DNA of 40,630 bases from a virus. A model generated the notes under the pieces. The model did not search any database. It saw only the letters and a list, made by a program, of their open reading frames with translations, and was not told where the DNA came from. This document shows positions 1 to 40,630 of the stretch, piece by piece. Made by a program: the position numbers and the translations under genes. How positions within the stretch are numbered: position 1 is the first letter of the stretch; each line of letters begins with the position of its first letter. The stretch covers positions 1 to 40,630 of the IMG/VR virus record IMGVR_UViG_3300023272_000006. One strand, given 5' to 3'.

Positions 1-284
1 TTTGTGTTGGCACACGAGGTCTTCGTACCAGGAACCATCTGGAAAGGGTAAATCACTACTCCAACCTCCTCAGTCGTAGGGGGTAGGGGGTGACCCATCT
101 TTGAAGTGAGGTACGTAGTACCGAACGGAAAAGATCCTTGACTGTTTACTAGTTAAGAGGCCCCAAAGGCCTCTACTGACTGGTTTAGAGTATTCGGTCC
201 TACGGACCTCACCCCCTCAGTGGTCTTCGACTCCTTCGGGGGCTGTATCGGAAGGCCCTACGGCCTTCCTCTAGAGGGATGTCG
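1..284. other. Hairpin-rich leader with no confident gene
   Basis: I see no confident gene here. Perfect inverted repeats lie at 110-122 (5-bp stem, loop GTA), 156-174 (AGAGGCC / GGCCTCT, loop CCAAA), 196-208 (GGTCC / GGACC, loop TAC), 250-269 (GGAAGGCC / GGCCTTCC, loop CTAC) and 268-277 (palindrome CCTCTAGAGG). None is followed by a clear T-run, so none is a textbook rho-independent terminator. The first 51 bases are open in frame 1 and end in TAA, so they could be the tail of an upstream gene, but that is too short to support. The hairpin series continues into the next gene. Confidence 0.6.
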
Positions 285-605
285 ATGAAAATGAACAACA
301 GTCGATGGAACTCAAGCAATCGCCGGAAGCGATTGCCTAAGAACTGGAACAGTCTACGAAGGACTGTTCTGAGACGAGATCCGGAGTGCAAACTCCGGTA
401 TGAGGGATGTCAAAGCAGATCCACTGAGGTGGATCACATCAATGCCGGTGACGATCACCGGCTCACTAACCTTCAAGGTGTCTGTTCACCTTGTCATAGG
501 AACAAGTCCTCGGCTGAAGGCCGAAGGGCTAATCAGGAACGTCGGAGCTTGAGGCTTCGGCCTCAAGAGAAACATCCCGGATTCAGGAAATCCGGTAATA
601 ACTAG
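285..605 (+). CDS. HNH endonuclease near the terminase genes
   Basis: A basic protein of about 106 residues with a compact HNH (beta-beta-alpha metal) fold. The pattern is Cys in PECKLRYEGC, then the EVDHI motif holding the catalytic His, then a CSPCH knuckle and an asparagine in NLQGVC. Small HNH proteins beside the terminase genes are common in actinophages, and in HK97-like systems they assist terminase in cos cleavage; that role is inferred here. ATG codons at 279, 285 and 291 share the frame. GAGGG at 274-278 sits 6 bases before 285 but abuts 279, so I chose 285. The C-terminus is Arg/Lys rich. The coding sequence contains a remarkable run of perfect hairpins (separate entry), which may bias its amino acids. 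Confidence 0.85.
   Translation: MKMNNSRWNSSNRRKRLPKNWNSLRRTVLRRDPECKLRYEGCQSRSTEVDHINAGDDHRLTNLQGVCSPCHRNKSSAEGRRANQERRSLRLRPQEKHPGFRKSGNN
316..595 (+). repeat. Array of eight perfect stem-loops inside the HNH gene
   Basis: Eight perfect stems of 7-8 bp with 3-7 nt loops occur in 280 bases: 316-336 (GCAATCGC, loop CGGAA), 347-369 (GAACAGTC, loop TACGAAG), 381-398 (CCGGAGT, loop GCAA), 418-435 (GATCCAC, loop TGAG), 444-462 (GCCGGTGA, loop CGA), 474-493 (CAAGGTG, loop TCTGTT), 548-567 (CTTGAGGC, loop TTCG) and 577-595 (CCGGATT, loop CAGGA). A 5-bp stem lies at 510-524. The 548-567 element is a C(UUCG)G tetraloop and 381-398 has a GNRA loop, which points to RNA-level folding. The stem sequences all differ, so this is not a copied repeat. 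Weaker stems continue at 642-657, 680-694 and 739-759 in the next gene. The function is unknown. Confidence 0.85.
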
Positions 606-624
606 ACTTCCCAGGAGGTTGTCA

Positions 625-1035
625 ATGCCCCCAATGAGGAAGCGCTCTGAGGAGCGCATTAGGCGAAATATTGAACCCCCAACCGAAAAGGTTGTGGCAT
701 TCGGGGCAGTGATTCAGCCTGACCTAGATTTCGAGAACCCTCACCCGACAGTGGTGAGGTTGTGGGATGCAGTAGGTGACTCTGCATTTACCAAGTACTA
801 CGAGCCTTCGGACTGGGAGATGGTCCGTGTGATGCTTCACTTCCTGGATCACCAGTTGAAGGCTGAGAAGAAGAATGCCAACATGATCTCGGCTATCCAG
901 TCGATGATGAACGATCTTCTGTTCAGTGAGGGCTCCCGTCGTAAGGTGCGCCTCGAAGTTGAGCGTGAGGCCATCAAGCAGGGTCAGATCATCAACATTG
1001 CTCAGTTGCTGGACGAACGAGCACGGGGAGCATAA
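625..1035 (+). CDS. Terminase small subunit
   Basis: A protein of 136 residues. It matches the small terminase type seen in L5-like and other actinophages: an Arg-rich N-terminus, the central phrase YYEPSDWEMVRV, and a helical C-terminal half with a basic segment (EGSRRKVRLEVER). Small terminases bind the packaging site and stimulate the large subunit. The frame also has TTG at 619, but AGGAGG at 613-618 lies 6 bases before ATG 625, which fixes the start. It sits between the HNH gene and the lysis genes, more than 4 kb from the large terminase; this split is seen in related phages. The early part of the gene still carries perfect stem-loops. Family assignment rests on sequence pattern and position. 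Confidence 0.75.
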   Translation: MPPMRKRSEERIRRNIEPPTEKVVAFGAVIQPDLDFENPHPTVVRLWDAVGDSAFTKYYEPSDWEMVRVMLHFLDHQLKAEKKNANMISAIQSMMNDLLFSEGSRRKVRLEVEREAIKQGQIINIAQLLDERARGA

Positions 1036-1569
1036 ATGAATATCATTGGACCGCCATCGGCGAGTCTGGAAGTTGTTCAGAGAAAGCTGCGTGAGCAGAA
1101 CCGATCCGTCCTGTTTGTCAACGAGATGGTTCCTGCTCTGTACAAGGAAGGTCTGCGCTACGGCGTAGATCCTGTTCTGATGATCGCACAGTCTGGCAAA
1201 GAGACCGGTTGGGGTACTTTCCCCGGCAAGGTCAAGCCCTGGTTCAACAACCCGGCTGGTATCAAGGTTCATCCGACCGAACAGGCTTTGCTTGCTGAAG
1301 TAGCCAAGGAACCCACCAAGGGTGAGTCCAGCCTGGATCACGAGCGGTTTGCCTCATGGACCATGGGTGCCCGTGCTCAGGCACAGCACCTCCGGCGATA
1401 TGCAGGTATGCCAGTCCCCGACGACGAGGTTGTTTACCCGCGTCACTGGGTGGTTCAGCTGTACCGCCTGAAGACCGTGTTCGATTTGAGTGGTCGCTGG
1501 GCTCCAAGCCCTACATACGGCTCTGAGATCGCCGACATCGCACGAACGTTGATCGAGGTGGGTCTGTAG
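1036..1569 (+). CDS. Endolysin, glucosaminidase-type glycoside hydrolase
   Basis: A protein of 177 residues resembling the glucosaminidase / lysozyme-like fold (PF01832 type), which cuts glycosidic bonds of peptidoglycan. The segment MIAQSGKETGWG (about residues 49-60) holds the likely catalytic Glu56 in the usual context for this family, followed by NNPAGIK and FASW. There is no signal peptide, so it needs a holin to reach the wall. GGGGAG lies 6 bases before the ATG. It directly precedes an amidase gene, so the lytic activities that many phages fuse into one lysin are carried here by two proteins. The exact bond cleaved cannot be read from sequence. Confidence 0.8.
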   Translation: MNIIGPPSASLEVVQRKLREQNRSVLFVNEMVPALYKEGLRYGVDPVLMIAQSGKETGWGTFPGKVKPWFNNPAGIKVHPTEQALLAEVAKEPTKGESSLDHERFASWTMGARAQAQHLRRYAGMPVPDDEVVYPRHWVVQLYRLKTVFDLSGRWAPSPTYGSEIADIARTLIEVGL

Positions 1570-1571
1570 CC

Positions 1572-2486
1572 ATGGGTGATGTTCGTAAGCTTGTAGACGC
1601 CCTCAGGGCGGCTGGCGTGACTGTTCACGAATGGTCAGGCTGGGAAGGCCGTGGCAACGAGGGCAAGCCACAGATTTCCATTCGAGGTGCAATCCTGCAC
1701 CACACCGGAACCGCGTATGGTTCAGCCTTTGCTGGGCTGGTGAGTTCTACCCGTCCGGACCTCTATGGAGGTCTGCTGTGTAACTTCGCGGGTAACTCAG
1801 ACGGCAGTCTGACTGTCACTGGGTCCGGGCTTGCCTGGCATGCTGGTGGTGGCTTTGGTCCTAACCAGGGTCCACTGGCTCCCTACGCTAGTAACCGGAA
1901 CTACTACACGGTTGGTCTTGAGATTGTTTATCCGGGTAACTCCCCGATGACTGATGCTCAGTACCAGACGGCACTGTTGTTCTCCAAGGTCGTTGCAGAC
2001 ACCTTCTGTGGTGGTGATCTTGAATATGTTCGTGGACATTTTGAGGTCAACGGCAAGGGCTACAATGGTAAGTGGGACCCAGGTTGGAAGCCTGGCACCG
2101 CTATTGACATGAATTTGTTTAGGTCACAGGCTCGATCTGTGGTCACAAACCCAATCGAGGAAGTGGAACCTATGTTTGCAGTCGTTAATCTCCCAGCAAC
2201 GCCTGAGGGCGTTGTGTATGAGCAGGTAATCGGCCTTCCGGACGCCAACGGCGCTTCGGGTATCTCAGGTCGGTGGGTTCACCTGCACAATGGTAACTCG
2301 GAAGCCAAGGTGGCTGTTGCTCACTGGCGGCTGAATGATGGTTCGCTGGCACACATGCTGCCTGATGCGTCCACCATCCCGGCTCTGGGTCGTACCGTAG
2401 GTATTCAGGCACCGGTTAATGCTCACTCTCTCATCGTGGATTACACGGCCACGCTGGGTCTGTCGGTGGTAATCGAGGCCAAGTAA
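1572..2486 (+). CDS. Endolysin, N-acetylmuramoyl-L-alanine amidase
   Basis: A protein of 304 residues with an N-terminal amidase_2 / PGRP-type zinc amidase domain (about residues 35-190). Zinc and catalytic candidates are His43/His44 in ILHHTG, His90 in AWHAGG, His156 in RGHFEVN and Asp169 in KWDPG. The enzyme would cut between muramic acid and the L-Ala of the stem peptide. The C-terminal 100 residues are beta-rich with no recognised motif and probably bind the cell wall. Its stop overlaps the methyltransferase start (TAATG). No lysin B-type esterase follows, which bears on the host envelope. Confidence 0.85.
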   Translation: MGDVRKLVDALRAAGVTVHEWSGWEGRGNEGKPQISIRGAILHHTGTAYGSAFAGLVSSTRPDLYGGLLCNFAGNSDGSLTVTGSGLAWHAGGGFGPNQGPLAPYASNRNYYTVGLEIVYPGNSPMTDAQYQTALLFSKVVADTFCGGDLEYVRGHFEVNGKGYNGKWDPGWKPGTAIDMNLFRSQARSVVTNPIEEVEPMFAVVNLPATPEGVVYEQVIGLPDANGASGISGRWVHLHNGNSEAKVAVAHWRLNDGSLAHMLPDASTIPALGRTVGIQAPVNAHSLIVDYTATLGLSVVIEAK

Positions 2487-3082
2487 TGGAAGCACGACTT
2501 TTTGATCCAGAGAATCCGCCCGAGTGGCTCGATCCTGAGTGGTGGGTTGACCAGCCCCATGTGAACCACTTGAGTAACTGGGTCCATGAGTCGCGGCTAA
2601 ACTCCGCTGCGCAAGCGGCGGTGAAGTGTGCCGATCTCGTCGGCACTCATGTAATCTGTGATGTCGGATCCTGTGATGGTGGGCTTCTGGACCTCCTCCC
2701 GGAACCCTACCGTTCCTCCTCCTTCGGATACGACGTCATTGATAGTTCAATCGAATACGCAAACGATGTTCGTGGTGTCAACGTAACCTGGGCTAATGTC
2801 GTAGAGTCCAAGCGCACGCCACTTGCAGAGGTCATCGTATGCACTGAGATGCTGGAACACCTCAAAGATCCTCATCAGTTCCTGAAAGATCTCAAGAGTC
2901 GCGGAGTAGTTTACGGGGTCTTCTCCTCCCCCAAGAACGAAACTGCTGACCACCACGAGTGGAATCATGCGTGGGCATGGGATATGGATGGTTACTTGAA
3001 GATGTTTGTCGACGCAGGTTGGCACGTAATCGCGCATACCGAAGTCGATTGGTCCCAGCAGATCATCGCCAAGAACGTGTAG
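2486..3082 (+). CDS. Class I SAM-dependent methyltransferase
   Basis: A protein of 198 residues with a Rossmann methyltransferase core: motif I ICDVGSCDGG (residues 57-66), an acidic residue after strand 2 (FGYDV, Asp83), and CTEMLEHLKDP (119-129), typical of UbiE/Methyltransf_11-like enzymes. There is no DPPY or PC motif, so it is probably not an ordinary DNA base methylase. In actinophages such enzymes often accompany glycosyltransferases; methylation of virion-linked sugars is one possibility, but the substrate is unknown. It is translationally coupled to the amidase (TAATG) and is the last protein gene before the tRNA cluster. Confidence 0.7.
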   Translation: MEARLFDPENPPEWLDPEWWVDQPHVNHLSNWVHESRLNSAAQAAVKCADLVGTHVICDVGSCDGGLLDLLPEPYRSSSFGYDVIDSSIEYANDVRGVNVTWANVVESKRTPLAEVIVCTEMLEHLKDPHQFLKDLKSRGVVYGVFSSPKNETADHHEWNHAWAWDMDGYLKMFVDAGWHVIAHTEVDWSQQIIAKNV

Positions 3083-3135
3083 GAATTCGCTACCTACACA
3101 CGGTGAGAAGGTACACCGCAAAACAGCCTTCACCT

Positions 3136-3208
3136 GCGGACGAAGCCAGACGGATAAGGCACGGGGCTCATAATCCCGTATTCGCGTGTTCGATTCACGC
3201 CGTCCCCA
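3136..3208 (+). tRNA. tRNA-Met (CAT)
   Basis: Full cloverleaf: acceptor 3136-3142 with 3201-3207, D stem GCC/GGC, anticodon stem CGGGG/TCCCG, loop CTCATAA with anticodon CAT at 3169-3171, and T arm GCGTG/CACGC with loop TTCGATT. The second acceptor pair is a C-C mismatch. G1:C72 is paired, so this is not a standard initiator. It could be elongator Met or a lysidine-modified Ile tRNA. CCA is not encoded. Confidence 0.85.
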
Positions 3209-3210
3209 CT

Positions 3211-3283
3211 TTGTGAGTAGCTTAACGGTAAGAGCGCTGGGATGTGGCCCCGGTGTGTGCGGGTTCGACTCCCGTCTCACAAG
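3211..3283 (+). tRNA. tRNA-His (GTG)
   Basis: Acceptor TTGTGAG (3211-3217) pairs with CTCACAA (3276-3282). D arm GCTT/GAGC, anticodon stem CTGGG/CCCGG with loop ATGTGGC and anticodon GTG at 3244-3246, T arm GCGGG/CCCGT with loop TTCGACT. The usual His identity pair G-1:C73 is absent: the bases are T (3210) and G (3283). Confidence 0.85.
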
Positions 3284-3383
3284 CGAGTTGTCAGTGCATA
3301 CGTTAAACTGTCCGGAAGTGGCCAACCCGATAGACATACGCAGAAACGCGCAATCTGCTATAGGTGTCAGCGGCTAACGCAAA

Positions 3384-3454
3384 TGCCCATTCGTTCAATG
3401 GCAGGACGCCTGGCTCTGATCCAGGTAATCTAGGTTCGAGTCCTGGGTGGGTAG
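3384..3454 (+). tRNA. tRNA-Gln (CTG)
   Basis: Acceptor TGCCCAT (3384-3390) pairs with GTGGGTA (3447-3453). Anticodon stem CCTGG/CCAGG with loop CTCTGAT gives anticodon CTG at 3416-3418. The T loop is TTCGAGT. The weak T1:A72 first pair fits Gln tRNAs. Mycobacteriophage L5 carries tRNAs for Asn, Trp and Gln, all of which occur here too. Confidence 0.9.
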
Positions 3455-3457
3455 CTT

Positions 3458-3492
3458 GTTCAATTTAGAGGTGTGTTCACTCTGATTGAACA
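3458..3492 (+). repeat. Stem-loop in a tRNA spacer
   Basis: TGTTCAAT at 3458-3465 pairs with ATTGAACA at the right arm, and an inner AGAG/CTCT pairing extends the hairpin. It lies between tRNA-Gln and tRNA-Asn. It could be a processing signal for the tRNA transcript; no function is shown. Confidence 0.6.
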
Positions 3493-3510
3493 TATGGTGA
3501 GTTTGAACAT

Positions 3511-3581
3511 TCTCGTATAGCTCAAGGGCAGAGCAGCCGACTGTTAATCGGCGTATCTTGGTTCGAATCCAGGTATGAGAG
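3511..3581 (+). tRNA. tRNA-Asn (GTT)
   Basis: Acceptor TCTCGTA (3511-3517) pairs with TATGAGA (3574-3580). D arm GCTC/GAGC, anticodon stem GCCGA/TCGGC with loop CTGTTAA and anticodon GTT at 3543-3545, T loop TTCGAAT, discriminator G. CCA is not encoded. Confidence 0.92.
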
Positions 3582-3583
3582 CG

Positions 3584-3620
3584 GGAACCTTAAACCGGGC
3601 CTAGTGCACTAGGTGGTTCC
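3584..3620 (+). repeat. Nested inverted repeat between tRNA-Asn and tRNA-Trp
   Basis: An outer pair GGAACC (3584-3589) / GGTTCC (3615-3620) encloses a perfect 14-bp palindrome, CCTAGTGCACTAGG (3600-3613). The structure fills nearly the whole spacer. A role in tRNA processing is a guess. Confidence 0.65.
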
Positions 3621-3623
3621 AAA

Positions 3624-3695
3624 GGGGAGTTAGTTTAGTTGGCAAAATGGCGGTCTCCAAAACCGCAGTCTCAGGTTCGAAGCCTGGACGCCCCG
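3624..3695 (+). tRNA. tRNA-Trp (CCA)
   Basis: Acceptor GGGGAGT (3624-3630) pairs with ACGCCCC (3688-3694) apart from one A-G mismatch. Anticodon stem GCGGT/ACCGC with loop CTCCAAA gives anticodon CCA at 3657-3659. T loop TTCGAAG, discriminator G. Confidence 0.9.
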
Positions 3696-3891
3696 CATGT
3701 TTTCATTTGTGATTTCTTGTAGTGTATGCGGAGGTACTCATGAGTACCCCGAGTGTTTGATTCCGCCCGAGAAGTAACGCACAGAAGGGATTGTCTGTTG
3801 TCCTACCACGACTAGTGGGGCTACAGGAGGCAAGCCCCTCAAACTTTCGGTTATGCCGAACGTAAAGGAACCTGTTTCTCAGGTTCCGTAT
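3696..3891 (+). other. Long tRNA spacer with palindromes
   Basis: No gene or further tRNA could be supported in these 196 bases. It contains a perfect 16-bp palindrome GGTACTCATGAGTACC (3733-3748), a GGGGCT/AGCCCC pair around 3817-3838, a TTCGG/CCGAA hairpin near 3846-3860, and an 8-bp perfect hairpin GGAACCTG/CAGGTTCC with loop TTTCT (3867-3887) just before tRNA-Pro. The spacing suggests a remnant of lost tRNAs or structured processing signals. Confidence 0.5.
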
Positions 3892-3964
3892 CTGGTTATA
3901 GCTCAATTGGTAGAGTACCGCATTTGGGGTGCGGGAGTTGCAGGTTCGAGTCCTGCTAATCAGA
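3892..3964 (+). tRNA. tRNA-Pro (TGG)
   Basis: Acceptor CTGGTTA (3892-3898) pairs with TAATCAG (3957-3963). D arm GCTC/GAGT, anticodon stem CCGCA/TGCGG with loop TTTGGGG and anticodon TGG, T arm GCAGG/CCTGC with loop TTCGAGT, discriminator A. CCA is not encoded. Confidence 0.92.
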
Positions 3965-4000
3965 CGAAGGCGAGGGCAGTGCACAAGTCCTCGTCGGCCC

Positions 4001-4072
4001 GCCCTTTTAGCTCAGTGGGAGAGCACCGCCTTTACACGGCGTAGGCCGGGGGTTCGAATCCCTCAGAGGGTA
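4001..4072 (+). tRNA. tRNA-Val (TAC)
   Basis: Acceptor GCCCTTT (4001-4007) pairs with AGAGGGT (4065-4071), including two G-T pairs. D arm GCTC/GAGC, anticodon loop TTTACAC with anticodon TAC, T loop TTCGAAT, discriminator A. The outermost anticodon-stem pair is mismatched. The 3' acceptor strand contains GAGGG, which may also serve as the ribosome site for the small gene that follows. Confidence 0.88.
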
Positions 4073-4073
4073 C

Positions 4074-4196
4074 ATGAAGTGTTCATGCACTTGTGGGTGC
4101 TGGAGTAGCAACCCCGATATTGGTAATGGTGAATGGTGTAAGGCGTGTGAGAACGGACGCCATAAAGAGGATCGGATTACCGATCGAGATGACTAG
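4074..4196 (+). CDS. Cys-rich zinc-ribbon-like microprotein (40 residues)
   Basis: ATG at 4074 begins two bases after tRNA-Val and runs to TAG at 4194-4196. The protein starts MKCSCTCGCW, followed by a CKAC knuckle near residue 22 and a GRH tail: six cysteines arranged C-x-C-x-C-x-C then C-x2-C. This resembles small actinophage zinc-finger proteins of unknown role. The only ribosome site is GAGGG (4066-4070) inside the tRNA. The segment also holds short hairpins (GATCGG/CCGATC near its end). It is likely a real gene, though its size leaves doubt. Confidence 0.6.
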   Translation: MKCSCTCGCWSSNPDIGNGEWCKACENGRHKEDRITDRDD

Positions 4197-4205
4197 GAGT
4201 CAAAT

Positions 4206-5342
4206 ATGGCGCTTCCTGCTTCTGTACCAGTCGGTACAGTAACCGGCCGATACTACGAGCCCGACGGCGACAATGCCACTGGCACCGCCTACTTCCTGCT
4301 TTTGTCTGAGATTGAGGTCCCAGACGATCCAGACGGAGTGGTTATCCCACTGATGACCAAGGTGAACATCACTGCGGGCGTCTTGAACACCACTCTTCCG
4401 GCTGGTTTTTATAGCACGCGTGTGCGTTTGGGTGATTGGTACGAACGTGCACTGGTGATCGAGGTTGAGGACGGCGTTGCACTCAACTTGCCAGACGCAA
4501 TTGGTGTTGTTCCACCCGAAGAGCTGCTGACGGCAGTTCGTTCAGTCAATGGATATCTTCCTGACGCTTCGGGCAACATCACACTTCCTGGCGGAGGTGG
4601 CGGAGCAGTTGATTCCGTATTCGGTCGTATCGGTGTGGTTGTAGCCCAGTCTGGCGACTACACCAAGTCCCAGGTTGGTCTTGGGAACGTAGACAACACC
4701 TCCGATGCTGCCAAGCCAGTTTCTACGGCTACTCAGACTGCTCTGAATGGTAAGGAGACGGTTGGTGCCGCTTCAGCGGCTGTTGCAACTCACGTTGCAT
4801 TGCCAGATCCCCACACTCAGTATGCTCTTGAGTCTTCTTTGGCCACTGTTGCCACCTCAGGTGATTACAACGACCTGAGTAACAAGCCAGTAGCACCCAA
4901 GCCGGTAAAGGCATTTGCCACCACTGGTAAGCTCCAGCTCCAGTTTGGCCCTGGCGACACGTCAGGGACCTGGACTCTTGCCCCTGCTGAATGGCGGGTA
5001 ACAGTCCCAGCCGCAGTCGGAGACATTCTGTGCCTGGACCCATCCATCATCGCACTTGTTGGTGCTGATGCCGAAATGGATGTGTGTTCACTCAACGGCA
5101 CCACTCGACTGCGTTACTACTCTTCGGGTACTTCTACCCAAGCTCCTAATGGTCACGGTGGCCTGTACATGGGTCAGCAGTTCTCCCACCAGGTTAATCC
5201 TGTCAAGTGGGTTGTTACAGCCGATGACATCGTCAGCGGAAACGTAACTCTGTGCTACATGTTCAGGTCCGGCTCTGGTATCACCTGGGGTTCGGCCGCT
5301 TATCCAAATGAGATCACTCTTATCAACGAGGGTTCTCCATAA
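4206..5342 (+). CDS. Minor tail / tail-fibre-like protein upstream of terminase
   Basis: A protein of 378 residues. The N-terminal 100 residues form a beta-rich domain, followed by a Gly-rich linker (GGGGGAVDSVFGRIG, around residue 130) that leads into a tail-fibre signature, QVGLGNVDNTSD followed by KPVSTATQTALNGK, found in many phage fibres. A further linker (HVALPDPHTQYAL) precedes a C-terminal beta domain of about 140 residues, a likely receptor-binding region. L5-like phages also have a virion protein encoded before the terminase in the left arm. TAGGAG lies just before the ATG. Host-surface binding is inferred. Confidence 0.75.
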   Translation: MALPASVPVGTVTGRYYEPDGDNATGTAYFLLLSEIEVPDDPDGVVIPLMTKVNITAGVLNTTLPAGFYSTRVRLGDWYERALVIEVEDGVALNLPDAIGVVPPEELLTAVRSVNGYLPDASGNITLPGGGGGAVDSVFGRIGVVVAQSGDYTKSQVGLGNVDNTSDAAKPVSTATQTALNGKETVGAASAAVATHVALPDPHTQYALESSLATVATSGDYNDLSNKPVAPKPVKAFATTGKLQLQFGPGDTSGTWTLAPAEWRVTVPAAVGDILCLDPSIIALVGADAEMDVCSLNGTTRLRYYSSGTSTQAPNGHGGLYMGQQFSHQVNPVKWVVTADDIVSGNVTLCYMFRSGSGITWGSAAYPNEITLINEGSP

Positions 5343-5357
5343 ACAAGGGATCACTAT

Positions 5358-7055
5358 ATGGGTTCGCCAACTCTGATCCCCTCTCCTAGTCACGTAGTTG
5401 GACCCACCTGGCAGCGTCTTGAAGAGGGTGGGTTCCACCTTCCAGAAAAGACTTTGGGTCGGGAAATTGTTAACTGGATGTTTGAGTATCTCGTCCAGCC
5501 TTCAGGACCACGTGCCAAGGAAAACTTCTTGGTTACAGACGAACAATACCGCTTCTTGCTTTGGTGGTATGCGGTAGACCCGGACACGGGACGATTCATT
5601 TACAGGAATGGTCTGCTTCGCAGGCTTAAGGGATGGGGCAAGGACCCCTTGGCAGCTGCTATGGCGCTTGCTGAGTTGTGTGGTCCTGTTCAGTTTGCTG
5701 GGTTTGATGAGAATGGTGACCCTAAGGGTAAGCCTAAGTCGTCAGCCTGGGTTCAGATTGCCGCTGTGTCTCAGGACCAGACTCGTAACACCTTCACGCT
5801 ATTCCCTGCCATGTGCAGTAAGAAGCTGAAGGAAGAGTATGGGCTGGAGATCCACAAGACCATCATCTACAACTCCGAAGGTGGGATGATTGAGGCTGTG
5901 ACCTCGTCTCCTCTTTCGCTGGAAGGCAAGCGTCCTACGTTTGTCATCATGAATGAGGTTCAGTGGTGGGTTGAAGCCAACTCCGGCCATGACATGGAAA
6001 ACGTCATTATGGGCAACGTCACCAAGGGTGCTTATGGTACCTGTCGTGCGTTGTCTATTTGTAACGCCCATCGTCCTGGTGAAGAGTCCATTGGTGAGAG
6101 GTATTGGGATGCTTATCTAGCCGAACAGGCTGGTGAGACTGTCTCAATCAAGGCGTTGGCAACTGGGTTCCTCTATGATGCCCTCGAAGCTCCTGCCGAT
6201 ACACCACTAGGGGAACTGGCAGAAATCCCCGACGATGACGAGGAAGCATTCCTAGAAGGCCTTGAGAAGCTCCGTGAGGGGTTGAAGGTCTGTCGTGGTG
6301 ATGCTGACTGGCTTGACCTGGACATCATCCTAGAATCGCTTCTGGACATCCGTAACGACATCACTGAGTCACGGCGTAAGTTCCTCAACCAGATCAACGC
6401 GGCTGAGGATGCCTGGATCTCTCCACGGGAATGGGATAAGTGTCATGTGCCAGGTCTGCGACCGCTTGAACCAGGGGATCGAATTACTCTTGGGTTCGAC
6501 GGATCCAAGTCACAGGACTGGACCGCACTGGTCGCTTGCCGTGTGGATGATGCAGCAATTATCCCCATCAAGATTTGGGACCCCGAGAAGTACGGCGGGG
6601 AAGTGCCTCGTGAAGACGTTAACAACACCGTTGACTGGGTGTTCGGCACCTACGACGTGGTTGCCTTTAGGTCTGACGTTCGAGAGTTCGAAGCCTACGT
6701 GGATCAATGGGGAGCAAAGTACGGCAAGAAGCTCAAGGTGCGAGCAACTCCAAAGCACCCGATCGGCTATGACATGCGATCGAACATCAAGAACTTCACA
6801 TTGGATTGTGAAAGGTTCCAGGATGCAGTGATGGAGGGTGAGGTTGTGCATAACGGCTCTGCCGCCCTGAAGCGTCATGTGAACAACGCAATCCGTCGTC
6901 CAAACAACTTTGGCATTTCGATCAGCAAGGCAACCAAGGATTCTGCGCGCAAGATTGATGCGGCGGTCTGTGCTGTCTTGGCGTTCGGTGCTAGGAATGA
7001 ATTCCTTATGAGCAAGGCTGGCAACCGTGGAAAGGGGGTCACAGTCTTCCGATGA
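5358..7055 (+). CDS. Terminase large subunit
   Basis: A protein of 565 residues, a normal length for the family. The N-terminal ATPase has a variant Walker A loop RLKGWGKDP (residues 89-97), as in L5-like large terminases, and a Walker B strand TFVIMNEVQ with Glu200. The C-terminal RNase H-like nuclease has Asp in TLGFDGSKS (about residue 378), an acidic residue in RSDVREFE, and Asp in RKIDAAVCAV near the end. It pumps DNA into the prohead and cuts it. The start follows AAGGGA by 8 bases. The stop overlaps the portal ATG by four bases (ATGA). Confidence 0.95.
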   Translation: MGSPTLIPSPSHVVGPTWQRLEEGGFHLPEKTLGREIVNWMFEYLVQPSGPRAKENFLVTDEQYRFLLWWYAVDPDTGRFIYRNGLLRRLKGWGKDPLAAAMALAELCGPVQFAGFDENGDPKGKPKSSAWVQIAAVSQDQTRNTFTLFPAMCSKKLKEEYGLEIHKTIIYNSEGGMIEAVTSSPLSLEGKRPTFVIMNEVQWWVEANSGHDMENVIMGNVTKGAYGTCRALSICNAHRPGEESIGERYWDAYLAEQAGETVSIKALATGFLYDALEAPADTPLGELAEIPDDDEEAFLEGLEKLREGLKVCRGDADWLDLDIILESLLDIRNDITESRRKFLNQINAAEDAWISPREWDKCHVPGLRPLEPGDRITLGFDGSKSQDWTALVACRVDDAAIIPIKIWDPEKYGGEVPREDVNNTVDWVFGTYDVVAFRSDVREFEAYVDQWGAKYGKKLKVRATPKHPIGYDMRSNIKNFTLDCERFQDAVMEGEVVHNGSAALKRHVNNAIRRPNNFGISISKATKDSARKIDAAVCAVLAFGARNEFLMSKAGNRGKGVTVFR

Positions 7056-8440
7056 CAACGAAATATGACTCTCTGGTTACAGACCTTGTGACTGAGTTGA
7101 ATGGCAAGCAGAGTAAGCTTGAAGAGAATGAGAAGTATTACGAGGCTGAGAACCGTTTGAAGGCACTGGGACTTTCTGTCCCGCCTGAGATGCGGCACCT
7201 CACGGCTGCTGTTGGTTGGCCTCGAATGTATCTGGACTCCGTAGAGGAACGTCTGGATGTTGAAGGTTTCCGGAACTCGGATCAGCCCGAGGGTGATTCC
7301 AGGCTTATGGACTGGTGGCAGGCTAACTATCTCGACGTAGAGTCGGGCCTTGGCCACATCGAGTCCATGATGCATGGTGAAGCATATGTCACGGTTTCTG
7401 CGCCAACAGAAGACGAGAATCCTGACAACCCCCTTATGAAGGTTGAGTCTCCGAAGAACTTCATCGCAAAGGATGACTACCGCACCCGCAAGGTGAAGGA
7501 AGCACTCCGTCTCTACAAGAACGAGGATGTTCCCAACGAGGAATATGCCGCGTTGCTTCTCCCAGACGAGAATGTCTACCTCGCCCGTAACATGTCGGGT
7601 GACTGGAAGGTTGATTCCATCGTACGTCATGAGCTTGGTCGAGTCTGTTGCGCACGTCTGTTGAACCGCGAACGTCTGACCGAACGAAATGGCAAGTCGG
7701 AAATCACCCTTGAGATCAGGTCTGCGACCGATGCTGCTTCTCGTATTCTCATGAACATGCAGGCTGCTGCTGAACTGATGGCACTCCCACAGCGTGTGAT
7801 CTTTGGTGTTTCCATGGAGGACTTTGTCCAGGACCCACTGAATCCAGGCGCTTCTATGGAAGCATACATGGCTCGTATTCTCGCATTCGAAAATGATGCG
7901 GGTAAGGCTATGCAGTTCAATGCCGCAGAACTCCGGAACTTCGTAGAAGCCCTGGAAGAGATTGCCAAGTTGGTTGCCTCTTACACGGGTCTTCCTCCAC
8001 AGTATCTGTCTTTCTCGTCTGAGAACCCTGCTTCGGCAGAGGCTATCAAGTCGGCTGAATCCCGACTGGTGAAGAAGGCAGAACGTAAGGCACGTATGTT
8101 TGGTCAGGCTTGGGAAGAGGCGATGCGCCTCGGAATGTTGGTGATCGACGGGACAATCCCGGATGACGCCTACAAGCTTGAAACGGTCTGGCGTGATCCT
8201 TCAACGCCTACGTTTGCTGCTAAGGCTGATGGTGTGGTCAAGCTGGCTCAGGCTGGCATCCTCCCCGTTGAGCAGGCACGTGAGGACCTCGGTTATTCCG
8301 ATGTTCAGCGTGAGCAGATGCGTAAGTGGGACAGTGAGAACCCAATGGGTCAGCTTAACACTGTTCTTAACGCGGGATTCCAGGCGGACCAGGCTGCGGC
8401 TGCTCAGCAGGCAAGGCCAAACAACAATGCGAATCGTTGA
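7052..8440 (+). CDS. Portal protein
   Basis: A protein of 462 residues of the SPP1/HK97-like portal type used by L5-like phages. It forms the dodecameric ring through which DNA enters the head. Typical features are an N-terminal segment with DSVEERLDVEGFR, a central beta-rich wing, the phrase YTGLPPQYLSFSSENPASAEAIK characteristic of actinophage portals (split here: YTGLPPQYLSF then SENPASAEAIK), and a Gln/Ala-rich end. It overlaps the terminase by 4 bases, and the next gene overlaps its 3' end. Confidence 0.93.
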   Translation: MTTKYDSLVTDLVTELNGKQSKLEENEKYYEAENRLKALGLSVPPEMRHLTAAVGWPRMYLDSVEERLDVEGFRNSDQPEGDSRLMDWWQANYLDVESGLGHIESMMHGEAYVTVSAPTEDENPDNPLMKVESPKNFIAKDDYRTRKVKEALRLYKNEDVPNEEYAALLLPDENVYLARNMSGDWKVDSIVRHELGRVCCARLLNRERLTERNGKSEITLEIRSATDAASRILMNMQAAAELMALPQRVIFGVSMEDFVQDPLNPGASMEAYMARILAFENDAGKAMQFNAAELRNFVEALEEIAKLVASYTGLPPQYLSFSSENPASAEAIKSAESRLVKKAERKARMFGQAWEEAMRLGMLVIDGTIPDDAYKLETVWRDPSTPTFAAKADGVVKLAQAGILPVEQAREDLGYSDVQREQMRKWDSENPMGQLNTVLNAGFQADQAAAAQQARPNNNANR

Positions 8441-9233
8441 GTATCGTCAGGTACAGGATAGCATCACGGCTAGGGCTCTAAGGTCCATTTTGGCTATCCT
8501 GTTTCCTTGGAAAACTGTCCAGGTTACACGAAGTGCCTGGTTGAGCATTCTGTCTGCGTTGTTCCCCATCGTGGTGGAATCGCGTAGGCAGTCTGCCATT
8601 CTGGCCCGTCAGTTCTATGATGAGGATCGGATCAACCATGGAGACACCGACAGGTTCGACATCGACCTTCCCGACTACGAGTGGGAATGGTTCATCAATG
8701 CCATGGAGCCGTCTTACGAGGCGTTTGTTCATGGTGACATGTCGGATGGTCAATTTGCCCAGACTGGCCTGAGGGCCATCAAGGAAGTCGAGAATGCAGG
8801 TCGTAAGGAACTCATCAAAGCAGTACGAGATGAGAATTCCCAGACCGGTTCTCGTGTTGGATGGGCTCGTGTAGCAACAGGTCGTGAGACCTGTGCTTTC
8901 TGTCTGATGCTGGTTTCCCGTGGTCCTGTGTATGAGAGCAGGGAAGCCGCAGACTTCAGTGAAGACACTGAGAAGGCCATGGAGTTGCTTGATCAGGGAG
9001 CCGACAAGGCGACTCTGCGAGAACTCATGACGAGGTGGCATCCCGGTTGTGACTGCATTGCAGTACCGGTGCGAGATATCAATTTCTGGGAAGGGCGAGA
9101 TGCCTGGAAGGAAGCTGAAGATATCTGGTATAGGACCACCAAGAATTTCTATGGTGTTGACAAGCTCAACGCCTTCAGGCGTGCCATCGAACGTGGAGAA
9201 GTAGAACCACAGGAGTTCGCTGTTGCAGCCTAA
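8427..9233 (+). CDS. MuF-like capsid maturation / minor head protein
   Basis: A protein of 268 residues. The frame is open further upstream inside the portal gene, but ATG 8427 lies within the last codons of the portal gene and gives a normal N-terminus. The diagnostic segment is WARVATGRETCAFCLMLVSR, followed later by RWHPGCDCIAVP: the Cys/His cluster of phage Mu gpF-like minor head proteins. These join the portal to the head shell. In L5-like phages this position is often labelled capsid maturation protease, but I see no protease triad. Confidence 0.85.
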   Translation: MRIVEYRQVQDSITARALRSILAILFPWKTVQVTRSAWLSILSALFPIVVESRRQSAILARQFYDEDRINHGDTDRFDIDLPDYEWEWFINAMEPSYEAFVHGDMSDGQFAQTGLRAIKEVENAGRKELIKAVRDENSQTGSRVGWARVATGRETCAFCLMLVSRGPVYESREAADFSEDTEKAMELLDQGADKATLRELMTRWHPGCDCIAVPVRDINFWEGRDAWKEAEDIWYRTTKNFYGVDKLNAFRRAIERGEVEPQEFAVAA

Positions 9234-9246
9234 CAACCCCCAAACC

Positions 9247-9289
9247 CACTTCCCAGGCGGAAGTGTTATCAACCATGCCCAGGAGGCAT
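9247..9289 (+). promoter_or_regulatory. Hairpins before the scaffold gene, one masking the ribosome site
   Basis: CACTTCC (9247-9253) pairs perfectly with GGAAGTG (9259-9265), loop CAGGC. Directly after, ATGCC (9275-9279) pairs with GGCAT (9285-9289) around the loop CAGGA, so the AGGAGG ribosome site (9281-9286) lies partly in the loop and partly in the stem. This could tune scaffold translation. The pairing is seen; regulation is inferred. Confidence 0.5.
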
Positions 9290-9292
9290 CAC

Positions 9293-9787
9293 ATGTCCGA
9301 TGACAACAAGACCGCTACTGAAACCCCTGTGGAGCCTGCCAAGCAGCAGGAAGTAATCCCCGAGTGGGCTCGTAAGCAGATCTCTGAGGCTAACGCCGAG
9401 GCTGCAAAGTACCGGACTGAGCGTAACAACATCGAGGCAGAAACTAAGGCGGCGTTGTCCGCCGACTTCGATACGCAGTTTAAGACGTTGTCGGACGAGA
9501 AGTCCGCGATTACTGCGGAACGTGATACTGCTACCAGTCAGCTCACCAAGCTGAAGGTGGCCCTGGCAGCCGGGATTCCTGGTGAAACCGCTGTCGAATT
9601 CGCTGCACTGCTTCAGGGCAATGACGAGGATGAGTTGACCGCACACGCGGGCAAGCTCAAGGAGATGTTTGGTGCTCCTGGTAAGGCTTCTCGTGCCATT
9701 GACCCATCTCATGGTGCTGGTGCTAACAACACCTCACTGTCTGGGGCTGATCAGTTTGCAGCTCTTATCCAAAAGCACCTTAACTAA
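9293..9787 (+). CDS. Scaffolding protein
   Basis: A protein of 164 residues, acidic and strongly helical: a long coiled-coil centre (about residues 25-100, many Ala/Glu/Lys/Thr), then a flexible Gly/Ser segment and a short amphipathic C-terminal helix (SGADQFAALIQKHL) that would bind the capsid protein. The composition, length and position just before the major capsid gene are standard for siphophage scaffolds. The frame extends to 9263, but AGGAGG at 9281-9286 lies 6 bases before ATG 9293. Confidence 0.88.
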   Translation: MSDDNKTATETPVEPAKQQEVIPEWARKQISEANAEAAKYRTERNNIEAETKAALSADFDTQFKTLSDEKSAITAERDTATSQLTKLKVALAAGIPGETAVEFAALLQGNDEDELTAHAGKLKEMFGAPGKASRAIDPSHGAGANNTSLSGADQFAALIQKHLN

Positions 9788-9798
9788 GGAATCCAACA

Positions 9799-10794
9799 AT
9801 GGCAATGATTAACGAGCTTCAGCCGAATACTACGAACAACCACCAGGGGCGTCTTGCTTACGTTCCTGATGACCTGTTCCCTAAGACTATTACGTCTGAC
9901 CTTCTGACGAAGGCCCAGGAACAGTCTCTGGTACTCCGACTGGGTCAGCAGATTCCGGTTTCGTTTGGTGAGACGGTTATTCCGGTCCAGACCAAGCGTC
10001 CCGAGGTTGGCCAGGTAGGTACTGGTAAGACCAACGCACTGCGTGAGGGTGGGACCAAGCCACTGACTGGTGTTGCGTGGGACAGCAAGTCCATGCAGCC
10101 AATCAAGCTGGCGGGTATCATCACGGTATCCGAGGAGTTTGCGCGTACCAACCCACAGGGTTTCTACTCCAAGCTTCAGTCTGACCTGGCTTTCGCTATT
10201 GGTCGTGGTCTTGACCTGGCGGTCTTCCACGGTAAGCAGCCTCTCACGGGTGGTGCGCTTGCTGGTATTGACGCGTCGGACGTTCTGAACAACACCACGA
10301 ACGTGGTAAACACGGACACCATCAACAACAACAACCTGTACGATGAGCTGATCACGGCTTATGACATGGTTGCTGCGGATCACGACTTCACTGGTTGGGC
10401 TGCGGACACGCGTTACCGTTCGCGTCTGATTCGTGAGGGTGCGGAGCGTGATGTCAACGGGAACCTTGTGAACCCAGCGGGCATCAACTTCACCTCTCAG
10501 GTGGGTAACATCCTGGGCTTCCCGGTCCAGTATGGTAAGGGTGTCGTGGGTGACCTTGGTGCGGCTACGGCCACTTCCACTAAGATCATCGGTGGTGACT
10601 TCTCCCAGCTCATGTGGGGTTTCGCTGACAACATTCGGTACAAGGTATCGGACCAGGCGACCCTGACTGATGGTACGAACACCATCTCCATGTGGCAGAC
10701 CAACCAGGTTGCGATCCTCGTTGAGGTAACCTTCGGTTGGATCGTTGCGGACCTGGACGCGTTCGTTAAGATCACGAACCCATCGGGTAGCTAA
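9799..10794 (+). CDS. Major capsid protein (HK97 fold)
   Basis: A protein of 331 residues. The pattern matches HK97-fold actinophage capsid proteins: an N-terminal arm, an E-loop region around VIPVQTKRPEVGQVGTG, spine helix segments (EEFARTNPQGFYSKLQSDLA; GRGLDLAVFHG), and an A domain ending with a beta strand that includes IVADLDAFVKI. Codon use is strongly biased to C/G-ending codons and GGT, as expected for the most expressed virion gene. AAGGA lies 8 bases before the ATG. A glycosyltransferase gene follows directly, so the capsid is a candidate for glycosylation. Confidence 0.93.
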   Translation: MAMINELQPNTTNNHQGRLAYVPDDLFPKTITSDLLTKAQEQSLVLRLGQQIPVSFGETVIPVQTKRPEVGQVGTGKTNALREGGTKPLTGVAWDSKSMQPIKLAGIITVSEEFARTNPQGFYSKLQSDLAFAIGRGLDLAVFHGKQPLTGGALAGIDASDVLNNTTNVVNTDTINNNNLYDELITAYDMVAADHDFTGWAADTRYRSRLIREGAERDVNGNLVNPAGINFTSQVGNILGFPVQYGKGVVGDLGAATATSTKIIGGDFSQLMWGFADNIRYKVSDQATLTDGTNTISMWQTNQVAILVEVTFGWIVADLDAFVKITNPSGS

Positions 10795-10801
10795 TCGATT
10801 T

Positions 10802-10856
10802 GGAAGGTTCTGTCAAGGGGCGACAGATTAAATGACAACGCCAGAGTCAGCCTTCC
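10802..10856 (+). other. Nested stem-loop between capsid and glycosyltransferase genes
   Basis: GGAAGG (10802-10807) pairs with CCTTCC (10851-10856), and CTGTC (10810-10814) with GACAG (10822-10826) inside it. No T-run follows. It may lower read-through from the capsid gene or protect its mRNA. A 14-codon reading frame beginning ATG 10832 ends in a TGA that overlaps the glycosyltransferase ATG; whether it is translated is unknown. Confidence 0.4.
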
Positions 10857-10872
10857 TCCCTAGGGACCGCCA

Positions 10873-11844
10873 ATGAAGGTAGCAATCTTCGTCCACTACT
10901 ACGTTCCCTACAGGAACGCCGGTTCTGAGACGATGCTCCATGTAATGTGCAAAGCACTCAAGGACAAAGGCCATGAGGTAATCGTGTTCGCCACGGTTCT
11001 CCCAGAGGCTCCCGAGTTCTATGAGTACGAAGGCATCCCGATTTATGTGACCAACGTGGTCTACGGCAAGCAGATGATCGAGTCCTGGAGGCCCGACGTC
11101 ATTGTCTCCCACCATGATAACACAGACAGGGCTGCTCGTATTTCAAACCGGAAGGGAATTCCGTTCGCCTTCCTGATGCACAATGATTTCGACCAGACAG
11201 TACAAAAGCTGGACTACAATCCTGATCTGGTTGTGTTCAACACTGATTGGATGGCCTCCAAGTTCAAGGACAAGACATCTAACTTCATGGTTATGCATCC
11301 ACCCATCCTGACCGACCAACATCGAACCACTCCAGGAGAGTGTGTCACCTTGGTCAACCTGTCAGAGAACAAGGGTGCCAATCTGTTCTACAAGCTCGCA
11401 GAGCGAATGCCAGACATTCAGTTTCTGGGGGTGGAGGGTGGTCACGGGCCACAGATCATCAGGTATGATCTTCCCAATGTGACGATCCAGATGCAAACCG
11501 ACAAGATGAAGCAGGATGTGTGGTCTAGGACCAAGATTCTTCTGATGCCATCTGTCTACGAGTCTTATGGTATGGCCGGAGTAGAAGCGCTAGCTTCGGG
11601 TATCCCTGTATTGGCTCACCCCACACCGGGACTAATCGAGTCCCAAGGTCCATTCGGACATTTCATTGACCGTGATGATGTGGATCAGTATTGCAATGTG
11701 ATCCGCAAGTACTACGAGTCAGATATTTCATACAAAGCCGCTTCTGGACTAGCCCTAAGGCGGTCCGCCGAACTAGACCCAACGCCTGAGTTGGCCCAGT
11801 GGGTCCAAAAGATTGAGGAGTTGGGAAATGCCAGGATTAGTTAA
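10873..11844 (+). CDS. GT4-type (GT-B fold) glycosyltransferase
   Basis: A protein of 323 residues. The N-terminus MKVAIFVHYYVPYRNAGSE is the usual GT4 start (donor/acceptor loop after strand 1), with SHHD and NTDWM segments in the first domain. The second domain has SENKGANLF (nucleotide-sugar side), LLMPSVYESYGMAGVEALAS with the E-x7-E motif of retaining GT4 enzymes, and GIPVLAHPTPGL. It transfers a sugar from a nucleotide donor. Placed between the capsid and connector genes, it probably modifies a virion protein; the acceptor is not known. AGGGA precedes the start by 7 bases. Confidence 0.85.
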   Translation: MKVAIFVHYYVPYRNAGSETMLHVMCKALKDKGHEVIVFATVLPEAPEFYEYEGIPIYVTNVVYGKQMIESWRPDVIVSHHDNTDRAARISNRKGIPFAFLMHNDFDQTVQKLDYNPDLVVFNTDWMASKFKDKTSNFMVMHPPILTDQHRTTPGECVTLVNLSENKGANLFYKLAERMPDIQFLGVEGGHGPQIIRYDLPNVTIQMQTDKMKQDVWSRTKILLMPSVYESYGMAGVEALASGIPVLAHPTPGLIESQGPFGHFIDRDDVDQYCNVIRKYYESDISYKAASGLALRRSAELDPTPELAQWVQKIEELGNARIS

Positions 11845-12007
11845 ACTCATTGGGGTTCACGGCACCGTCGTGTTCGCCACCCCTGAGAAGGCTGAGAGGC
11901 TCAAGAGGATCCAGGGGTATGTAGAGTACCAGGAGCCCTCTGAAAGTCCCTCAGAAGACGTCTCAGAGCCAGTAAAGCCCAAGCGTGGCCGACCGAAGAA
12001 GGTATAA
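11828..12007 (+). CDS. Small head-region protein with AT-hook-like tail
   Basis: A protein of 59 residues. An N-terminal beta segment (LVKLIGVHGTVVFATPEKAERL) is followed by an acidic Ser/Glu linker and the basic tail KPKRGRPKKV, which contains an RGRP AT-hook-like motif. Similar small proteins follow the capsid gene in many actinophages and are uncharacterised; binding to packaged DNA or to the head interior is possible. ATG 11828 overlaps the glycosyltransferase end by 17 bases and has GAGGAG 7 bases upstream (11815-11820), which decides the start. Confidence 0.7.
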   Translation: MPGLVKLIGVHGTVVFATPEKAERLKRIQGYVEYQEPSESPSEDVSEPVKPKRGRPKKV

Positions 12008-12226
12008 GTGAAGACTGGACCCATCAAGGGTTACCGTGATCTGTCTCCAGCCGAGATTGATCTCATGAACAAGCTCAAGGATGTCGCCGTAGAAGTCGGC
12101 AATTGGGTTGATATCGTTCTGGACGATCCTGACACCGATAAGCGGTGGGCTAACATCGCCAAGACTGATCTTCAGAAGGGGTTCATGTCGCTGATTCGTG
12201 CAGTGGCACGCCCCGAAACGTTCTAA
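12008..12226 (+). CDS. Acb2/Tad1-hairpin-like protein, candidate anti-CBASS nucleotide sponge
   Basis: A protein of 72 residues predicted as two helices. It begins MKTGPIKGYRDLSPAEIDLM and ends KRWANIAKTDLQKGFMSLIR plus a short tail. This pattern (GYR-L-AEI ... RW-AI--T-LQ-GFM-L-RA-A-P) is the one I know from the Acb2/Tad1 hairpin family, whose phage members sequester cyclic di- and trinucleotides of CBASS and related defences. From memory, Acb2 uses Tyr11 and Lys26; Tyr9 and Lys24 here have the same 15-residue spacing. The GTG start abuts the preceding stop codon. The homologues I recall also sit in the structural operon. Sequestration is inferred; an alternative is a purely structural head protein. 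Confidence 0.6.
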   Translation: MKTGPIKGYRDLSPAEIDLMNKLKDVAVEVGNWVDIVLDDPDTDKRWANIAKTDLQKGFMSLIRAVARPETF

Positions 12227-12236
12227 GGAGTTCTGA

Positions 12237-12728
12237 ATGGCCTATGCAACTGTTGCAGACGTAGAAGCAAGGCTGGGTAGGTCACTCGACACGTCCGAAC
12301 AGACCATCGTTAACACCCGGCTTAATGACGTAGAACTTCTGATTCGAAACAAGATTCCTGACCTTGATACTAAGATCTCGGCAGGAACAATCGATGTAGA
12401 AGCACTGATCATGATTGAGTCGGAGAGTGTTCTCCGGTTGGTACGAAACCCTGACGGCTACACGGCAGAGACTGATGGTAACTACTCCTATCAGATTTCT
12501 GTCAAGGTTGCATCAGGTCGGTTGGACATCCTCCCCGAAGAGTGGGCGTTGCTTGGGTTCCGAAGTGGTGCATTCACCATTCGGCCAGACCTCAGCCCTT
12601 ACTACACTAACTGTGGTTACCCTTGGGAGAACGTGAACCGCCCTTTTGACGAGTTCCCGGCATGGGATAGGACTGCTCACCCTGCTTGGTGTGAGTTCGT
12701 GACGGGAGATATCAAGTGTCCTTGCTAG
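12237..12728 (+). CDS. Head-to-tail adaptor
   Basis: A protein of 163 residues. The start, AYATVADVEARLGRSL, and the following helix (VNTRLNDVELLIRNKIPDL) are typical of gp6/Gp19-like adaptor proteins that dock below the portal. The C-terminus contains aromatic turns and several cysteines (CGYPW, WCEF, CPC). AAGGAG lies 6 bases before the ATG. Its end overlaps the next gene by 13 bases. Confidence 0.8.
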   Translation: MAYATVADVEARLGRSLDTSEQTIVNTRLNDVELLIRNKIPDLDTKISAGTIDVEALIMIESESVLRLVRNPDGYTAETDGNYSYQISVKVASGRLDILPEEWALLGFRSGAFTIRPDLSPYYTNCGYPWENVNRPFDEFPAWDRTAHPAWCEFVTGDIKCPC

Positions 12729-13075
12729 ACAGGGGTCGAGAGACCGTAACGGTATACCCCGAAGAGGTGTACATAGACCCAGATGGTAACGAACTCCGTA
12801 GGCCACAAGCCACGGGTATCACTGTCACAAATGCAGTAGTGCAATTGTTGGCTCAGTCGGGTACTTCGTCCAGGCGTGCCGAACAGGATAACGAAGGACA
12901 GGAAACTGAAGAGGTATATCGACTGCGCTTGCCTAGGTCTTATGCAGGTCCGATCATCGGAGCCCACGGACGAGTGGTCTGGCGCGGTCTGTCATGGTCG
13001 GTAATCGGCAAGGAACGTAGGTACAACGGTTCCTCCAGGACTAACCACATTGATTACACCCTGCGGAGGAACTAA
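12716..13075 (+). CDS. Head-to-tail stopper
   Basis: A protein of 119 residues. It is beta-rich: VTVYPEEVYIDPDGNELRRP at the N-terminus, a middle strand EEVYRLRLP, then GRVVWRGLSWSVIGKERRYNG, which is characteristic of actinophage stopper proteins (SPP1 gp16 type). These seal the connector after packaging. The start is GTG 12716, overlapping the adaptor; TTG 12722 is an alternative. The stop overlaps the next ATG by one base. Confidence 0.75.
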   Translation: MSLLDRGRETVTVYPEEVYIDPDGNELRRPQATGITVTNAVVQLLAQSGTSSRRAEQDNEGQETEEVYRLRLPRSYAGPIIGAHGRVVWRGLSWSVIGKERRYNGSSRTNHIDYTLRRN

Positions 13076-13404
13076 TGGCCAACAAGGTTCAGATTACCAC
13101 TAGTCAGCTCGAATTCAACAAGAAGCTTTCCAAGCATGATGATGTACAGGACGCCTTGAAGGGCGTTGCTCGTAAGGCTTACGCCTCAGCTTCGGGTAGG
13201 CTTGCTGCTCACCGTAAGACTGGGTCTCACTCGATTGAGATCGAGCGAATCAAGAATGTCAAGTATGGCCACATTGACTGGTATGTGTCGATGGTTGGTC
13301 CTGCTGCGGTATCCGTGGAATACGGTCACTGGAGTCCTAACCACAACCGCTATGTCCAGGGTTTGTACATCATGACAAATGCTCTCCTTGGTGCGAGGCT
13401 CTAA
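13075..13404 (+). CDS. Connector / tail-completion-like protein
   Basis: A protein of 109 residues. The C-terminal phrase VEYGHWSPNHNRYVQGLYIM is the hallmark of a small protein found between stopper and tail terminator in L5-like phages (often grouped with HK97 gp10-like or DUF5403 proteins). The N-terminal half is helical and basic. It probably helps join head and tail; the precise structural role is not known. It overlaps both neighbours by one base, showing translational coupling. Confidence 0.7.
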   Translation: MANKVQITTSQLEFNKKLSKHDDVQDALKGVARKAYASASGRLAAHRKTGSHSIEIERIKNVKYGHIDWYVSMVGPAAVSVEYGHWSPNHNRYVQGLYIMTNALLGARL

Positions 13405-13820
13405 TGCCACCTATCGCACGTAAGATACCACGTATTCAGGCTGTTGTTCTTCCTCTACTCAAGGCGAGGTTGGACCCATCCATTAGTGTTCGGTCTTGGG
13501 GTGCGGATGTACTCGACAGGACTTTCCCTTATGTAATGATTCGAAGGTTGGGAGGGCTTCCAGTTGACGTCGATTTTCTTGACCGACCAGTTATTGAGAT
13601 GACCGCGTACGGCAGTGAGAGTCTTGCTGCCACAGAAGATTTGTATCTGGACTGCCGTCAAATCCTTTGGGATGCGTGGAAGAGCCAGACTGTAATTCCG
13701 GGTGAGGGTTACATTCACTCGTATTTTGAAACCCTGGGTCCAACCCAGTTCGACTCACCATGGGATGACACGTGGCGAATCCAGGGACTGATCCAGCTGG
13801 GCCTTCGTCCGGCGAATTAA
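13404..13820 (+). CDS. Tail terminator
   Basis: A protein of 138 residues. Features match siphophage tail terminators (lambda gpU / SPP1 gp17 type): an N-terminal helix IQAVVLPLLKARLDP, strand FPYVMIRRLGG, IEMTAYGSESLAATEDLYLDC leading into a long helix, and a last strand IQGLIQLGLRP. It caps the tail tube and contacts the connector. Position directly before the major tail gene supports the call. Confidence 0.82.
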   Translation: MPPIARKIPRIQAVVLPLLKARLDPSISVRSWGADVLDRTFPYVMIRRLGGLPVDVDFLDRPVIEMTAYGSESLAATEDLYLDCRQILWDAWKSQTVIPGEGYIHSYFETLGPTQFDSPWDDTWRIQGLIQLGLRPAN

Positions 13821-13838
13821 TCAAAGGAGTAAGCCCAA

Positions 13839-14417
13839 ATGGCTCTTAATGACGCTGCGGTGGTGACTCCTGCCGTAGGTTACATCTACGTTGCAGCGGT
13901 AGACACTGCTTCCCCTACGCCTGCTCAGATTGAGGCGTTTGATCCGACCACTGGTTTTGTGGGCTGGACTCAGCTTGGTCACACTTCGCGTGATGACCTT
14001 CCTGTATTCGGCTTTGATGGTGGTGAAACCGAAACCCGAGGCACGTGGCAGAATGCCAGCTTTAAGCGTGTGACTACCGAGGTTGCGGCTGACTTCATCA
14101 CGTTCAACGCACTTCAGCTTGATGAGCAGATCCTGTCCTTCTACTACGGTGAGACCAACCCAGGTTCTGTTGTAGGTAAGTTCGACGTGAACAACGCTGC
14201 TACTGCTGGCATTGACACTGCACTTCTGATTGTCATTGTCGACGGTAACACCCACGTTGGTTTCCACGCTTCGAAGGTAACCATGGGTCGTGAGGACTCT
14301 ATCGAGCTGGCAGTAGATGAGTTCGCGGCTGTGCCGCTTCGTGCTGACATCCTGAAGAGTGGTTCTAACCCACTGTTCTCGTGGTTGTCGTACGACACTG
14401 GTGTAAACCTCACCTAA
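13839..14417 (+). CDS. Major tail tube protein
   Basis: A protein of 192 residues. It is beta-rich and acidic, with GYIYVAAVDT near the start, the phrase GWTQLGHTSRDDLPVFGFDGGE typical of actinophage tail tube proteins (split here: GWTQLGHTSRD, LPVFGFDGGE), and ETRGTWQNASF. Codon use is as biased as the capsid gene, fitting very high expression. It polymerises into the tail tube around the tape measure. AAAGGAG precedes the ATG and a strong terminator follows the stop. Confidence 0.9.
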   Translation: MALNDAAVVTPAVGYIYVAAVDTASPTPAQIEAFDPTTGFVGWTQLGHTSRDDLPVFGFDGGETETRGTWQNASFKRVTTEVAADFITFNALQLDEQILSFYYGETNPGSVVGKFDVNNAATAGIDTALLIVIVDGNTHVGFHASKVTMGREDSIELAVDEFAAVPLRADILKSGSNPLFSWLSYDTGVNLT

Positions 14418-14426
14418 GAGGTTTGG

Positions 14427-14466
14427 AGGGGGTAGTTCCTGGCGGACCCTGCTACCCCCTTCTTTT
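14427..14466 (+). terminator. Rho-independent terminator after the major tail gene
   Basis: AGGGGGTAG (14427-14435) pairs with CTACCCCCT (14452-14460) around a 16-base loop, followed by TCTTTT. It would reduce transcription past the capsid/tube genes so that chaperone and tape measure are made in smaller amounts. Confidence 0.85.
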
Positions 14467-14502
14467 ACTAAGGGTCCGATTCAAACATGATTGGGTTCGC
14501 CG

Positions 14503-14841
14503 ATGTCTAACGTATTTACGCTTGAGTCGCTCAACGATGAGCTGAACAACAAGTATGGTCCATTTGTCTTCCAGGCTGGCAAGCAGAAGTTCGAACTTCC
14601 TCCACTGCTGCGTCTGCCTGATGTAGAGCGTGACCGTGCAATCGAGATCCTGAAGAGCGCAGAAGCGGTTCAGGAGAAGAATGACCTGGATGAGGTCAAG
14701 GAGATGCTCAAGGAGCTGCTCCGTGTGGTTGTCCGGGATGGTAAGGGCGATGCCCTGATTGAGGCTGTGAACAATGACCTCCTGAGTATCCAGATTCTCA
14801 TCGAGAAGTGGACTGAGAAGACTCAGCCGGGGGAAGCGTAG
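14503..14841 (+). CDS. Tail assembly chaperone, short (G-type) form
   Basis: A protein of 112 residues, the first of the two tail chaperone frames found before the tape measure in nearly all siphophages. It begins with FTLESLNDEL and has a helical, acidic body with ELLRVVVRDG in the middle. The frame is open from TTG 14491, but ATG 14503 is the better start; no good ribosome site is visible for either. The last codons contain the GGGGGAA slip site, so most ribosomes stop here and a fraction make the long fusion. Confidence 0.85.
   Translation: MSNVFTLESLNDELNNKYGPFVFQAGKQKFELPPLLRLPDVERDRAIEILKSAEAVQEKNDLDEVKEMLKELLRVVVRDGKGDALIEAVNNDLLSIQILIEKWTEKTQPGEA
14829..14835 (+). promoter_or_regulatory. 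-1 programmed ribosomal frameshift site
   Basis: The heptamer GGGGGAA lies at the end of the first chaperone gene, read in frame 0 as CCG GGG GAA GCG TAG. A one-base backward slip on GGG enters a frame that is open from 14832 to 15221 and has no ATG at its beginning. Position and direction match the conserved tail chaperone frameshift of long-tailed phages. Confidence 0.8.
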
Positions 14842-15221
14842 CCCTCATTGGACTCTTGAATGAGTTCGGTGAGGCTATTCTCGCAGACTTCCAGTCAGAA
14901 TATGGCATCAACCTAGTTAAGGAAATGGAGCAGGGTCTCAGCCCTGCTCAGATTATCGTCTACATCCGCCAACTCCCATTGGAATCCCGCACCGTGGCGC
15001 TGCGTCGTGGTGACGAAGAGTACTGGGGTTGGGGTGTGGATCGATACTTGCTTGCTCAGTTGATTGACGCGGTGCAGATGACCACGCACGCGGTTGTTCA
15101 GAGCAATAGCAAGAAGAGGGTTAAGGCTCCAAAGCCTGTTTACCGACCGGGTAAGAAGCCCAAGGTGGCAAACCCGTTCAGAGCCCAGTTGGAAGCAGCT
15201 AAGAGAGCCAAAGGAAGGTAA
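14832..15221 (+). CDS. Tail assembly chaperone, frameshifted (T-type) extension
   Basis: The C-terminal part of the long chaperone, reached by -1 frameshift from the previous gene (total product 14503-15221). The frame lacks an ATG; the first possible independent start is TTG 14856. Residues after the junction read LNEFGEAILADF, then YIRQLPLESRTVALRRG, and a basic tail ending EAAKRAKGR. In lambda the equivalent T domain recruits the tail tube protein. The ratio of short to long form sets correct tail assembly. Confidence 0.85.
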   Translation, partial: GSVALIGLLNEFGEAILADFQSEYGINLVKEMEQGLSPAQIIVYIRQLPLESRTVALRRGDEEYWGWGVDRYLLAQLIDAVQMTTHAVVQSNSKKRVKAPKPVYRPGKKPKVANPFRAQLEAAKRAKGR

Positions 15222-15224
15222 CCC

Positions 15225-17540
15225 ATGACGAGTCCAGGCGGCTTCAGTGCAGGTCGTGTATCTATTCAGGTCGTTCCGGACACTTCTGGCTTCCGCAAGG
15301 ACCTTGTTCGAGAGCTGAAGGCAGCTGTCAAGGGCCTCAAGGTTGAAATCCCTGTTCAGCTCAATGCCAAGACTGCACTTGCTCAGCTCAAGGTGCTTGA
15401 CCGCATTCTCAAGAGGGTTGACCGGACGGTCACCCCCAAGGTTAATCTGAAGACCGACCTGGATAAGGGTGGCGGTCTCGAAACACTTAACAAGAACCTA
15501 GACAGGCTCAAGAGTAGTTCCGAGGGAGCATCTCAGAGTATCGGACGTATGTCCCATGCCATGCTTCTGACGGTGGCAGTATTCCTGCTTGCAGCACCTT
15601 TGATTGCCCTTGTGGCTACGCTATTGGCAGGTTTGCCTTCACTACTCTTGGCCCTTCTAGCCCCGATTGCTGCTGTATCACTCGGCATGGAGGGCTTTTC
15701 TAAGGCTGCGGAGAAGTTCCAGCCTACTGTAGACCGGCTGAAGAAGAGTTTGTCTCAGAACTTCCAGGATGGGTTGACTCCTGTCTTCGAGAGGTTGAAC
15801 AAGCTTGCTCCGACGCTGGACAAGGGCCTTAATCAGGTTGCAGACGGGTTGATTCACATCCTGGATCAGCTGTCACTGATGCTGACTGCCCCTGAGAACA
15901 TGCAGTTGCTTGCAAACATCCTGGAGAACGTGGGATTCTTCCTCACGGAGATCTCAGTTGCCATCAACCAGGGTGTTCTGGCCTTCCTGAAGCTTGCTTC
16001 GGTGGCTTCTGACTCGTTTGGCATCCTTACTGCGACTCTGAACAGCTTCTCCGGGTCCTTCTTGGACATGGTGAACCGGATTTCAGAGTCTGGTGCTCTC
16101 ACTGGAGCCCTTGAGGGGCTGAATAAGGTCCTCGACGCATTGCTTCAGGGCTTTGTGAAGCTGTTTGAAGCTGGTATTGAAGCTATGTCGGTGCTGGGTG
16201 GCCCCATGGCTGACTTCATCCGGCAGTTCATTGATCTGATCGTCATCCTGATGCCGATTCTCACTGCATTGTCGAACACAGTGTTCAAGGTGTTGGGTCA
16301 GGCATTCGAAAGCCTTGGTCAGATCTTTGCTGAACTCCGTCCTGGCCTCGAAGCATTCCTGGATCTCTTCGGTACTCTGCTGGTGGGTGCCCTCAAGGCA
16401 ATTACACCTATTCTGACTGCTGTTGCAGACATCCTGAGTACTGTATTCCTCAAGGCGCTGACGGCTATCCAGCCGTTCATCCCAACCTTCCTGGATTTCT
16501 TCACGAAGTTGGGTCAGCTCATCGGTGAGGCCTTGCTTACTGCCTTCACGGCATTGGAACCACTCCTGGACCAGTTCCTTGGGTTCTTCATGTCATTGCT
16601 TGAGGCGATTACTCCCCTCTTGCCTTCTCTGTTCGAGTTGGTCACTGTAATTCTGCGTGGTTTTGTGGATATTATGGGTCAGCTCGCACCTCAGTTGGTT
16701 GAGGTGGGCAAGGAATTGCTTCCACAGTTCCTTCAGGTCGTAAAGGACCTGGTTCCCATCATCGGGGACTTGATTGGAATGCTGATCGAGATCCTACCTC
16801 CCATTGTTGATCTGGCCATTGCAGTACTTGACCTGATCATCCCAGCAATGCAGGCTTTTGGTAGCATTGTTGAAGAGGTATGGCCTGCCATCAAGCAGAT
16901 CATCGAAGGTGTGCTTACTCAGCTCCAGGGTATTATCAATGTCATCCTTGGTGTGATCACGGGTGACTGGGATCGTGCCCTGAATGGCTTGAAGCAGATT
17001 GCCGATGGCATCTGGGAGCAGATCAAGGGTGCTGTAAAGCTTGCCCTTACTGTCCTGGTTGATATGTTCATCGCGCTGCCTGCTCGACTCATCGGAACGC
17101 TGACCGGATTGCCATCACAGATGGCTGCTTCTGGTAGGGCTATCGTCCAGGGTCTTATTGATGGTTTGAAGAGCATGGCTCAGTCGGCTATCAATGCCCT
17201 GAGTGGTATTGCTCAGCAGCTCCGTGACCTCCTGCCGTTCTCTCCTGCCAAGACTGGTCCGTTCTCGGGTAAGGGCTACACGCTCTATTCGGGTATGGCC
17301 ATGATGGAGGACTGGGCTAAGGGTATTGAGAAGGGTGGCGCAGAGGCTATCGCGACCATGGATGAGGTAGTAGGTGCAACCGCAGGTTCTATGGAGCTTG
17401 AGGCTAGCATTGCTGCTGACGGTTATGGGTCGATCGGTGACAAGGTTGCTTCGGCACTTGCTCAGTGGGGTATCCAGATCGATGAGAATGGTCTTGCCCG
17501 TATGGTTAACAATGTCAACCGAAAGAATCAGAGGCGATAA
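15225..17540 (+). CDS. Tape measure protein
   Basis: A protein of 771 residues, the longest structural helix-rich protein upstream of the tail tip genes. At about 1.5 angstroms per residue this suggests a tail near 115 nm. A hydrophobic stretch (residues 112-155, LLTVAVFLLAAPLIALVATL and onward) may cross a membrane during DNA entry. The middle is a series of amphipathic and hydrophobic helices with regular FL/LL patterns. The C-terminus has LRDLLPFSPAKTGPFSGKG, common in actinophage tape measures. AAGGAAGG precedes the ATG. Confidence 0.93.
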   Translation: MTSPGGFSAGRVSIQVVPDTSGFRKDLVRELKAAVKGLKVEIPVQLNAKTALAQLKVLDRILKRVDRTVTPKVNLKTDLDKGGGLETLNKNLDRLKSSSEGASQSIGRMSHAMLLTVAVFLLAAPLIALVATLLAGLPSLLLALLAPIAAVSLGMEGFSKAAEKFQPTVDRLKKSLSQNFQDGLTPVFERLNKLAPTLDKGLNQVADGLIHILDQLSLMLTAPENMQLLANILENVGFFLTEISVAINQGVLAFLKLASVASDSFGILTATLNSFSGSFLDMVNRISESGALTGALEGLNKVLDALLQGFVKLFEAGIEAMSVLGGPMADFIRQFIDLIVILMPILTALSNTVFKVLGQAFESLGQIFAELRPGLEAFLDLFGTLLVGALKAITPILTAVADILSTVFLKALTAIQPFIPTFLDFFTKLGQLIGEALLTAFTALEPLLDQFLGFFMSLLEAITPLLPSLFELVTVILRGFVDIMGQLAPQLVEVGKELLPQFLQVVKDLVPIIGDLIGMLIEILPPIVDLAIAVLDLIIPAMQAFGSIVEEVWPAIKQIIEGVLTQLQGIINVILGVITGDWDRALNGLKQIADGIWEQIKGAVKLALTVLVDMFIALPARLIGTLTGLPSQMAASGRAIVQGLIDGLKSMAQSAINALSGIAQQLRDLLPFSPAKTGPFSGKGYTLYSGMAMMEDWAKGIEKGGAEAIATMDEVVGATAGSMELEASIAADGYGSIGDKVASALAQWGIQIDENGLARMVNNVNRKNQRR

Positions 17541-18376
17541 TGGCTGGTGAATGGTATATCGGTCCCGCTGGTGACCTGAAGCAGCTCGTATGCCCTGAGA
17601 TCAACCTTGCGGTTAGCGATGTTAGGTACGGCGGTGTCCATCAGGCTCTATCGGGTGCTCGGACTATGGATGTGACCGGCACCAAGCAGGACATCTCAAT
17701 GAATTTTACTTTTCTAGACGAAGCTGATTACCGGTGGCTTCAGGCTCTGCAAACCCGTCACATCCCAGGGCCTCACCGGTTGATCAGTCCCCTTCGAAAG
17801 AACAGGCTGACCGTTCAGGCAGCCTCGGTTAACCCGACTGCTTCTATTCGACCGGGTGCCAAGTTGTCGGCAGGTACGTGGCAGTGGGTCAATGACTGGC
17901 CTACTGCTGCTGGGTATGGTATGCGGTCCACCGAATGGGCTGCTCGTACTGCTTCGTCTACTCTGAAGTTTGACTCGGTTCAGGGTGTTCCGCTGTTCCC
18001 ACTCGAACAGTTCACTGGTTCGGTATATATCAAGGGTAGCTCTGCCATTGCGTCGGGGTCTCTCACGATTGACTACTACGATCGGTATGGAGTGTTCTTG
18101 TCCTCAGCAACCCCTGAGGCTGCTTCTGTGACCACGAGTTGGGCGAGGTATACAATCACCCGCACGGCACCTACAAACGCGGCTACGGCCGTTCTAGGGG
18201 TCACTGCGACGGCAACAACTACCATGCGAGTCGCTGCGGCTCAGCTTGAACCGGGTGCGTCAGCAACCGCGTGGGATCAGGGTGGCGGTGCCACATTGGT
18301 ATTGGTCGATCAGTTGCCCAGTACTTCTCCACGATTCCCATTGATGAACTGTTCTGTAACTCTATTGGAGGCGTAA
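17540..18376 (+). CDS. Minor tail protein, distal-tail-like
   Basis: A protein of 278 residues directly after the tape measure, the normal place of the distal tail (Dit) protein. The N-terminal part (GEWYIGPAGDLKQLVCPE ... ISMNFTFLDEADYRWLQAL) fits the first minor tail protein of L5-like phages. A beta-sandwich insert (about residues 115-245, with SVYIKGSSAIASGSLTIDYY and AAQLEPGASATAW) resembles a carbohydrate-binding module. It would form the hub between tube and tip. It starts at TAATG, overlapping the previous stop. Confidence 0.8.
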   Translation: MAGEWYIGPAGDLKQLVCPEINLAVSDVRYGGVHQALSGARTMDVTGTKQDISMNFTFLDEADYRWLQALQTRHIPGPHRLISPLRKNRLTVQAASVNPTASIRPGAKLSAGTWQWVNDWPTAAGYGMRSTEWAARTASSTLKFDSVQGVPLFPLEQFTGSVYIKGSSAIASGSLTIDYYDRYGVFLSSATPEAASVTTSWARYTITRTAPTNAATAVLGVTATATTTMRVAAAQLEPGASATAWDQGGGATLVLVDQLPSTSPRFPLMNCSVTLLEA

Positions 18377-18377
18377 C

Positions 18378-20804
18378 ATGCAGACCCAAGGCGGGGCAGC
18401 GGCTGAGGCCGCAATTGTCTCCGGGGAACGCCGTTTTCATGTACGCCTTTTGGCTGACTGGAACGACAACGGCTTGTACAACCACGCACTGTCGGACCTT
18501 TCAGGATATGTAAAGTCGGCTAGCACAGACCGCTCCCTCAAGGGCGGTCTTCCGTCTGAAATCACCCTGATTGAAGGTTCGGGTGCTGCTCAGCTTGATG
18601 TAGAACTGTCAGGCGAATACAATGGTCTTCCTTTCTCGGCTGTGTTCTCTCCGTATCAGACCCTGAGTCCGTTCTGGAACTCTACCCCCATTGGTACTGA
18701 GGTCAAGTATGAGATTGGTGTTGAGACCTCTGCTGGCATCGTGTGGTATCCACAGTTTGTGGGTAACATCCGAACGGTAACCCCCGACAGGGGTTCAGGC
18801 TACGTCAGTATCACTGCCCTTGACCGGGTGGAGATGCTTCGTCGTCCTGTGTTGTTCCCAGCATGGGCAGTCTATGAATACCAGACTTCTCGTGGTGTTG
18901 TTGAGTCTTTGCTGACCGATACTCAGTGGGTTATTGACCACTGCCTTCGTAGGTGTAACGTCTCTCCTACTCCTCTCCGTCCTACTTCTCGTGAAGAGAA
19001 TGGGTTGGCAGATGATGACAGGACTGGTCCTCAGATTTGGATCAATGGTACTGGTGGTTGGCTTCCGACCATTGGCCACTGTGACAACTGGAACGTAGTC
19101 GAGTTCCCTGACACTGAGTCAACCGGTCTTCCGATGTATATGACTTCGGGCGCTGTACACCCATCGTCTCCAGAGCCTACGACTAAGCCACTGGCTCTTC
19201 ATGCTCTCCAGACGGCTGGTAACGACACTCTCAAGTACTGGTGCACCAACCGAGATCAGATGACCCCTCAGGGTATTCAGGTCTTGGGCTTTACTCTGAT
19301 CACCTCGGGTGCCAACAGTACCTATTTCCAGACCGCTGCTGACTTTGCTGTGTGTTCTGTGCGTATCGGGTCTATGTATCGAATCGATGTGTGGATCGGT
19401 GCGGGACAGATCTGGACTACCCACGTTGATGAGACTCTGGTAATCACCAAGACCTCGTCTAAGGTGAACATCCCTACGGGTGGTGATTTCGTCCAGTGCA
19501 ACATCGTGTGGGATGCCTTCAATGCTGCTGGGCCATTGGTCTATGTTGCTGCGGGTGCTAACACCAACAATGCTGGTGCTTACGAAGACCTCGGCGCAGC
19601 CTACACGTATGTAGGCGGTCGTACCGATGAGATCAAGGGTCTGTTCGCCGTCAGGCGACAGGTAGCCCTCAACGACATCAGGTATTCCTCTACCAACTTT
19701 GGTAACCTCACCGTGGCTTCGTCTTTGACATGGGGATTCCGAGCAGCTTCTTACGTGGCTGTGCTGGACCGGGGTATCAATGGTATCTCCTACATCCCTC
19801 AGCGTCAGGCTGATGATGCATGGAATGTCATTACCGAGGTTGCACAGGCTGAGTTTGGTGCAGTGTTCTGGGATGAATCTGGTGTGTTCAGGTTCTGGAA
19901 TAATGCCCGATTGGGCGCACTGAAGAATACGATCGTTCGAGACATGTCCCTGGATGACGTCACAGGGTTGAGGATTACCAACTCACTCGACTCGGTTCGA
20001 AACATCTGGTCTCTCGACGCAGGTAAGAGGATTGCACCCCAGGGTGTGACCTTCGAGGCGTCCTCGGTTGACGAGTTCTATGTACCGGGTGGTACCGAGA
20101 GGTACTTCCGGATCTGGGAAGACTCTGTGTTGTCCCCCAACCCAGGTAAGCTTCCTCGTCACAGCACAATCCCTGCATCTGCATTCCCTCAGTGGGGTGA
20201 CGATGTGATTCAGGGCTATGTCGTGCAGTGGTGGAATGGTTCAGCCTGGGCTGAAGATGATGGCAAGGTTTCGGGTATTGACATCTACTGTTACTTCGAT
20301 AACGAAGGCAGGTTGGTAGTCAAGATCTGGAATGGCTACGGTGAAGAGATGCGTCTTGCCACCAATGATGACCAGCCCGCTATGCGGGTTGAGGGTACTG
20401 CTATCCACACCAAGGATTCACAGGTCACTGTGTACAAGGACCTCGTGTCAATCAACAAGTGGATGGGTCGTAACCTCCGACTCAGTGGTGACTGGTATCA
20501 GGAGTATTCGAACTACAAGAACATGATTGGTACCCTCATCCAGAGTACCAAGGAACCTACACCTGCTACTGAACAGATCACGATCGCCGGAGATCCCCGG
20601 CTTCAGTTTGGTGACACACTCCGCATCAACGACAAGTATGGGTTTGGCGAGAGCTTCAACATTCAGATCTATGGCATCCGCCGTACCTTCAGTGTTGATT
20701 CTGGTCTGACCGATTCACTGTCGGTTGAACTCATCGCCCCAGGTGGTATTTGGGATAGCGCCATTTACGGTATCTGGGAACAGACCTTTGTTTGGGGACC
20801 TTAA
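18378..20804 (+). CDS. Minor tail protein, tail-tip hub (Tal-like)
   Basis: A protein of 808 residues following the distal tail protein. The N-terminal 170 residues look like a hub domain (FHVRLLADWNDNGLYNH; GSGYVSITALDRVEMLRRP). The middle (about 230-450) contains a concanavalin/LamG-like beta-sandwich, inferred from the strand pattern and the WCTNRDQMTPQG and AGQIWTTHVDETL phrases. The remainder returns to hub-type sequence ending GIWDSAIYGIWEQTFVWGP. Related proteins in this place complete the tail tip and bind the host surface. GGAGG lies 7 bases before the ATG. Confidence 0.8.
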   Translation: MQTQGGAAAEAAIVSGERRFHVRLLADWNDNGLYNHALSDLSGYVKSASTDRSLKGGLPSEITLIEGSGAAQLDVELSGEYNGLPFSAVFSPYQTLSPFWNSTPIGTEVKYEIGVETSAGIVWYPQFVGNIRTVTPDRGSGYVSITALDRVEMLRRPVLFPAWAVYEYQTSRGVVESLLTDTQWVIDHCLRRCNVSPTPLRPTSREENGLADDDRTGPQIWINGTGGWLPTIGHCDNWNVVEFPDTESTGLPMYMTSGAVHPSSPEPTTKPLALHALQTAGNDTLKYWCTNRDQMTPQGIQVLGFTLITSGANSTYFQTAADFAVCSVRIGSMYRIDVWIGAGQIWTTHVDETLVITKTSSKVNIPTGGDFVQCNIVWDAFNAAGPLVYVAAGANTNNAGAYEDLGAAYTYVGGRTDEIKGLFAVRRQVALNDIRYSSTNFGNLTVASSLTWGFRAASYVAVLDRGINGISYIPQRQADDAWNVITEVAQAEFGAVFWDESGVFRFWNNARLGALKNTIVRDMSLDDVTGLRITNSLDSVRNIWSLDAGKRIAPQGVTFEASSVDEFYVPGGTERYFRIWEDSVLSPNPGKLPRHSTIPASAFPQWGDDVIQGYVVQWWNGSAWAEDDGKVSGIDIYCYFDNEGRLVVKIWNGYGEEMRLATNDDQPAMRVEGTAIHTKDSQVTVYKDLVSINKWMGRNLRLSGDWYQEYSNYKNMIGTLIQSTKEPTPATEQITIAGDPRLQFGDTLRINDKYGFGESFNIQIYGIRRTFSVDSGLTDSLSVELIAPGGIWDSAIYGIWEQTFVWGP

Positions 20805-21340
20805 TGGCTATCGTAGCTATGGCACCGGCCGTTGCCGGACAGATTGCTAGTTCTACCGAGTACAACAAGCTCATCAGCAACATCACTGACCTTGATACCA
20901 GGCTTACCGGTATTGGTGGTACCCGCTATAACATGGAGCGGCGACACAACACCACCACTTCCATCACGTCTGGGTCGAACACCAAGGTACCCTTTGATAC
21001 GTCCATCCTGGCAGGTTCGGGTGTCACGTACACAGGTGGTACCACTCGATCATTCACTCTGACCAATGCTGGTGTGTATCAGTTTACGACAAGTATTCGT
21101 CTGGATGGTGCTTCTGAGGCATACCTCTGGGTAGCCCCTACGTCTGCACAGGAGCTTGACCATGGTAAGACGGCCACGGCCAGTGGCCCAGTTCAGTTGG
21201 GTATGAGCACGAGTGTTCGTTCCAGTGCTGGGCAGGCATGGTCGGTGTGGATGTGGCTGGGCACTACTCGAAGTTTGATTCGAGAATCAAGTACCACCAA
21301 CGCCCCTTGGGTTAAGATCGAGTACATCGGGCCTCTGTAA
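20804..21340 (+). CDS. Minor tail protein with jelly-roll-like C-terminus
   Basis: A protein of 178 residues. A helical start (QIASSTEYNKLISNITDLDTR) suggests a trimeric coiled coil, and the rest is beta-rich with the C1q/TNF-like order of strands (VPFDTSILAGSGVTY, FTLTNAGVYQFTTSIRLDG, WVKIEYIGPL). Small proteins like this form tail-tip appendages in actinophages. The start is ATG 20804, overlapping the previous stop; an upstream TTG at 20792 is less likely. Confidence 0.7.
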   Translation: MAIVAMAPAVAGQIASSTEYNKLISNITDLDTRLTGIGGTRYNMERRHNTTTSITSGSNTKVPFDTSILAGSGVTYTGGTTRSFTLTNAGVYQFTTSIRLDGASEAYLWVAPTSAQELDHGKTATASGPVQLGMSTSVRSSAGQAWSVWMWLGTTRSLIRESSTTNAPWVKIEYIGPL

Positions 21341-21633
21341 TGGGTGATGGGATAATGGTAGAAGAGCACAAGATTGGAATCCCCGAATTGTATGGTGAGG
21401 TAAGAATCATCGGGGATAAGTTGACAGAATACATCAATAGACAGGACGTGCAGTCCACGTCGCTTACCCACCGTGTGGTCGAACTTGAAAAGGACCTCGC
21501 AGAGGTAAAGGCTTGTCAGCAGAACGACAAGACCCAGCGTGCAGCTACTTCACGTCAGCTATGGATGGCAACCCTCACCGCCTTTCTCTTCCCGTTAATC
21601 CTCTTGGGTATCGGGATAGCAATTACGAAGTAA
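21340..21633 (+). CDS. Coiled-coil protein with one C-terminal membrane segment
   Basis: A protein of 97 residues. Residues 10-65 form a charged coiled coil (ELYGEVRIIGDKLTEYINRQ, VVELEKDLAEVK), and the last 22 residues form one membrane span (LWMATLTAFLFPLILLGIGI). This layout occurs next to the holin in many actinophages (DUF2746-like) and may modulate lysis. The start is uncertain: ATG 21340 overlaps the previous stop and ATG 21355 is an alternative. Confidence 0.65.
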   Translation: MGDGIMVEEHKIGIPELYGEVRIIGDKLTEYINRQDVQSTSLTHRVVELEKDLAEVKACQQNDKTQRAATSRQLWMATLTAFLFPLILLGIGIAITK

Positions 21634-21642
21634 GGAAACCAC

Positions 21643-21879
21643 ATGTGGACTGTAACTTATTGGAAGCAGCTCGTAGAGGACGCCATTCAGGCTGCTGCGA
21701 CTGGTGCACTGTCGGTTCTGGGTCTCGATGTCCTGGACGTCTTCAACGCTGACTGGAAGGCAGCCCTGGGTGTAGGCCTGGGTGGTGCTGTACTGGCCGT
21801 GCTGAAGGGTGTAGCCGTCAAGAATGTTGGTACGCCGGACACCACGTCCGTAGTCAAGCAGGATGAGAGTCGTGCGTAA
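21643..21879 (+). CDS. Holin (r1t-like)
   Basis: A protein of 78 residues. It begins MWTVTYWKQLVEDAIQ, followed by two short hydrophobic segments (AAATGALSVLGLDVLDVF; AALGVGLGGAVLAVLKGVAV) and a polar tail. This is the pattern of r1t-family holins (PF16945), which form membrane lesions that release endolysin. The lysins lie about 20 kb away near the left end, so timing must be coordinated across the whole late operon. The tail overlaps a possible basic peptide gene. Confidence 0.8.
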   Translation: MWTVTYWKQLVEDAIQAAATGALSVLGLDVLDVFNADWKAALGVGLGGAVLAVLKGVAVKNVGTPDTTSVVKQDESRA

Positions 21880-21940
21880 GAACAAGACTCGTCGTCGGCC
21901 CCAGAAGCCGAAGGTAGTTTACGAAAGCAAATACGTTTAG
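21863..21940 (+). CDS. Possible basic microprotein (25 residues)
   Basis: ATG 21863 overlaps the end of the holin gene and runs to TAG 21938-21940, just before the terminator. The peptide is very basic (MRVVRKNKTRRRPQKPK) and ends in YESKYV. The ribosome site is weak (AGG immediately upstream). Conserved tiny basic proteins occur here in some relatives, but I cannot confirm it. Confidence 0.35.
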   Translation: MRVVRKNKTRRRPQKPKVVYESKYV

Positions 21941-21952
21941 GCAAAAAGAAAA

Positions 21953-21978
21953 GCCCCCTCCGAAAGGAGGGGGCACTT
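21953..21978. terminator. Bidirectional terminator between the two arms
   Basis: A perfect 9-bp stem GCCCCCTCC / GGAGGGGGC with a GAAA tetraloop, with A-rich sequence (AAAAAGAAAA) on the left and CTTTT on the right, so it can end transcription from both sides. It lies where rightward late genes and leftward early genes converge. Confidence 0.92.
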
Positions 21979-21981
21979 TTG

Positions 21982-22092
21982 CTATTTACGTAGCTTTCTC
22001 CACAGGAGGACGAACAACCACAACCCACCTGTGAACACGACCATCAGGAAGTTGACCCAAAATCCGTTACGACGATACTCCCAGCTTGCCAT
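21982..22092 (-). CDS. Possible small membrane protein (36 residues)
   Basis: ATG at 22092 (complement), stop at 21982-21984. Residues 11-31 form one hydrophobic span (FWVNFLMVVFTGGLWLFVLLW) flanked by basic ends. It overlaps the last 49 bases of the deaminase gene in another frame. GGTGG a few bases upstream could act as a ribosome site. If real it is the last gene of the early operon. The overlap makes it uncertain. Confidence 0.4.
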   Translation of the reverse strand: MASWEYRRNGFWVNFLMVVFTGGLWLFVLLWRKLRK

Positions 22093-22484
22093 GTCACCAC
22101 CTTGCTTACACCGGTGGCTCTAATGGCCTTCAGACAGCCGTAGCAGGGCGAACGAGTCACGTAGAGGGTTGCACCATGGAGGTCACTTCTGTCACAGTAC
22201 AAAAGGGCGTTGAGTTCAGCGTGGATGGCAACGCAGTTGGAGTAACAGGACCCAGGAGCCACATCTGAAACTGCCCGAGGGCATGAGCCACATCCAGCCA
22301 TTCCTGACGGTGCTCCATTGTACCCTGTACTCCTTATCCGCTTGTCTTCTCCAACGACCACTGCACCAACTTGATCCCTAACGCAATCTGAGCGTCCAGC
22401 AACAGCCTCCGCAATCCCCAGAAAGTACTCATCCCAAGTCGGTCTTGGAGGGAGTTTAACGACTCCGGGGTAGTCAAGGGTCAC
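22044..22484 (-). CDS. dCMP deaminase-type enzyme
   Basis: A protein of 146 residues of the cytidine/deoxycytidylate deaminase family. Zinc-binding and catalytic residues are clear: His88-Ala-Glu90 in IHAELNALLY and Cys114/Cys117 in RSPCYGCLKA. An additional Cys cluster (CGSCPRA and SCYSNC) resembles the second zinc site of T4 dCMP deaminase. It makes dUMP, the substrate of ThyX encoded about 9 kb upstream in the same operon. The ATG overlaps the stop of the preceding gene by 4 bases. Confidence 0.88.
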   Translation of the reverse strand: MTLDYPGVVKLPPRPTWDEYFLGIAEAVAGRSDCVRDQVGAVVVGEDKRIRSTGYNGAPSGMAGCGSCPRAVSDVAPGSCYSNCVAIHAELNALLYCDRSDLHGATLYVTRSPCYGCLKAIRATGVSKVVTWQAGSIVVTDFGSTS

Positions 22485-22681
22485 TCCGGATCCAGCTCCG
22501 ACTCAGCAAAGTTTGGGCTACCGCCATTCCGACCATCAATCCACACACAGTAGGGACGCTCTGGCGTAGACCCATGGTCCGGGTCATCCACAACCGTCAC
22601 CTTGCCATGCAGACCAACCAAGGGCTCCCACCCGTAGGTGTCGTTGATGATTACGCGGTCCCCGACTTCATACTTGAACAT
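22481..22681 (-). CDS. Small SH3/KOW-like protein
   Basis: A protein of 66 residues. It opens with KYEVGDRVIINDTYG, continues with GLHGKVTVVDDP and YCVWIDG, and ends in an acidic ESELDPE: the strand order of a KOW/SH3-like barrel. It resembles the other small barrels in this arm (29797-29982, 30834-31058). The function is unknown; such barrels bind nucleic acid or RNA polymerase in other systems. AAGAGG lies shortly before the ATG. Confidence 0.65.
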   Translation of the reverse strand: MFKYEVGDRVIINDTYGWEPLVGLHGKVTVVDDPDHGSTPERPYCVWIDGRNGGSPNFAESELDPE

Positions 22682-22692
22682 GGTACCTCTTC

Positions 22693-22968
22693 CTAATCGA
22701 GTGTGACTGCCCCGTTGGCAGCCTCACAAACTTCCTTCAAAAAGTCCTCGAAATCAAAGTATTTGACGTCATTGTACACCCAACGGCCATCTTTGGTGTA
22801 AGCCTGCATCGATACCTCAGCCTCTGACGAGGAAGAACAACTGCAACCCCATCCGGAGTCTACCTGAAGCTCCATCCGGAAAGTGTCAGTGTCGATTTCC
22901 TCACCTTCAATCAGAGCGAAGGCTAGCTGCTTAGCACCCCAGGCCTTGAGGGCCTCGTCATACTTCAT
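22693..22968 (-). CDS. Hypothetical protein, 91 residues
   Basis: Unrecognised. It starts MKYDEALKAWGAKQLAFAL, a phrase reminiscent of other actinophage early proteins, has a GWGCSCSSSSEAEV segment in the middle and a C-terminal helix (FDFEDFLKEVCEAANG). GGAG lies 7 bases before the ATG. It is acidic and soluble, with no membrane segment. Confidence 0.65.
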   Translation of the reverse strand: MKYDEALKAWGAKQLAFALIEGEEIDTDTFRMELQVDSGWGCSCSSSSEAEVSMQAYTKDGRWVYNDVKYFDFEDFLKEVCEAANGAVTLD

Positions 22969-22977
22969 GTTGTCTCC

Positions 22978-23052
22978 TCAACACTGGTCACAGGAACTAA
23001 CACCATCAATACAGCATGTGGCGCTCTTACAGCGCCAACAGGTAACACACAT
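22978..23052 (-). CDS. Cys-rich microprotein (24 residues)
   Basis: ATG at 23052 (complement), TGA at 22978-22980. Seven of 24 residues are cysteine (MCVTCWRCKSATCC..., ending CDQC), giving two or more C-x2-C pairs that could bind one zinc. AGAGG lies 5 bases before the start. It sits neatly between two genes on the same strand, which supports it. Confidence 0.55.
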   Translation of the reverse strand: MCVTCWRCKSATCCIDGVSSCDQC

Positions 23053-23054
23053 GG

Positions 23055-23192
23055 TTACCTCTTCTCTGGGTCCTGCCACGGGAAAGGCTCTTCCCGAGGC
23101 TCTGGGATCGGCTTAGGCGGTGGGGGACAGGGATTGGAAGGTGAGTGCGAACCTAAACAGTGTGGACAGTAGGGCGTTCCCTTGCCTGCCAT
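23055..23192 (-). CDS. Small CxxC, proline-rich protein (45 residues)
   Basis: ATG at 23192 overlaps the preceding stop (TAATG), with AAGGAG 7 bases upstream. The N-terminus has a YCPHC knuckle with CPPPPKP following, and the rest is Pro/Glu-rich (PEPREEPFPW). One half of a zinc site is visible. The function is unknown. Confidence 0.55.
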   Translation of the reverse strand: MAGKGTPYCPHCLGSHSPSNPCPPPPKPIPEPREEPFPWQDPEKR

Positions 23193-23410
23193 TAGAGTTC
23201 TCCTTGGTCTTCCTTGATGACATCGTAGGGGTCAATTTCTGTGACGTGAGCGCCACGGATGCGGTAGCAAGTCAGGTGGGAGAGAGTGGTCTTGTCTTGC
23301 AGCTCTTTCCGCAACCAGTTCTCAAGGTTGTACTTCTTGGTGTAAGCGCACTTGACTTCAAGCTCATCAAGGAATGGGTCCCACTCAAGGGCCATGTAGA
23401 TGTAGTCCAC
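23192..23410 (-). CDS. Hypothetical protein, 72 residues
   Basis: Unrecognised. It begins with GTG 23410, whose G is shared with the preceding TAG, then DYIYMALEWDPFLDELEVK, a central YNLENWLRKEL helix and a CYRIRGAHVTEID strand. ATG 23395 is an alternative start. It is part of the coupled chain of small early genes. Confidence 0.6.
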   Translation of the reverse strand: MDYIYMALEWDPFLDELEVKCAYTKKYNLENWLRKELQDKTTLSHLTCYRIRGAHVTEIDPYDVIKEDQGEL

Positions 23411-23538
23411 TACTTGTCCTTCCGGGCCTGGGCCTCTCGTGCGGCTTCCTTGATTCGGTCAACCACCTCAAGCGGAGGTGCGTCAGCAATCTTCTCGGCT
23501 ACTGACTTCTCTTCAGGCTCATTGAATGCATCAGTCAT
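23410..23538 (-). CDS. Small helical charged protein (42 residues)
   Basis: ATG at 23538, TAG at 23410-23412. The sequence is Glu/Lys/Ala-rich and helical (EEKSVAEKIADAPPLEVVDR, then EAAREAQARK). It overlaps both neighbours by a few bases, and codon use fits the operon. The function is unknown. Confidence 0.5.
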   Translation of the reverse strand: MTDAFNEPEEKSVAEKIADAPPLEVVDRIKEAAREAQARKDK

Positions 23539-23629
23539 CTTTGTCTGCGTCCTCTTCCTTTTCCTGAACCAGGTCCTGGAGTTGCTCTACTGCGTTTTCC
23601 CAGTAGGCTTCTTTATCGAAGGGGTCCAT
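23531..23629 (-). CDS. Small acidic protein (32 residues)
   Basis: ATG at 23629 overlaps the stop of the upstream gene, and its TGA at 23531-23533 overlaps the next ATG region. The composition is acidic and helical (YWENAVEQLQDLVQEKEED). Translational coupling is the main support. Confidence 0.45.
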   Translation of the reverse strand: MDPFDKEAYWENAVEQLQDLVQEKEEDADKDD

Positions 23630-23784
23630 CACCAGTTCCGCATCTTCGTCTTGGGCTCAGAGTCAGTCAATGCCTCACGGCACTGGTTCTTGTAGTCCTC
23701 GTTGGTCCGGTCGTGGGTCACACCAGGGTTGGTGATTGCAGCATCGCCACGAGAGGTTTCGGTTTCCCAAGTTCTGTCAGACAT
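23629..23784 (-). CDS. Small hydrophilic protein (51 residues)
   Basis: ATG at 23784 has AAGGAG 6 bases upstream, and TGA lies at 23629-23631. It begins MSDRTWETETSRGDAA and contains NEDYKNQCREAL. No domain is recognised. A good ribosome site and tight packing support it. Confidence 0.55.
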   Translation of the reverse strand: MSDRTWETETSRGDAAITNPGVTHDRTNEDYKNQCREALTDSEPKTKMRNW

Positions 23785-23793
23785 TGAAACTCC

Positions 23794-23880
23794 TTAGTTG
23801 CTAGGAGGACCCGGACAATCGTGACGTTCCAGGTCCATGACTCGGCTGAAGGATTGATAACAGGTTTGGCAGACTAGCAT
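23794..23880 (-). CDS. Single zinc-finger microprotein (28 residues)
   Basis: ATG at 23880 shares a base with the upstream TAA (TAATG). The peptide is essentially one finger: MLVCQTCYQSFSRVMDLERH then DC, giving C-x2-C-x12-H-x-C, close to a classical C2H2/C2HC finger with the hydrophobic core (F, L) in place. It may bind nucleic acid or protein. Confidence 0.6.
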   Translation of the reverse strand: MLVCQTCYQSFSRVMDLERHDCPGPPSN

Positions 23881-24017
23881 TAGTCCTCATCCGGAGGATT
23901 CGTGCACGCACTTCCGTGAGAACCCCACCCCGAGGGGTAGTAGTCCCCACAGTCGGGGCACTTGGTCATTCCCTGCGTGTTGAAGTCACCAATCGGGTTA
24001 CGTCCGAAGATACTCAT
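23880..24017 (-). CDS. Zinc-finger-like microprotein (45 residues)
   Basis: ATG at 24017, TAA at 23880-23882. The C-terminal half has KCPDCGDYYPSGWGSH followed by a Cys, a C-x2-C ... H-x4-C arrangement. The N-terminus MSIFGRNPIGDFNTQG is unrecognised. It is coupled to both neighbours. Confidence 0.58.
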   Translation of the reverse strand: MSIFGRNPIGDFNTQGMTKCPDCGDYYPSGWGSHGSACTNPPDED

Positions 24018-24019
24018 GG

Positions 24020-24166
24020 TTACTCCTGGTTGGCTGGGTTGGAGGGACAATTGAAAGCATGGTTGGTAGCCTGGTTGTTGGCATCAGCCACGGCCTCATT
24101 GTGGTTCTTGCCGTAACCCGTGAAGGATGCCGAACAGAACGGGCACTGAGCAGTGGTACTAGCCAT
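24020..24166 (-). CDS. Zinc-finger-like microprotein (48 residues)
   Basis: ATG at 24166 overlaps the stop of the lipoprotein gene. It has a CPFCSASFTGYGKNH finger near the start and HAFNC near the end, so C-x2-C with His and Cys partners. Third of three consecutive finger genes in a coupled row. The function is unknown. Confidence 0.58.
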   Translation of the reverse strand: MASTTAQCPFCSASFTGYGKNHNEAVADANNQATNHAFNCPSNPANQE

Positions 24167-24387
24167 TACCTACAGCTCCCTGTGTTGGCGACTGCCACTC
24201 CACCAGTACTCGTGAAGTAGACAAGTCGGTTGGTTTCGGTGTCACACAGCTTGTACAACGTGTGGCCATCCACACGGGTCACCGTAACAGGCCCTGAGGT
24301 GCCCGCTGAGGCACCAGAATTGGCTACCCCACACGATGACACCACCAGAGCCACTGCGAGGCTTACAGAGGCAACGAAAGCCTTCAC
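24166..24387 (-). CDS. Small lipoprotein
   Basis: A protein of 73 residues starting with GTG 24387. The signal peptide MKAFVASVSLAVALVVSSC ends in a lipobox (VSSC, Cys19), so signal peptidase II processing and lipid anchoring outside the membrane are expected. The exported part is about 54 residues, beta-rich (VTVTRVDGHTLYKLCDTETN) with a second cysteine pair. Its early-operon location suggests action on the infected cell surface, for example blocking superinfection; that is inference. Confidence 0.72.
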   Translation of the reverse strand: MKAFVASVSLAVALVVSSCGVANSGASAGTSGPVTVTRVDGHTLYKLCDTETNRLVYFTSTGGVAVANTGSCR

Positions 24388-24617
24388 AGATCAAGCACCT
24401 CCACCTTCAGCACATTGACTGTTGGGTACAGGAAGATGTTGTTGTTCACATCAGCAACCAGAAGATACCCATGTGCGTGCATCGTGACAGCATTAGCAGC
24501 CTCAATCTCGTGAAGATCCCAATGCAGGTCTTCATAGGCAGTGATTTGTGCCAATTGGTGCCGGTTATCAAACACAGGCTTGTGGCTGGGCAGCTTATAA
24601 CAAACGTTAGCCTTCAA
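24384..24617 (-). CDS. Hypothetical protein, 77 residues
   Basis: The frame is open further upstream, but the best start is TTG 24617, with GAGAGG 8 bases before it, overlapping the end of the previous gene. It begins KANVCYKLPSHKPVFDNRH, contains YEDLHWDLHEIEAAN and ends in strands (GYLLVADVNNNIFLYP). No family is recognised. It overlaps the lipoprotein GTG by 4 bases. Confidence 0.55.
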   Translation of the reverse strand: MKANVCYKLPSHKPVFDNRHQLAQITAYEDLHWDLHEIEAANAVTMHAHGYLLVADVNNNIFLYPTVNVLKVEVLDL

Positions 24618-24858
24618 GAGCCTCAACCTCTCCGACTGGACGACGAACCGGTCGGTACTGCTGGTTGCTCTTCCATCCATAACGGGTTGCCCTGAGCTGT
24701 GCCAGTGCGTTGTTAGCACTTGCCTTGCTCGGGTACCAACCATTGAAGTGGTTAGTGCTGGCCATTCGCCACTCACCGTAGTGAGTGGAGAAGTACTGAA
24801 CACCATATTCGTAATCTTCGGCCACGAACATCACGGGATCGGTAAACTCAGTAGTCAC
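24607..24858 (-). CDS. Hypothetical protein, 83 residues
   Basis: Unrecognised. It starts MTTEFTDPVMFVAEDYEYG, is aromatic-rich (YFSTHYGEWRMASTNHFNGW), and contains KASANNALAQLRATRYGWK, which recalls a small alpha/beta domain. It overlaps the preceding gene by 11 bases. Confidence 0.62.
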   Translation of the reverse strand: MTTEFTDPVMFVAEDYEYGVQYFSTHYGEWRMASTNHFNGWYPSKASANNALAQLRATRYGWKSNQQYRPVRRPVGEVEALEG

Positions 24859-25186
24859 GGGTTAGTTCTCCATCCTTGTCCCAGTCGGAAGGCACTGGCT
24901 TTTGCAGTGCCTTGTACAGCCGGTAAGCCTCAGGATAGAGACCACCACAAGCGCTTACCAGCTTCTTGAAGTCGTCGGGATAGTCGTAGTGGAAGTTTAC
25001 AGTCTCATCGGTGAGCCTGAGCTTGCGATCCTGGCAGATCATGTGGACCCTGTTATTTGAGAACTCTACGTATTCGTTGTCTTCCTCCAGGGTAACAAAT
25101 ACGCTCTTGTTATTAGCACCAGGGACAATCTCAACCTTGGAGACGTACCGAAGAGCCAGCCAGGGACGGTTAGCCGGAGCTGTCAT
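24848..25186 (-). CDS. Hypothetical protein, 112 residues
   Basis: Unrecognised. It has a beta-rich first half (WLALRYVSKVEIVPGANNKS, FVTLEEDNEYVEF) and a helical end (YPEAYRLYKALQKPVPSDW). Acidic and soluble. It overlaps both neighbours by a few bases. Confidence 0.65.
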   Translation of the reverse strand: MTAPANRPWLALRYVSKVEIVPGANNKSVFVTLEEDNEYVEFSNNRVHMICQDRKLRLTDETVNFHYDYPDDFKKLVSACGGLYPEAYRLYKALQKPVPSDWDKDGELTRDY

Positions 25187-25518
25187 GAGAAGAACTCCTC
25201 AATCTTGCCCTTGTAGAAGATCTGGTCAGGGCTATCAACCAGTTCGAGATCCCCGAGGTTGGCGATACCAACCACCTTGTTGTGGTTCTTCATGTAGCCA
25301 GGCTCGGCTTCTTGACAAAGCAGGTCTACCTCGTCCTCATACCTGGTGTGGTCCAGGTTGAGGTAGAACTCATCATCGTCATCAGACAGAGCAGAGTGCT
25401 TCTCAAGCCACACAGCAAGCTTGTCCAGCTCCGCCTGGTTACCATCAAGCTGCAACCAGAAGTGCCAGACCTCACCTTCCCACCGGTTGTCTTCGGTGAA
25501 CTTCACGAACTCACGCAT
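25183..25518 (-). CDS. Hypothetical protein, 111 residues
   Basis: Unrecognised acidic protein starting MREFVKFTEDNRWEGEVWHF, with an acidic centre (ALSDDDDEFYLNLDH) and IEEFFS at the end. ATG 25518 is preferred over GTG 25533 because GAGAGG lies 9 bases upstream of it. It overlaps the end of the tiny Cys-rich gene before it. Confidence 0.65.
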   Translation of the reverse strand: MREFVKFTEDNRWEGEVWHFWLQLDGNQAELDKLAVWLEKHSALSDDDDEFYLNLDHTRYEDEVDLLCQEAEPGYMKNHNKVVGIANLGDLELVDSPDQIFYKGKIEEFFS

Positions 25519-25582
25519 CTTTGGGCCTCTCACACTTGCAGGGATAAGTTTCCTGACAAACGGGGCATTTCTTCACAGACAT
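25511..25582 (-). CDS. Cys-rich microprotein (23 residues)
   Basis: ATG at 25582 has a perfect AGGAGG ribosome site 6 bases upstream, the strongest of the tiny genes, and TGA lies at 25511-25513. It reads MSVKKCPVCQETYPCKCERP: C-x2-C then C-x-C, a likely zinc knuckle. Confidence 0.62.
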   Translation of the reverse strand: MSVKKCPVCQETYPCKCERPKDA

Positions 25583-25592
25583 GAGTCACCTC

Positions 25593-25658
25593 CTAGTGAC
25601 CCTTGCATTGAGTCATGGGTTTACCACAACTCTTGAGTGGGCATACTGGGATCTTCAC
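25593..25658 (-). CDS. Cys-rich microprotein (21 residues)
   Basis: GTG at 25658 overlaps the stop of the upstream tiny gene (GGTGA), and TAG lies at 25593-25595. It contains VCPLKSCGKPMTQCKGH: three Cys and one His in a finger-like spacing. Coupling and composition are the evidence. Confidence 0.45.
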   Translation of the reverse strand: MKIPVCPLKSCGKPMTQCKGH

Positions 25659-25720
25659 CAGTCCGCCCCTGAATGAACTGGACACGGAAGGGTGTGGCCA
25701 CAGTGGCACTTGTTAGACAT
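25655..25720 (-). CDS. Cys/His-rich microprotein (21 residues)
   Basis: ATG at 25720 is preceded by AGAGGA about 5 bases upstream, with TGA at 25655-25657. It reads MSNKCHCGHTLPCPVHSGAD: three Cys and three His, a possible compact metal site. It is the first of three consecutive tiny Cys-rich genes. Confidence 0.5.
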   Translation of the reverse strand: MSNKCHCGHTLPCPVHSGADW

Positions 25721-25741
25721 TGTTCCTCTTCTCCTTGTTAG

Positions 25742-26575
25742 TTACGCGAAGGCTCGTGGTTCCTTGGACAGTGCATCAAAGTCAATCATGGACGTCTGAC
25801 GCTTTGCCTGGGCAATCTCCCACTTGTGCTTGTCATCTTCTCGAAGGAGGATCTTGTACCGCTGACGAGTATCACGCTGCCAAACAATGATTCCCTCCGC
25901 TCCCTCGACATAGAAATCCATCTTGTTGGAGTTGGGCAGGGTCATGAACCCTGTAGCCTGAGACCCATGAACCTGAAGAAGCTCAAGCGCCTTGGGGATA
26001 GTCATCCAGTCGGCCGGTCCATCCCGCTGCTCATCGTGAAGGACAGGAACCAGAGTAAGACCAGGGATGTCAGCATCCACAAGCCGTTCCAGGTTGCCCT
26101 TACCATGCCAGTGCCAGGTGTTGAACAGTGCCCACCTACGGCCCGCGACTGCGAGAGGATTCGCTTGGATACCTTCGCCGTACCACTCGCCATAATGGTA
26201 ACCGTATCCCAGAAGGTTTGCCAGACCATCAGCATTATCCCAGACCCACTTAGCAAAACCAAAGTTGTCATTCTGCGGAGTGATGATCCGCTTACGCGAC
26301 TGAGCCCTCACGAGGTACTCAACCTCAGGTGCATTGAACTCACCCACACCAGGGCCAAACACCAGTACAGCATCCGAAGGAACGGGATGATCCACGTGAT
26401 GACCAATGGAGAAGCCCTGGACACTCACACCAGCATTGGTTCCATTGATCTTCTCAGTGATGTGAAGACCCTTGTGGAACCTTGGGGTGGAACCCCACGA
26501 CTTGAACTGCCCGAAGGTGTCCTCATCGTCGTGGAGTTCGCTTCGCGATCCGTTCTCATGCGTCGTAGCAGTCAT
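25742..26575 (-). CDS. RNA ligase (Rnl2-like nucleotidyltransferase)
   Basis: A protein of 277 residues. Motif I is ITEKINGTNAG with Lys42 as the expected AMP-accepting lysine (KxNGTN resembles the KxxGTN of T4 Rnl2). Motif III-like HYGEWYGEGI, motif IV AEGIIVW and motif V KILLRED follow in the right order. Such enzymes seal RNA nicks, often in tRNA anticodon loops cut by host defence nucleases. The phage also carries seven tRNAs, but no end-healing kinase/phosphatase is visible in the window. The start overlaps the preceding stop. Confidence 0.82.
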   Translation of the reverse strand: MTATTHENGSRSELHDDEDTFGQFKSWGSTPRFHKGLHITEKINGTNAGVSVQGFSIGHHVDHPVPSDAVLVFGPGVGEFNAPEVEYLVRAQSRKRIITPQNDNFGFAKWVWDNADGLANLLGYGYHYGEWYGEGIQANPLAVAGRRWALFNTWHWHGKGNLERLVDADIPGLTLVPVLHDEQRDGPADWMTIPKALELLQVHGSQATGFMTLPNSNKMDFYVEGAEGIIVWQRDTRQRYKILLREDDKHKWEIAQAKRQTSMIDFDALSKEPRAFA

Positions 26576-27024
26576 CAGATCCTCACCATTTCAGTCTCGA
26601 TGTGAACAGACTCAAGGTTCTCGAAGTAACCCTTCCAGGTACCGTTGTAGAACGAGATACCAGCAACCTCGATCTGACCAAACCCACCACGGTTTGCCTC
26701 GTTGTCGTTGTAGATCGCATCCCTGACTGCAAGAGCCTTCTCAAGAGTGTCAACAACAGCCACGAGGGTGGTCTCACCCGAGGAATGACCAAAGGAGTTA
26801 CCCGTGCCATACTGGACAACAATCGGGAACACAACCTGACCAACCTCAGGTTCGAAGTCAACCTCTACACGCTCAGTCCACACACCAATTCGACCACGAG
26901 CCTCTTCTGCTAGGTAAACGTTGCACCCCTGGTAGTGGTACTCGGTTTCCCAGTCCCCATACGTCTCACCATCCCAATAGTTCCGGGCGGTGAGTGACTC
27001 CAATGCAACATACAGATCGGTCAC
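26575..27024 (-). CDS. Hypothetical protein, 149 residues
   Basis: Unrecognised. It starts MTDLYVALESLTARNYWDGE, with YQGCNVYLAEEARGRIGVW, a VVAVVDTLEKALAVRDAIYN helix and a C-terminal strand region (EVAGISFYNGTWKGYFEN). It looks like a single alpha/beta domain. One-base coupling with the RNA ligase gene suggests co-expression. Confidence 0.65.
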   Translation of the reverse strand: MTDLYVALESLTARNYWDGETYGDWETEYHYQGCNVYLAEEARGRIGVWTERVEVDFEPEVGQVVFPIVVQYGTGNSFGHSSGETTLVAVVDTLEKALAVRDAIYNDNEANRGGFGQIEVAGISFYNGTWKGYFENLESVHIETEMVRI

Positions 27025-27260
27025 TTGTCCCTCCCAGAAAGAACACGAAGCGAAAGTGCGATGTCGTGAAGAAGGACGTTGGTCTCAACCGAACCACTGG
27101 CCATCGTGGCCTTCACGCGGTTGTCGTAGTCATCCTGAGTGGTGAACCAATCACCCTCCTCCTTCTTGATCTGCTGAAGGTACTGATCGATGCCCAAAAT
27201 GTGGTCCTCGAAACCCTCGACGGAGTAGCTCTCACCAAGGTGGTTAAAAAGGTCGCTCAT
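27021..27260 (-). CDS. Hypothetical protein, 79 residues
   Basis: Unrecognised, mainly helical and acidic: MSDLFNHLGESYSVEGFEDH, QYLQQIKKEEGDWFTTQDDY, and a C-terminal helix VETNVLLHDIALSLRVL. GAGGAG lies before the ATG. Its stop overlaps the next start by 4 bases. Confidence 0.65.
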   Translation of the reverse strand: MSDLFNHLGESYSVEGFEDHILGIDQYLQQIKKEEGDWFTTQDDYDNRVKATMASGSVETNVLLHDIALSLRVLSGRDK

Positions 27261-27270
27261 GTGTTTCTCC

Positions 27271-27540
27271 TCAGAAGTCGTGTGCGCAGTAGGCGCAAGA
27301 ATAGATTTGGTTTACATCGTAGGTAGGAATCCAGGGGTACAACCCCTGGTCAAACTTCAGCCAACCTTCATACAAGATGTCGTTGTAGTCGTTGACTAGG
27401 TCTTCAGGAGTGGGGTAGCAATGGTAGCACTCCCCACACACCTTGTACTGGTAATCGGTCAGGGGTTCATGACCATGAATGAGACACCACTCTCCTGCGG
27501 CATCCCATTCAGCAATTTGTTCGTAGGTTGGTTCATCCAT
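27271..27540 (-). CDS. Zinc-ribbon-like protein, 89 residues
   Basis: Starts MDEPTYEQIAEWDAAGEWCL; has KVCGECYHCYP near residue 35 and ends SCAYCAHDF, so two C-x2-C sets about 45 residues apart that could form one zinc site. The sequence between is acidic and aromatic. It overlaps the upstream gene by 8 bases. The function is unknown. Confidence 0.62.
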   Translation of the reverse strand: MDEPTYEQIAEWDAAGEWCLIHGHEPLTDYQYKVCGECYHCYPTPEDLVNDYNDILYEGWLKFDQGLYPWIPTYDVNQIYSCAYCAHDF

Positions 27541-27718
27541 TGAGGTGCCTTACGTGGACAGGTACCACCTGTGAAACCCCGTCAATGATATAAATCTTGA
27601 ACACCCAGGAGGTTCCATTGATCTCTTCATCACAGAAGATACACAGGTGGTAGTGCTGGCTAATGTCCGGCTTCGTACCAGTTCTTTCCGGCTGGTCCGG
27701 CTGAGGCTGGGAATTCAA
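27533..27718 (-). CDS. Small CxxC protein overlapping the polymerase gene
   Basis: A frame of 61 residues starting with TTG 27718, with AGGAGG 8 bases upstream inside the DNA polymerase gene. No ATG or GTG is available in frame. It has HYHLCIFCDEEINGTSW, one C-x2-C knuckle, and a beta-rich end (YIIDGVSQVVPVHVRH). The first 19 codons overlap polymerase in another frame; the true start could be later with a rare codon. Confidence 0.45.
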   Translation of the reverse strand: MNSQPQPDQPERTGTKPDISQHYHLCIFCDEEINGTSWVFKIYIIDGVSQVVPVHVRHLNG

Positions 27719-29483
27719 TCAACTGCCCTCCTGATTTAGGCTTGAAGGACCGCGTCATCACCTTCACGGCGTAGTCCCTATACTTGTCGAAATGTTTCCG
27801 GGGAACCGAGAAGATGAACTCGTCATGCACCTGCATCTTCACACACTTCAGAAGCCACAGTGGCATTGCCAAGAGGATGTCACACATGATCTCACGAGTA
27901 CCAGACTGACCGATAAGAGCCGGGGCCTGAGTGAACTCTCGTCCCTTCTCAACCCACATCTTCCGACCCCAGTCATTCAGGACATACCCATGAGCATGAG
28001 CGTAGGCACGTACCCTGTTCTGCCACTGAACCAGCACCTTGTATTCTGCATTCATTCCATCACAGAACACCTTGGCCTCCTTGAGAGGAGTCCCAGTCTG
28101 CTTAGACAAGGTGTTGGCCTGTCCACCATAGGACCAGCCATGCCCGAGAGGCTTGGCCAACTGCCTATACCGCTTGGGATCGGACTCGACTAGAGCCTTA
28201 CCCCAGGCTGCCAAGGCATTGATCATGTGACCATCAGCGCCAGGTTCGAATCGCTCTGCATACTTCTTGTCACCCGAGTAAGCAGCAACCACACGAGCAT
28301 CTGCGTTACTCAAGTCAATGCCGAACATGACTTCGTCGTAGTTATCTGGGATGAAGTAAGACTTCTCTACCGCACCTGGCCCATTAGCCGTCCACACGGT
28401 GAGTCCGGGTTTAGTGGTGCTCCATCTTCCAGAACGCTGAAGCATGGTGATATCGGGGTGTGCAAATCCATCAGCGTGGACTGAATCCAAAGCAAGGCTA
28501 GCAAGAGATCGCTGCCCCATGAGTTCAGCCAAAGCCTCACCAAAAGCCTCGGCTTCTGTTCCCTTAGTTTGGTCAAGGAGAACCTTCCCTCCTAGTGAGA
28601 TGTTGCCTGTGTCTGTCCGGGGCCAGTCCTTCTTCTTATAAGGGTCGATCCCCACATCCTTGAGGGCTTCAACGATGGCTGCCTTACCCTCGTTGGACCG
28701 CCAAGGCTGCTTACCTTCAGTGGGGAAGTCGTACTTCTCAACCAGTCCAGCCATGATTACCTCACGGTTGGCTGCTAGTTCATCCACACGGGCTTGTGCT
28801 GCCTCTTGGTCCACCCTCACACCATTGGATGCAATGACCTCCTTACGGGCCTCAATGCGCTGTTCCCTGAGGGCATAGTCATTGATACCCCCAAGCTCCA
28901 AAAGTCCGTCAGCAACAGCCTCAGAGGCCAATACGTCGTGCTTCAGGTACTCTCGATACCTCGGGTCATCCTGTGGGATCTTGCCATACCCATCAACCTC
29001 ACGTGCCTTGCCCTTCAGTTCAGGGTCACCGAACTCCTTGGCAAGAACCGAGAGTTCCATGGACTTACCCGGAACCCCTAGCTGATGAGCTTGCTCATCC
29101 AGACCGAACCAGGCCTTCATCTTGTCGGGTGAGTCGGCCAGAGCCTTCTTACCCTTACGGTTGACATAGGAATAAGGCGCTGGGTTAACCAGAACAGCAT
29201 GAGTCCAAGTGTTTAGCACCCTTCCCTGTTCGGTGAGGTCCAACCACACATCACTCCATGGTCCATACACCGCTTTGAAGTCGAATGCGTGGATATTGTG
29301 ACCAACAATCCATCGTGCCTTGTCAATCTGCTCGATCAGTTCATCAATCGAGGTGGTAATTCTGACTTCATCCTTCTTACGCCACTTGTACCCGATGAGC
29401 CTAACAAATTCCTCGGGGTCCATCGTGTATAGCTTAGTGGCAGAGTGTGATTCGATGTCGAAATAGATAGTGCCCCGAGGCAT
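27660..29483 (-). CDS. DNA polymerase I-like (family A)
   Basis: A protein of 607 residues with a 3'-5' exonuclease domain (start TIYFDIESHSATKL with the DxE pair; VGHNIHAFDFKAV) and a polymerase domain: motif A GIDLSNADARVVAAYSGD, O-helix RQLAKPLGHGWSYGGQ, and motif C VQVHDEFIFSVP-type (here MQVHDEFIFSVP). There is no 5' nuclease domain. Motif A has Asp where bacterial Pol I has Glu (SNADAR for SQIELR), which may lower ribonucleotide exclusion. It is the replicative polymerase of L5-like phages. Confidence 0.93.
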   Translation of the reverse strand: MPRGTIYFDIESHSATKLYTMDPEEFVRLIGYKWRKKDEVRITTSIDELIEQIDKARWIVGHNIHAFDFKAVYGPWSDVWLDLTEQGRVLNTWTHAVLVNPAPYSYVNRKGKKALADSPDKMKAWFGLDEQAHQLGVPGKSMELSVLAKEFGDPELKGKAREVDGYGKIPQDDPRYREYLKHDVLASEAVADGLLELGGINDYALREQRIEARKEVIASNGVRVDQEAAQARVDELAANREVIMAGLVEKYDFPTEGKQPWRSNEGKAAIVEALKDVGIDPYKKKDWPRTDTGNISLGGKVLLDQTKGTEAEAFGEALAELMGQRSLASLALDSVHADGFAHPDITMLQRSGRWSTTKPGLTVWTANGPGAVEKSYFIPDNYDEVMFGIDLSNADARVVAAYSGDKKYAERFEPGADGHMINALAAWGKALVESDPKRYRQLAKPLGHGWSYGGQANTLSKQTGTPLKEAKVFCDGMNAEYKVLVQWQNRVRAYAHAHGYVLNDWGRKMWVEKGREFTQAPALIGQSGTREIMCDILLAMPLWLLKCVKMQVHDEFIFSVPRKHFDKYRDYAVKVMTRSFKPKSGGQLIEFPASAGPAGKNWYEAGH

Positions 29484-29486
29484 AGG

Positions 29487-29804
29487 TTAGCCTTCCGAGA
29501 GAGTCTTCAGTGCCTGCTTGAGTTCCCTGATTTCTGCTTCTGCCTTGAGGGCTCGCACCTTCCAGCCGCAAGGCTCATCGTCATCAACAGAAGGCGTAAG
29601 AACATCCAGACGATTATTACTAACCCACAACCCGTTATCACGGTGAGGAAACTTCACCCGATAGGTCATGTACTCGTCTTCAGGGTCGATGTAGTCGATG
29701 ATGCCCACATCACCCAAACTCAAGCCGTAGTCACCCGCGTAGGTCATGGTCATAGGACCAACAAACTTGACCTTGGTGCCGAGCGACTGTTCCAGATCAA
29801 TCAT
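29487..29804 (-). CDS. SH3/KOW-like protein with C-terminal coiled coil
   Basis: A protein of 105 residues. Residues 8-70 look like a small barrel (GTKVKFVGPMTMTYAGDYGL, LGDVGIIDYIDP, MTYRVKFPHRDNG), followed by a coiled coil ALKAEAEIRELKQALKTL. ATG 29804 is supported by GGAG 7 bases upstream, although the frame is open further. It lies directly upstream of polymerase (3-base gap), so a replication-linked role is possible. Confidence 0.62.
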   Translation of the reverse strand: MIDLEQSLGTKVKFVGPMTMTYAGDYGLSLGDVGIIDYIDPEDEYMTYRVKFPHRDNGLWVSNNRLDVLTPSVDDDEPCGWKVRALKAEAEIRELKQALKTLSEG

Positions 29805-29982
29805 CGAGCAACTCCAATTCGTCTTCGTTGAAAGGCCATGCAAACTGAGGGAGTCCGAAGTAATCGAACTCAACGATCACCGGCCAGAGCTTTCCTGGTT
29901 CATAAGCCTTGACAACACCGGTCAGACCGTTGATCTGGTCACCCGGCATGTTAACAATGACTTCATCACCCTTCTCAAACAT
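29797..29982 (-). CDS. Small SH3/KOW-like protein
   Basis: A protein of 61 residues: MFEKGDEVIVNMPGDQ, INGLTGVVKAYEPGK, VIVEFDYFGL and an acidic end DELELLDD. The KGDxVxV ... GLxGxV pattern matches the other small barrels in this arm. ATG 29982 is preferred to TTG 30000, since GAGAGG lies between them. It overlaps both neighbours. Confidence 0.65.
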   Translation of the reverse strand: MFEKGDEVIVNMPGDQINGLTGVVKAYEPGKLWPVIVEFDYFGLPQFAWPFNEDELELLDD

Positions 29983-30649
29983 ACCTACCTCTCTCCTCAA
30001 TCAGTTGTAGCATGCTTTCACGGGTGTGCGGAGCATCGTACTGAGCGCACAAAGCAAAGTTGTTCTTACTCATGGTTCCTCTACGGCCTGGGTCATGCCA
30101 CAGACACCGCAAGGTGAGCGGCACGGGATCAGAGTCCCCGCCAAGGATATGAACACTTCTCCGGAAAGCTGCATCCTCTCCTCCCCAACCTTCAAATCGC
30201 TCATCGTGCCCACCCGTTTCCAGGTACAAACTTCGTCTGATGAGCATGATTCCAGTTTGAAAGGGCACCGTGTACAGGGGATCGGTGGTTTCCTGATACC
30301 ACTTCTTGGTTTCAAGAATTCTATCAGTCGCTTCAGCATTGAAGTACTCCGTTTGATTCCCCAAGGGGACCCACTTGGTGTTGTAATCCTCCTTTAGTCT
30401 ACGCAGACCCTCGGAAACCATAGTGAAGTCAGGGATCACATCCGCACCAGTTGTCAACAGGAACGGTTTAGTCGACATCTTGAAGGCGTTGTTGCATGCC
30501 TTGGCAGTATTGAACGGACCATGGTCTCTGCCGTCAGAGGCTGCACACAACTCCACACCAAGCAAGGACCACTCCCACTTGATGTATTCCCAGACCTCGA
30601 TTCTCTGGGGGTCGGTGGACCTCCAAGGCACAAGAACTGAGACGTCCAT
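29975..30649 (-). CDS. GT-A type glycosyltransferase
   Basis: A protein of 224 residues. It starts MDVSVLVPWRSTDPQR, the usual GT2-like first strand; LLTTGADVIPD carries the acidic metal-site position; GGHDERFEGWGGEDAAFRRS matches the galactosyltransferase C-terminal (Glyco_transf_7C) motif with the catalytic ED. It adds a sugar from a nucleotide donor. Being an early gene next to polymerase, it may act on DNA, host surface or nucleotides rather than virions; the acceptor is unknown. A second glycosyltransferase lies at 10873. Confidence 0.8.
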   Translation of the reverse strand: MDVSVLVPWRSTDPQRIEVWEYIKWEWSLLGVELCAASDGRDHGPFNTAKACNNAFKMSTKPFLLTTGADVIPDFTMVSEGLRRLKEDYNTKWVPLGNQTEYFNAEATDRILETKKWYQETTDPLYTVPFQTGIMLIRRSLYLETGGHDERFEGWGGEDAAFRRSVHILGGDSDPVPLTLRCLWHDPGRRGTMSKNNFALCAQYDAPHTRESMLQLIEERGRYV

Positions 30650-30834
30650 CAGTATCGGTGAATCGCTCGGTGAAGCTTCTGGAGAAGCACTTCATCAGAA
30701 GGGCGCTCGGTACCCAGTGGGATACCAACCAAGTCACCAATGTCATTGCGAAGCTGGGTGTATTCACCCCACCAGTTCTTCTGCACTTCGGTGGCCAGGA
30801 CTTCCCGACCGTCAATCAGAACCTTGATTTCCAT
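30649..30834 (-). CDS. Hypothetical protein, 61 residues
   Basis: Unrecognised. It starts MEIKVLIDGREVLATEVQKN, suggesting two beta strands, and ends in a helix (SDEVLLQKLHRAIHRY). It overlaps neighbours by one base at each end. Confidence 0.6.
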   Translation of the reverse strand: MEIKVLIDGREVLATEVQKNWWGEYTQLRNDIGDLVGIPLGTERPSDEVLLQKLHRAIHRY

Positions 30835-31058
30835 CAGTCCTCCAACTTGTCCAGCTCGTGATCCATCAGTGCCCAGGTGTTGTCCGGACCATGACCACCC
30901 ACATTGGGGTCATCCGCCTTGAAGAACAGCAACTCAGGGGCGTCCTCGACAACCTCAAAAACGGTGCCTACCGCACCAACCAGCTTGTCTCGATCGATCG
31001 CAAGGAAGTCGTAGTGGGAGTTGACAACTGCTCGATCGCCTGCCTGAAACTTAACCAT
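30834..31058 (-). CDS. Small SH3/KOW-like protein
   Basis: A protein of 74 residues: MVKFQAGDRAVVNSHYDFL, LVGAVGTVFEVVEDAPEL, then an acidic end MDHELDKLED. It resembles the other GDxVxV barrels here. GGAG precedes ATG 31058 by 6 bases, so the longer open frame is not used. It overlaps the end of ThyX by 8 bases. Confidence 0.65.
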   Translation of the reverse strand: MVKFQAGDRAVVNSHYDFLAIDRDKLVGAVGTVFEVVEDAPELLFFKADDPNVGGHGPDNTWALMDHELDKLED

Positions 31059-31767
31059 TGATTTCTCCGATGTCTTGAACCGAGTTGGGACACAACACAC
31101 GAAGGTGACCAAGCACCTCAGTGGCAAACAACTGAATCTCTTTGTCGGCTGCGATATGGTATCGCTTGCTCAACACGTCACGCCATGCCCGGATGTTTCC
31201 GGTGACCACCATAGGTGAGTCGGTCATGTTGGGGAGAACAGCCCTTGCTGCCTCCCGTGCCTGCTTACGCTTGTAGCCATGGCTGACAAACAATTCAACC
31301 AGCTCGTTGTAAATAGTGAGACTAGACTCCCAGAACTGCCTGAGGTCACTGTCTGTCCAAGCTGCATCATTTCGGGGCAGTTCCCATACGATGGGAGGAA
31401 TGACAAAGGTCAGGTCATTAGCATCAACATACCGTTGAGAGATGACGGAAAAGCTCAAGTGCCGATGCCTGGTCAGCTCTGCGAGCAGACTCCTTGAAAC
31501 CCCAGAGCAATAGAAAGTGACACTTCCATGCTCCATCACCGAAAAGTGATTCTGATCGATGATGTTCTTCAAGTAACCCTCGTTGGAAGCTGTCTCCGGA
31601 CGCTTCCGTTCCCATGATGTGTAGCAACCCCTTCCGGCTAGCTCATGAAGCTCATCGATGTGGGTGACAAATCCACCCATCAAATCACCCCTGTCCATAC
31701 TGTAAGGGGTTTCTGACTCGACGGCATAAGTATGAAGTTGTGTTGAAGCAATTGGAATTACCTTCAC
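31051..31767 (-). CDS. thyX: Flavin-dependent thymidylate synthase
   Basis: A protein of 238 residues. The ThyX motif RHRx7S is present as RHRHLSFSVISQRY (Arg100 to Ser110), with MEHGSVTFYCSG before it and NIRAWRDVLSKRYHIAAD after it, the usual nucleotide and FAD contacts. It makes dTMP from dUMP using folate and FAD. With dCMP deaminase and the reductase in the same operon it completes a phage dNTP supply. L5 encodes ThyX at the same relative position. Confidence 0.95.
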   Translation of the reverse strand: MKVIPIASTQLHTYAVESETPYSMDRGDLMGGFVTHIDELHELAGRGCYTSWERKRPETASNEGYLKNIIDQNHFSVMEHGSVTFYCSGVSRSLLAELTRHRHLSFSVISQRYVDANDLTFVIPPIVWELPRNDAAWTDSDLRQFWESSLTIYNELVELFVSHGYKRKQAREAARAVLPNMTDSPMVVTGNIRAWRDVLSKRYHIAADKEIQLFATEVLGHLRVLCPNSVQDIGEING

Positions 31768-31973
31768 GACAGTCGCTGCCTCTCATGCAAGTACACCACG
31801 TAGTCAGCCAAGCTTTCAGAAATCATCTCCGCCACTACGTAGACACCTCGCTTACGCGCATCAATCTCAGACAAGGGTTTGTTGACTGTGGCTATAGCCC
31901 AACCACCGATCAGGTCATCCACCACAACAAACCATTCGCTTGTCAATATGGTCTCTGTATGTTCGTTACTCAT
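31764..31973 (-). CDS. Hypothetical protein, 69 residues
   Basis: Unrecognised. It has a beta start (ETILTSEWFVVVDDLIGGW) and a helical end (VVAEMISESLADYVVYLHER). GAGGAGAACC lies just before the ATG. It overlaps the ThyX start by 4 bases. Confidence 0.62.
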   Translation of the reverse strand: MSNEHTETILTSEWFVVVDDLIGGWAIATVNKPLSEIDARKRGVYVVAEMISESLADYVVYLHERQRLS

Positions 31974-32058
31974 GGTTCTCCTCTGTGAGTGTGGGGTTTT
32001 GATATCGACCTAGACACTGTCCCCACTTCAACGCACCTAAGCTATGCGTCACTGACTA
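31974..32058 (-). promoter_or_regulatory. 85-base gap, possible internal promoter
   Basis: One of the few gaps in this arm. On the minus strand TTGAAG is followed after about 17 bases by a GATA-containing box, a loose fit to a sigma70-type promoter that could serve thyX and the genes beyond it. The ribosome site of the next gene lies at the end. Weak evidence. Confidence 0.2.
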
Positions 32059-32568
32059 CTACTTACCCTTTGGCTTCCAGGCAGGCTTGCACCCGTCAAC
32101 ATCGGCAGGGCAGAACCCAGCCTCCCAGGCATTCCCGTTCTTCACACCAGACCGGTGGTTACGCGGACCGTGCTCGCACGACCCAACCCATGCAGGCGTC
32201 TGAGACGTGCCCGTATTGCCCCCTGAGGACGCCGTAGCAGCCTTCGGAGAGTCAGACGGACCAGACAGCTCACTGAACGTCTTGCCAAGCTCAGCAGCAG
32301 CCTTCACCACGTCGGTCAAGTCGGTCCAGTGCTCAGCAATCTGAGCCTTCAGATCCGCAATGTTGTTACCACGAACAGAGACAGACGAACCATCGTATCC
32401 CTTACCCTTGATAATCATGGTTGCGTGGTTAGCATCCTGAGTCTTCAGGGTCACGTCGTAGTTTCCAATCTGAGTCTGAGCCTCATCCCCGACAGGCGCG
32501 TTGTCCTGTCCAGGCTCAGTGTTGTCATCGTCGAACGGGGAGGACTTCTTAGTGGTACGAGTAGTCAT
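32059..32568 (-). CDS. Putative replication-associated protein with C-terminal zinc-ribbon
   Basis: A protein of 169 residues. ATG 32568 has AGGA 8 bases upstream. An acidic, Thr-rich N-terminus leads into a beta domain (GNYDVTLKTQDANHATMIIK, SSVSVRGNNIADLKAQI), a helix, a Ser/Gly linker, then VGSCEHGPRNHRSGVKNG, EAGFCP and DGCKP. The C-H-G ... C-P ... C tail occurs in several actinophage proteins thought to bind single-stranded DNA. The location after the reductase fits a replication role. The function is tentative. Confidence 0.5.
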   Translation of the reverse strand: MTTRTTKKSSPFDDDNTEPGQDNAPVGDEAQTQIGNYDVTLKTQDANHATMIIKGKGYDGSSVSVRGNNIADLKAQIAEHWTDLTDVVKAAAELGKTFSELSGPSDSPKAATASSGGNTGTSQTPAWVGSCEHGPRNHRSGVKNGNAWEAGFCPADVDGCKPAWKPKGK

Positions 32569-32576
32569 TTTGTTTC

Positions 32577-34679
32577 CTACCTTACGGGACAAGCGCCAGT
32601 GGCGCAGTTTTCGTCAACACTGTCATTGGTTTCGGTAGCCTCAAGGAGATCGAACTCCCACTTGGCCATCCGTTCGTATGGGGCCTGAACAAAAGACTGC
32701 TCAGGAAACACTGTCGAGCCCTTAAGCTCTGGCCCATACTCGGTAAGCAACTGTGTTAGGTCTGCCACCGAATACTTCTTTGGGTCAACATTAGCGGTGT
32801 AGGACACCGCATTATCAGCCCACAAATCTTGATACATTGCTTGGACATTCAGCATGTCCTGGAGTGTCAGTTCAGCCGGAGACTGCACAAGCTCTTCCGC
32901 CCGTTCCGGACCCCACTTGGCTGCCACCTCATCAAGAAGGATGTCCTTGGTGGGGATGGATACAACCATAGTCTCTGCCGCTACCGCGTCGGGTTCAACC
33001 ACAAACCCACGGTTGGCATAGTCCATGCAGGTTGCCCACTGGTCTGGATCAACAATGGAGAACCTGATTCGCCTGATGAAGTACTTGGCAAACACTGGGT
33101 GAATGCCTTCGGTTACACCAGGCATCTTCGCAATGGTCCCTGTCGGAGCCACTGTTCGCTTCTTGACCGGCACTGGAATACGGAGCTGGTGGGCATATTC
33201 TGAGGCAGCAATGTCAACCTCCCATGCCATGACCTCCAACATGCCACTGACCCTTGCATCTTCCGTGCACTCGGAATACTTGACTCCGAGCTTGGCTACA
33301 GCGGAAGCAAAGCCAAGATGGCCAACACCAATACGACGATTGCGAGCCAGCGTTGCAGCTTGCTTGTCATCATTTACGTCTCCGTATGTTGCTCGGATGA
33401 GGAACCTGGTCATCAGTTTGTGAGCCTGATGGAGTCCCTCCATATCCCAGATCATCTTAGAGTCACCATTGGGGTAACTATATTCGATGACGAAACTATC
33501 CAGGTTCACATGACCAAGGTTGCAGTTCTCCCACTCCTCAAGAGTGATCTCACCACAAGGGTTGGTGCAGATGACCTCGTTGGGTTCACCTTCTTGGGAC
33601 TTGGAGTAGTTCCAGATCCCAGGCTCACCATTGTGAAGCATGCCGTTGGCAATTCGATAAAGAACTCGACTCGCCTTGACTACCTTCTCGTCCTGGCACT
33701 CGGTAATGTCAGGGGGATCAACCCACGCACACTCCCAGAACTCATCGTCAACAACCACTGAGATGTTGGTGCTCCAATGACCACCCAGACGCTTGGAGTC
33801 ACAGAACTCCATGATCTGCCAGTCATTCCAGTGCATCATGGCCATTCGTGCAGACCTGCGATTACCACCAGACACCACACACTGAGCAATGGCATGGTCA
33901 ATCTCCATTGCTCCGATACCAGACAACCTGTCCTGGTAGTGGTCGTTCATGACTCCCGAGACTTCTCGCAGCATGATGGCAAGAGGAAGAGGCCCGGACG
34001 CCCTTCCACCAAAGGTCTTGAGTCGGGAGCCTTCACCCCTGACTCGGGAAACGTCATAGACCCTGTCCTGGTGTTTGATGTCCTGTCGGTAGTGCGTCTC
34101 CAGTAGATCAACCAGAGCACAAGCCCAACCTTCACGACTATCCTCGACAGGAAACGCCCCTTCCCAGTCTGAGTCAAATACCTCAGAAAGTACTCCAGCA
34201 TCTTTCATCTTCTGATAGTCGGGGTGCTCCGGATCGCACACAACATGCACCTTGAGCCGGTTCTCAATCTCAGGGTACTTGGCAAGGAATGAGTTGGAGT
34301 AGTTAGCTCCAACCCCTCCACCCTCCATCAGTCGGAGGAACGTAAACTCGAAGTGTTCGGTGACCTCGGTACCCCAACCGCTAACGTGGCAGTTGAAGAG
34401 GTACTGTCGTCCCTTCACACCTGATGCCCAGAGGTGTCGACCACCAGGCAGGATCTTGAAGCTATGGATGGCTTCAATCAAAGCCTCACGTTCGCCCTTG
34501 AGATGGTATTTCTCAGGAACCAACGCAAGGTTTCCATCGACTACACGTTCAACTGTTTCCATCCATGTTTCTTTAGAGCCATCCGGCTTGGTCCTGGAGT
34601 AGGTTCGGTTATAGACCAGCTCTCCCTGAGGACCCCACTTAGGTGCGGTAAATGCCACAGAATGCCTCTTTCTCTTCAT
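32577..34679 (-). CDS. Ribonucleotide reductase, class II (adenosylcobalamin-dependent), monomeric type
   Basis: A protein of 700 residues. It shows the 10-stranded barrel signatures of RTPR-like enzymes: [20 protein letters not shown] (first redox Cys), [27 protein letters not shown] (radical Cys and Glu; second redox Cys), [11 protein letters not shown] and [14 protein letters not shown]. The C-terminus CATGACPVR (Cys692, Cys697) is the swinging dithiol. It reduces ribonucleotides using vitamin B12 coenzyme, so it works with or without oxygen but depends on host cobalamin. L5 carries the same class. Confidence 0.94.
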
Positions 34680-34797
34680 CCGACCAGTTCTGAGTCATGG
34701 CCGGTCGTTCGTCTGGATACACATCAGGGAAGACCCAAGAGCGGTACATGGTGGTTCGACCACCACCATTGAGAGCACCATCAAAGATGTTATGCAC
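34639..34797 (-). CDS. Hypothetical protein, 52 residues, overlapping the reductase start
   Basis: GTG 34797 shares its G with the TAG of the preceding gene, and TAA lies at 34639-34641, 41 bases inside the reductase gene. The sequence [20 protein letters not shown] followed by [13 protein letters not shown] looks protein-like with good codon use. It fills what would otherwise be a 117-base gap. No family is recognised. Confidence 0.62.
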
Positions 34798-35375
34798 TAT
34801 GACCACTCTCCCGTGATGCCAATCGATGCTGAGTTGGACAGGACAGTACGTGCACCCGGTCCATTCTCATAGGTGTACTCGTTGAAGTTGTGGATCTGGT
34901 TCATGAGCTGAGTCAGTTTATCCAGGGACCTGGACAGTGTCTCAGGGTGACCTGAGAAACTCCCATGAACGAACTTATCAACCAGGATGTTGAAATAGGA
35001 AAAGCTATCTTCCTTCAACATCAACATAGCTGAGTGCAAGTCCACTCGTTCTGTAGCAGTCTTGTAGTCGTCGTTCTTGAAGAACAACCCATCTTCCAGC
35101 ATGGCCCGGACTTCGTCCTTGCCATAGATGTATTGACCAGACCACTGCTCGTACCCGTGGATCTCAGCGACTGCTACCTGAGTACCCACACGTCGAAGCT
35201 TCTTATCCCGGTCGTCGTGGGTGTCTTCCTGATACTGCTCAAGCTGAGGGATGTTCTCCATCAGCCACACCCACATATCCTGTCGGATGTCTTCCCAATC
35301 CAAGTCGGTCCACTTGTATGAGGTGGACTTGGCCACCTTGTCTACGTGAGCATAGAACCCCTCACTAATGTCCAT
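34797..35375 (-). CDS. Sigma-factor-like protein (tentative)
   Basis: A protein of 192 residues. The N-terminal half YKWTDLDWEDIRQDMWVWLM and the following helices, with AEIHGYEQWSGQYIY, recall sigma70 region 2 of small ECF-like sigma proteins found in actinophages. The second half (SMALMLKEDSF-like helix, FVHGSFSGHP, LDKLTQLMNQIHNF) could be a region 4-like helical domain but lacks a clear helix-turn-helix. If correct it may redirect host polymerase to late genes. It is coupled to the exonuclease gene by one base. Confidence 0.45.
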   Translation of the reverse strand: MDISEGFYAHVDKVAKSTSYKWTDLDWEDIRQDMWVWLMENIPQLEQYQEDTHDDRDKKLRRVGTQVAVAEIHGYEQWSGQYIYGKDEVRAMLEDGLFFKNDDYKTATERVDLHSAMLMLKEDSFSYFNILVDKFVHGSFSGHPETLSRSLDKLTQLMNQIHNFNEYTYENGPGARTVLSNSASIGITGEWS

Positions 35376-36100
35376 TAATTAACCTCCACCCTGAACTCAG
35401 CCTTGGAACTCTTAGGCCACCTTCCACAGTCGTTGCACTTGTAACGCTGGTATTTACCGATCTGCGTGTAGTGAAACCCTCGCTTCTCAAGGTTAGTGGA
35501 ACCACACCTACAGGAGAATTCCACCTCGTTGTACAAACCAGCATGCGGAAGGTTAGGAATCCACCCCTTCAGCTTCGTGAAAGCCTTCTCAGTGATGACA
35601 ACATCTTCCTTGTTGTACTCACGCATCTTAGTCCATGCGTTGATGTCACCATTCAGGCAGTCGATCCACAACTGGAAGCCAGCGTGCTTCACCTTCTGAC
35701 CAATACCCAGCTGTTGTGCCAGGTGATCCAGCTTGGTAGAACCAAACTTGAACTTGGCCTTGTTCACCTTCCAGAGGTCTACGCTCTGGTAAGGAGCAGG
35801 TTCACCAAGGTCCAGTGCCTGGAACTCACGGTTGAAGTGCTTTAGGTCAAAGCCATCGCCATTGTAGGTGACCAGTACATCAGCCTCCTCAATCAACTCG
35901 AACGCCTTCTTGACCATGGTGTCATGACCATCATGGAAGTCGGAATAGAACAGCACATCCGGTTCGTGGTACCACTTGGCTGCGAAACAGATAACCCTGG
36001 TCCACTCCTCGATCTGCTGAAGCGAGAAGTTCTGGTTGAACAACCCGAAAAAGAATCCAGCATGTGGACTCGTCTCGATATCAAGCGTCAGGATCTTCAT
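35375..36100 (-). CDS. RNase H-fold 3'-5' exonuclease with zinc ribbon
   Basis: A protein of 241 residues (start ATG 36100, GGGG 6 bases upstream; ATG 36106 is an alternative). The DEDD exonuclease motifs are visible: KILTLDIETSP (Asp7, Glu9), VTYNGDGFDLKHFN, and YNKEDVVITEKAF. The C-terminal 40 residues hold a zinc ribbon, FSCRCGSTNLEKRGF and YKCNDCGRW. It resembles PolB-type exonuclease (RNase_H_2) proteins. A role in replication repair or host DNA breakdown is inferred. Confidence 0.82.
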   Translation of the reverse strand: MKILTLDIETSPHAGFFFGLFNQNFSLQQIEEWTRVICFAAKWYHEPDVLFYSDFHDGHDTMVKKAFELIEEADVLVTYNGDGFDLKHFNREFQALDLGEPAPYQSVDLWKVNKAKFKFGSTKLDHLAQQLGIGQKVKHAGFQLWIDCLNGDINAWTKMREYNKEDVVITEKAFTKLKGWIPNLPHAGLYNEVEFSCRCGSTNLEKRGFHYTQIGKYQRYKCNDCGRWPKSSKAEFRVEVN

Positions 36101-36605
36101 CTTCATCCCCGTTCTCGATAACATCCGCATCTAGCAGTGCTGCTGCAATACGAATGAGTCGAACCCTCAGCATCACAAAGTAATTGATGCCATCCAGGAT
36201 CTCATCGTCGGCTTCCTTGAAGAGACGGAGCAGTGGGTATTCCTCGAACTTCTGATACCCCGGAAAGGCATACTGCTCGTGACCTATACCCTTGATACGT
36301 GCAGTCGCATCAACCACAGTATCGGAAACTGCACCAACCAAGTCCTCGGAACTCCATCCGAAGGGCTTCATGATCTTCTCAAGGTTGGTGGTGTTTACCG
36401 GATCACCATCGTCATCAACCTCGGTGATATGAACCGCTGCTACCTCCTGCATGTTGAACAGGGGTTCAATCTCACCTTCTTCAAACCCGAAGGTCTTGTC
36501 TCCAATCTCCACGAGGTAGAGACCGAATTCCCTGCTCTTGACAATGCCAACCTTGTTGAGGTTGTTACCAGCCTTAATCAGGACGGGACGTCCGACCAGA
36601 TTCAT
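36081..36605 (-). CDS. SH3/KOW-like domain fused to a helical domain
   Basis: A protein of 174 residues. The first 50 residues form a barrel (NLVGRPVLIKAGNNLNKVG, FGFEEGEIEPLF). The rest is helical and ends with KEADDEILDGINYFVMLRVR, an E-x2-E/D ... D-x-N-Y pattern reminiscent of MazG-like nucleotide pyrophosphatases, then an acidic tail. AAGGAG lies 6 bases before ATG 36605. It overlaps primase by 4 bases and the exonuclease by 20. The function is unproven. Confidence 0.55.
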   Translation of the reverse strand: MNLVGRPVLIKAGNNLNKVGIVKSREFGLYLVEIGDKTFGFEEGEIEPLFNMQEVAAVHITEVDDDGDPVNTTNLEKIMKPFGWSSEDLVGAVSDTVVDATARIKGIGHEQYAFPGYQKFEEYPLLRLFKEADDEILDGINYFVMLRVRLIRIAAALLDADVIENGDEDEDPDA

Positions 36606-37288
36606 GGCATCTCCTTCCCGATTGCTTTCCAAAGTGCTTGCTCTCCTTGTTCCATGTAAACCGAGTTCACATCGCCACCTGGCATGGGGATTTGCTTGAA
36701 CTGAACGCCACGGAGGTAAGGGTCAGAGCCAACCTTGTCTGCCATGTCCTTACCTTGTCCCTTGACATCATCATCCACACAGAAGTAGATCGTGGCATAC
36801 CCCGAGAAAATTCTCCCGAAGTGCTTTGCCCAGGCTTCTGTACCTGGGATGCCAATGGCATCCATACCGATCACTTCCCATGTCGCAGCATCCAACTCAC
36901 CTTCACACATCACGATCTCATCGTGAGACCTAATGATTGCATTGGTGTTGTAGAGATGAATGCCACCACCCGTTTGGGCTGTGTATTTGCCCAGCTTAGG
37001 GTGAGCTTCCTTGCAGTCGTGGTTCTCGATACACCTGAACTTGATGTTGATTACCGAGATACCACCAACCGGACTGGGTCGGAGATAAGGGATCGCCAAC
37101 CTCCCCCGCTGGTATTCATGCCCAGGCAAGGGGTCTGCTACATACCCAAACCCCAATGCATCTGCCCTAGGACCAACGAGTCCCCTTTTTGCTAGGTACT
37201 CTTCGGCCGGACTTCCGTCCAGGCTTTGATTGTATCGGCGTGAAGCTTCTACCAGAAATCTCTTCTGCATATCTGACAGCTTCTGCAA
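36602..37288 (-). CDS. DNA primase, Toprim (catalytic) part
   Basis: A protein of 228 residues. Toprim motifs are clear: IVMCEGELDAATWEV (catalytic Glu), IGIPGTEAW and IYFCVDDDVKGQGKD. The N-terminal region (AEEYLAKRGL, LGFGYVADP, GRLAIPYL) matches the DnaG-type RNA polymerase core. The zinc domain is on a separate overlapping gene. TTG 37288 has AAGGAG 7 bases upstream, so it has its own start. It makes RNA primers with the helicase encoded at the right edge. Confidence 0.88.
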   Translation of the reverse strand: MQKLSDMQKRFLVEASRRYNQSLDGSPAEEYLAKRGLVGPRADALGFGYVADPLPGHEYQRGRLAIPYLRPSPVGGISVINIKFRCIENHDCKEAHPKLGKYTAQTGGGIHLYNTNAIIRSHDEIVMCEGELDAATWEVIGMDAIGIPGTEAWAKHFGRIFSGYATIYFCVDDDVKGQGKDMADKVGSDPYLRGVQFKQIPMPGGDVNSVYMEQGEQALWKAIGKEMP

Positions 37289-37544
37289 AAGTTAGCTCCT
37301 TTTCAAGGGTTAGCCTGTGGTAATACTGGATGAGCTTGATAGCATCTCCACGCACCTCACAGGAGCTACAAATGAAAGCTTGTGCACGGTAGTTAACCCG
37401 ACTGGAAGGTCTGGTCTCATCATGCCAAGGACACAGACAGATGTTCCATTCCTTCTTGTGAGCTGGAGCCTCCCAGTCGGGGAACCACAACGTGAACAGC
37501 TTATAGATCAGGGAATTGGCTACGCCGTCTCCCTCAGTTCCCAT
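37167..37544 (-). CDS. DNA primase, zinc-binding part
   Basis: A protein of 125 residues of the CHC2 zinc-finger type: CLCPWHDETRPSSRV and FICSSCEVRGDAIKLIQ give Cys38, His41, Cys59 and Cys62 as ligands, followed by a helical region. It recognises the template for primer synthesis. It overlaps the Toprim gene by 122 bases in a different frame; a +1 shift would fuse them, but the second gene has a good ribosome site. L5 also has its primase in two frames. The C-terminus is basic (GRKSGRRVPSKKG). Confidence 0.85.
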   Translation of the reverse strand: MGTEGDGVANSLIYKLFTLWFPDWEAPAHKKEWNICLCPWHDETRPSSRVNYRAQAFICSSCEVRGDAIKLIQYYHRLTLEKELTFAEAVRYAEEISGRSFTPIQSKPGRKSGRRVPSKKGTRWS

Positions 37545-37726
37545 TCAAACTCCTCAAACGTGAGTCCGTTTACATCTTCCAGGGTGGCCCGAAGGATAGA
37601 AACACCCTTGCTGGAGTGGAGACTCAACGTCGTGGTCCAGTCAACATCTGCATCCGAGATGTCCCACGGAAGCAGGTCAGCGAACTGGTCAAGCGTCTGC
37701 TGGCGGAGAATGTCCTTAGCCTTCAT
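37520..37726 (-). CDS. Hypothetical protein, 68 residues
   Basis: Unrecognised acidic protein: a helical start MKAKDILRQQTLDQFADLL and a beta middle (TTTLSLHSSKGVSILRATLE). GGGAG lies 6 bases before the ATG. It overlaps the primase start by 25 bases. Confidence 0.62.
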   Translation of the reverse strand: MKAKDILRQQTLDQFADLLPWDISDADVDWTTTLSLHSSKGVSILRATLEDVNGLTFEEFEWELRETA

Positions 37727-37762
37727 TGCTGACTCCCTGGTTGTTTAAAGTGGAACTAGTAC

Positions 37763-38236
37763 TTAGGCCCAGCCCTTGTCTTCTACACGCTTACGCACTT
37801 CGAACTGCTCTTCACGCGAGAGGTAACGCTCGGAAAGCTTCTCCGCGATCTCTACGAAGGTGAGGTGCTTCTCATCGTTAGCAACGTCGGCCGTGATGGT
37901 TCGAAGAATGGGGTTACCATTCCAGTCGTCCACCTCCTCCTCGTACAGGGCGACAGACTCCATGTAGTCACCCTCCGGCCGGTCAGCAAACAGGACTTCC
38001 AGCACTGAGCTACCCGGAATACCACTGTAACCATCGTAGTACAGGGTGGAAAACTCGGTGTTGTCATACTCGTCCTTACGGACATCAGGCTCAACGCCCT
38101 TGACCTCACACAGAACACCCAGGCAACAGTTGCTGCGCTGACCATCCTGGTTTTCACGACCAAGATAACCCGTGGTCTGAACACGGTCAGGATTGTAAAG
38201 CTCAACAATCCAGTCCTTCATCAGATCAGTTGCCAT
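37763..38236 (-). CDS. Hypothetical protein, 157 residues
   Basis: It belongs by pattern to a phage protein group with an N-terminal WIVELYNPDRVQTTGYLG and a CCLGVLCEV cysteine motif (residues 37-45), here followed by acidic segments and a C-terminal FVEIAEKLSERYLSREEQF helix. No biochemical role is known to me. GGAGGAG precedes the ATG. Confidence 0.68.
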   Translation of the reverse strand: MATDLMKDWIVELYNPDRVQTTGYLGRENQDGQRSNCCLGVLCEVKGVEPDVRKDEYDNTEFSTLYYDGYSGIPGSSVLEVLFADRPEGDYMESVALYEEEVDDWNGNPILRTITADVANDEKHLTFVEIAEKLSERYLSREEQFEVRKRVEDKGWA

Positions 38237-38591
38237 TGTTATTCTCCTCCAACAGGTTGATTGGTCCTTCGGAAACCCACAGGGTGACGCTCTTGCCTTC
38301 CGATCGAGAAAGGATCTCGATCAGGTCGTGACCACCTACTGTCAAGGTGTCAGGGTCCATCGGAGTGTACTCCGAATAGCCCCAACCCATGTCCACGAAC
38401 AGGTCACCATCAAAGGTCTCATCAGCAATGCCGACAATCACAGGGCCACTGAACTTGGCGTCCTCAATCTCACTTACAACATCTGAGTCACCAATCCATA
38501 CTGCCCCGTTCTTCTCATCGGGGTAACCATCGTAGGAAACACGAAAGTTATCACCCAGGGTAACTATACCCTCGAACTTTACAGCCTTCAT
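38226..38591 (-). CDS. Hypothetical protein, 121 residues
   Basis: Unrecognised acidic beta-rich protein: KFEGIVTLGDNFRVSYDGYP, GAVWIGDSDVVSEIED, VTLWVSEGPINLLEE. GAGGAG precedes the ATG. It overlaps the next gene by 11 bases. Confidence 0.65.
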   Translation of the reverse strand: MKAVKFEGIVTLGDNFRVSYDGYPDEKNGAVWIGDSDVVSEIEDAKFSGPVIVGIADETFDGDLFVDMGWGYSEYTPMDPDTLTVGGHDLIEILSRSEGKSVTLWVSEGPINLLEENNNGN

Positions 38592-38599
38592 TATACTCC

Positions 38600-38833
38600 T
38601 CAGTACTCACTGAACTTGTTGGCCAGTTCGATCAGTGCACGCTTGGTTGCGATGTTCACACCCTCGTTGAAGTCGAACTCGTCCTCAGGGTTGCGCTTGG
38701 CAACACCAATACCCTCAACGATCTCACCATCCTTGCTCGCAAAGATGTTCACCACAGTGAAGCACTTGGTGGAATCAACAAACGTGTAGACATCAATGAC
38801 AACCTCTCGGTTGTCCTGGAAAGACTTGCTCAT
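38600..38833 (-). CDS. Hypothetical protein, 77 residues
   Basis: Unrecognised. Beta strands (REVVIDVYTFVDSTKCFTVV, FASKDGEIVEG) are followed by a helix VNIATKRALIELANKF, a beta-beta-beta-alpha order reminiscent of small dsRBD-like or DUF1876-like folds. TAGGAG precedes the ATG. Confidence 0.62.
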   Translation of the reverse strand: MSKSFQDNREVVIDVYTFVDSTKCFTVVNIFASKDGEIVEGIGVAKRNPEDEFDFNEGVNIATKRALIELANKFSEY

Positions 38834-38840
38834 GTTTCTC

Positions 38841-39104
38841 CTATGGCTTCTTAGCGGGTGCTGGCTTAACAGGGGTTTGGGTCTTGGTCTGTGGCTTTGG
38901 TGGCATTGGCTTGGGAACCACCGGAGGTGGAACCGTCACCGTCTTAGTCTTGGTGCCATCAAAGTCCAGGTCCAACTCAACAGGTGGAGGGACAATCACT
39001 TCCTGATCTCCACCAGAATCAGAAGGGGTGTTCGTCGGGTTGTCGCAACCGGTGAGCGCAAACACACCTGCCACGAAGGCCGCAGTTACGGCAAATCGCT
39101 TCAC
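38841..39104 (-). CDS. Proline/lysine-rich lipoprotein
   Basis: A protein of 87 residues. GTG 39104 with GGAGAG 5 bases upstream gives MKRFAVTAAFVAGVFALTGC, a textbook lipoprotein signal with lipobox LTGC (Cys20). The exported part has an acidic first third and a Pro/Lys/Thr-rich tail (PPPVVPKPMPPKPQTK, PVKPAPAKKP) that could span the wall. The first 86 bases overlap the endonuclease VII gene. A surface role such as superinfection blocking is inferred. Confidence 0.72.
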   Translation of the reverse strand: MKRFAVTAAFVAGVFALTGCDNPTNTPSDSGGDQEVIVPPPVELDLDFDGTKTKTVTVPPPVVPKPMPPKPQTKTQTPVKPAPAKKP

Positions 39105-39552
39105 TGTTTCTCTCCAGGTATTCTCGTAGGTAATCAATGCCATTGATGAGGATCTGAATGCTATCCCCAATCCTACCGAGGAATACATTGCAGATTGTAC
39201 AGAGAAATCCACGAACACATTTACCGCATGAGGTCTTGCCTGGGCAACACCCGTGGTCATGATCTACTGCTCTCCCCTTGCGCTTCCTACAGATCCAGCA
39301 CATGCCGCTGTATCGCTCTGTAAGGGCCTGATACTGCTCAGGGGTCAGATTGTACTGCTTCGCTACGTACGTCACCCTACGGGCCAACTGGACGGTAGTA
39401 CGGCGGTCTCTGTGGCATGTCGCGCATCGTGGCCCCGGTGGCGTGCGCTTCCTGGTCAAGGATCCACAACCTACGCATGGCTTCGTAATGGTATTCGATA
39501 TCGGGGTCGTAGTTGAGGAGGATTTCTGCTTCCCAACAGAGTTGGTCTTCAC
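39019..39552 (-). CDS. Endonuclease VII-like Holliday junction resolvase
   Basis: A protein of about 177 residues. It has an N-terminal zinc knuckle PCVGCGSLTRKR ... PRCATCHRD, then YNLTPEQYQALTERYSGMCW, ICRKRKGRAVDHDHGCC and VRGFLCTICNVFLG, the His-Me finger and zinc site of phage T4 endonuclease VII relatives. It resolves branched DNA before packaging. The frame opens at ATG 39585; GTG 39552 has GGAG 7 bases upstream and is my choice. After YLREYLE an unusual Cys/Arg-rich extension overlaps the lipoprotein gene. Confidence 0.82.
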   Translation of the reverse strand: MKTNSVGKQKSSSTTTPISNTITKPCVGCGSLTRKRTPPGPRCATCHRDRRTTVQLARRVTYVAKQYNLTPEQYQALTERYSGMCWICRKRKGRAVDHDHGCCPGKTSCGKCVRGFLCTICNVFLGRIGDSIQILINGIDYLREYLERNSEAICRNCGLRGRCVCAHRLRQPDEHPF

Positions 39553-39589
39553 CACAGGGCTCCGTACCCTTTTTGCACGGGCCATTCAT
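39377..39589 (-). CDS. Hypothetical protein overlapping the endonuclease VII start
   Basis: A frame of 70 residues: MNGPCKKGTEPCGEDQLCWE, NYDPDIEYHYEAMRRLWILD and a basic-aromatic end. Its codons (GAA, GAC, TAC, ATC, CTC) look more gene-like than the first 30 codons of the other frame, yet the zinc knuckle of endonuclease VII lies in the shared stretch. Both are probably translated. The ribosome site is weak. The function is unknown. Confidence 0.5.
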   Translation of the reverse strand: MNGPCKKGTEPCGEDQLCWEAEILLNYDPDIEYHYEAMRRLWILDQEAHATGATMRDMPQRPPYYRPVGP

Positions 39590-39683
39590 TGTACTCGTTT
39601 CTGAGGAAAATTACTTTTGAAAGGAAACCGGAAACCCGACCCAAAAATTCTGACAAATCCAGGACTTTGAACCGAGTACCCAG
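39590..39683 (-). other. 94-base intergenic gap
   Basis: A rare gap in this arm. It is AT-richer than its surroundings, with A/T runs (CAAAAATT; AATTACTTTTG) and no visible gene. It could hold a promoter or an operator, but I see no clear -35/-10 pair or repeated operator. Confidence 0.3.
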
Positions 39684-39770
39684 TTACTCCAGGCCGTAGC
39701 CGTAGTCATCACCGGGGTAATCGGTGTAGTCGTCTTCCAGCTCAGGCTTCCACTCTTCTGGGTCAAACAT
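39684..39770 (-). CDS. Acidic microprotein (28 residues)
   Basis: ATG at 39770 overlaps the helicase stop (TGATG), and TAA lies at 39684-39686. The sequence is very acidic and Tyr/Gly-rich (MFDPEEWKPELEDDYTDY, then DDYGYG). It is likely coupled to helicase; a DNA-mimic or partner role is only a guess. Confidence 0.55.
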   Translation of the reverse strand: MFDPEEWKPELEDDYTDYPGDDYGYGLE

Positions 39771-40618
39771 CAGATCATCTCCTGTTCGTAGTGTGCCCAC
39801 TCTTCAATCTGTTCTTGTGCTTGTGGTGCTAAATCAGACACAGACATGAACCCACCCACGAAGTGGAGTTCAGCATAGTTGTGACCTGTTGGGTCTGGTC
39901 GCCCACCTCGGTTCTTGACCGGAGAGACACACAGAATCCAGTGATCCTCAACGAATCCTGGCTTGCGATGGATGGTCAACACCATCTCAGGCACACGAGT
40001 AATCTGACCCTTGACACCATTCAGGGGGATGGGCTTGTCCCCGTTGTTGTAGTCACCGGTAACGTGGTGAAGCACAATCACACATGCGGCTGTCTCTCGT
40101 GCCATACCATGGAGGAAGTCCATGAGTCCTTCGAGGCCTGAGAAAGGATCACCATTGTCGGTCATTTCTGACACGACGTTGGTCAGATTGTCCACGATGA
40201 CTACACTGGGGTAGAAACCGTAGACCTCCCAATAAGCCATCAGGATGTCATGGATATCTTCTGTGCTGGGACTGGCAGCGTAGTCAATCCGAAGAGGGAT
40301 ACCTCTGACCTCTCCCGGAATGTTCTCCGCAATCACCATCTCTTCAGCAATGTTCAACGGGATGTTACACATCTGTGCGATGGCCCGTGACAACTGGGTA
40401 AAGGCATCCGAGTCAGCAGAAAACATCAAGGAGGGAACGGCAGACTGCAATGACAGGGTGAGTGCCACTACAGACTTGCCGGTTCCCGGTCCCGCTGCGA
40501 TCAGAACTAGCTGACCTCTGCGAAAGATGATTCCCTGATCTTCAAGAGACTGCCACACTGTGGGGATTGGCTCACCAGCAGTACCACGAACACGTACGCT
40601 CTGAGCCAGTGTGATCAC
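39770..40618 (-). CDS. DnaB/RecA-fold replicative helicase
   Basis: A protein of 282 residues, consisting of the RecA-like ATPase core only (no DnaB N-terminal domain). Walker A is AGPGTGKSVV (residues 42-51), Walker B is SVVIVDNLTN (Asp143), and LHHVTGDYNNGD plus GVKGQITRVPEMVLTI match the later DnaB/KaiC-type motifs. It would unwind DNA ahead of polymerase and bring in the split primase. L5 gp65 occupies the equivalent place. The start is GTG 40618, immediately after an in-frame TAA, so the gene is complete at the window edge. Confidence 0.85.
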   Translation of the reverse strand: MITLAQSVRVRGTAGEPIPTVWQSLEDQGIIFRRGQLVLIAAGPGTGKSVVALTLSLQSAVPSLMFSADSDAFTQLSRAIAQMCNIPLNIAEEMVIAENIPGEVRGIPLRIDYAASPSTEDIHDILMAYWEVYGFYPSVVIVDNLTNVVSEMTDNGDPFSGLEGLMDFLHGMARETAACVIVLHHVTGDYNNGDKPIPLNGVKGQITRVPEMVLTIHRKPGFVEDHWILCVSPVKNRGGRPDPTGHNYAELHFVGGFMSVSDLAPQAQEQIEEWAHYEQEMI

Positions 40619-40630
40619 TTAGTGGGGTCT

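What the first reader, a model, noticed from the sequence alone, without database searches (positions are those of the whole stretch)
316..595. Dense array of perfect RNA-like hairpins inside the HNH endonuclease gene
Eight perfect 7-8 bp stems with 3-7 nt loops fall in 280 bases of coding sequence, and the series extends upstream (110-277) and weakly downstream (642-759). A rough hand estimate for random sequence is about 0.1 such stems in this length. All stems differ in sequence, so this is not a duplicated repeat. One is a C(UUCG)G tetraloop and one has a GNRA loop, which suggests selection on RNA structure while still encoding a working HNH protein. Possible roles: a structured packaging or regulatory RNA, protection of the transcript, or a product of template switching that perfects palindromes.
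Basis: partly seen in the sequence, partly recalled or inferred. Interest (0 to 1): 0.85.

Follow-up and report, generated by a model that had tools for sequence, protein, structure and literature searches.

The report
Hairpin-chain leader of phage late mRNA
The start of this phage's late-gene message is folded into a chain of small perfect hairpins that runs through a nuclease gene and ends in a control-like structure over the next gene's ribosome site; related phages keep the hairpins while changing their letters, and in some of them this stretch is the most abundant viral RNA, with no known job.

Summary
Eight perfect 7-8 bp stems lie in the HNH gene, against 0.12 expected in dinucleotide shuffles and 0.37 in synonymous shuffles (maximum 4 in 5000). 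Folding energy is 5.8 sd below synonymous shuffles. The array is not a property of the HNH gene. It belongs to the left end of L5/cluster-A-type phages, just downstream of the late promoter. In D29 six tandem hairpins span the mapped late start (~230) to gene 1 (392), while its HNH gene, displaced 2 kb, has almost none. In WC1 and Kampy the same stretch is the most transcribed left-arm locus. Stems change by compensatory double substitutions, but hairpin positions shift between lineages. In the window the chain runs on through HNH and ends in a defined element: a hairpin with loop CAGGA, then a small hairpin holding the terminase-small-subunit ribosome site, also with loop CAGGA. This twin element covaries strongly in 45 phages and recurs upstream of the scaffold gene. 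Best reading: a structured late-mRNA leader plus a translational operator. The twin element is clearly RNA. The upstream chain shows no RNA-strand signature (G-U no commoner than A-C), so a DNA-level or template-switching contribution stays open. Function is inferred.

The parts
150..155 (+). candidate -10 box TAGTTA of the late promoter, directly abutting the first strong hairpin
   Evidence: Same layout as in A2/A3-type phages (TATTAT/TATTAA next to hairpin 1). Inference: no TSS data for this phage.
156..174 (+). leader hairpin, 7 bp, loop CCAAA
   Evidence: counterpart in L016 aaggcccCTAAAgggcctt at a similar position
250..269 (+). leader hairpin, 8 bp, loop CTAC
   Evidence: counterpart gggccgccCTTCggcggccc in L016
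279..605 (+). HNH endonuclease gene (PHROG 333, Pfam HNH) through which the hairpin chain runs
   Evidence: 53-58% identity to actinophage relatives
316..336 (+). hairpin 8 bp, loop CGGAA
   Evidence: same place in L016
347..369 (+). hairpin 8 bp, loop TACGAAG
381..398 (+). hairpin 7 bp, loop GCAA
   Evidence: ccagagtGCAAactctgg in L016 = double change
418..435 (+). hairpin 7 bp, loop TGAG
   Evidence: kept in L016
444..462 (+). hairpin 8 bp, loop CGA
   Evidence: near-homologous hairpins in Rhodococcus and mycobacterial phages
474..493 (+). hairpin 7 bp, loop TCTGTT
   Evidence: hairpin at this place in many HNH-first phages
548..567 (+). hairpin 8 bp, loop TTCG
577..595 (+). first hairpin of the twin-CAGG element (7 bp, loop CAGGA) upstream of terminase small subunit
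   Evidence: covariation in 45 phages; model R1 hit 576-624 (this sequence is in the model)
610..618 (+). second hairpin of the twin element: CC-CAGGA-GG, carrying the Shine-Dalgarno AGGAGG
   Evidence: outer pairs covary (AU/GC/UA; CG/UA/GC/AU) in relatives; only 2 bp in the window itself, which has T-T outside
625..1035 (+). terminase small subunit gene, ATG 625
   Evidence: Pfam Terminase_7 E 1e-30 for the longer frame 619-1035; SD to ATG spacing 6 nt
739..759 (+). isolated downstream hairpin, 7 bp
9247..9265 (+). second copy of the element, first hairpin cacttccCAGGCggaagtg
   Evidence: R1 hit 9246-9292, E 0.003
9275..9289 (+). second copy, ribosome-site hairpin atgccCAGGAggcat
9293..9787 (+). 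scaffold gene; the conserved start is ATG 9293, not GTG 9263
   Evidence: PHROG 233 head scaffolding; start aligned with relatives

Best explanation
The array is the structured 5' part of the late mRNA of an L5/cluster-A-type actinophage. Transcription starts at the late promoter near the left end (inferred at about 150-165 in the window). The first ~450 nt of the message fold co-transcriptionally into a chain of small local hairpins, with little unpaired RNA between them. What is kept is the presence of many stable local stems, not their sequence or exact position, so the chain can run through whatever lies first: an untranslated leader in D29-type phages, leader plus HNH gene here. Most likely effect (inferred): the chain shields the leader from ribonucleases and from Rho loading, so the 5' segment accumulates as a stable RNA and the long late operon is transcribed and preserved efficiently. 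The chain ends in a specific element, twin hairpins with loop CAGG(A/T) of which the second holds the ribosome site of the terminase small subunit gene. A second copy sits upstream of the scaffold gene. This element most likely sets or switches translation of these two head-assembly genes, by occluding the ribosome site alone or with a protein that binds both loops. Shown: statistical excess, covariation, position, recurrence, and (published) abundance of this RNA in relatives. Inferred: all function.
For: Excess over dinucleotide and synonymous shuffles. Array follows the left end: stems per 100 bp peak at 200-500 bp and fall to background beyond ~1 kb in 42 phages. D29, Trixie, IronMan, JewelBug, Jeeves, Fameo and Gordonia Battleship carry the hairpins in the leader, while displaced HNH genes have 0-1 stems (D29, Fameo, Battleship and others). 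Gene-1 homologues elsewhere in other phages have no or almost no hairpins upstream. Leader covariation: 99.4% paired, 54 double-changed cells against 14.4 in shuffles. D29 late transcription starts ~230 bp from the left end (PMC5712189); first hairpin 225-243. WC1 nc_1, the most transcribed locus at 30-120 min (PMC10986025), lies between 375 and 717 and contains four hairpins. Kampy's highest left-arm peak at 60 min is non-coding, upstream of gene 1, with a start near 200 bp (PMC4626039). Loop-closing pair C-G in 110/118 and 142/200 hairpins against 105/254 in controls, a feature that matters mainly in a folded single strand. Twin element: 97.5% paired, 92 double-changed cells against 18.8; second copy at the scaffold gene in D29, the window and 17/17 related loci.
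Against: In the chain, G-U is not commoner than A-C (101 against 104 distinct changes; 54 against 45 in maintained hairpins) and most double changes are transversions (78 against 59), unlike normal RNA evolution; tRNA acceptor stems of the same phages hold ~14% G-U. Folding energy with RNA parameters does not prefer the + strand. In D29 hairpin 1 begins next to the -10 box, so its 5' arm may lie partly upstream of the transcription start. D29's right-end region, source of its abundant early RNA, has no such hairpin array, so hairpins are not required for abundance; the WC1 paper says L5, StarStuff, RedRock and SWU1 lack the left-end RNA peak. Several left-end HNH genes have no perfect stems (L026, L031, L118, L127, L129, L130), though most of their leaders do. 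No transcript data exist for this phage.
Confidence: 0.55

Rival explanations
1. Mutational origin: replication template switching repeatedly creates and perfects small palindromes near the left end; the hairpins have little or no function and persist because arms are copied onto each other.
For: Stems almost all perfect; single-mismatch stems, wobble included, occur at control rate. No G-U over A-C. Four exact loop inversions between relatives with the same stem (weak, few cases). Hairpin positions shift between lineages. Template switching is known to create and maintain hairpins (PMC8794818) and coding palindromes exist elsewhere (PMC6649704).
Against: Does not explain why the array sits behind the late promoter in every lineage, moves with the promoter when it lies further in, is absent where gene 1 or HNH lie elsewhere, or why the closing pair is so strongly C-G. 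It could act together with selection.
Confidence: 0.17
2. The hairpins act in DNA: single-stranded hairpins or palindromes near cos serve packaging, replication start or end protection.
For: Strict Watson-Crick pairing without strand polarity; hairpin 1 appears to straddle the late start in D29-type phages; region near cos, HNH and terminase genes.
Against: Distance from the left end varies from ~225 to ~520 bp while distance to promoter and gene 1 is nearly constant; the chain extends into coding sequence only downstream; the terminal element is clearly RNA (loop orientation fixed, overlaps the ribosome site).
Confidence: 0.13
3. Processive antitermination: nascent hairpins bind RNA polymerase and suppress termination along the late operon, like HK022 put RNA.
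For: Position at the start of a ~25 kb late operon; tandem hairpins in nascent RNA; put RNA is a precedent (PMC9378689).
Against: put works through a defined fold and sequence (own knowledge); here stems and most loops vary freely and their number varies.
Confidence: 0.1
4. Base composition or chance.
For: GC-rich stems favour chance pairing.
Against: 0/500 dinucleotide and 0/5000 synonymous shuffles reach the count; covariation.
Confidence: 0.01

Closest known systems
Left-end non-coding late RNA of Kampy (A4), D29 (A2) and Rhodococcus WC1 (nc_1)
   Same: Same place, time and strand; in WC1 and Kampy the hairpin array lies inside the reported abundant region
   Different: The passages read from these papers describe no structure; Kampy's authors judged it not conserved outside A4 by BLAST. 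Here the structure is seen to be conserved without the sequence.
HK022 put RNA
   Same: Tandem nascent-RNA hairpins at the start of a phage operon
   Different: Defined sequence and fold, acts on RNA polymerase; no such conservation here
CsrA/RsmA-type leader operators
   Same: Two hairpins with GGA in the loop, one overlapping the ribosome site (the CsrA layout is recalled, not tested)
   Different: No CsrA gene in the window record; loop is CAGG(A/T) in a 5-nt loop; binding protein unknown
Coding palindromes of Nematomorpha mitochondria / template-switch hairpins
   Same: Perfect inverted repeats inside functional genes
   Different: Those are long (up to 284 bp) and mitochondrial; here 7-10 bp in a row behind a promoter

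Membership tests
Cluster-A-type late leader hairpin chain (group defined here) | Several perfect 7-8 bp hairpins between the late promoter and the first genes, absent further in | tested here: met
   10 stems in 100-640; beyond 800 no 280 bp stretch has more than 3; -10-like box abuts hairpin 1
Cluster-A-type late leader hairpin chain (group defined here) | Transcribed as abundant late RNA | not testable with these tools
   Published for WC1, Kampy and D29 only
Twin-CAGG element (defined here, model R1) | Hairpin with loop CNGG[AT] followed by an SD hairpin CC-CAGGA-GG upstream of terminase small subunit | tested here: met
   window 577-595 and 610-618. The SD stem is only 2 bp in the window.
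Any Rfam family | Match at gathering score | tested here: not met
   Only tRNAs in the window and eight relatives; best sub-threshold hit E 3.6
CsrA/RsmA regulon leader | CsrA present in the phage | tested here: not met
   PF02599 absent from the window record, which is a fragment; the host is unknown
HK022 put-type antiterminator RNA | Conserved two-hairpin put fold and sequence | tested here: inconclusive
   Hairpin number and sequence vary; no direct put comparison was made

The most novel reading that the evidence does not exclude
Cluster-A-type actinophages carry a class of leader RNA in which the conserved property is a chain of small, strictly Watson-Crick hairpins rather than any sequence or fold. 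It runs into coding sequence and ends in a twin-CAGG-loop operator, present twice per genome, through which an unidentified phage or host protein co-regulates translation of terminase small subunit and scaffold.
Probability: 0.3. Interest if true: 0.8.

Novelty: new variant of a known kind. Interest (0 to 1): 0.62.

Why it matters
The left-end non-coding RNA of these widely used phages has been seen in RNA-seq without explanation and was judged not conserved between subclusters. Showing that its structure is conserved gives it a testable anatomy. The twin element is a candidate translational switch for capsid assembly in a phage group used in mycobacterial genetics, and it supplies defined point mutations to test. 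The strict Watson-Crick evolution of the chain is also a natural data set for the question of how perfect stems are maintained without G-U intermediates.

Tried and rejected
Chance or composition: rejected by shuffles. HNH-specific structure: rejected, since displaced HNH genes lack the stems. Known RNA family: none. RNA-strand test by G-U against A-C and by folding energy of the two strands: no polarity for the chain with RNA parameters; a small minus-strand preference with DNA parameters in HNH-first arrays (p 0.008), not interpreted. Stable-tetraloop enrichment: none. Loop inversion as proof of template switching: only 4 exact cases, not enough. Hairpins as the general cause of RNA abundance: not supported, since D29's right-end RNA region has none. 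CsrA: absent from the window record. A simple repeat/operator array was set aside because all stems differ. A first run of synonymous shuffles timed out and was rerun. The tRNA acceptor-stem G-U figure is approximate because a few stems were out of register. The pairwise tally includes hairpins that were lost or misaligned in one partner, so its absolute numbers are not rates. The window's nucleotide sequence had no match in the phage collection.

Full report
What was checked. The eight perfect stems in 316-595 are all present. Dinucleotide shuffles of the HNH gene give 0.116 stems on average, maximum 2 in 500. Codon-preserving shuffles give 0.37 on average, maximum 4 in 5000, and the folding energy is 5.8 standard deviations below them. 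Elsewhere in the window no 280-base stretch beyond position 800 has more than three such stems.

What the window is. It is a 40,630-base virus record with terminase, portal, protease, scaffold and capsid genes on the left, and DNA polymerase, ribonucleotide reductase and DnaB on the right arm in the opposite direction, plus seven tRNAs. This is the layout of mycobacteriophage L5/D29 (cluster A) and Rhodococcus cluster CA. The HNH protein belongs to PHROG 333 and is 53-58% identical to its best relatives there.

The array follows the late promoter, not the gene. Close relatives L015/L016 (75% identical HNH) carry seven stems in and around the gene, L018-L021 five or six, mycobacterial HNH-first phages three or four plus four to eight in the 320 bases upstream, and Rhodococcus phages three plus four. 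In 42 left ends the density peaks 200-500 bases from the end and is at background beyond about 1 kb. In phages where other genes precede HNH, the HNH gene has none or one stem, while the leader has the hairpins: in D29 six, at 225-369, between the published late start near 230 (PMC5712189) and gene 1 at 392. The same series occurs in about 40 A2/A3-type phages at nearly fixed distances from gene 1, even where that gene starts at 640-667 instead of 370-430. A -10-like box abuts hairpin 1 in many of these phages and in the window, TAGTTA at 150-155. Homologues of gene 1 deep inside other phages have no or almost no hairpins upstream.

Link to published RNA. WC1 reports its region between genes 1 and 2 as the most transcribed locus at 30-120 min (PMC10986025); that interval is 375-717 and holds four perfect hairpins, with three more in the HNH frame that follows. 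That frame is annotated on the wrong strand in the Rhodococcus phages. [quoted passage not shown] Kampy has five perfect hairpins in 150-537 and three in HNH. None of the passages read from these papers mentions hairpins there.

Evolution of the stems. In the A2/A3 leader alignment 99.4% of cells pair, 54 cells changed on both sides against 14.4 in shuffles, and slid controls pair in at most 47%. In the HNH gene, positions are only partly shared between lineages. What is kept is the density of stems. The stems are strictly Watson-Crick: A2/A3 leaders have 75 distinct perfect stems and none with a single G-U; in HNH-first arrays single-mismatch stems occur at the control rate. G-U is not commoner than A-C and transversion-type double changes outnumber transitions. 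The loop-closing pair is C-G far more often than in control hairpins, which speaks for folding of a single strand, but neither strand is favoured by RNA folding energy. So selection for local single-strand hairpins is likely. Whether RNA alone explains the strictness is open, and template switching may contribute (PMC8794818).

The terminal element. The last hairpin of the finding, 577-595, belongs to a conserved twin element upstream of the terminase small subunit: a 6-8 bp hairpin with loop CAGGA or CAGGT, then CACC-CAGGA-GGTG-type hairpins whose loop and 3' arm are the Shine-Dalgarno sequence. Across 45 distinct sequences 97.5% of cells pair against 71.8% in shuffles, 92 cells changed on both sides against 18.8, and slid versions pair in at most 55%. 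Here G-U occurs inside the stem and the loop orientation is fixed, as expected of RNA. The 45 rows were chosen by requiring a C-N-G-G-[AT] loop and at least 5 of 7 Watson-Crick pairs in the first hairpin, which raises the paired fraction of helix 1 but not the count of double changes or the pairing of helix 2. In the window itself the second stem is only 2 bp. A covariance model finds a second copy in D29 at 11478-11521 and in the window at 9246-9292, both directly upstream of the scaffold gene, and in 17 of 17 scaffold loci tested. In the window this copy has a different 7 bp stem with loop CAGGC and a 5 bp ribosome-site stem with loop CAGGA. No CsrA is encoded in the window record and Rfam has no match.

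Reading. The array is best explained as the structured start of the late mRNA, ending in a translational operator for terminase small subunit that is shared with the scaffold gene. Function is inferred, not shown. Main weaknesses: no transcript data for this phage, no RNA-strand signature in the upstream chain, hairpin 1 probably overlapping the start site in D29, and the lack of hairpins in D29's right-end region, which also gives an abundant RNA.

Noticed in passing
L003:718-969, L244:718-885: In Rhodococcus cluster CA phages the HNH frame is not called; a minus-strand hypothetical gene is annotated over it. In RGL3, Trike and Tarynearal no gene is called there.
   Followed up: partly
9263-9293: Scaffold gene start is more likely ATG 9293 than GTG 9263, judged by the ribosome-site hairpin and aligned starts of relatives.
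   Followed up: yes
619-1035: PHROG 226 is labelled 'minor tail protein' but Pfam calls the same protein terminase small subunit (Terminase_7).
   Followed up: no
L188:398-428 and relatives: Gene 1 of A2/A3-type phages begins with two mutually exclusive hairpins (such as ggcactcGCTCgagtgcc and gagtgcCTACTGGAgcactc), an attenuator-like arrangement.
   Followed up: no
3136-4073: Seven tRNA genes (Met, His, Gln, Asn, Trp, Pro, Val) between the endolysin and tail-fibre-like genes.
   Followed up: no
L213 and L217 leaders; L189 and L219 leaders: Same stems with loops that are exact reverse complements (CTGAA/TTCAG, CTTGAA/TTCAAG), possible minute inversions.
   Followed up: partly
L242 (D29 right end): The right-end region of D29 that gives the abundant Pleft RNA has no perfect hairpin array, unlike the left end.
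   Followed up: yes

Follow-up and report, generated by a model that had tools for sequence, protein, structure and literature searches.

The DNA analysed here (the window, 40,630 bases) is the complete record of an uncultivated IMG/VR actinophage with a cluster-A-like architecture, in which the terminase, portal, capsid and neck genes are read rightward and those for DNA polymerase A, a B12-dependent ribonucleotide reductase (RNR) and a DnaB-like helicase are read leftward (Table 1). In cluster A phages the left arm is the late arm. The preliminary description had placed a small gene, here termed acb2, within the head-tail operon, and the open reading frame is real and in that setting, as shown by the PF05065 capsid protein, adaptor Ad1, head closure protein Hc1, Neck1 and tail terminator found around it. 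About 1,000 phages of Mycobacterium, Rhodococcus and Gordonia have a related adaptor. The acb2 gene is present in a single copy in the whole record, begins with a GTG codon that directly abuts the stop codon (TAA) of the upstream ORF, and ends 10 nt before the start of the adaptor gene. Motifs similar to its AGAAGG (AAGAAGG or AGGAAGG) precede acb2 in several close relatives. Comparison of the window gene with those of loci L002-L010 gave a dN of ~0.03-0.07 with a high, near-saturated dS, indicating strong purifying selection. Promoter-like matches around acb2 were at chance level only, and the simplest view is therefore that the gene belongs to the late operon; placed in the rightward structural arm and lacking an obvious separate promoter, it would be expected to be expressed late. 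Elsewhere in the window, seven tRNA genes are clustered 5' of the terminase gene (3136-4073, + strand), and a region at 36602-37288 (- strand), with a weak PADLOC match (8e-7) to an RT-associated DnaG-like model, is probably a phage primase domain.

Table 1. Features at and around the acb2 locus of the window.
Feature	Position	Strand	Evidence or remark
Major capsid protein (PF05065)	9799..10794	+	~61% identical to Fromanvirus mycobacteriophage capsids
GT4-like glycosyltransferase (phrog_26352)	10873..11844	+	Part of the capsid-adaptor insert of the clade
Small ORF, 59 aa from ATG	11828..12007	+	Basic C-terminus KRGRPKK; directly 5' of acb2
AGAAGG, Shine-Dalgarno-like	11997..12002	+	Sequence; 5 nt 5' of the acb2 GTG
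acb2-like gene, 72 aa, PF24729 hairpin	12008..12226	+	Profile, fold, pocket residues Y9, K24, R64 (with T53)
Head-tail adaptor Ad1 (PF09355, phrog_137)	12237..12728	+	First gene 3' of acb2
Head closure Hc1, Neck1 (DUF5403), tail terminator	12716..13820	+	Structural operon continues

The 72-residue protein had been assigned to the Acb2/Tad1 hairpin family from its sequence pattern, and this assignment is borne out by concordant evidence from profile, predicted fold and ligand residues. The Pfam profile PF24729 (Acb2/Tad1 hairpin) matches the protein at 4.3e-16 over its full length (positions 1-58 of 58) with a score of 59.3 bits, far beyond chance and well above the curated cut-off of 27 bits, and the PHROGs family phrog_717, from which homologues of T4 Vs.4 have been drawn (PMC10097602), matches it at 3.3e-18. 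In searches of the PDB, the single sequence retrieved p26/Acb2 at 3e-12 and Vs.4 at 0.04, and a 38-sequence family profile used as the query retrieved them at 3.6e-28 and 7.7e-8, respectively. An NCBIfam search with the 72-residue protein gave one weak, irrelevant match only, and PADLOC gave no match for the Acb2-like protein. We regard membership of the window protein in the Acb2 family (PF24729/phrog_717) as confirmed. Identity with Tad1 itself was considered and rejected, as the N-terminal beta domain of Tad1 is absent from a protein of 72 residues with only ~12 of them ahead of the first helix.

The structure predicted by AlphaFold2 from 48 window and locus sequences contains the helical hairpin expected of the family, with a short N-terminal segment followed by two long antiparallel helices (residues 14-39 and 45-67; mean pLDDT 89.9), as in p26 and Vs.4. 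When the predicted fold was compared with the PDB using Foldseek, the top nine matches were all to Acb2 (8h2x, 8h2j) or Vs.4 (7uq2) with a probability of 1.00, with E = 1.6e-4 for Acb2 p26, and the next match, an unrelated one, had an E value of 1.7. The VIA Z scores were 8.7 to 8h2j, 8.5 to 7uq2 and 7.1 to the next fold, a modest value for a two-helix protein and a modest gap of the kind expected for a helical hairpin. The hairpin is ~19 residues shorter than that of p26, where the extra residues are found at the tip, but it has the same length as in most of the relatives found. A hexamer with so short a hairpin is predicted by analogy with p26 and Vs.4 and is not assured, and our literature search found no paper testing an Acb2 member with a hairpin this short.

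The residues that would form the ligand pocket were mapped by profile alignment using the numbering of Vs.4, in which cGAMP is held by Y8, H11, K23, R79 and F82, hexamer contacts are made by L29, A66, A73 and A77, and T12 is a helix cap (PMC10097602). The T68M change in Vs.4 reduces affinity and Y8A abolishes the effect (PMC12657230). The five cGAMP contacts correspond to Y9, L12, K24, R64 and A67 of the window protein, the four hexamer contacts to V30, A51, G58 and L62, and T12 and T68 to S13 and T53. Two of the contacts, H11 and F82, therefore differ in the window protein, and p26 likewise has L and A at these positions. The small hexamer-interface residues are kept in the alignment. Tyr9 and Lys24 had been singled out in the preliminary description as a ligand-binding pair with the spacing seen in Acb2; alignment with p26, by which that spacing was checked, as well as with Y8 and K23 of Vs.4, upholds this, and both residues, together with R64, are invariant among 48 aligned relatives.

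These residues bear on what the protein might bind. An Acb2-family sponge could serve mainly against some other cyclic-nucleotide signal or defence of the host, such as a Thoeris-type signal or the cyclic oligoadenylate of type III CRISPR systems, given that the ligand range differs among sponges and that the ligands of Tad1, whose C-terminal helices fall in the same Pfam domain as Acb2, include gcADPR in addition to cyclic di- and trinucleotides (PMC12043709). We consider such a principal target improbable, however, since the pocket residues of the window protein match those of the cGAMP-binding Acb2 and Vs.4 and the N-terminal domain of Tad1 is lacking.

The position of acb2 is conserved in the close relatives of the phage. 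It occupies the capsid-adaptor slot in every one of the 12 contigs whose adaptors share at least 67% identity with that of the window, and in these the gene order, as far as the contigs reach, is capsid, glycosyltransferase, small ORF (sometimes diverged), acb2 and adaptor. This constancy, together with the tight spacing between acb2 and the adaptor gene, is what would be expected if the product used the Acb2 hairpin fold as a minor component of the virion or of head assembly, its place in the operon reflecting a function in the particle. Beyond the close relatives, however, a family member was found in none of 33 contigs whose adaptors are more divergent, several of which have little upstream sequence, nor in the comparable annotated operons of mycobacteriophages prophiBWHA-1 and Seanderson, although these contigs and operons do have the head-tail genes. 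In prophiBWHA-1 the adaptor gene directly follows that of the capsid, and in Seanderson one unrelated 78-residue ORF lies between the two. An obligatory virion component of cluster-A-like phages was rejected on the basis of these two operons and the 33 distant contigs. Furthermore, acb2 alleles turn over without a matching change in the virion genes. Loci L007 and L131 are 96% identical in the capsid, 88% in the glycosyltransferase and 80% in the adaptor but only 69% in Acb2, whereas L007 and the window are 81, 65 and 75% identical in the same three proteins and 90% in Acb2. Because the identity of Acb2 is out of step with that of the capsid and adaptor, acb2 must exchange independently of its neighbours. 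The glycosyltransferase always adjoins acb2 in this clade, its sole relative in the phage collection is in Streptomyces phage TurkishDelight, and it is a candidate for virion glycosylation.

Across the family as a whole, some relatives of acb2 adjoin portal, terminase, tape measure, sheath or tail genes and others adjoin genes for RNR, DNA polymerase, helicase, primase, topoisomerase or tRNAs. The largest same-strand neighbour at 40 IMG/VR loci was structural or for packaging in 18, for DNA or nucleotide metabolism in nine, other in two and of no named function in 11; large phage genes are often structural, and we take 18 of 40 as a plain count and claim no enrichment in structural operons. 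The structural label is scattered rather than clustered on the Acb2 tree, requiring 12 changes compared with a shuffled mean of 13.3 (123 of 500 shuffles were as low) on a tree with few columns and many open forks. The capsid-adaptor slot nevertheless recurs in JBD67 and RcapMu, and in a Psychrobacter prophage (L109, 4919-6650) a Phage_cap_E (PF03864) capsid gene, acb2 and a Mu gp36 adaptor gene are in direct succession, such that the slot is seen beside different capsid families, PF05065 in the window clade, PF03864 in L109 and the Mu-like capsids of JBD67 and RcapMu. An acb2 relative also comes right after the capsid gene in Leptolyngbya phage Lsp-JY19 and lies between the terminase and portal genes in an actinobacterial prophage of Kutzneria. 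PF24729 was above its cut-off in one of 396 sampled Actinomycetota genomes, the starting Kutzneria genome only, and BFVD contains PF24729-named proteins in Mycobacterium, Microbacterium and Streptomyces phages. In Rhizobium phage RHph_X2_26 (L182, 3432-4237) the acb2 relative comes after a gene annotated as encoding a TIR-domain protein, and the RcapMu44 product (L180, 3980-4270), which carries the 2011 annotation 'similar to cyclic-nucleotide binding domain', belongs to PF24729. The idea, raised in the preliminary description, that the family originated as a virion protein or also serves as one finds no support in its patchy presence, allele exchange and many unrelated slots, including those in replication and tRNA or accessory regions, and with the pocket residues invariant as well, a role of the window protein in the particle is highly improbable.

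The most likely reading of acb2 is as a mobile anti-defence gene whose product is no part of the virus particle. Specifically, we think it probable that it encodes a short-hairpin Acb2 sponge carried as an anti-CBASS cargo ('moron') gene of the late operon, for which we infer the ligand, the hexamer, the timing and the effect on immunity. The two-helix protein would, as judged from p26 and Vs.4, assemble as a hexamer able to bind the cyclic dinucleotides, and possibly also the cyclic trinucleotides, that CD-NTases produce; the sponge would thereby keep these signalling nucleotides from CBASS effectors and delay abortive death. Of 198 genomes sampled from the Actinomycetota, the phylum of Kutzneria, 16 encode CD-NTase (SMODS) proteins, and such signals and targets therefore exist in possible hosts. 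The gene was probably gained in the phage clade with, or next to, the glycosyltransferase gene at the capsid-adaptor junction, and its product would be made late, together with the capsid and neck proteins. Late production would fit the reports that capsid mutations help acb2-deleted Pseudomonas phages to escape CBASS (PMC10419184) and that Acb2 acts when prophages are induced (PMC12043709). A more speculative proposal, which we regard as unlikely, is that acb2 is found repeatedly at the capsid-adaptor junction of unrelated phages because co-production with the capsid matches the timing and amount of late CBASS triggering; if true, the recurrent slot beside capsid genes would connect the dose of the sponge with late expression and with the triggering of CBASS. 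The sponge reading would extend a verified class of phage immune-evasion proteins to a clade of uncultivated actinophages, and the placement data provide a comparative argument that acb2 is mobile cargo rather than a virion part.

Among the characterized members of the family, p26/Acb2 of Pseudomonas phages (PDB 8h2j, 8h2x, 8ixz) has the same fold, is 44% identical to the window protein over 71 residues (VIA) and has an identical pocket motif (IKGYRDLS...EID.MN..K and R...A.P..F). The sequence of p26 is also identical to that of PaP2 orf26, which comes last in a same-strand run of genes that includes DNA polymerase I and converges on a virion gene; unlike acb2 of the window, it is not within a head-tail operon. 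T4 Vs.4 (PDB 7uq2), which binds cGAMP as a hexamer (PMC10097602), has the Y, K, R and T positions and the small interface residues in common with the window protein, but its hairpin is longer and the two match well only by profile. In gene order the closest parallels are gp34 of JBD67 (Beetrevirus) and RcapMu44, both of which are PF24729 proteins whose genes sit between those for capsid and adaptor and are preceded by one small ORF, as in the window, although these are Mu-like phages of Proteobacteria with other capsid proteins and their Acb2 proteins are ~32% identical to that of the window. Putative Acb2 proteins have been reported in other actinophages, namely gp57 of Microbacterium phage Statler and the products of gene 101 of Mycobacterium phage Xandras and gene 102 of BigBubba (PMC13348362, PMC11953737). 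These phages belong to clusters EG and E and their gene numbers put acb2 away from the capsid-adaptor junction; in Statler, for example, the capsid protease is gp24 and the tail chaperones are gp35-36. Hence the Acb2 domain is already annotated in other actinophages and is unique neither to actinophages nor to the operon of the window; what is new is the short-hairpin member of the window clade and the finding that the capsid-adaptor slot recurs next to capsids of different families.

Follow-up and report, generated by a model that had tools for sequence, protein, structure and literature searches.

Why would a phage carry, in one operon, a series of tiny cysteine-rich reading frames that resemble zinc fingers? 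The frames lie in the window, the whole stretch of 40,630 nucleotides analysed here (IMG/VR record IMGVR_UViG_3300023272_000006). Its source is an L5/D29-like phage of actinobacteria, and the micro-frames sit in its leftward operon. The layout is that of cluster A phages, as judged on a 40.6 kb record that is a genome fragment: a rightward structural arm with tRNAs and a leftward arm encoding DNA polymerase I and dCMP deaminase. These last two genes, both on the minus strand, bound the interval that concerns us. Upstream is the polymerase gene (27660..29483; 88% identity with the related contig L002, 65% with Mycobacterium prophages) and downstream the deaminase gene (22044..22484; PF00383, E 3.4e-20). 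The interval also holds an RNA ligase gene (25742..26575, minus strand; PF09414, E 1.1e-7; phrog_548, E 5e-21) and, between the finger genes, four small genes without zinc motifs that are conserved in L002 (23192, 23410, 23531 and 23629; 23192..23784, minus strand). Kampy, a related cluster A phage, expresses its right arm at 5-15 min (PMC4626039); by analogy, the micro-frame operon would be expressed early.

An earlier, sequence-only reading of this DNA listed eight such frames and described many of them as coupled by overlapping starts and stops. All eight are found where it placed them, every one on the minus strand, and overlaps of the TAATG type are confirmed at 24166, 23880 and 23192. 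Three of the starts probably lie further in: ATG 23052 for frame 22978 (24 aa, not 33), ATG 24017 for frame 23880 (45 aa, not 56) and GTG 25658 for frame 25593 (21 aa, not 38), the last with a GTGA overlap at the stop of 25655. Five of the eight frames are shorter than 30 codons, the length below which Prodigal usually calls no gene.

Are there more such frames here than composition would produce? On the minus strand of 22900-25800 there are seven CxxC ORFs of 18-60 aa, where dinucleotide shuffles lead us to expect 1.4, and none of 300 shuffles reaches seven. The plus strand of the same segment contains no CxxC ORF of this length. An enrichment across the whole window was rejected (11 against 9.7 in shuffles), and the signal is therefore local. 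Leaving out the eight frames would open three gaps (223, 381 and 208 bases) in an operon that is otherwise 98.6% filled.

The strongest evidence comes from relatives. Six of the eight frames are conserved in related viral contigs: 22978, 23055, 23794 and 23880 in L002, 24020 in L030, and 25593 in both. In comparisons of the conserved frames with these contigs, synonymous sites are near saturation and amino-acid change is low. Cysteine columns are kept in 40 of 42 cases, compared with 214 of 373 for other residues; cysteines are the most constrained residues of the microproteins. Judged by this conservation, the six frames are real genes, and for these six the suggestion that the set is genuine survives the comparison. 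So does the broader claim of conserved, zinc-finger-like genes, several of them shorter than 30 codons, in the right arm's leftward operon. We regard it as very likely that the frames are real genes of this kind.

The individual members differ in size and design. F9 (22978..23052; 24 aa, MCVTCWRCKSATCCIDGVSSCDQC) is a Cys-rich microprotein with a ribosome site of dG -7.1; six of its seven cysteines are kept at 14582-14659 of L002. F8 (23055..23192; 45 aa) starts within TAATG and combines a CPHC ... H ... C knuckle with a Pro-rich tail. It is 84% identical to L002 14445-14579, from which it differs almost entirely at synonymous sites, and L002 holds a second, copy-like F8 gene at 14669. F7 (23794..23880; 28 aa), also with a TAATG start, is a C-x2-C-x3-F-x5-L-x2-H-x-C finger whose synonymous sites are saturated relative to L002 13497-13583. 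F1 (23880..24017; 45 aa) is a C2HC finger of the form CPDC ... H-x3-C. Next to it, F2 (24020..24166; 48 aa; TAATG start) is a C2HC finger with a long loop, 63% identical to L030 4446-4592 with its cysteines kept. F3 (25593..25658; 21 aa from GTG, VKIPVCPLKSCGKPMTQCKGH) adjoins the RNA ligase gene.

For two members we found no homologue. Frame 25511 (25511..25582; 23 aa; CPVC ... CKC) follows a very strong ribosome site, AGGAGGT (dG -11.5), and frame 25655 (25655..25720; 21 aa; CHCGH ... C ... H) has a good AAGGAG site (dG -8.3). On their ribosome sites and the gene packing, the first is a probable gene and the second a possible one. Nearer the polymerase gene lie two more minus-strand frames: an acidic protein of 89 aa (27271..27540), all six of whose cysteines are kept at L002 10153-10392, and a frame of up to 61 aa (27533..27718), whose single CxxC is kept at L002 10020-10160 and whose overall conservation is weaker. 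An outlier at 4074 lies on the plus strand directly 3' of a tRNA; we found no homologue of it.

How widely is such a battery distributed? Batteries of the same kind occur in related contigs, with families gained, lost and reordered. F1 is present in every related contig that has one (L002, L030, L032, L033, L073 and L074). A search based on the polymerase yielded 24 loci. Among those examined the battery is present in L002 only and is absent from D29 and the other polymerase relatives; at the remaining loci, zero to two CxxC micro-ORFs in the sense direction lie downstream of the polymerase gene, and many of these are probably due to chance. D29 genes 38-43.1 likewise lie between DNA polymerase and dCMP deaminase and are all small, but the D29 interval spans about 1.35 kb and encodes no CxxC protein, whereas that of the window spans about 5.2 kb and contains ten Cys-rich frames. 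For the microproteins, no hit in Pfam, PHROGs or PADLOC exceeded a cutoff or was significant. In about 50,000 records of isolated phages, tblastn gave no significant match for 23055, 23880, 27271, 24020, F6 or F4, and no isolate belonging to this lineage turned up. Bacterial genomes contained no relative of 24607 or F1, so this route led to no host or prophage.

The members had been described as unrelated and as not copies of one another. The second description holds in that none is a close copy, although a relationship between 23880 and 24020 can be detected. The first fails for F1, F2 and F4, a third family found in relatives: these are paralogues by sequence, their likeness extending beyond the Cys/His pattern, and these three at least have one C2HC finger in common. 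F4 of L030 is predicted to fold as a beta-beta-alpha zinc finger (pLDDT 86), and the model matches zinc fingers, including protein-binding ones such as UBZ. The top VIA-align match has Z 3.4 and rmsd 1.9 over 31 residues; such Z values are low, which is normal for a chain of 36 residues, and the fold does not by itself reveal function. The AlphaFold model of the window's own F1 is of low confidence, with a single VIA-align row at Z 2.1 that was set aside. The classical C2H2 and C2HC profiles stay below cutoff (PF00096 against 23794, E 0.0065; PF13913 against L030 F4, E 0.0068). The putative zinc-ligand residues are conserved. Motif and fold prediction together make it probable that most members bind zinc; counting against this, some C(P)XCG proteins of Haloferax carry such motifs and do not bind zinc (PMC11241148).

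What might the fingers do? The reading we prefer, tentatively as a whole, is that free-standing proteins of about 21-50 aa, each a single zinc finger, have radiated within this phage lineage and bind proteins of the host or early proteins of the phage. Each would fold as a minimal finger around a single zinc ion, held by C-x2-C ... H-x3-C ligands or by a similarly spaced set. The finger would then serve as a rigid knob that docks on another protein, most probably one that belongs to the host and is encountered at an early stage of infection, and the set would change as hosts change. That the partner is a protein rather than a nucleic acid is somewhat favored, because most members are acidic to neutral (net charge -1 to -6 for F1, F2, F4 and F7), their loops are varied, and the genes are gained and lost. 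A single function for all of them is doubtful, since F3 (+3 to +4) and 25511 (+2) are basic. That the partners belong to the host we would put at slightly below even odds. Overexpression of small phage proteins of unknown function is often toxic to mycobacteria (PMC11075535), which by analogy makes a host role credible here. The host-takeover role proposed in the sequence-only reading is plausible, and the microproteins bear no likeness to a known takeover protein.

The basic charge of F3 and 25511 also suits a different proposal, that the fingers bind nucleic acid, either as small regulators of transcription or translation like Com or Ogr or as DNA-binding modules freed from homing endonucleases. 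Classical zinc fingers are among the matches, and F4 resembles the fingers of HNH homing endonucleases of T4-like phages (Enterobacter phage vB_EclM-UFV01, URQ04129.1; Klebsiella phage Roth67, XNO97451.1) and a Vibrio phage protein. With the endonucleases it has in common the pattern C-x2-C-G ... H-E-x2-C-x2-N-P, and the comparison gives z 4.5-7.6 when Cys and His are kept fixed. A common origin is only suggested, because search E-values are 0.3-2. Moreover, the endonuclease fingers are tandem, basic (+3 to +5) and part of a longer protein, whereas those of the window are single, free-standing and for the most part acidic or neutral. A profile search found no HNH nuclease domain in the microproteins, the finger alone being common to both, and none of the fingers is joined to a DNA-binding partner domain. 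A lone finger seldom binds DNA specifically. We consider the nucleic-acid proposal rather unlikely. Could the fingers instead be accessory subunits of adjoining phage enzymes? In the window, L002 and L030 alike, F3 comes just after the gene for the RNA ligase, but L033 and L074 have the ligase and no recognisable F3, and the neighbours of most other families differ between contigs, leaving this idea improbable.

Other explanations dispense with a specific partner. If the frames were cis-acting, sensing cysteine or coupling translation, the act of translation would matter and the product would not. The overlapping starts would fit, and cysteine-rich small ORFs of mycobacteria have been proposed as attenuators (PMC4633059); yet conservation spans whole sequences beyond the Cys codons, His and aromatic positions are kept, and the sequences are retained though the genes change neighbours. 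We think this very improbable, and we give marginally less credence still to the buffering of metal or redox state by many small Cys-rich proteins. The number of Cys-rich frames in a single operon, among them one (22978) with seven cysteines in 24 residues, might suggest it, but in most members a single site with three or four ligands lies within distinct conserved sequence, which buffering does not need. That the frames are functionless chance ORFs is least credible of all. It could appeal to the whole-window count and to the two frames that lack homologues, and it is contradicted by conservation, substitution pattern and local excess for 22978, 23055, 23794, 23880, 24020 and 25593.

Two known groups offer further comparison. 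The C(P)XCG micro-proteins of Haloferax volcanii and Brz of Halobacterium likewise represent many single-domain Cys-rich proteins of <70 aa per genome, and some regulate genes (PMC11241148, PMC10716476, PMC2253796). Compared by motif alone, they differ in having a pair of C(P)XCG motifs. No frame among the eight in the window has such a pair in <70 aa, and most have one CxxC with a His and a Cys. A gene of L033 (7655-7795; CPGC, CSDCG) comes nearer to the two-motif type. Eukaryotic C2HC/UBZ-type fingers (DNA polymerase eta UBZ, Rad18, Sgf11) have the beta-beta-alpha fold predicted for F4, but the match to their sequence family is the one noted above as below cutoff. To our knowledge, ubiquitin is absent from the host.

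A bolder version of the protein-binding reading, unlikely in our estimate, starts from a single C2HC finger that may share ancestry with those of homing endonucleases. In this phage lineage it would have diversified, with its charge reversed, into a fast-changing kit of free-standing zinc microproteins directed against proteins of the host. Some would be translated from leaderless messages freed by phage tRNA cutting, a step proposed because in these genes the ATG comes immediately after a tRNA.

Small proteins of phages are mostly single orphans; this operon and several related contigs together provide families with orthologues, paralogues and one confident fold model (F4), which makes conservation, zinc binding and targets testable gene by gene. 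Because several members fall under the length limit of common gene callers, comparable sets may be overlooked elsewhere. If the fingers do bind host targets, the set would show the evolutionary re-aiming of a minimal fold of about 25 residues.

The microproteins are conserved genes that form a lineage-specific, partly interrelated set. The sequence-only reading had described eight tiny Cys-rich frames (22978, 23055, 23794, 23880, 24020, 25511, 25593 and 25655); all eight are present, on the minus strand, and the battery that it observed is real. On the minus strand of 22900-25800 lie seven CxxC ORFs 18-60 aa long, where dinucleotide shuffles yield 1.4 (0 of 300 shuffles reached seven); the plus strand holds none. 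The excess is local: the whole window has 11 such ORFs against 9.7 expected. Three related records carry about twice the expected number, and more distant loci display no clear excess. Ribosome sites, said to be strong for some frames, are good for nearly all eight, ranging from AGGAGGT at 25511 (dG -11.5) to the weakest at 23794 (dG -5.6), a frame with a TAATG overlap. With the proposed genes counted, gene fill of 22044-27660 is 98.6%; removing the eight leaves three gaps of 208-381 bases.

Where does the battery lie? The window, a virus record of 40,630 bases, encodes a terminase that shares about 63% identity with the terminases of cluster A Mycobacterium phages and Rhodococcus phage RGL3; for its DNA polymerase I, identity to the enzymes of Mycobacterium abscessus prophages is about 65%. 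The map is that of phage D29: a rightward part with structural genes and tRNAs gives way to a leftward arm, where small genes come after DNA polymerase I and before dCMP deaminase. The battery occupies the polymerase-to-deaminase interval, from 27660 down to 22484. This interval spans about 5.2 kb in the window but only about 1.35 kb in D29, where CxxC is absent from all of its small proteins.

Conservation in related phages had been proposed as a check on these frames, and six of the eight are conserved. The contig L002 (IMGVR_UViG_3300038441_000168), whose polymerase is 88% identical to the window's, retains 22978, 23055, 23794 and 23880, as well as the outlying frames 27271 and 27533. Between the two, these six frames differ at 0.69-0.99 of synonymous sites, and amino-acid-changing differences stand at 0.09-0.32 (0.48 for 27533). 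A scan with 23880 found contigs L030, L032 and L033, and a scan with another family found L073 and L074; L032 and L033 are nearly one phage, as are L073 and L074. L030 retains 24020 (63%) and 25593. For eight zinc-finger-like microproteins shared by L033 and L074, summed change is 0.58 synonymous versus 0.15 non-synonymous. Over eleven orthologous pairs, Cys columns are kept in 40 of 42 cases versus 214 of 373 for other columns (P 1.7e-7, residues within a family not being independent).

Every battery-carrying contig has its own set of families, in varying order and with varying neighbours. F1 (23880) occurs in all of them, F2 (24020) in the window and L030, F3 (25593) in these two and L002, and F4, a third C2HC family, in L002 and L030. 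F5 is found in L002, L032/L033 and L073/L074; F6 in L030, L032/L033 and L073/L074; and F7 (23794), F8 (23055) and F9 (22978) only in the window and L002. No family searched has a significant relative among about 50,000 phage records, nor does F1 in bacterial genomes. Between the finger genes, at 23410-23784 (-), the window encodes three more tiny conserved proteins of 33-51 aa that have no zinc motif; two are strongly acidic or charged. In the relatives, the finger genes are joined by one for an Rv2179c-type 3'-5' exoribonuclease, at L002 12845-13351 (PF16473) and, judged by eye, at L030 5569-6084 and L033 5852-6349; the window instead encodes, at 24166-24387, a protein of 73 aa whose start resembles that of a lipoprotein.

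The claim that the microproteins are unrelated does not hold for all of them. With Cys and His held fixed, F1, F2 and F4 match one another clearly better than shuffled sequences do (z up to 8.7), and an F1 profile run on the L030 record picks up F4 (E 5.7e-4) and F2 (0.019). F8 and L002 14669 form a second related pair (z 4.3). Part of the battery therefore arose by duplication and change; the remaining families may be separate in origin or have diverged too far. Elsewhere, five zinc-knuckle-like microproteins (C-x2-C ... H ... C) are encoded in tandem upstream of a tRNA array in both L045 12484-12932 (-) and L076 16588-17036 (-), in identical order; at least some look like mutual duplicates.

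In a pattern noticed first and counted afterwards, 5 of 46 tRNAs in this lineage have the ATG of a short Cys-containing ORF immediately after their predicted 3' end; of the 58 tRNAs from more distant relatives, none does. The cases follow tRNA-Trp and tRNA-Val in the window (3697-3777 and 4074-4196, +), tRNA-Trp in L040 (after 10381) and L041 (after 3820), and tRNA-Gln in L045 (before 11095, -). A sixth, outside this count, is the L045 counterpart in L076 (before 15246, -), which reads MVFLCKDCGRFFCAC against ...CVC. Because an ATG at the message 5' end suffices for translation in mycobacteria (PMC4633059), tRNA processing could conceivably release leaderless or nearly leaderless messages for these ORFs.

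What might the fingers bind? AlphaFold2 models F4 (L030 5462-5572) as beta-beta-alpha (pLDDT 86), and its Foldseek and VIA-align matches are mainly zinc fingers, led in VIA-align by the finger with which human DNA polymerase eta binds ubiquitin (Z 3.4, rmsd 1.9, 31 residues); for 36 residues such values settle the general fold at most. The window's F1 models poorly (pLDDT 61). Such motifs do not always bind zinc: when 14 C(P)XCG proteins were purified from Haloferax, only nine complexed the metal (PMC11241148). In tblastn, F4 matches homing endonucleases of T4-like phages (E 0.3-2), with which it has in common the pattern C-x2-C-G ... H-E-x2-C-x2-N-P, and a Vibrio phage protein (0.2) that lacks the G. 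These matches reach z 4.5-7.8 with Cys and His fixed, values flattered by the selection of the pairs by search. The likeness may point to the origin of the finger. Two T4-like phage proteins annotated as homing endonucleases (L068 721-1122 and L070 373-1089) carry tandem C-x2-C ... H ... C fingers that hit no Pfam zinc-finger family above cutoff. The endonuclease and Vibrio fingers have net charges of +3 to +5, whereas F1, F2, F4 and F7 have -1 to -6. This reversal makes plain DNA binding less likely and a protein partner more so, though the argument is indirect.

The genes are real, their Cys residues are constrained, a C2HC core is common to part of the set, and turnover within the one operon is fast. 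We infer that the microproteins act as zinc-stabilised, protein-binding knobs. F3 may instead serve RNA ligase: in three phages its gene comes immediately after that of the ligase or a little further downstream (window 25593-26575, L002 10855-11662, L030 3041-3840), which suggests a link. The microproteins would be expressed early, by analogy with cluster A phage Kampy, whose right arm is expressed at 5-15 min (PMC4626039). Their targets would probably be host proteins, and we hypothesize that the microproteins take part in host takeover.
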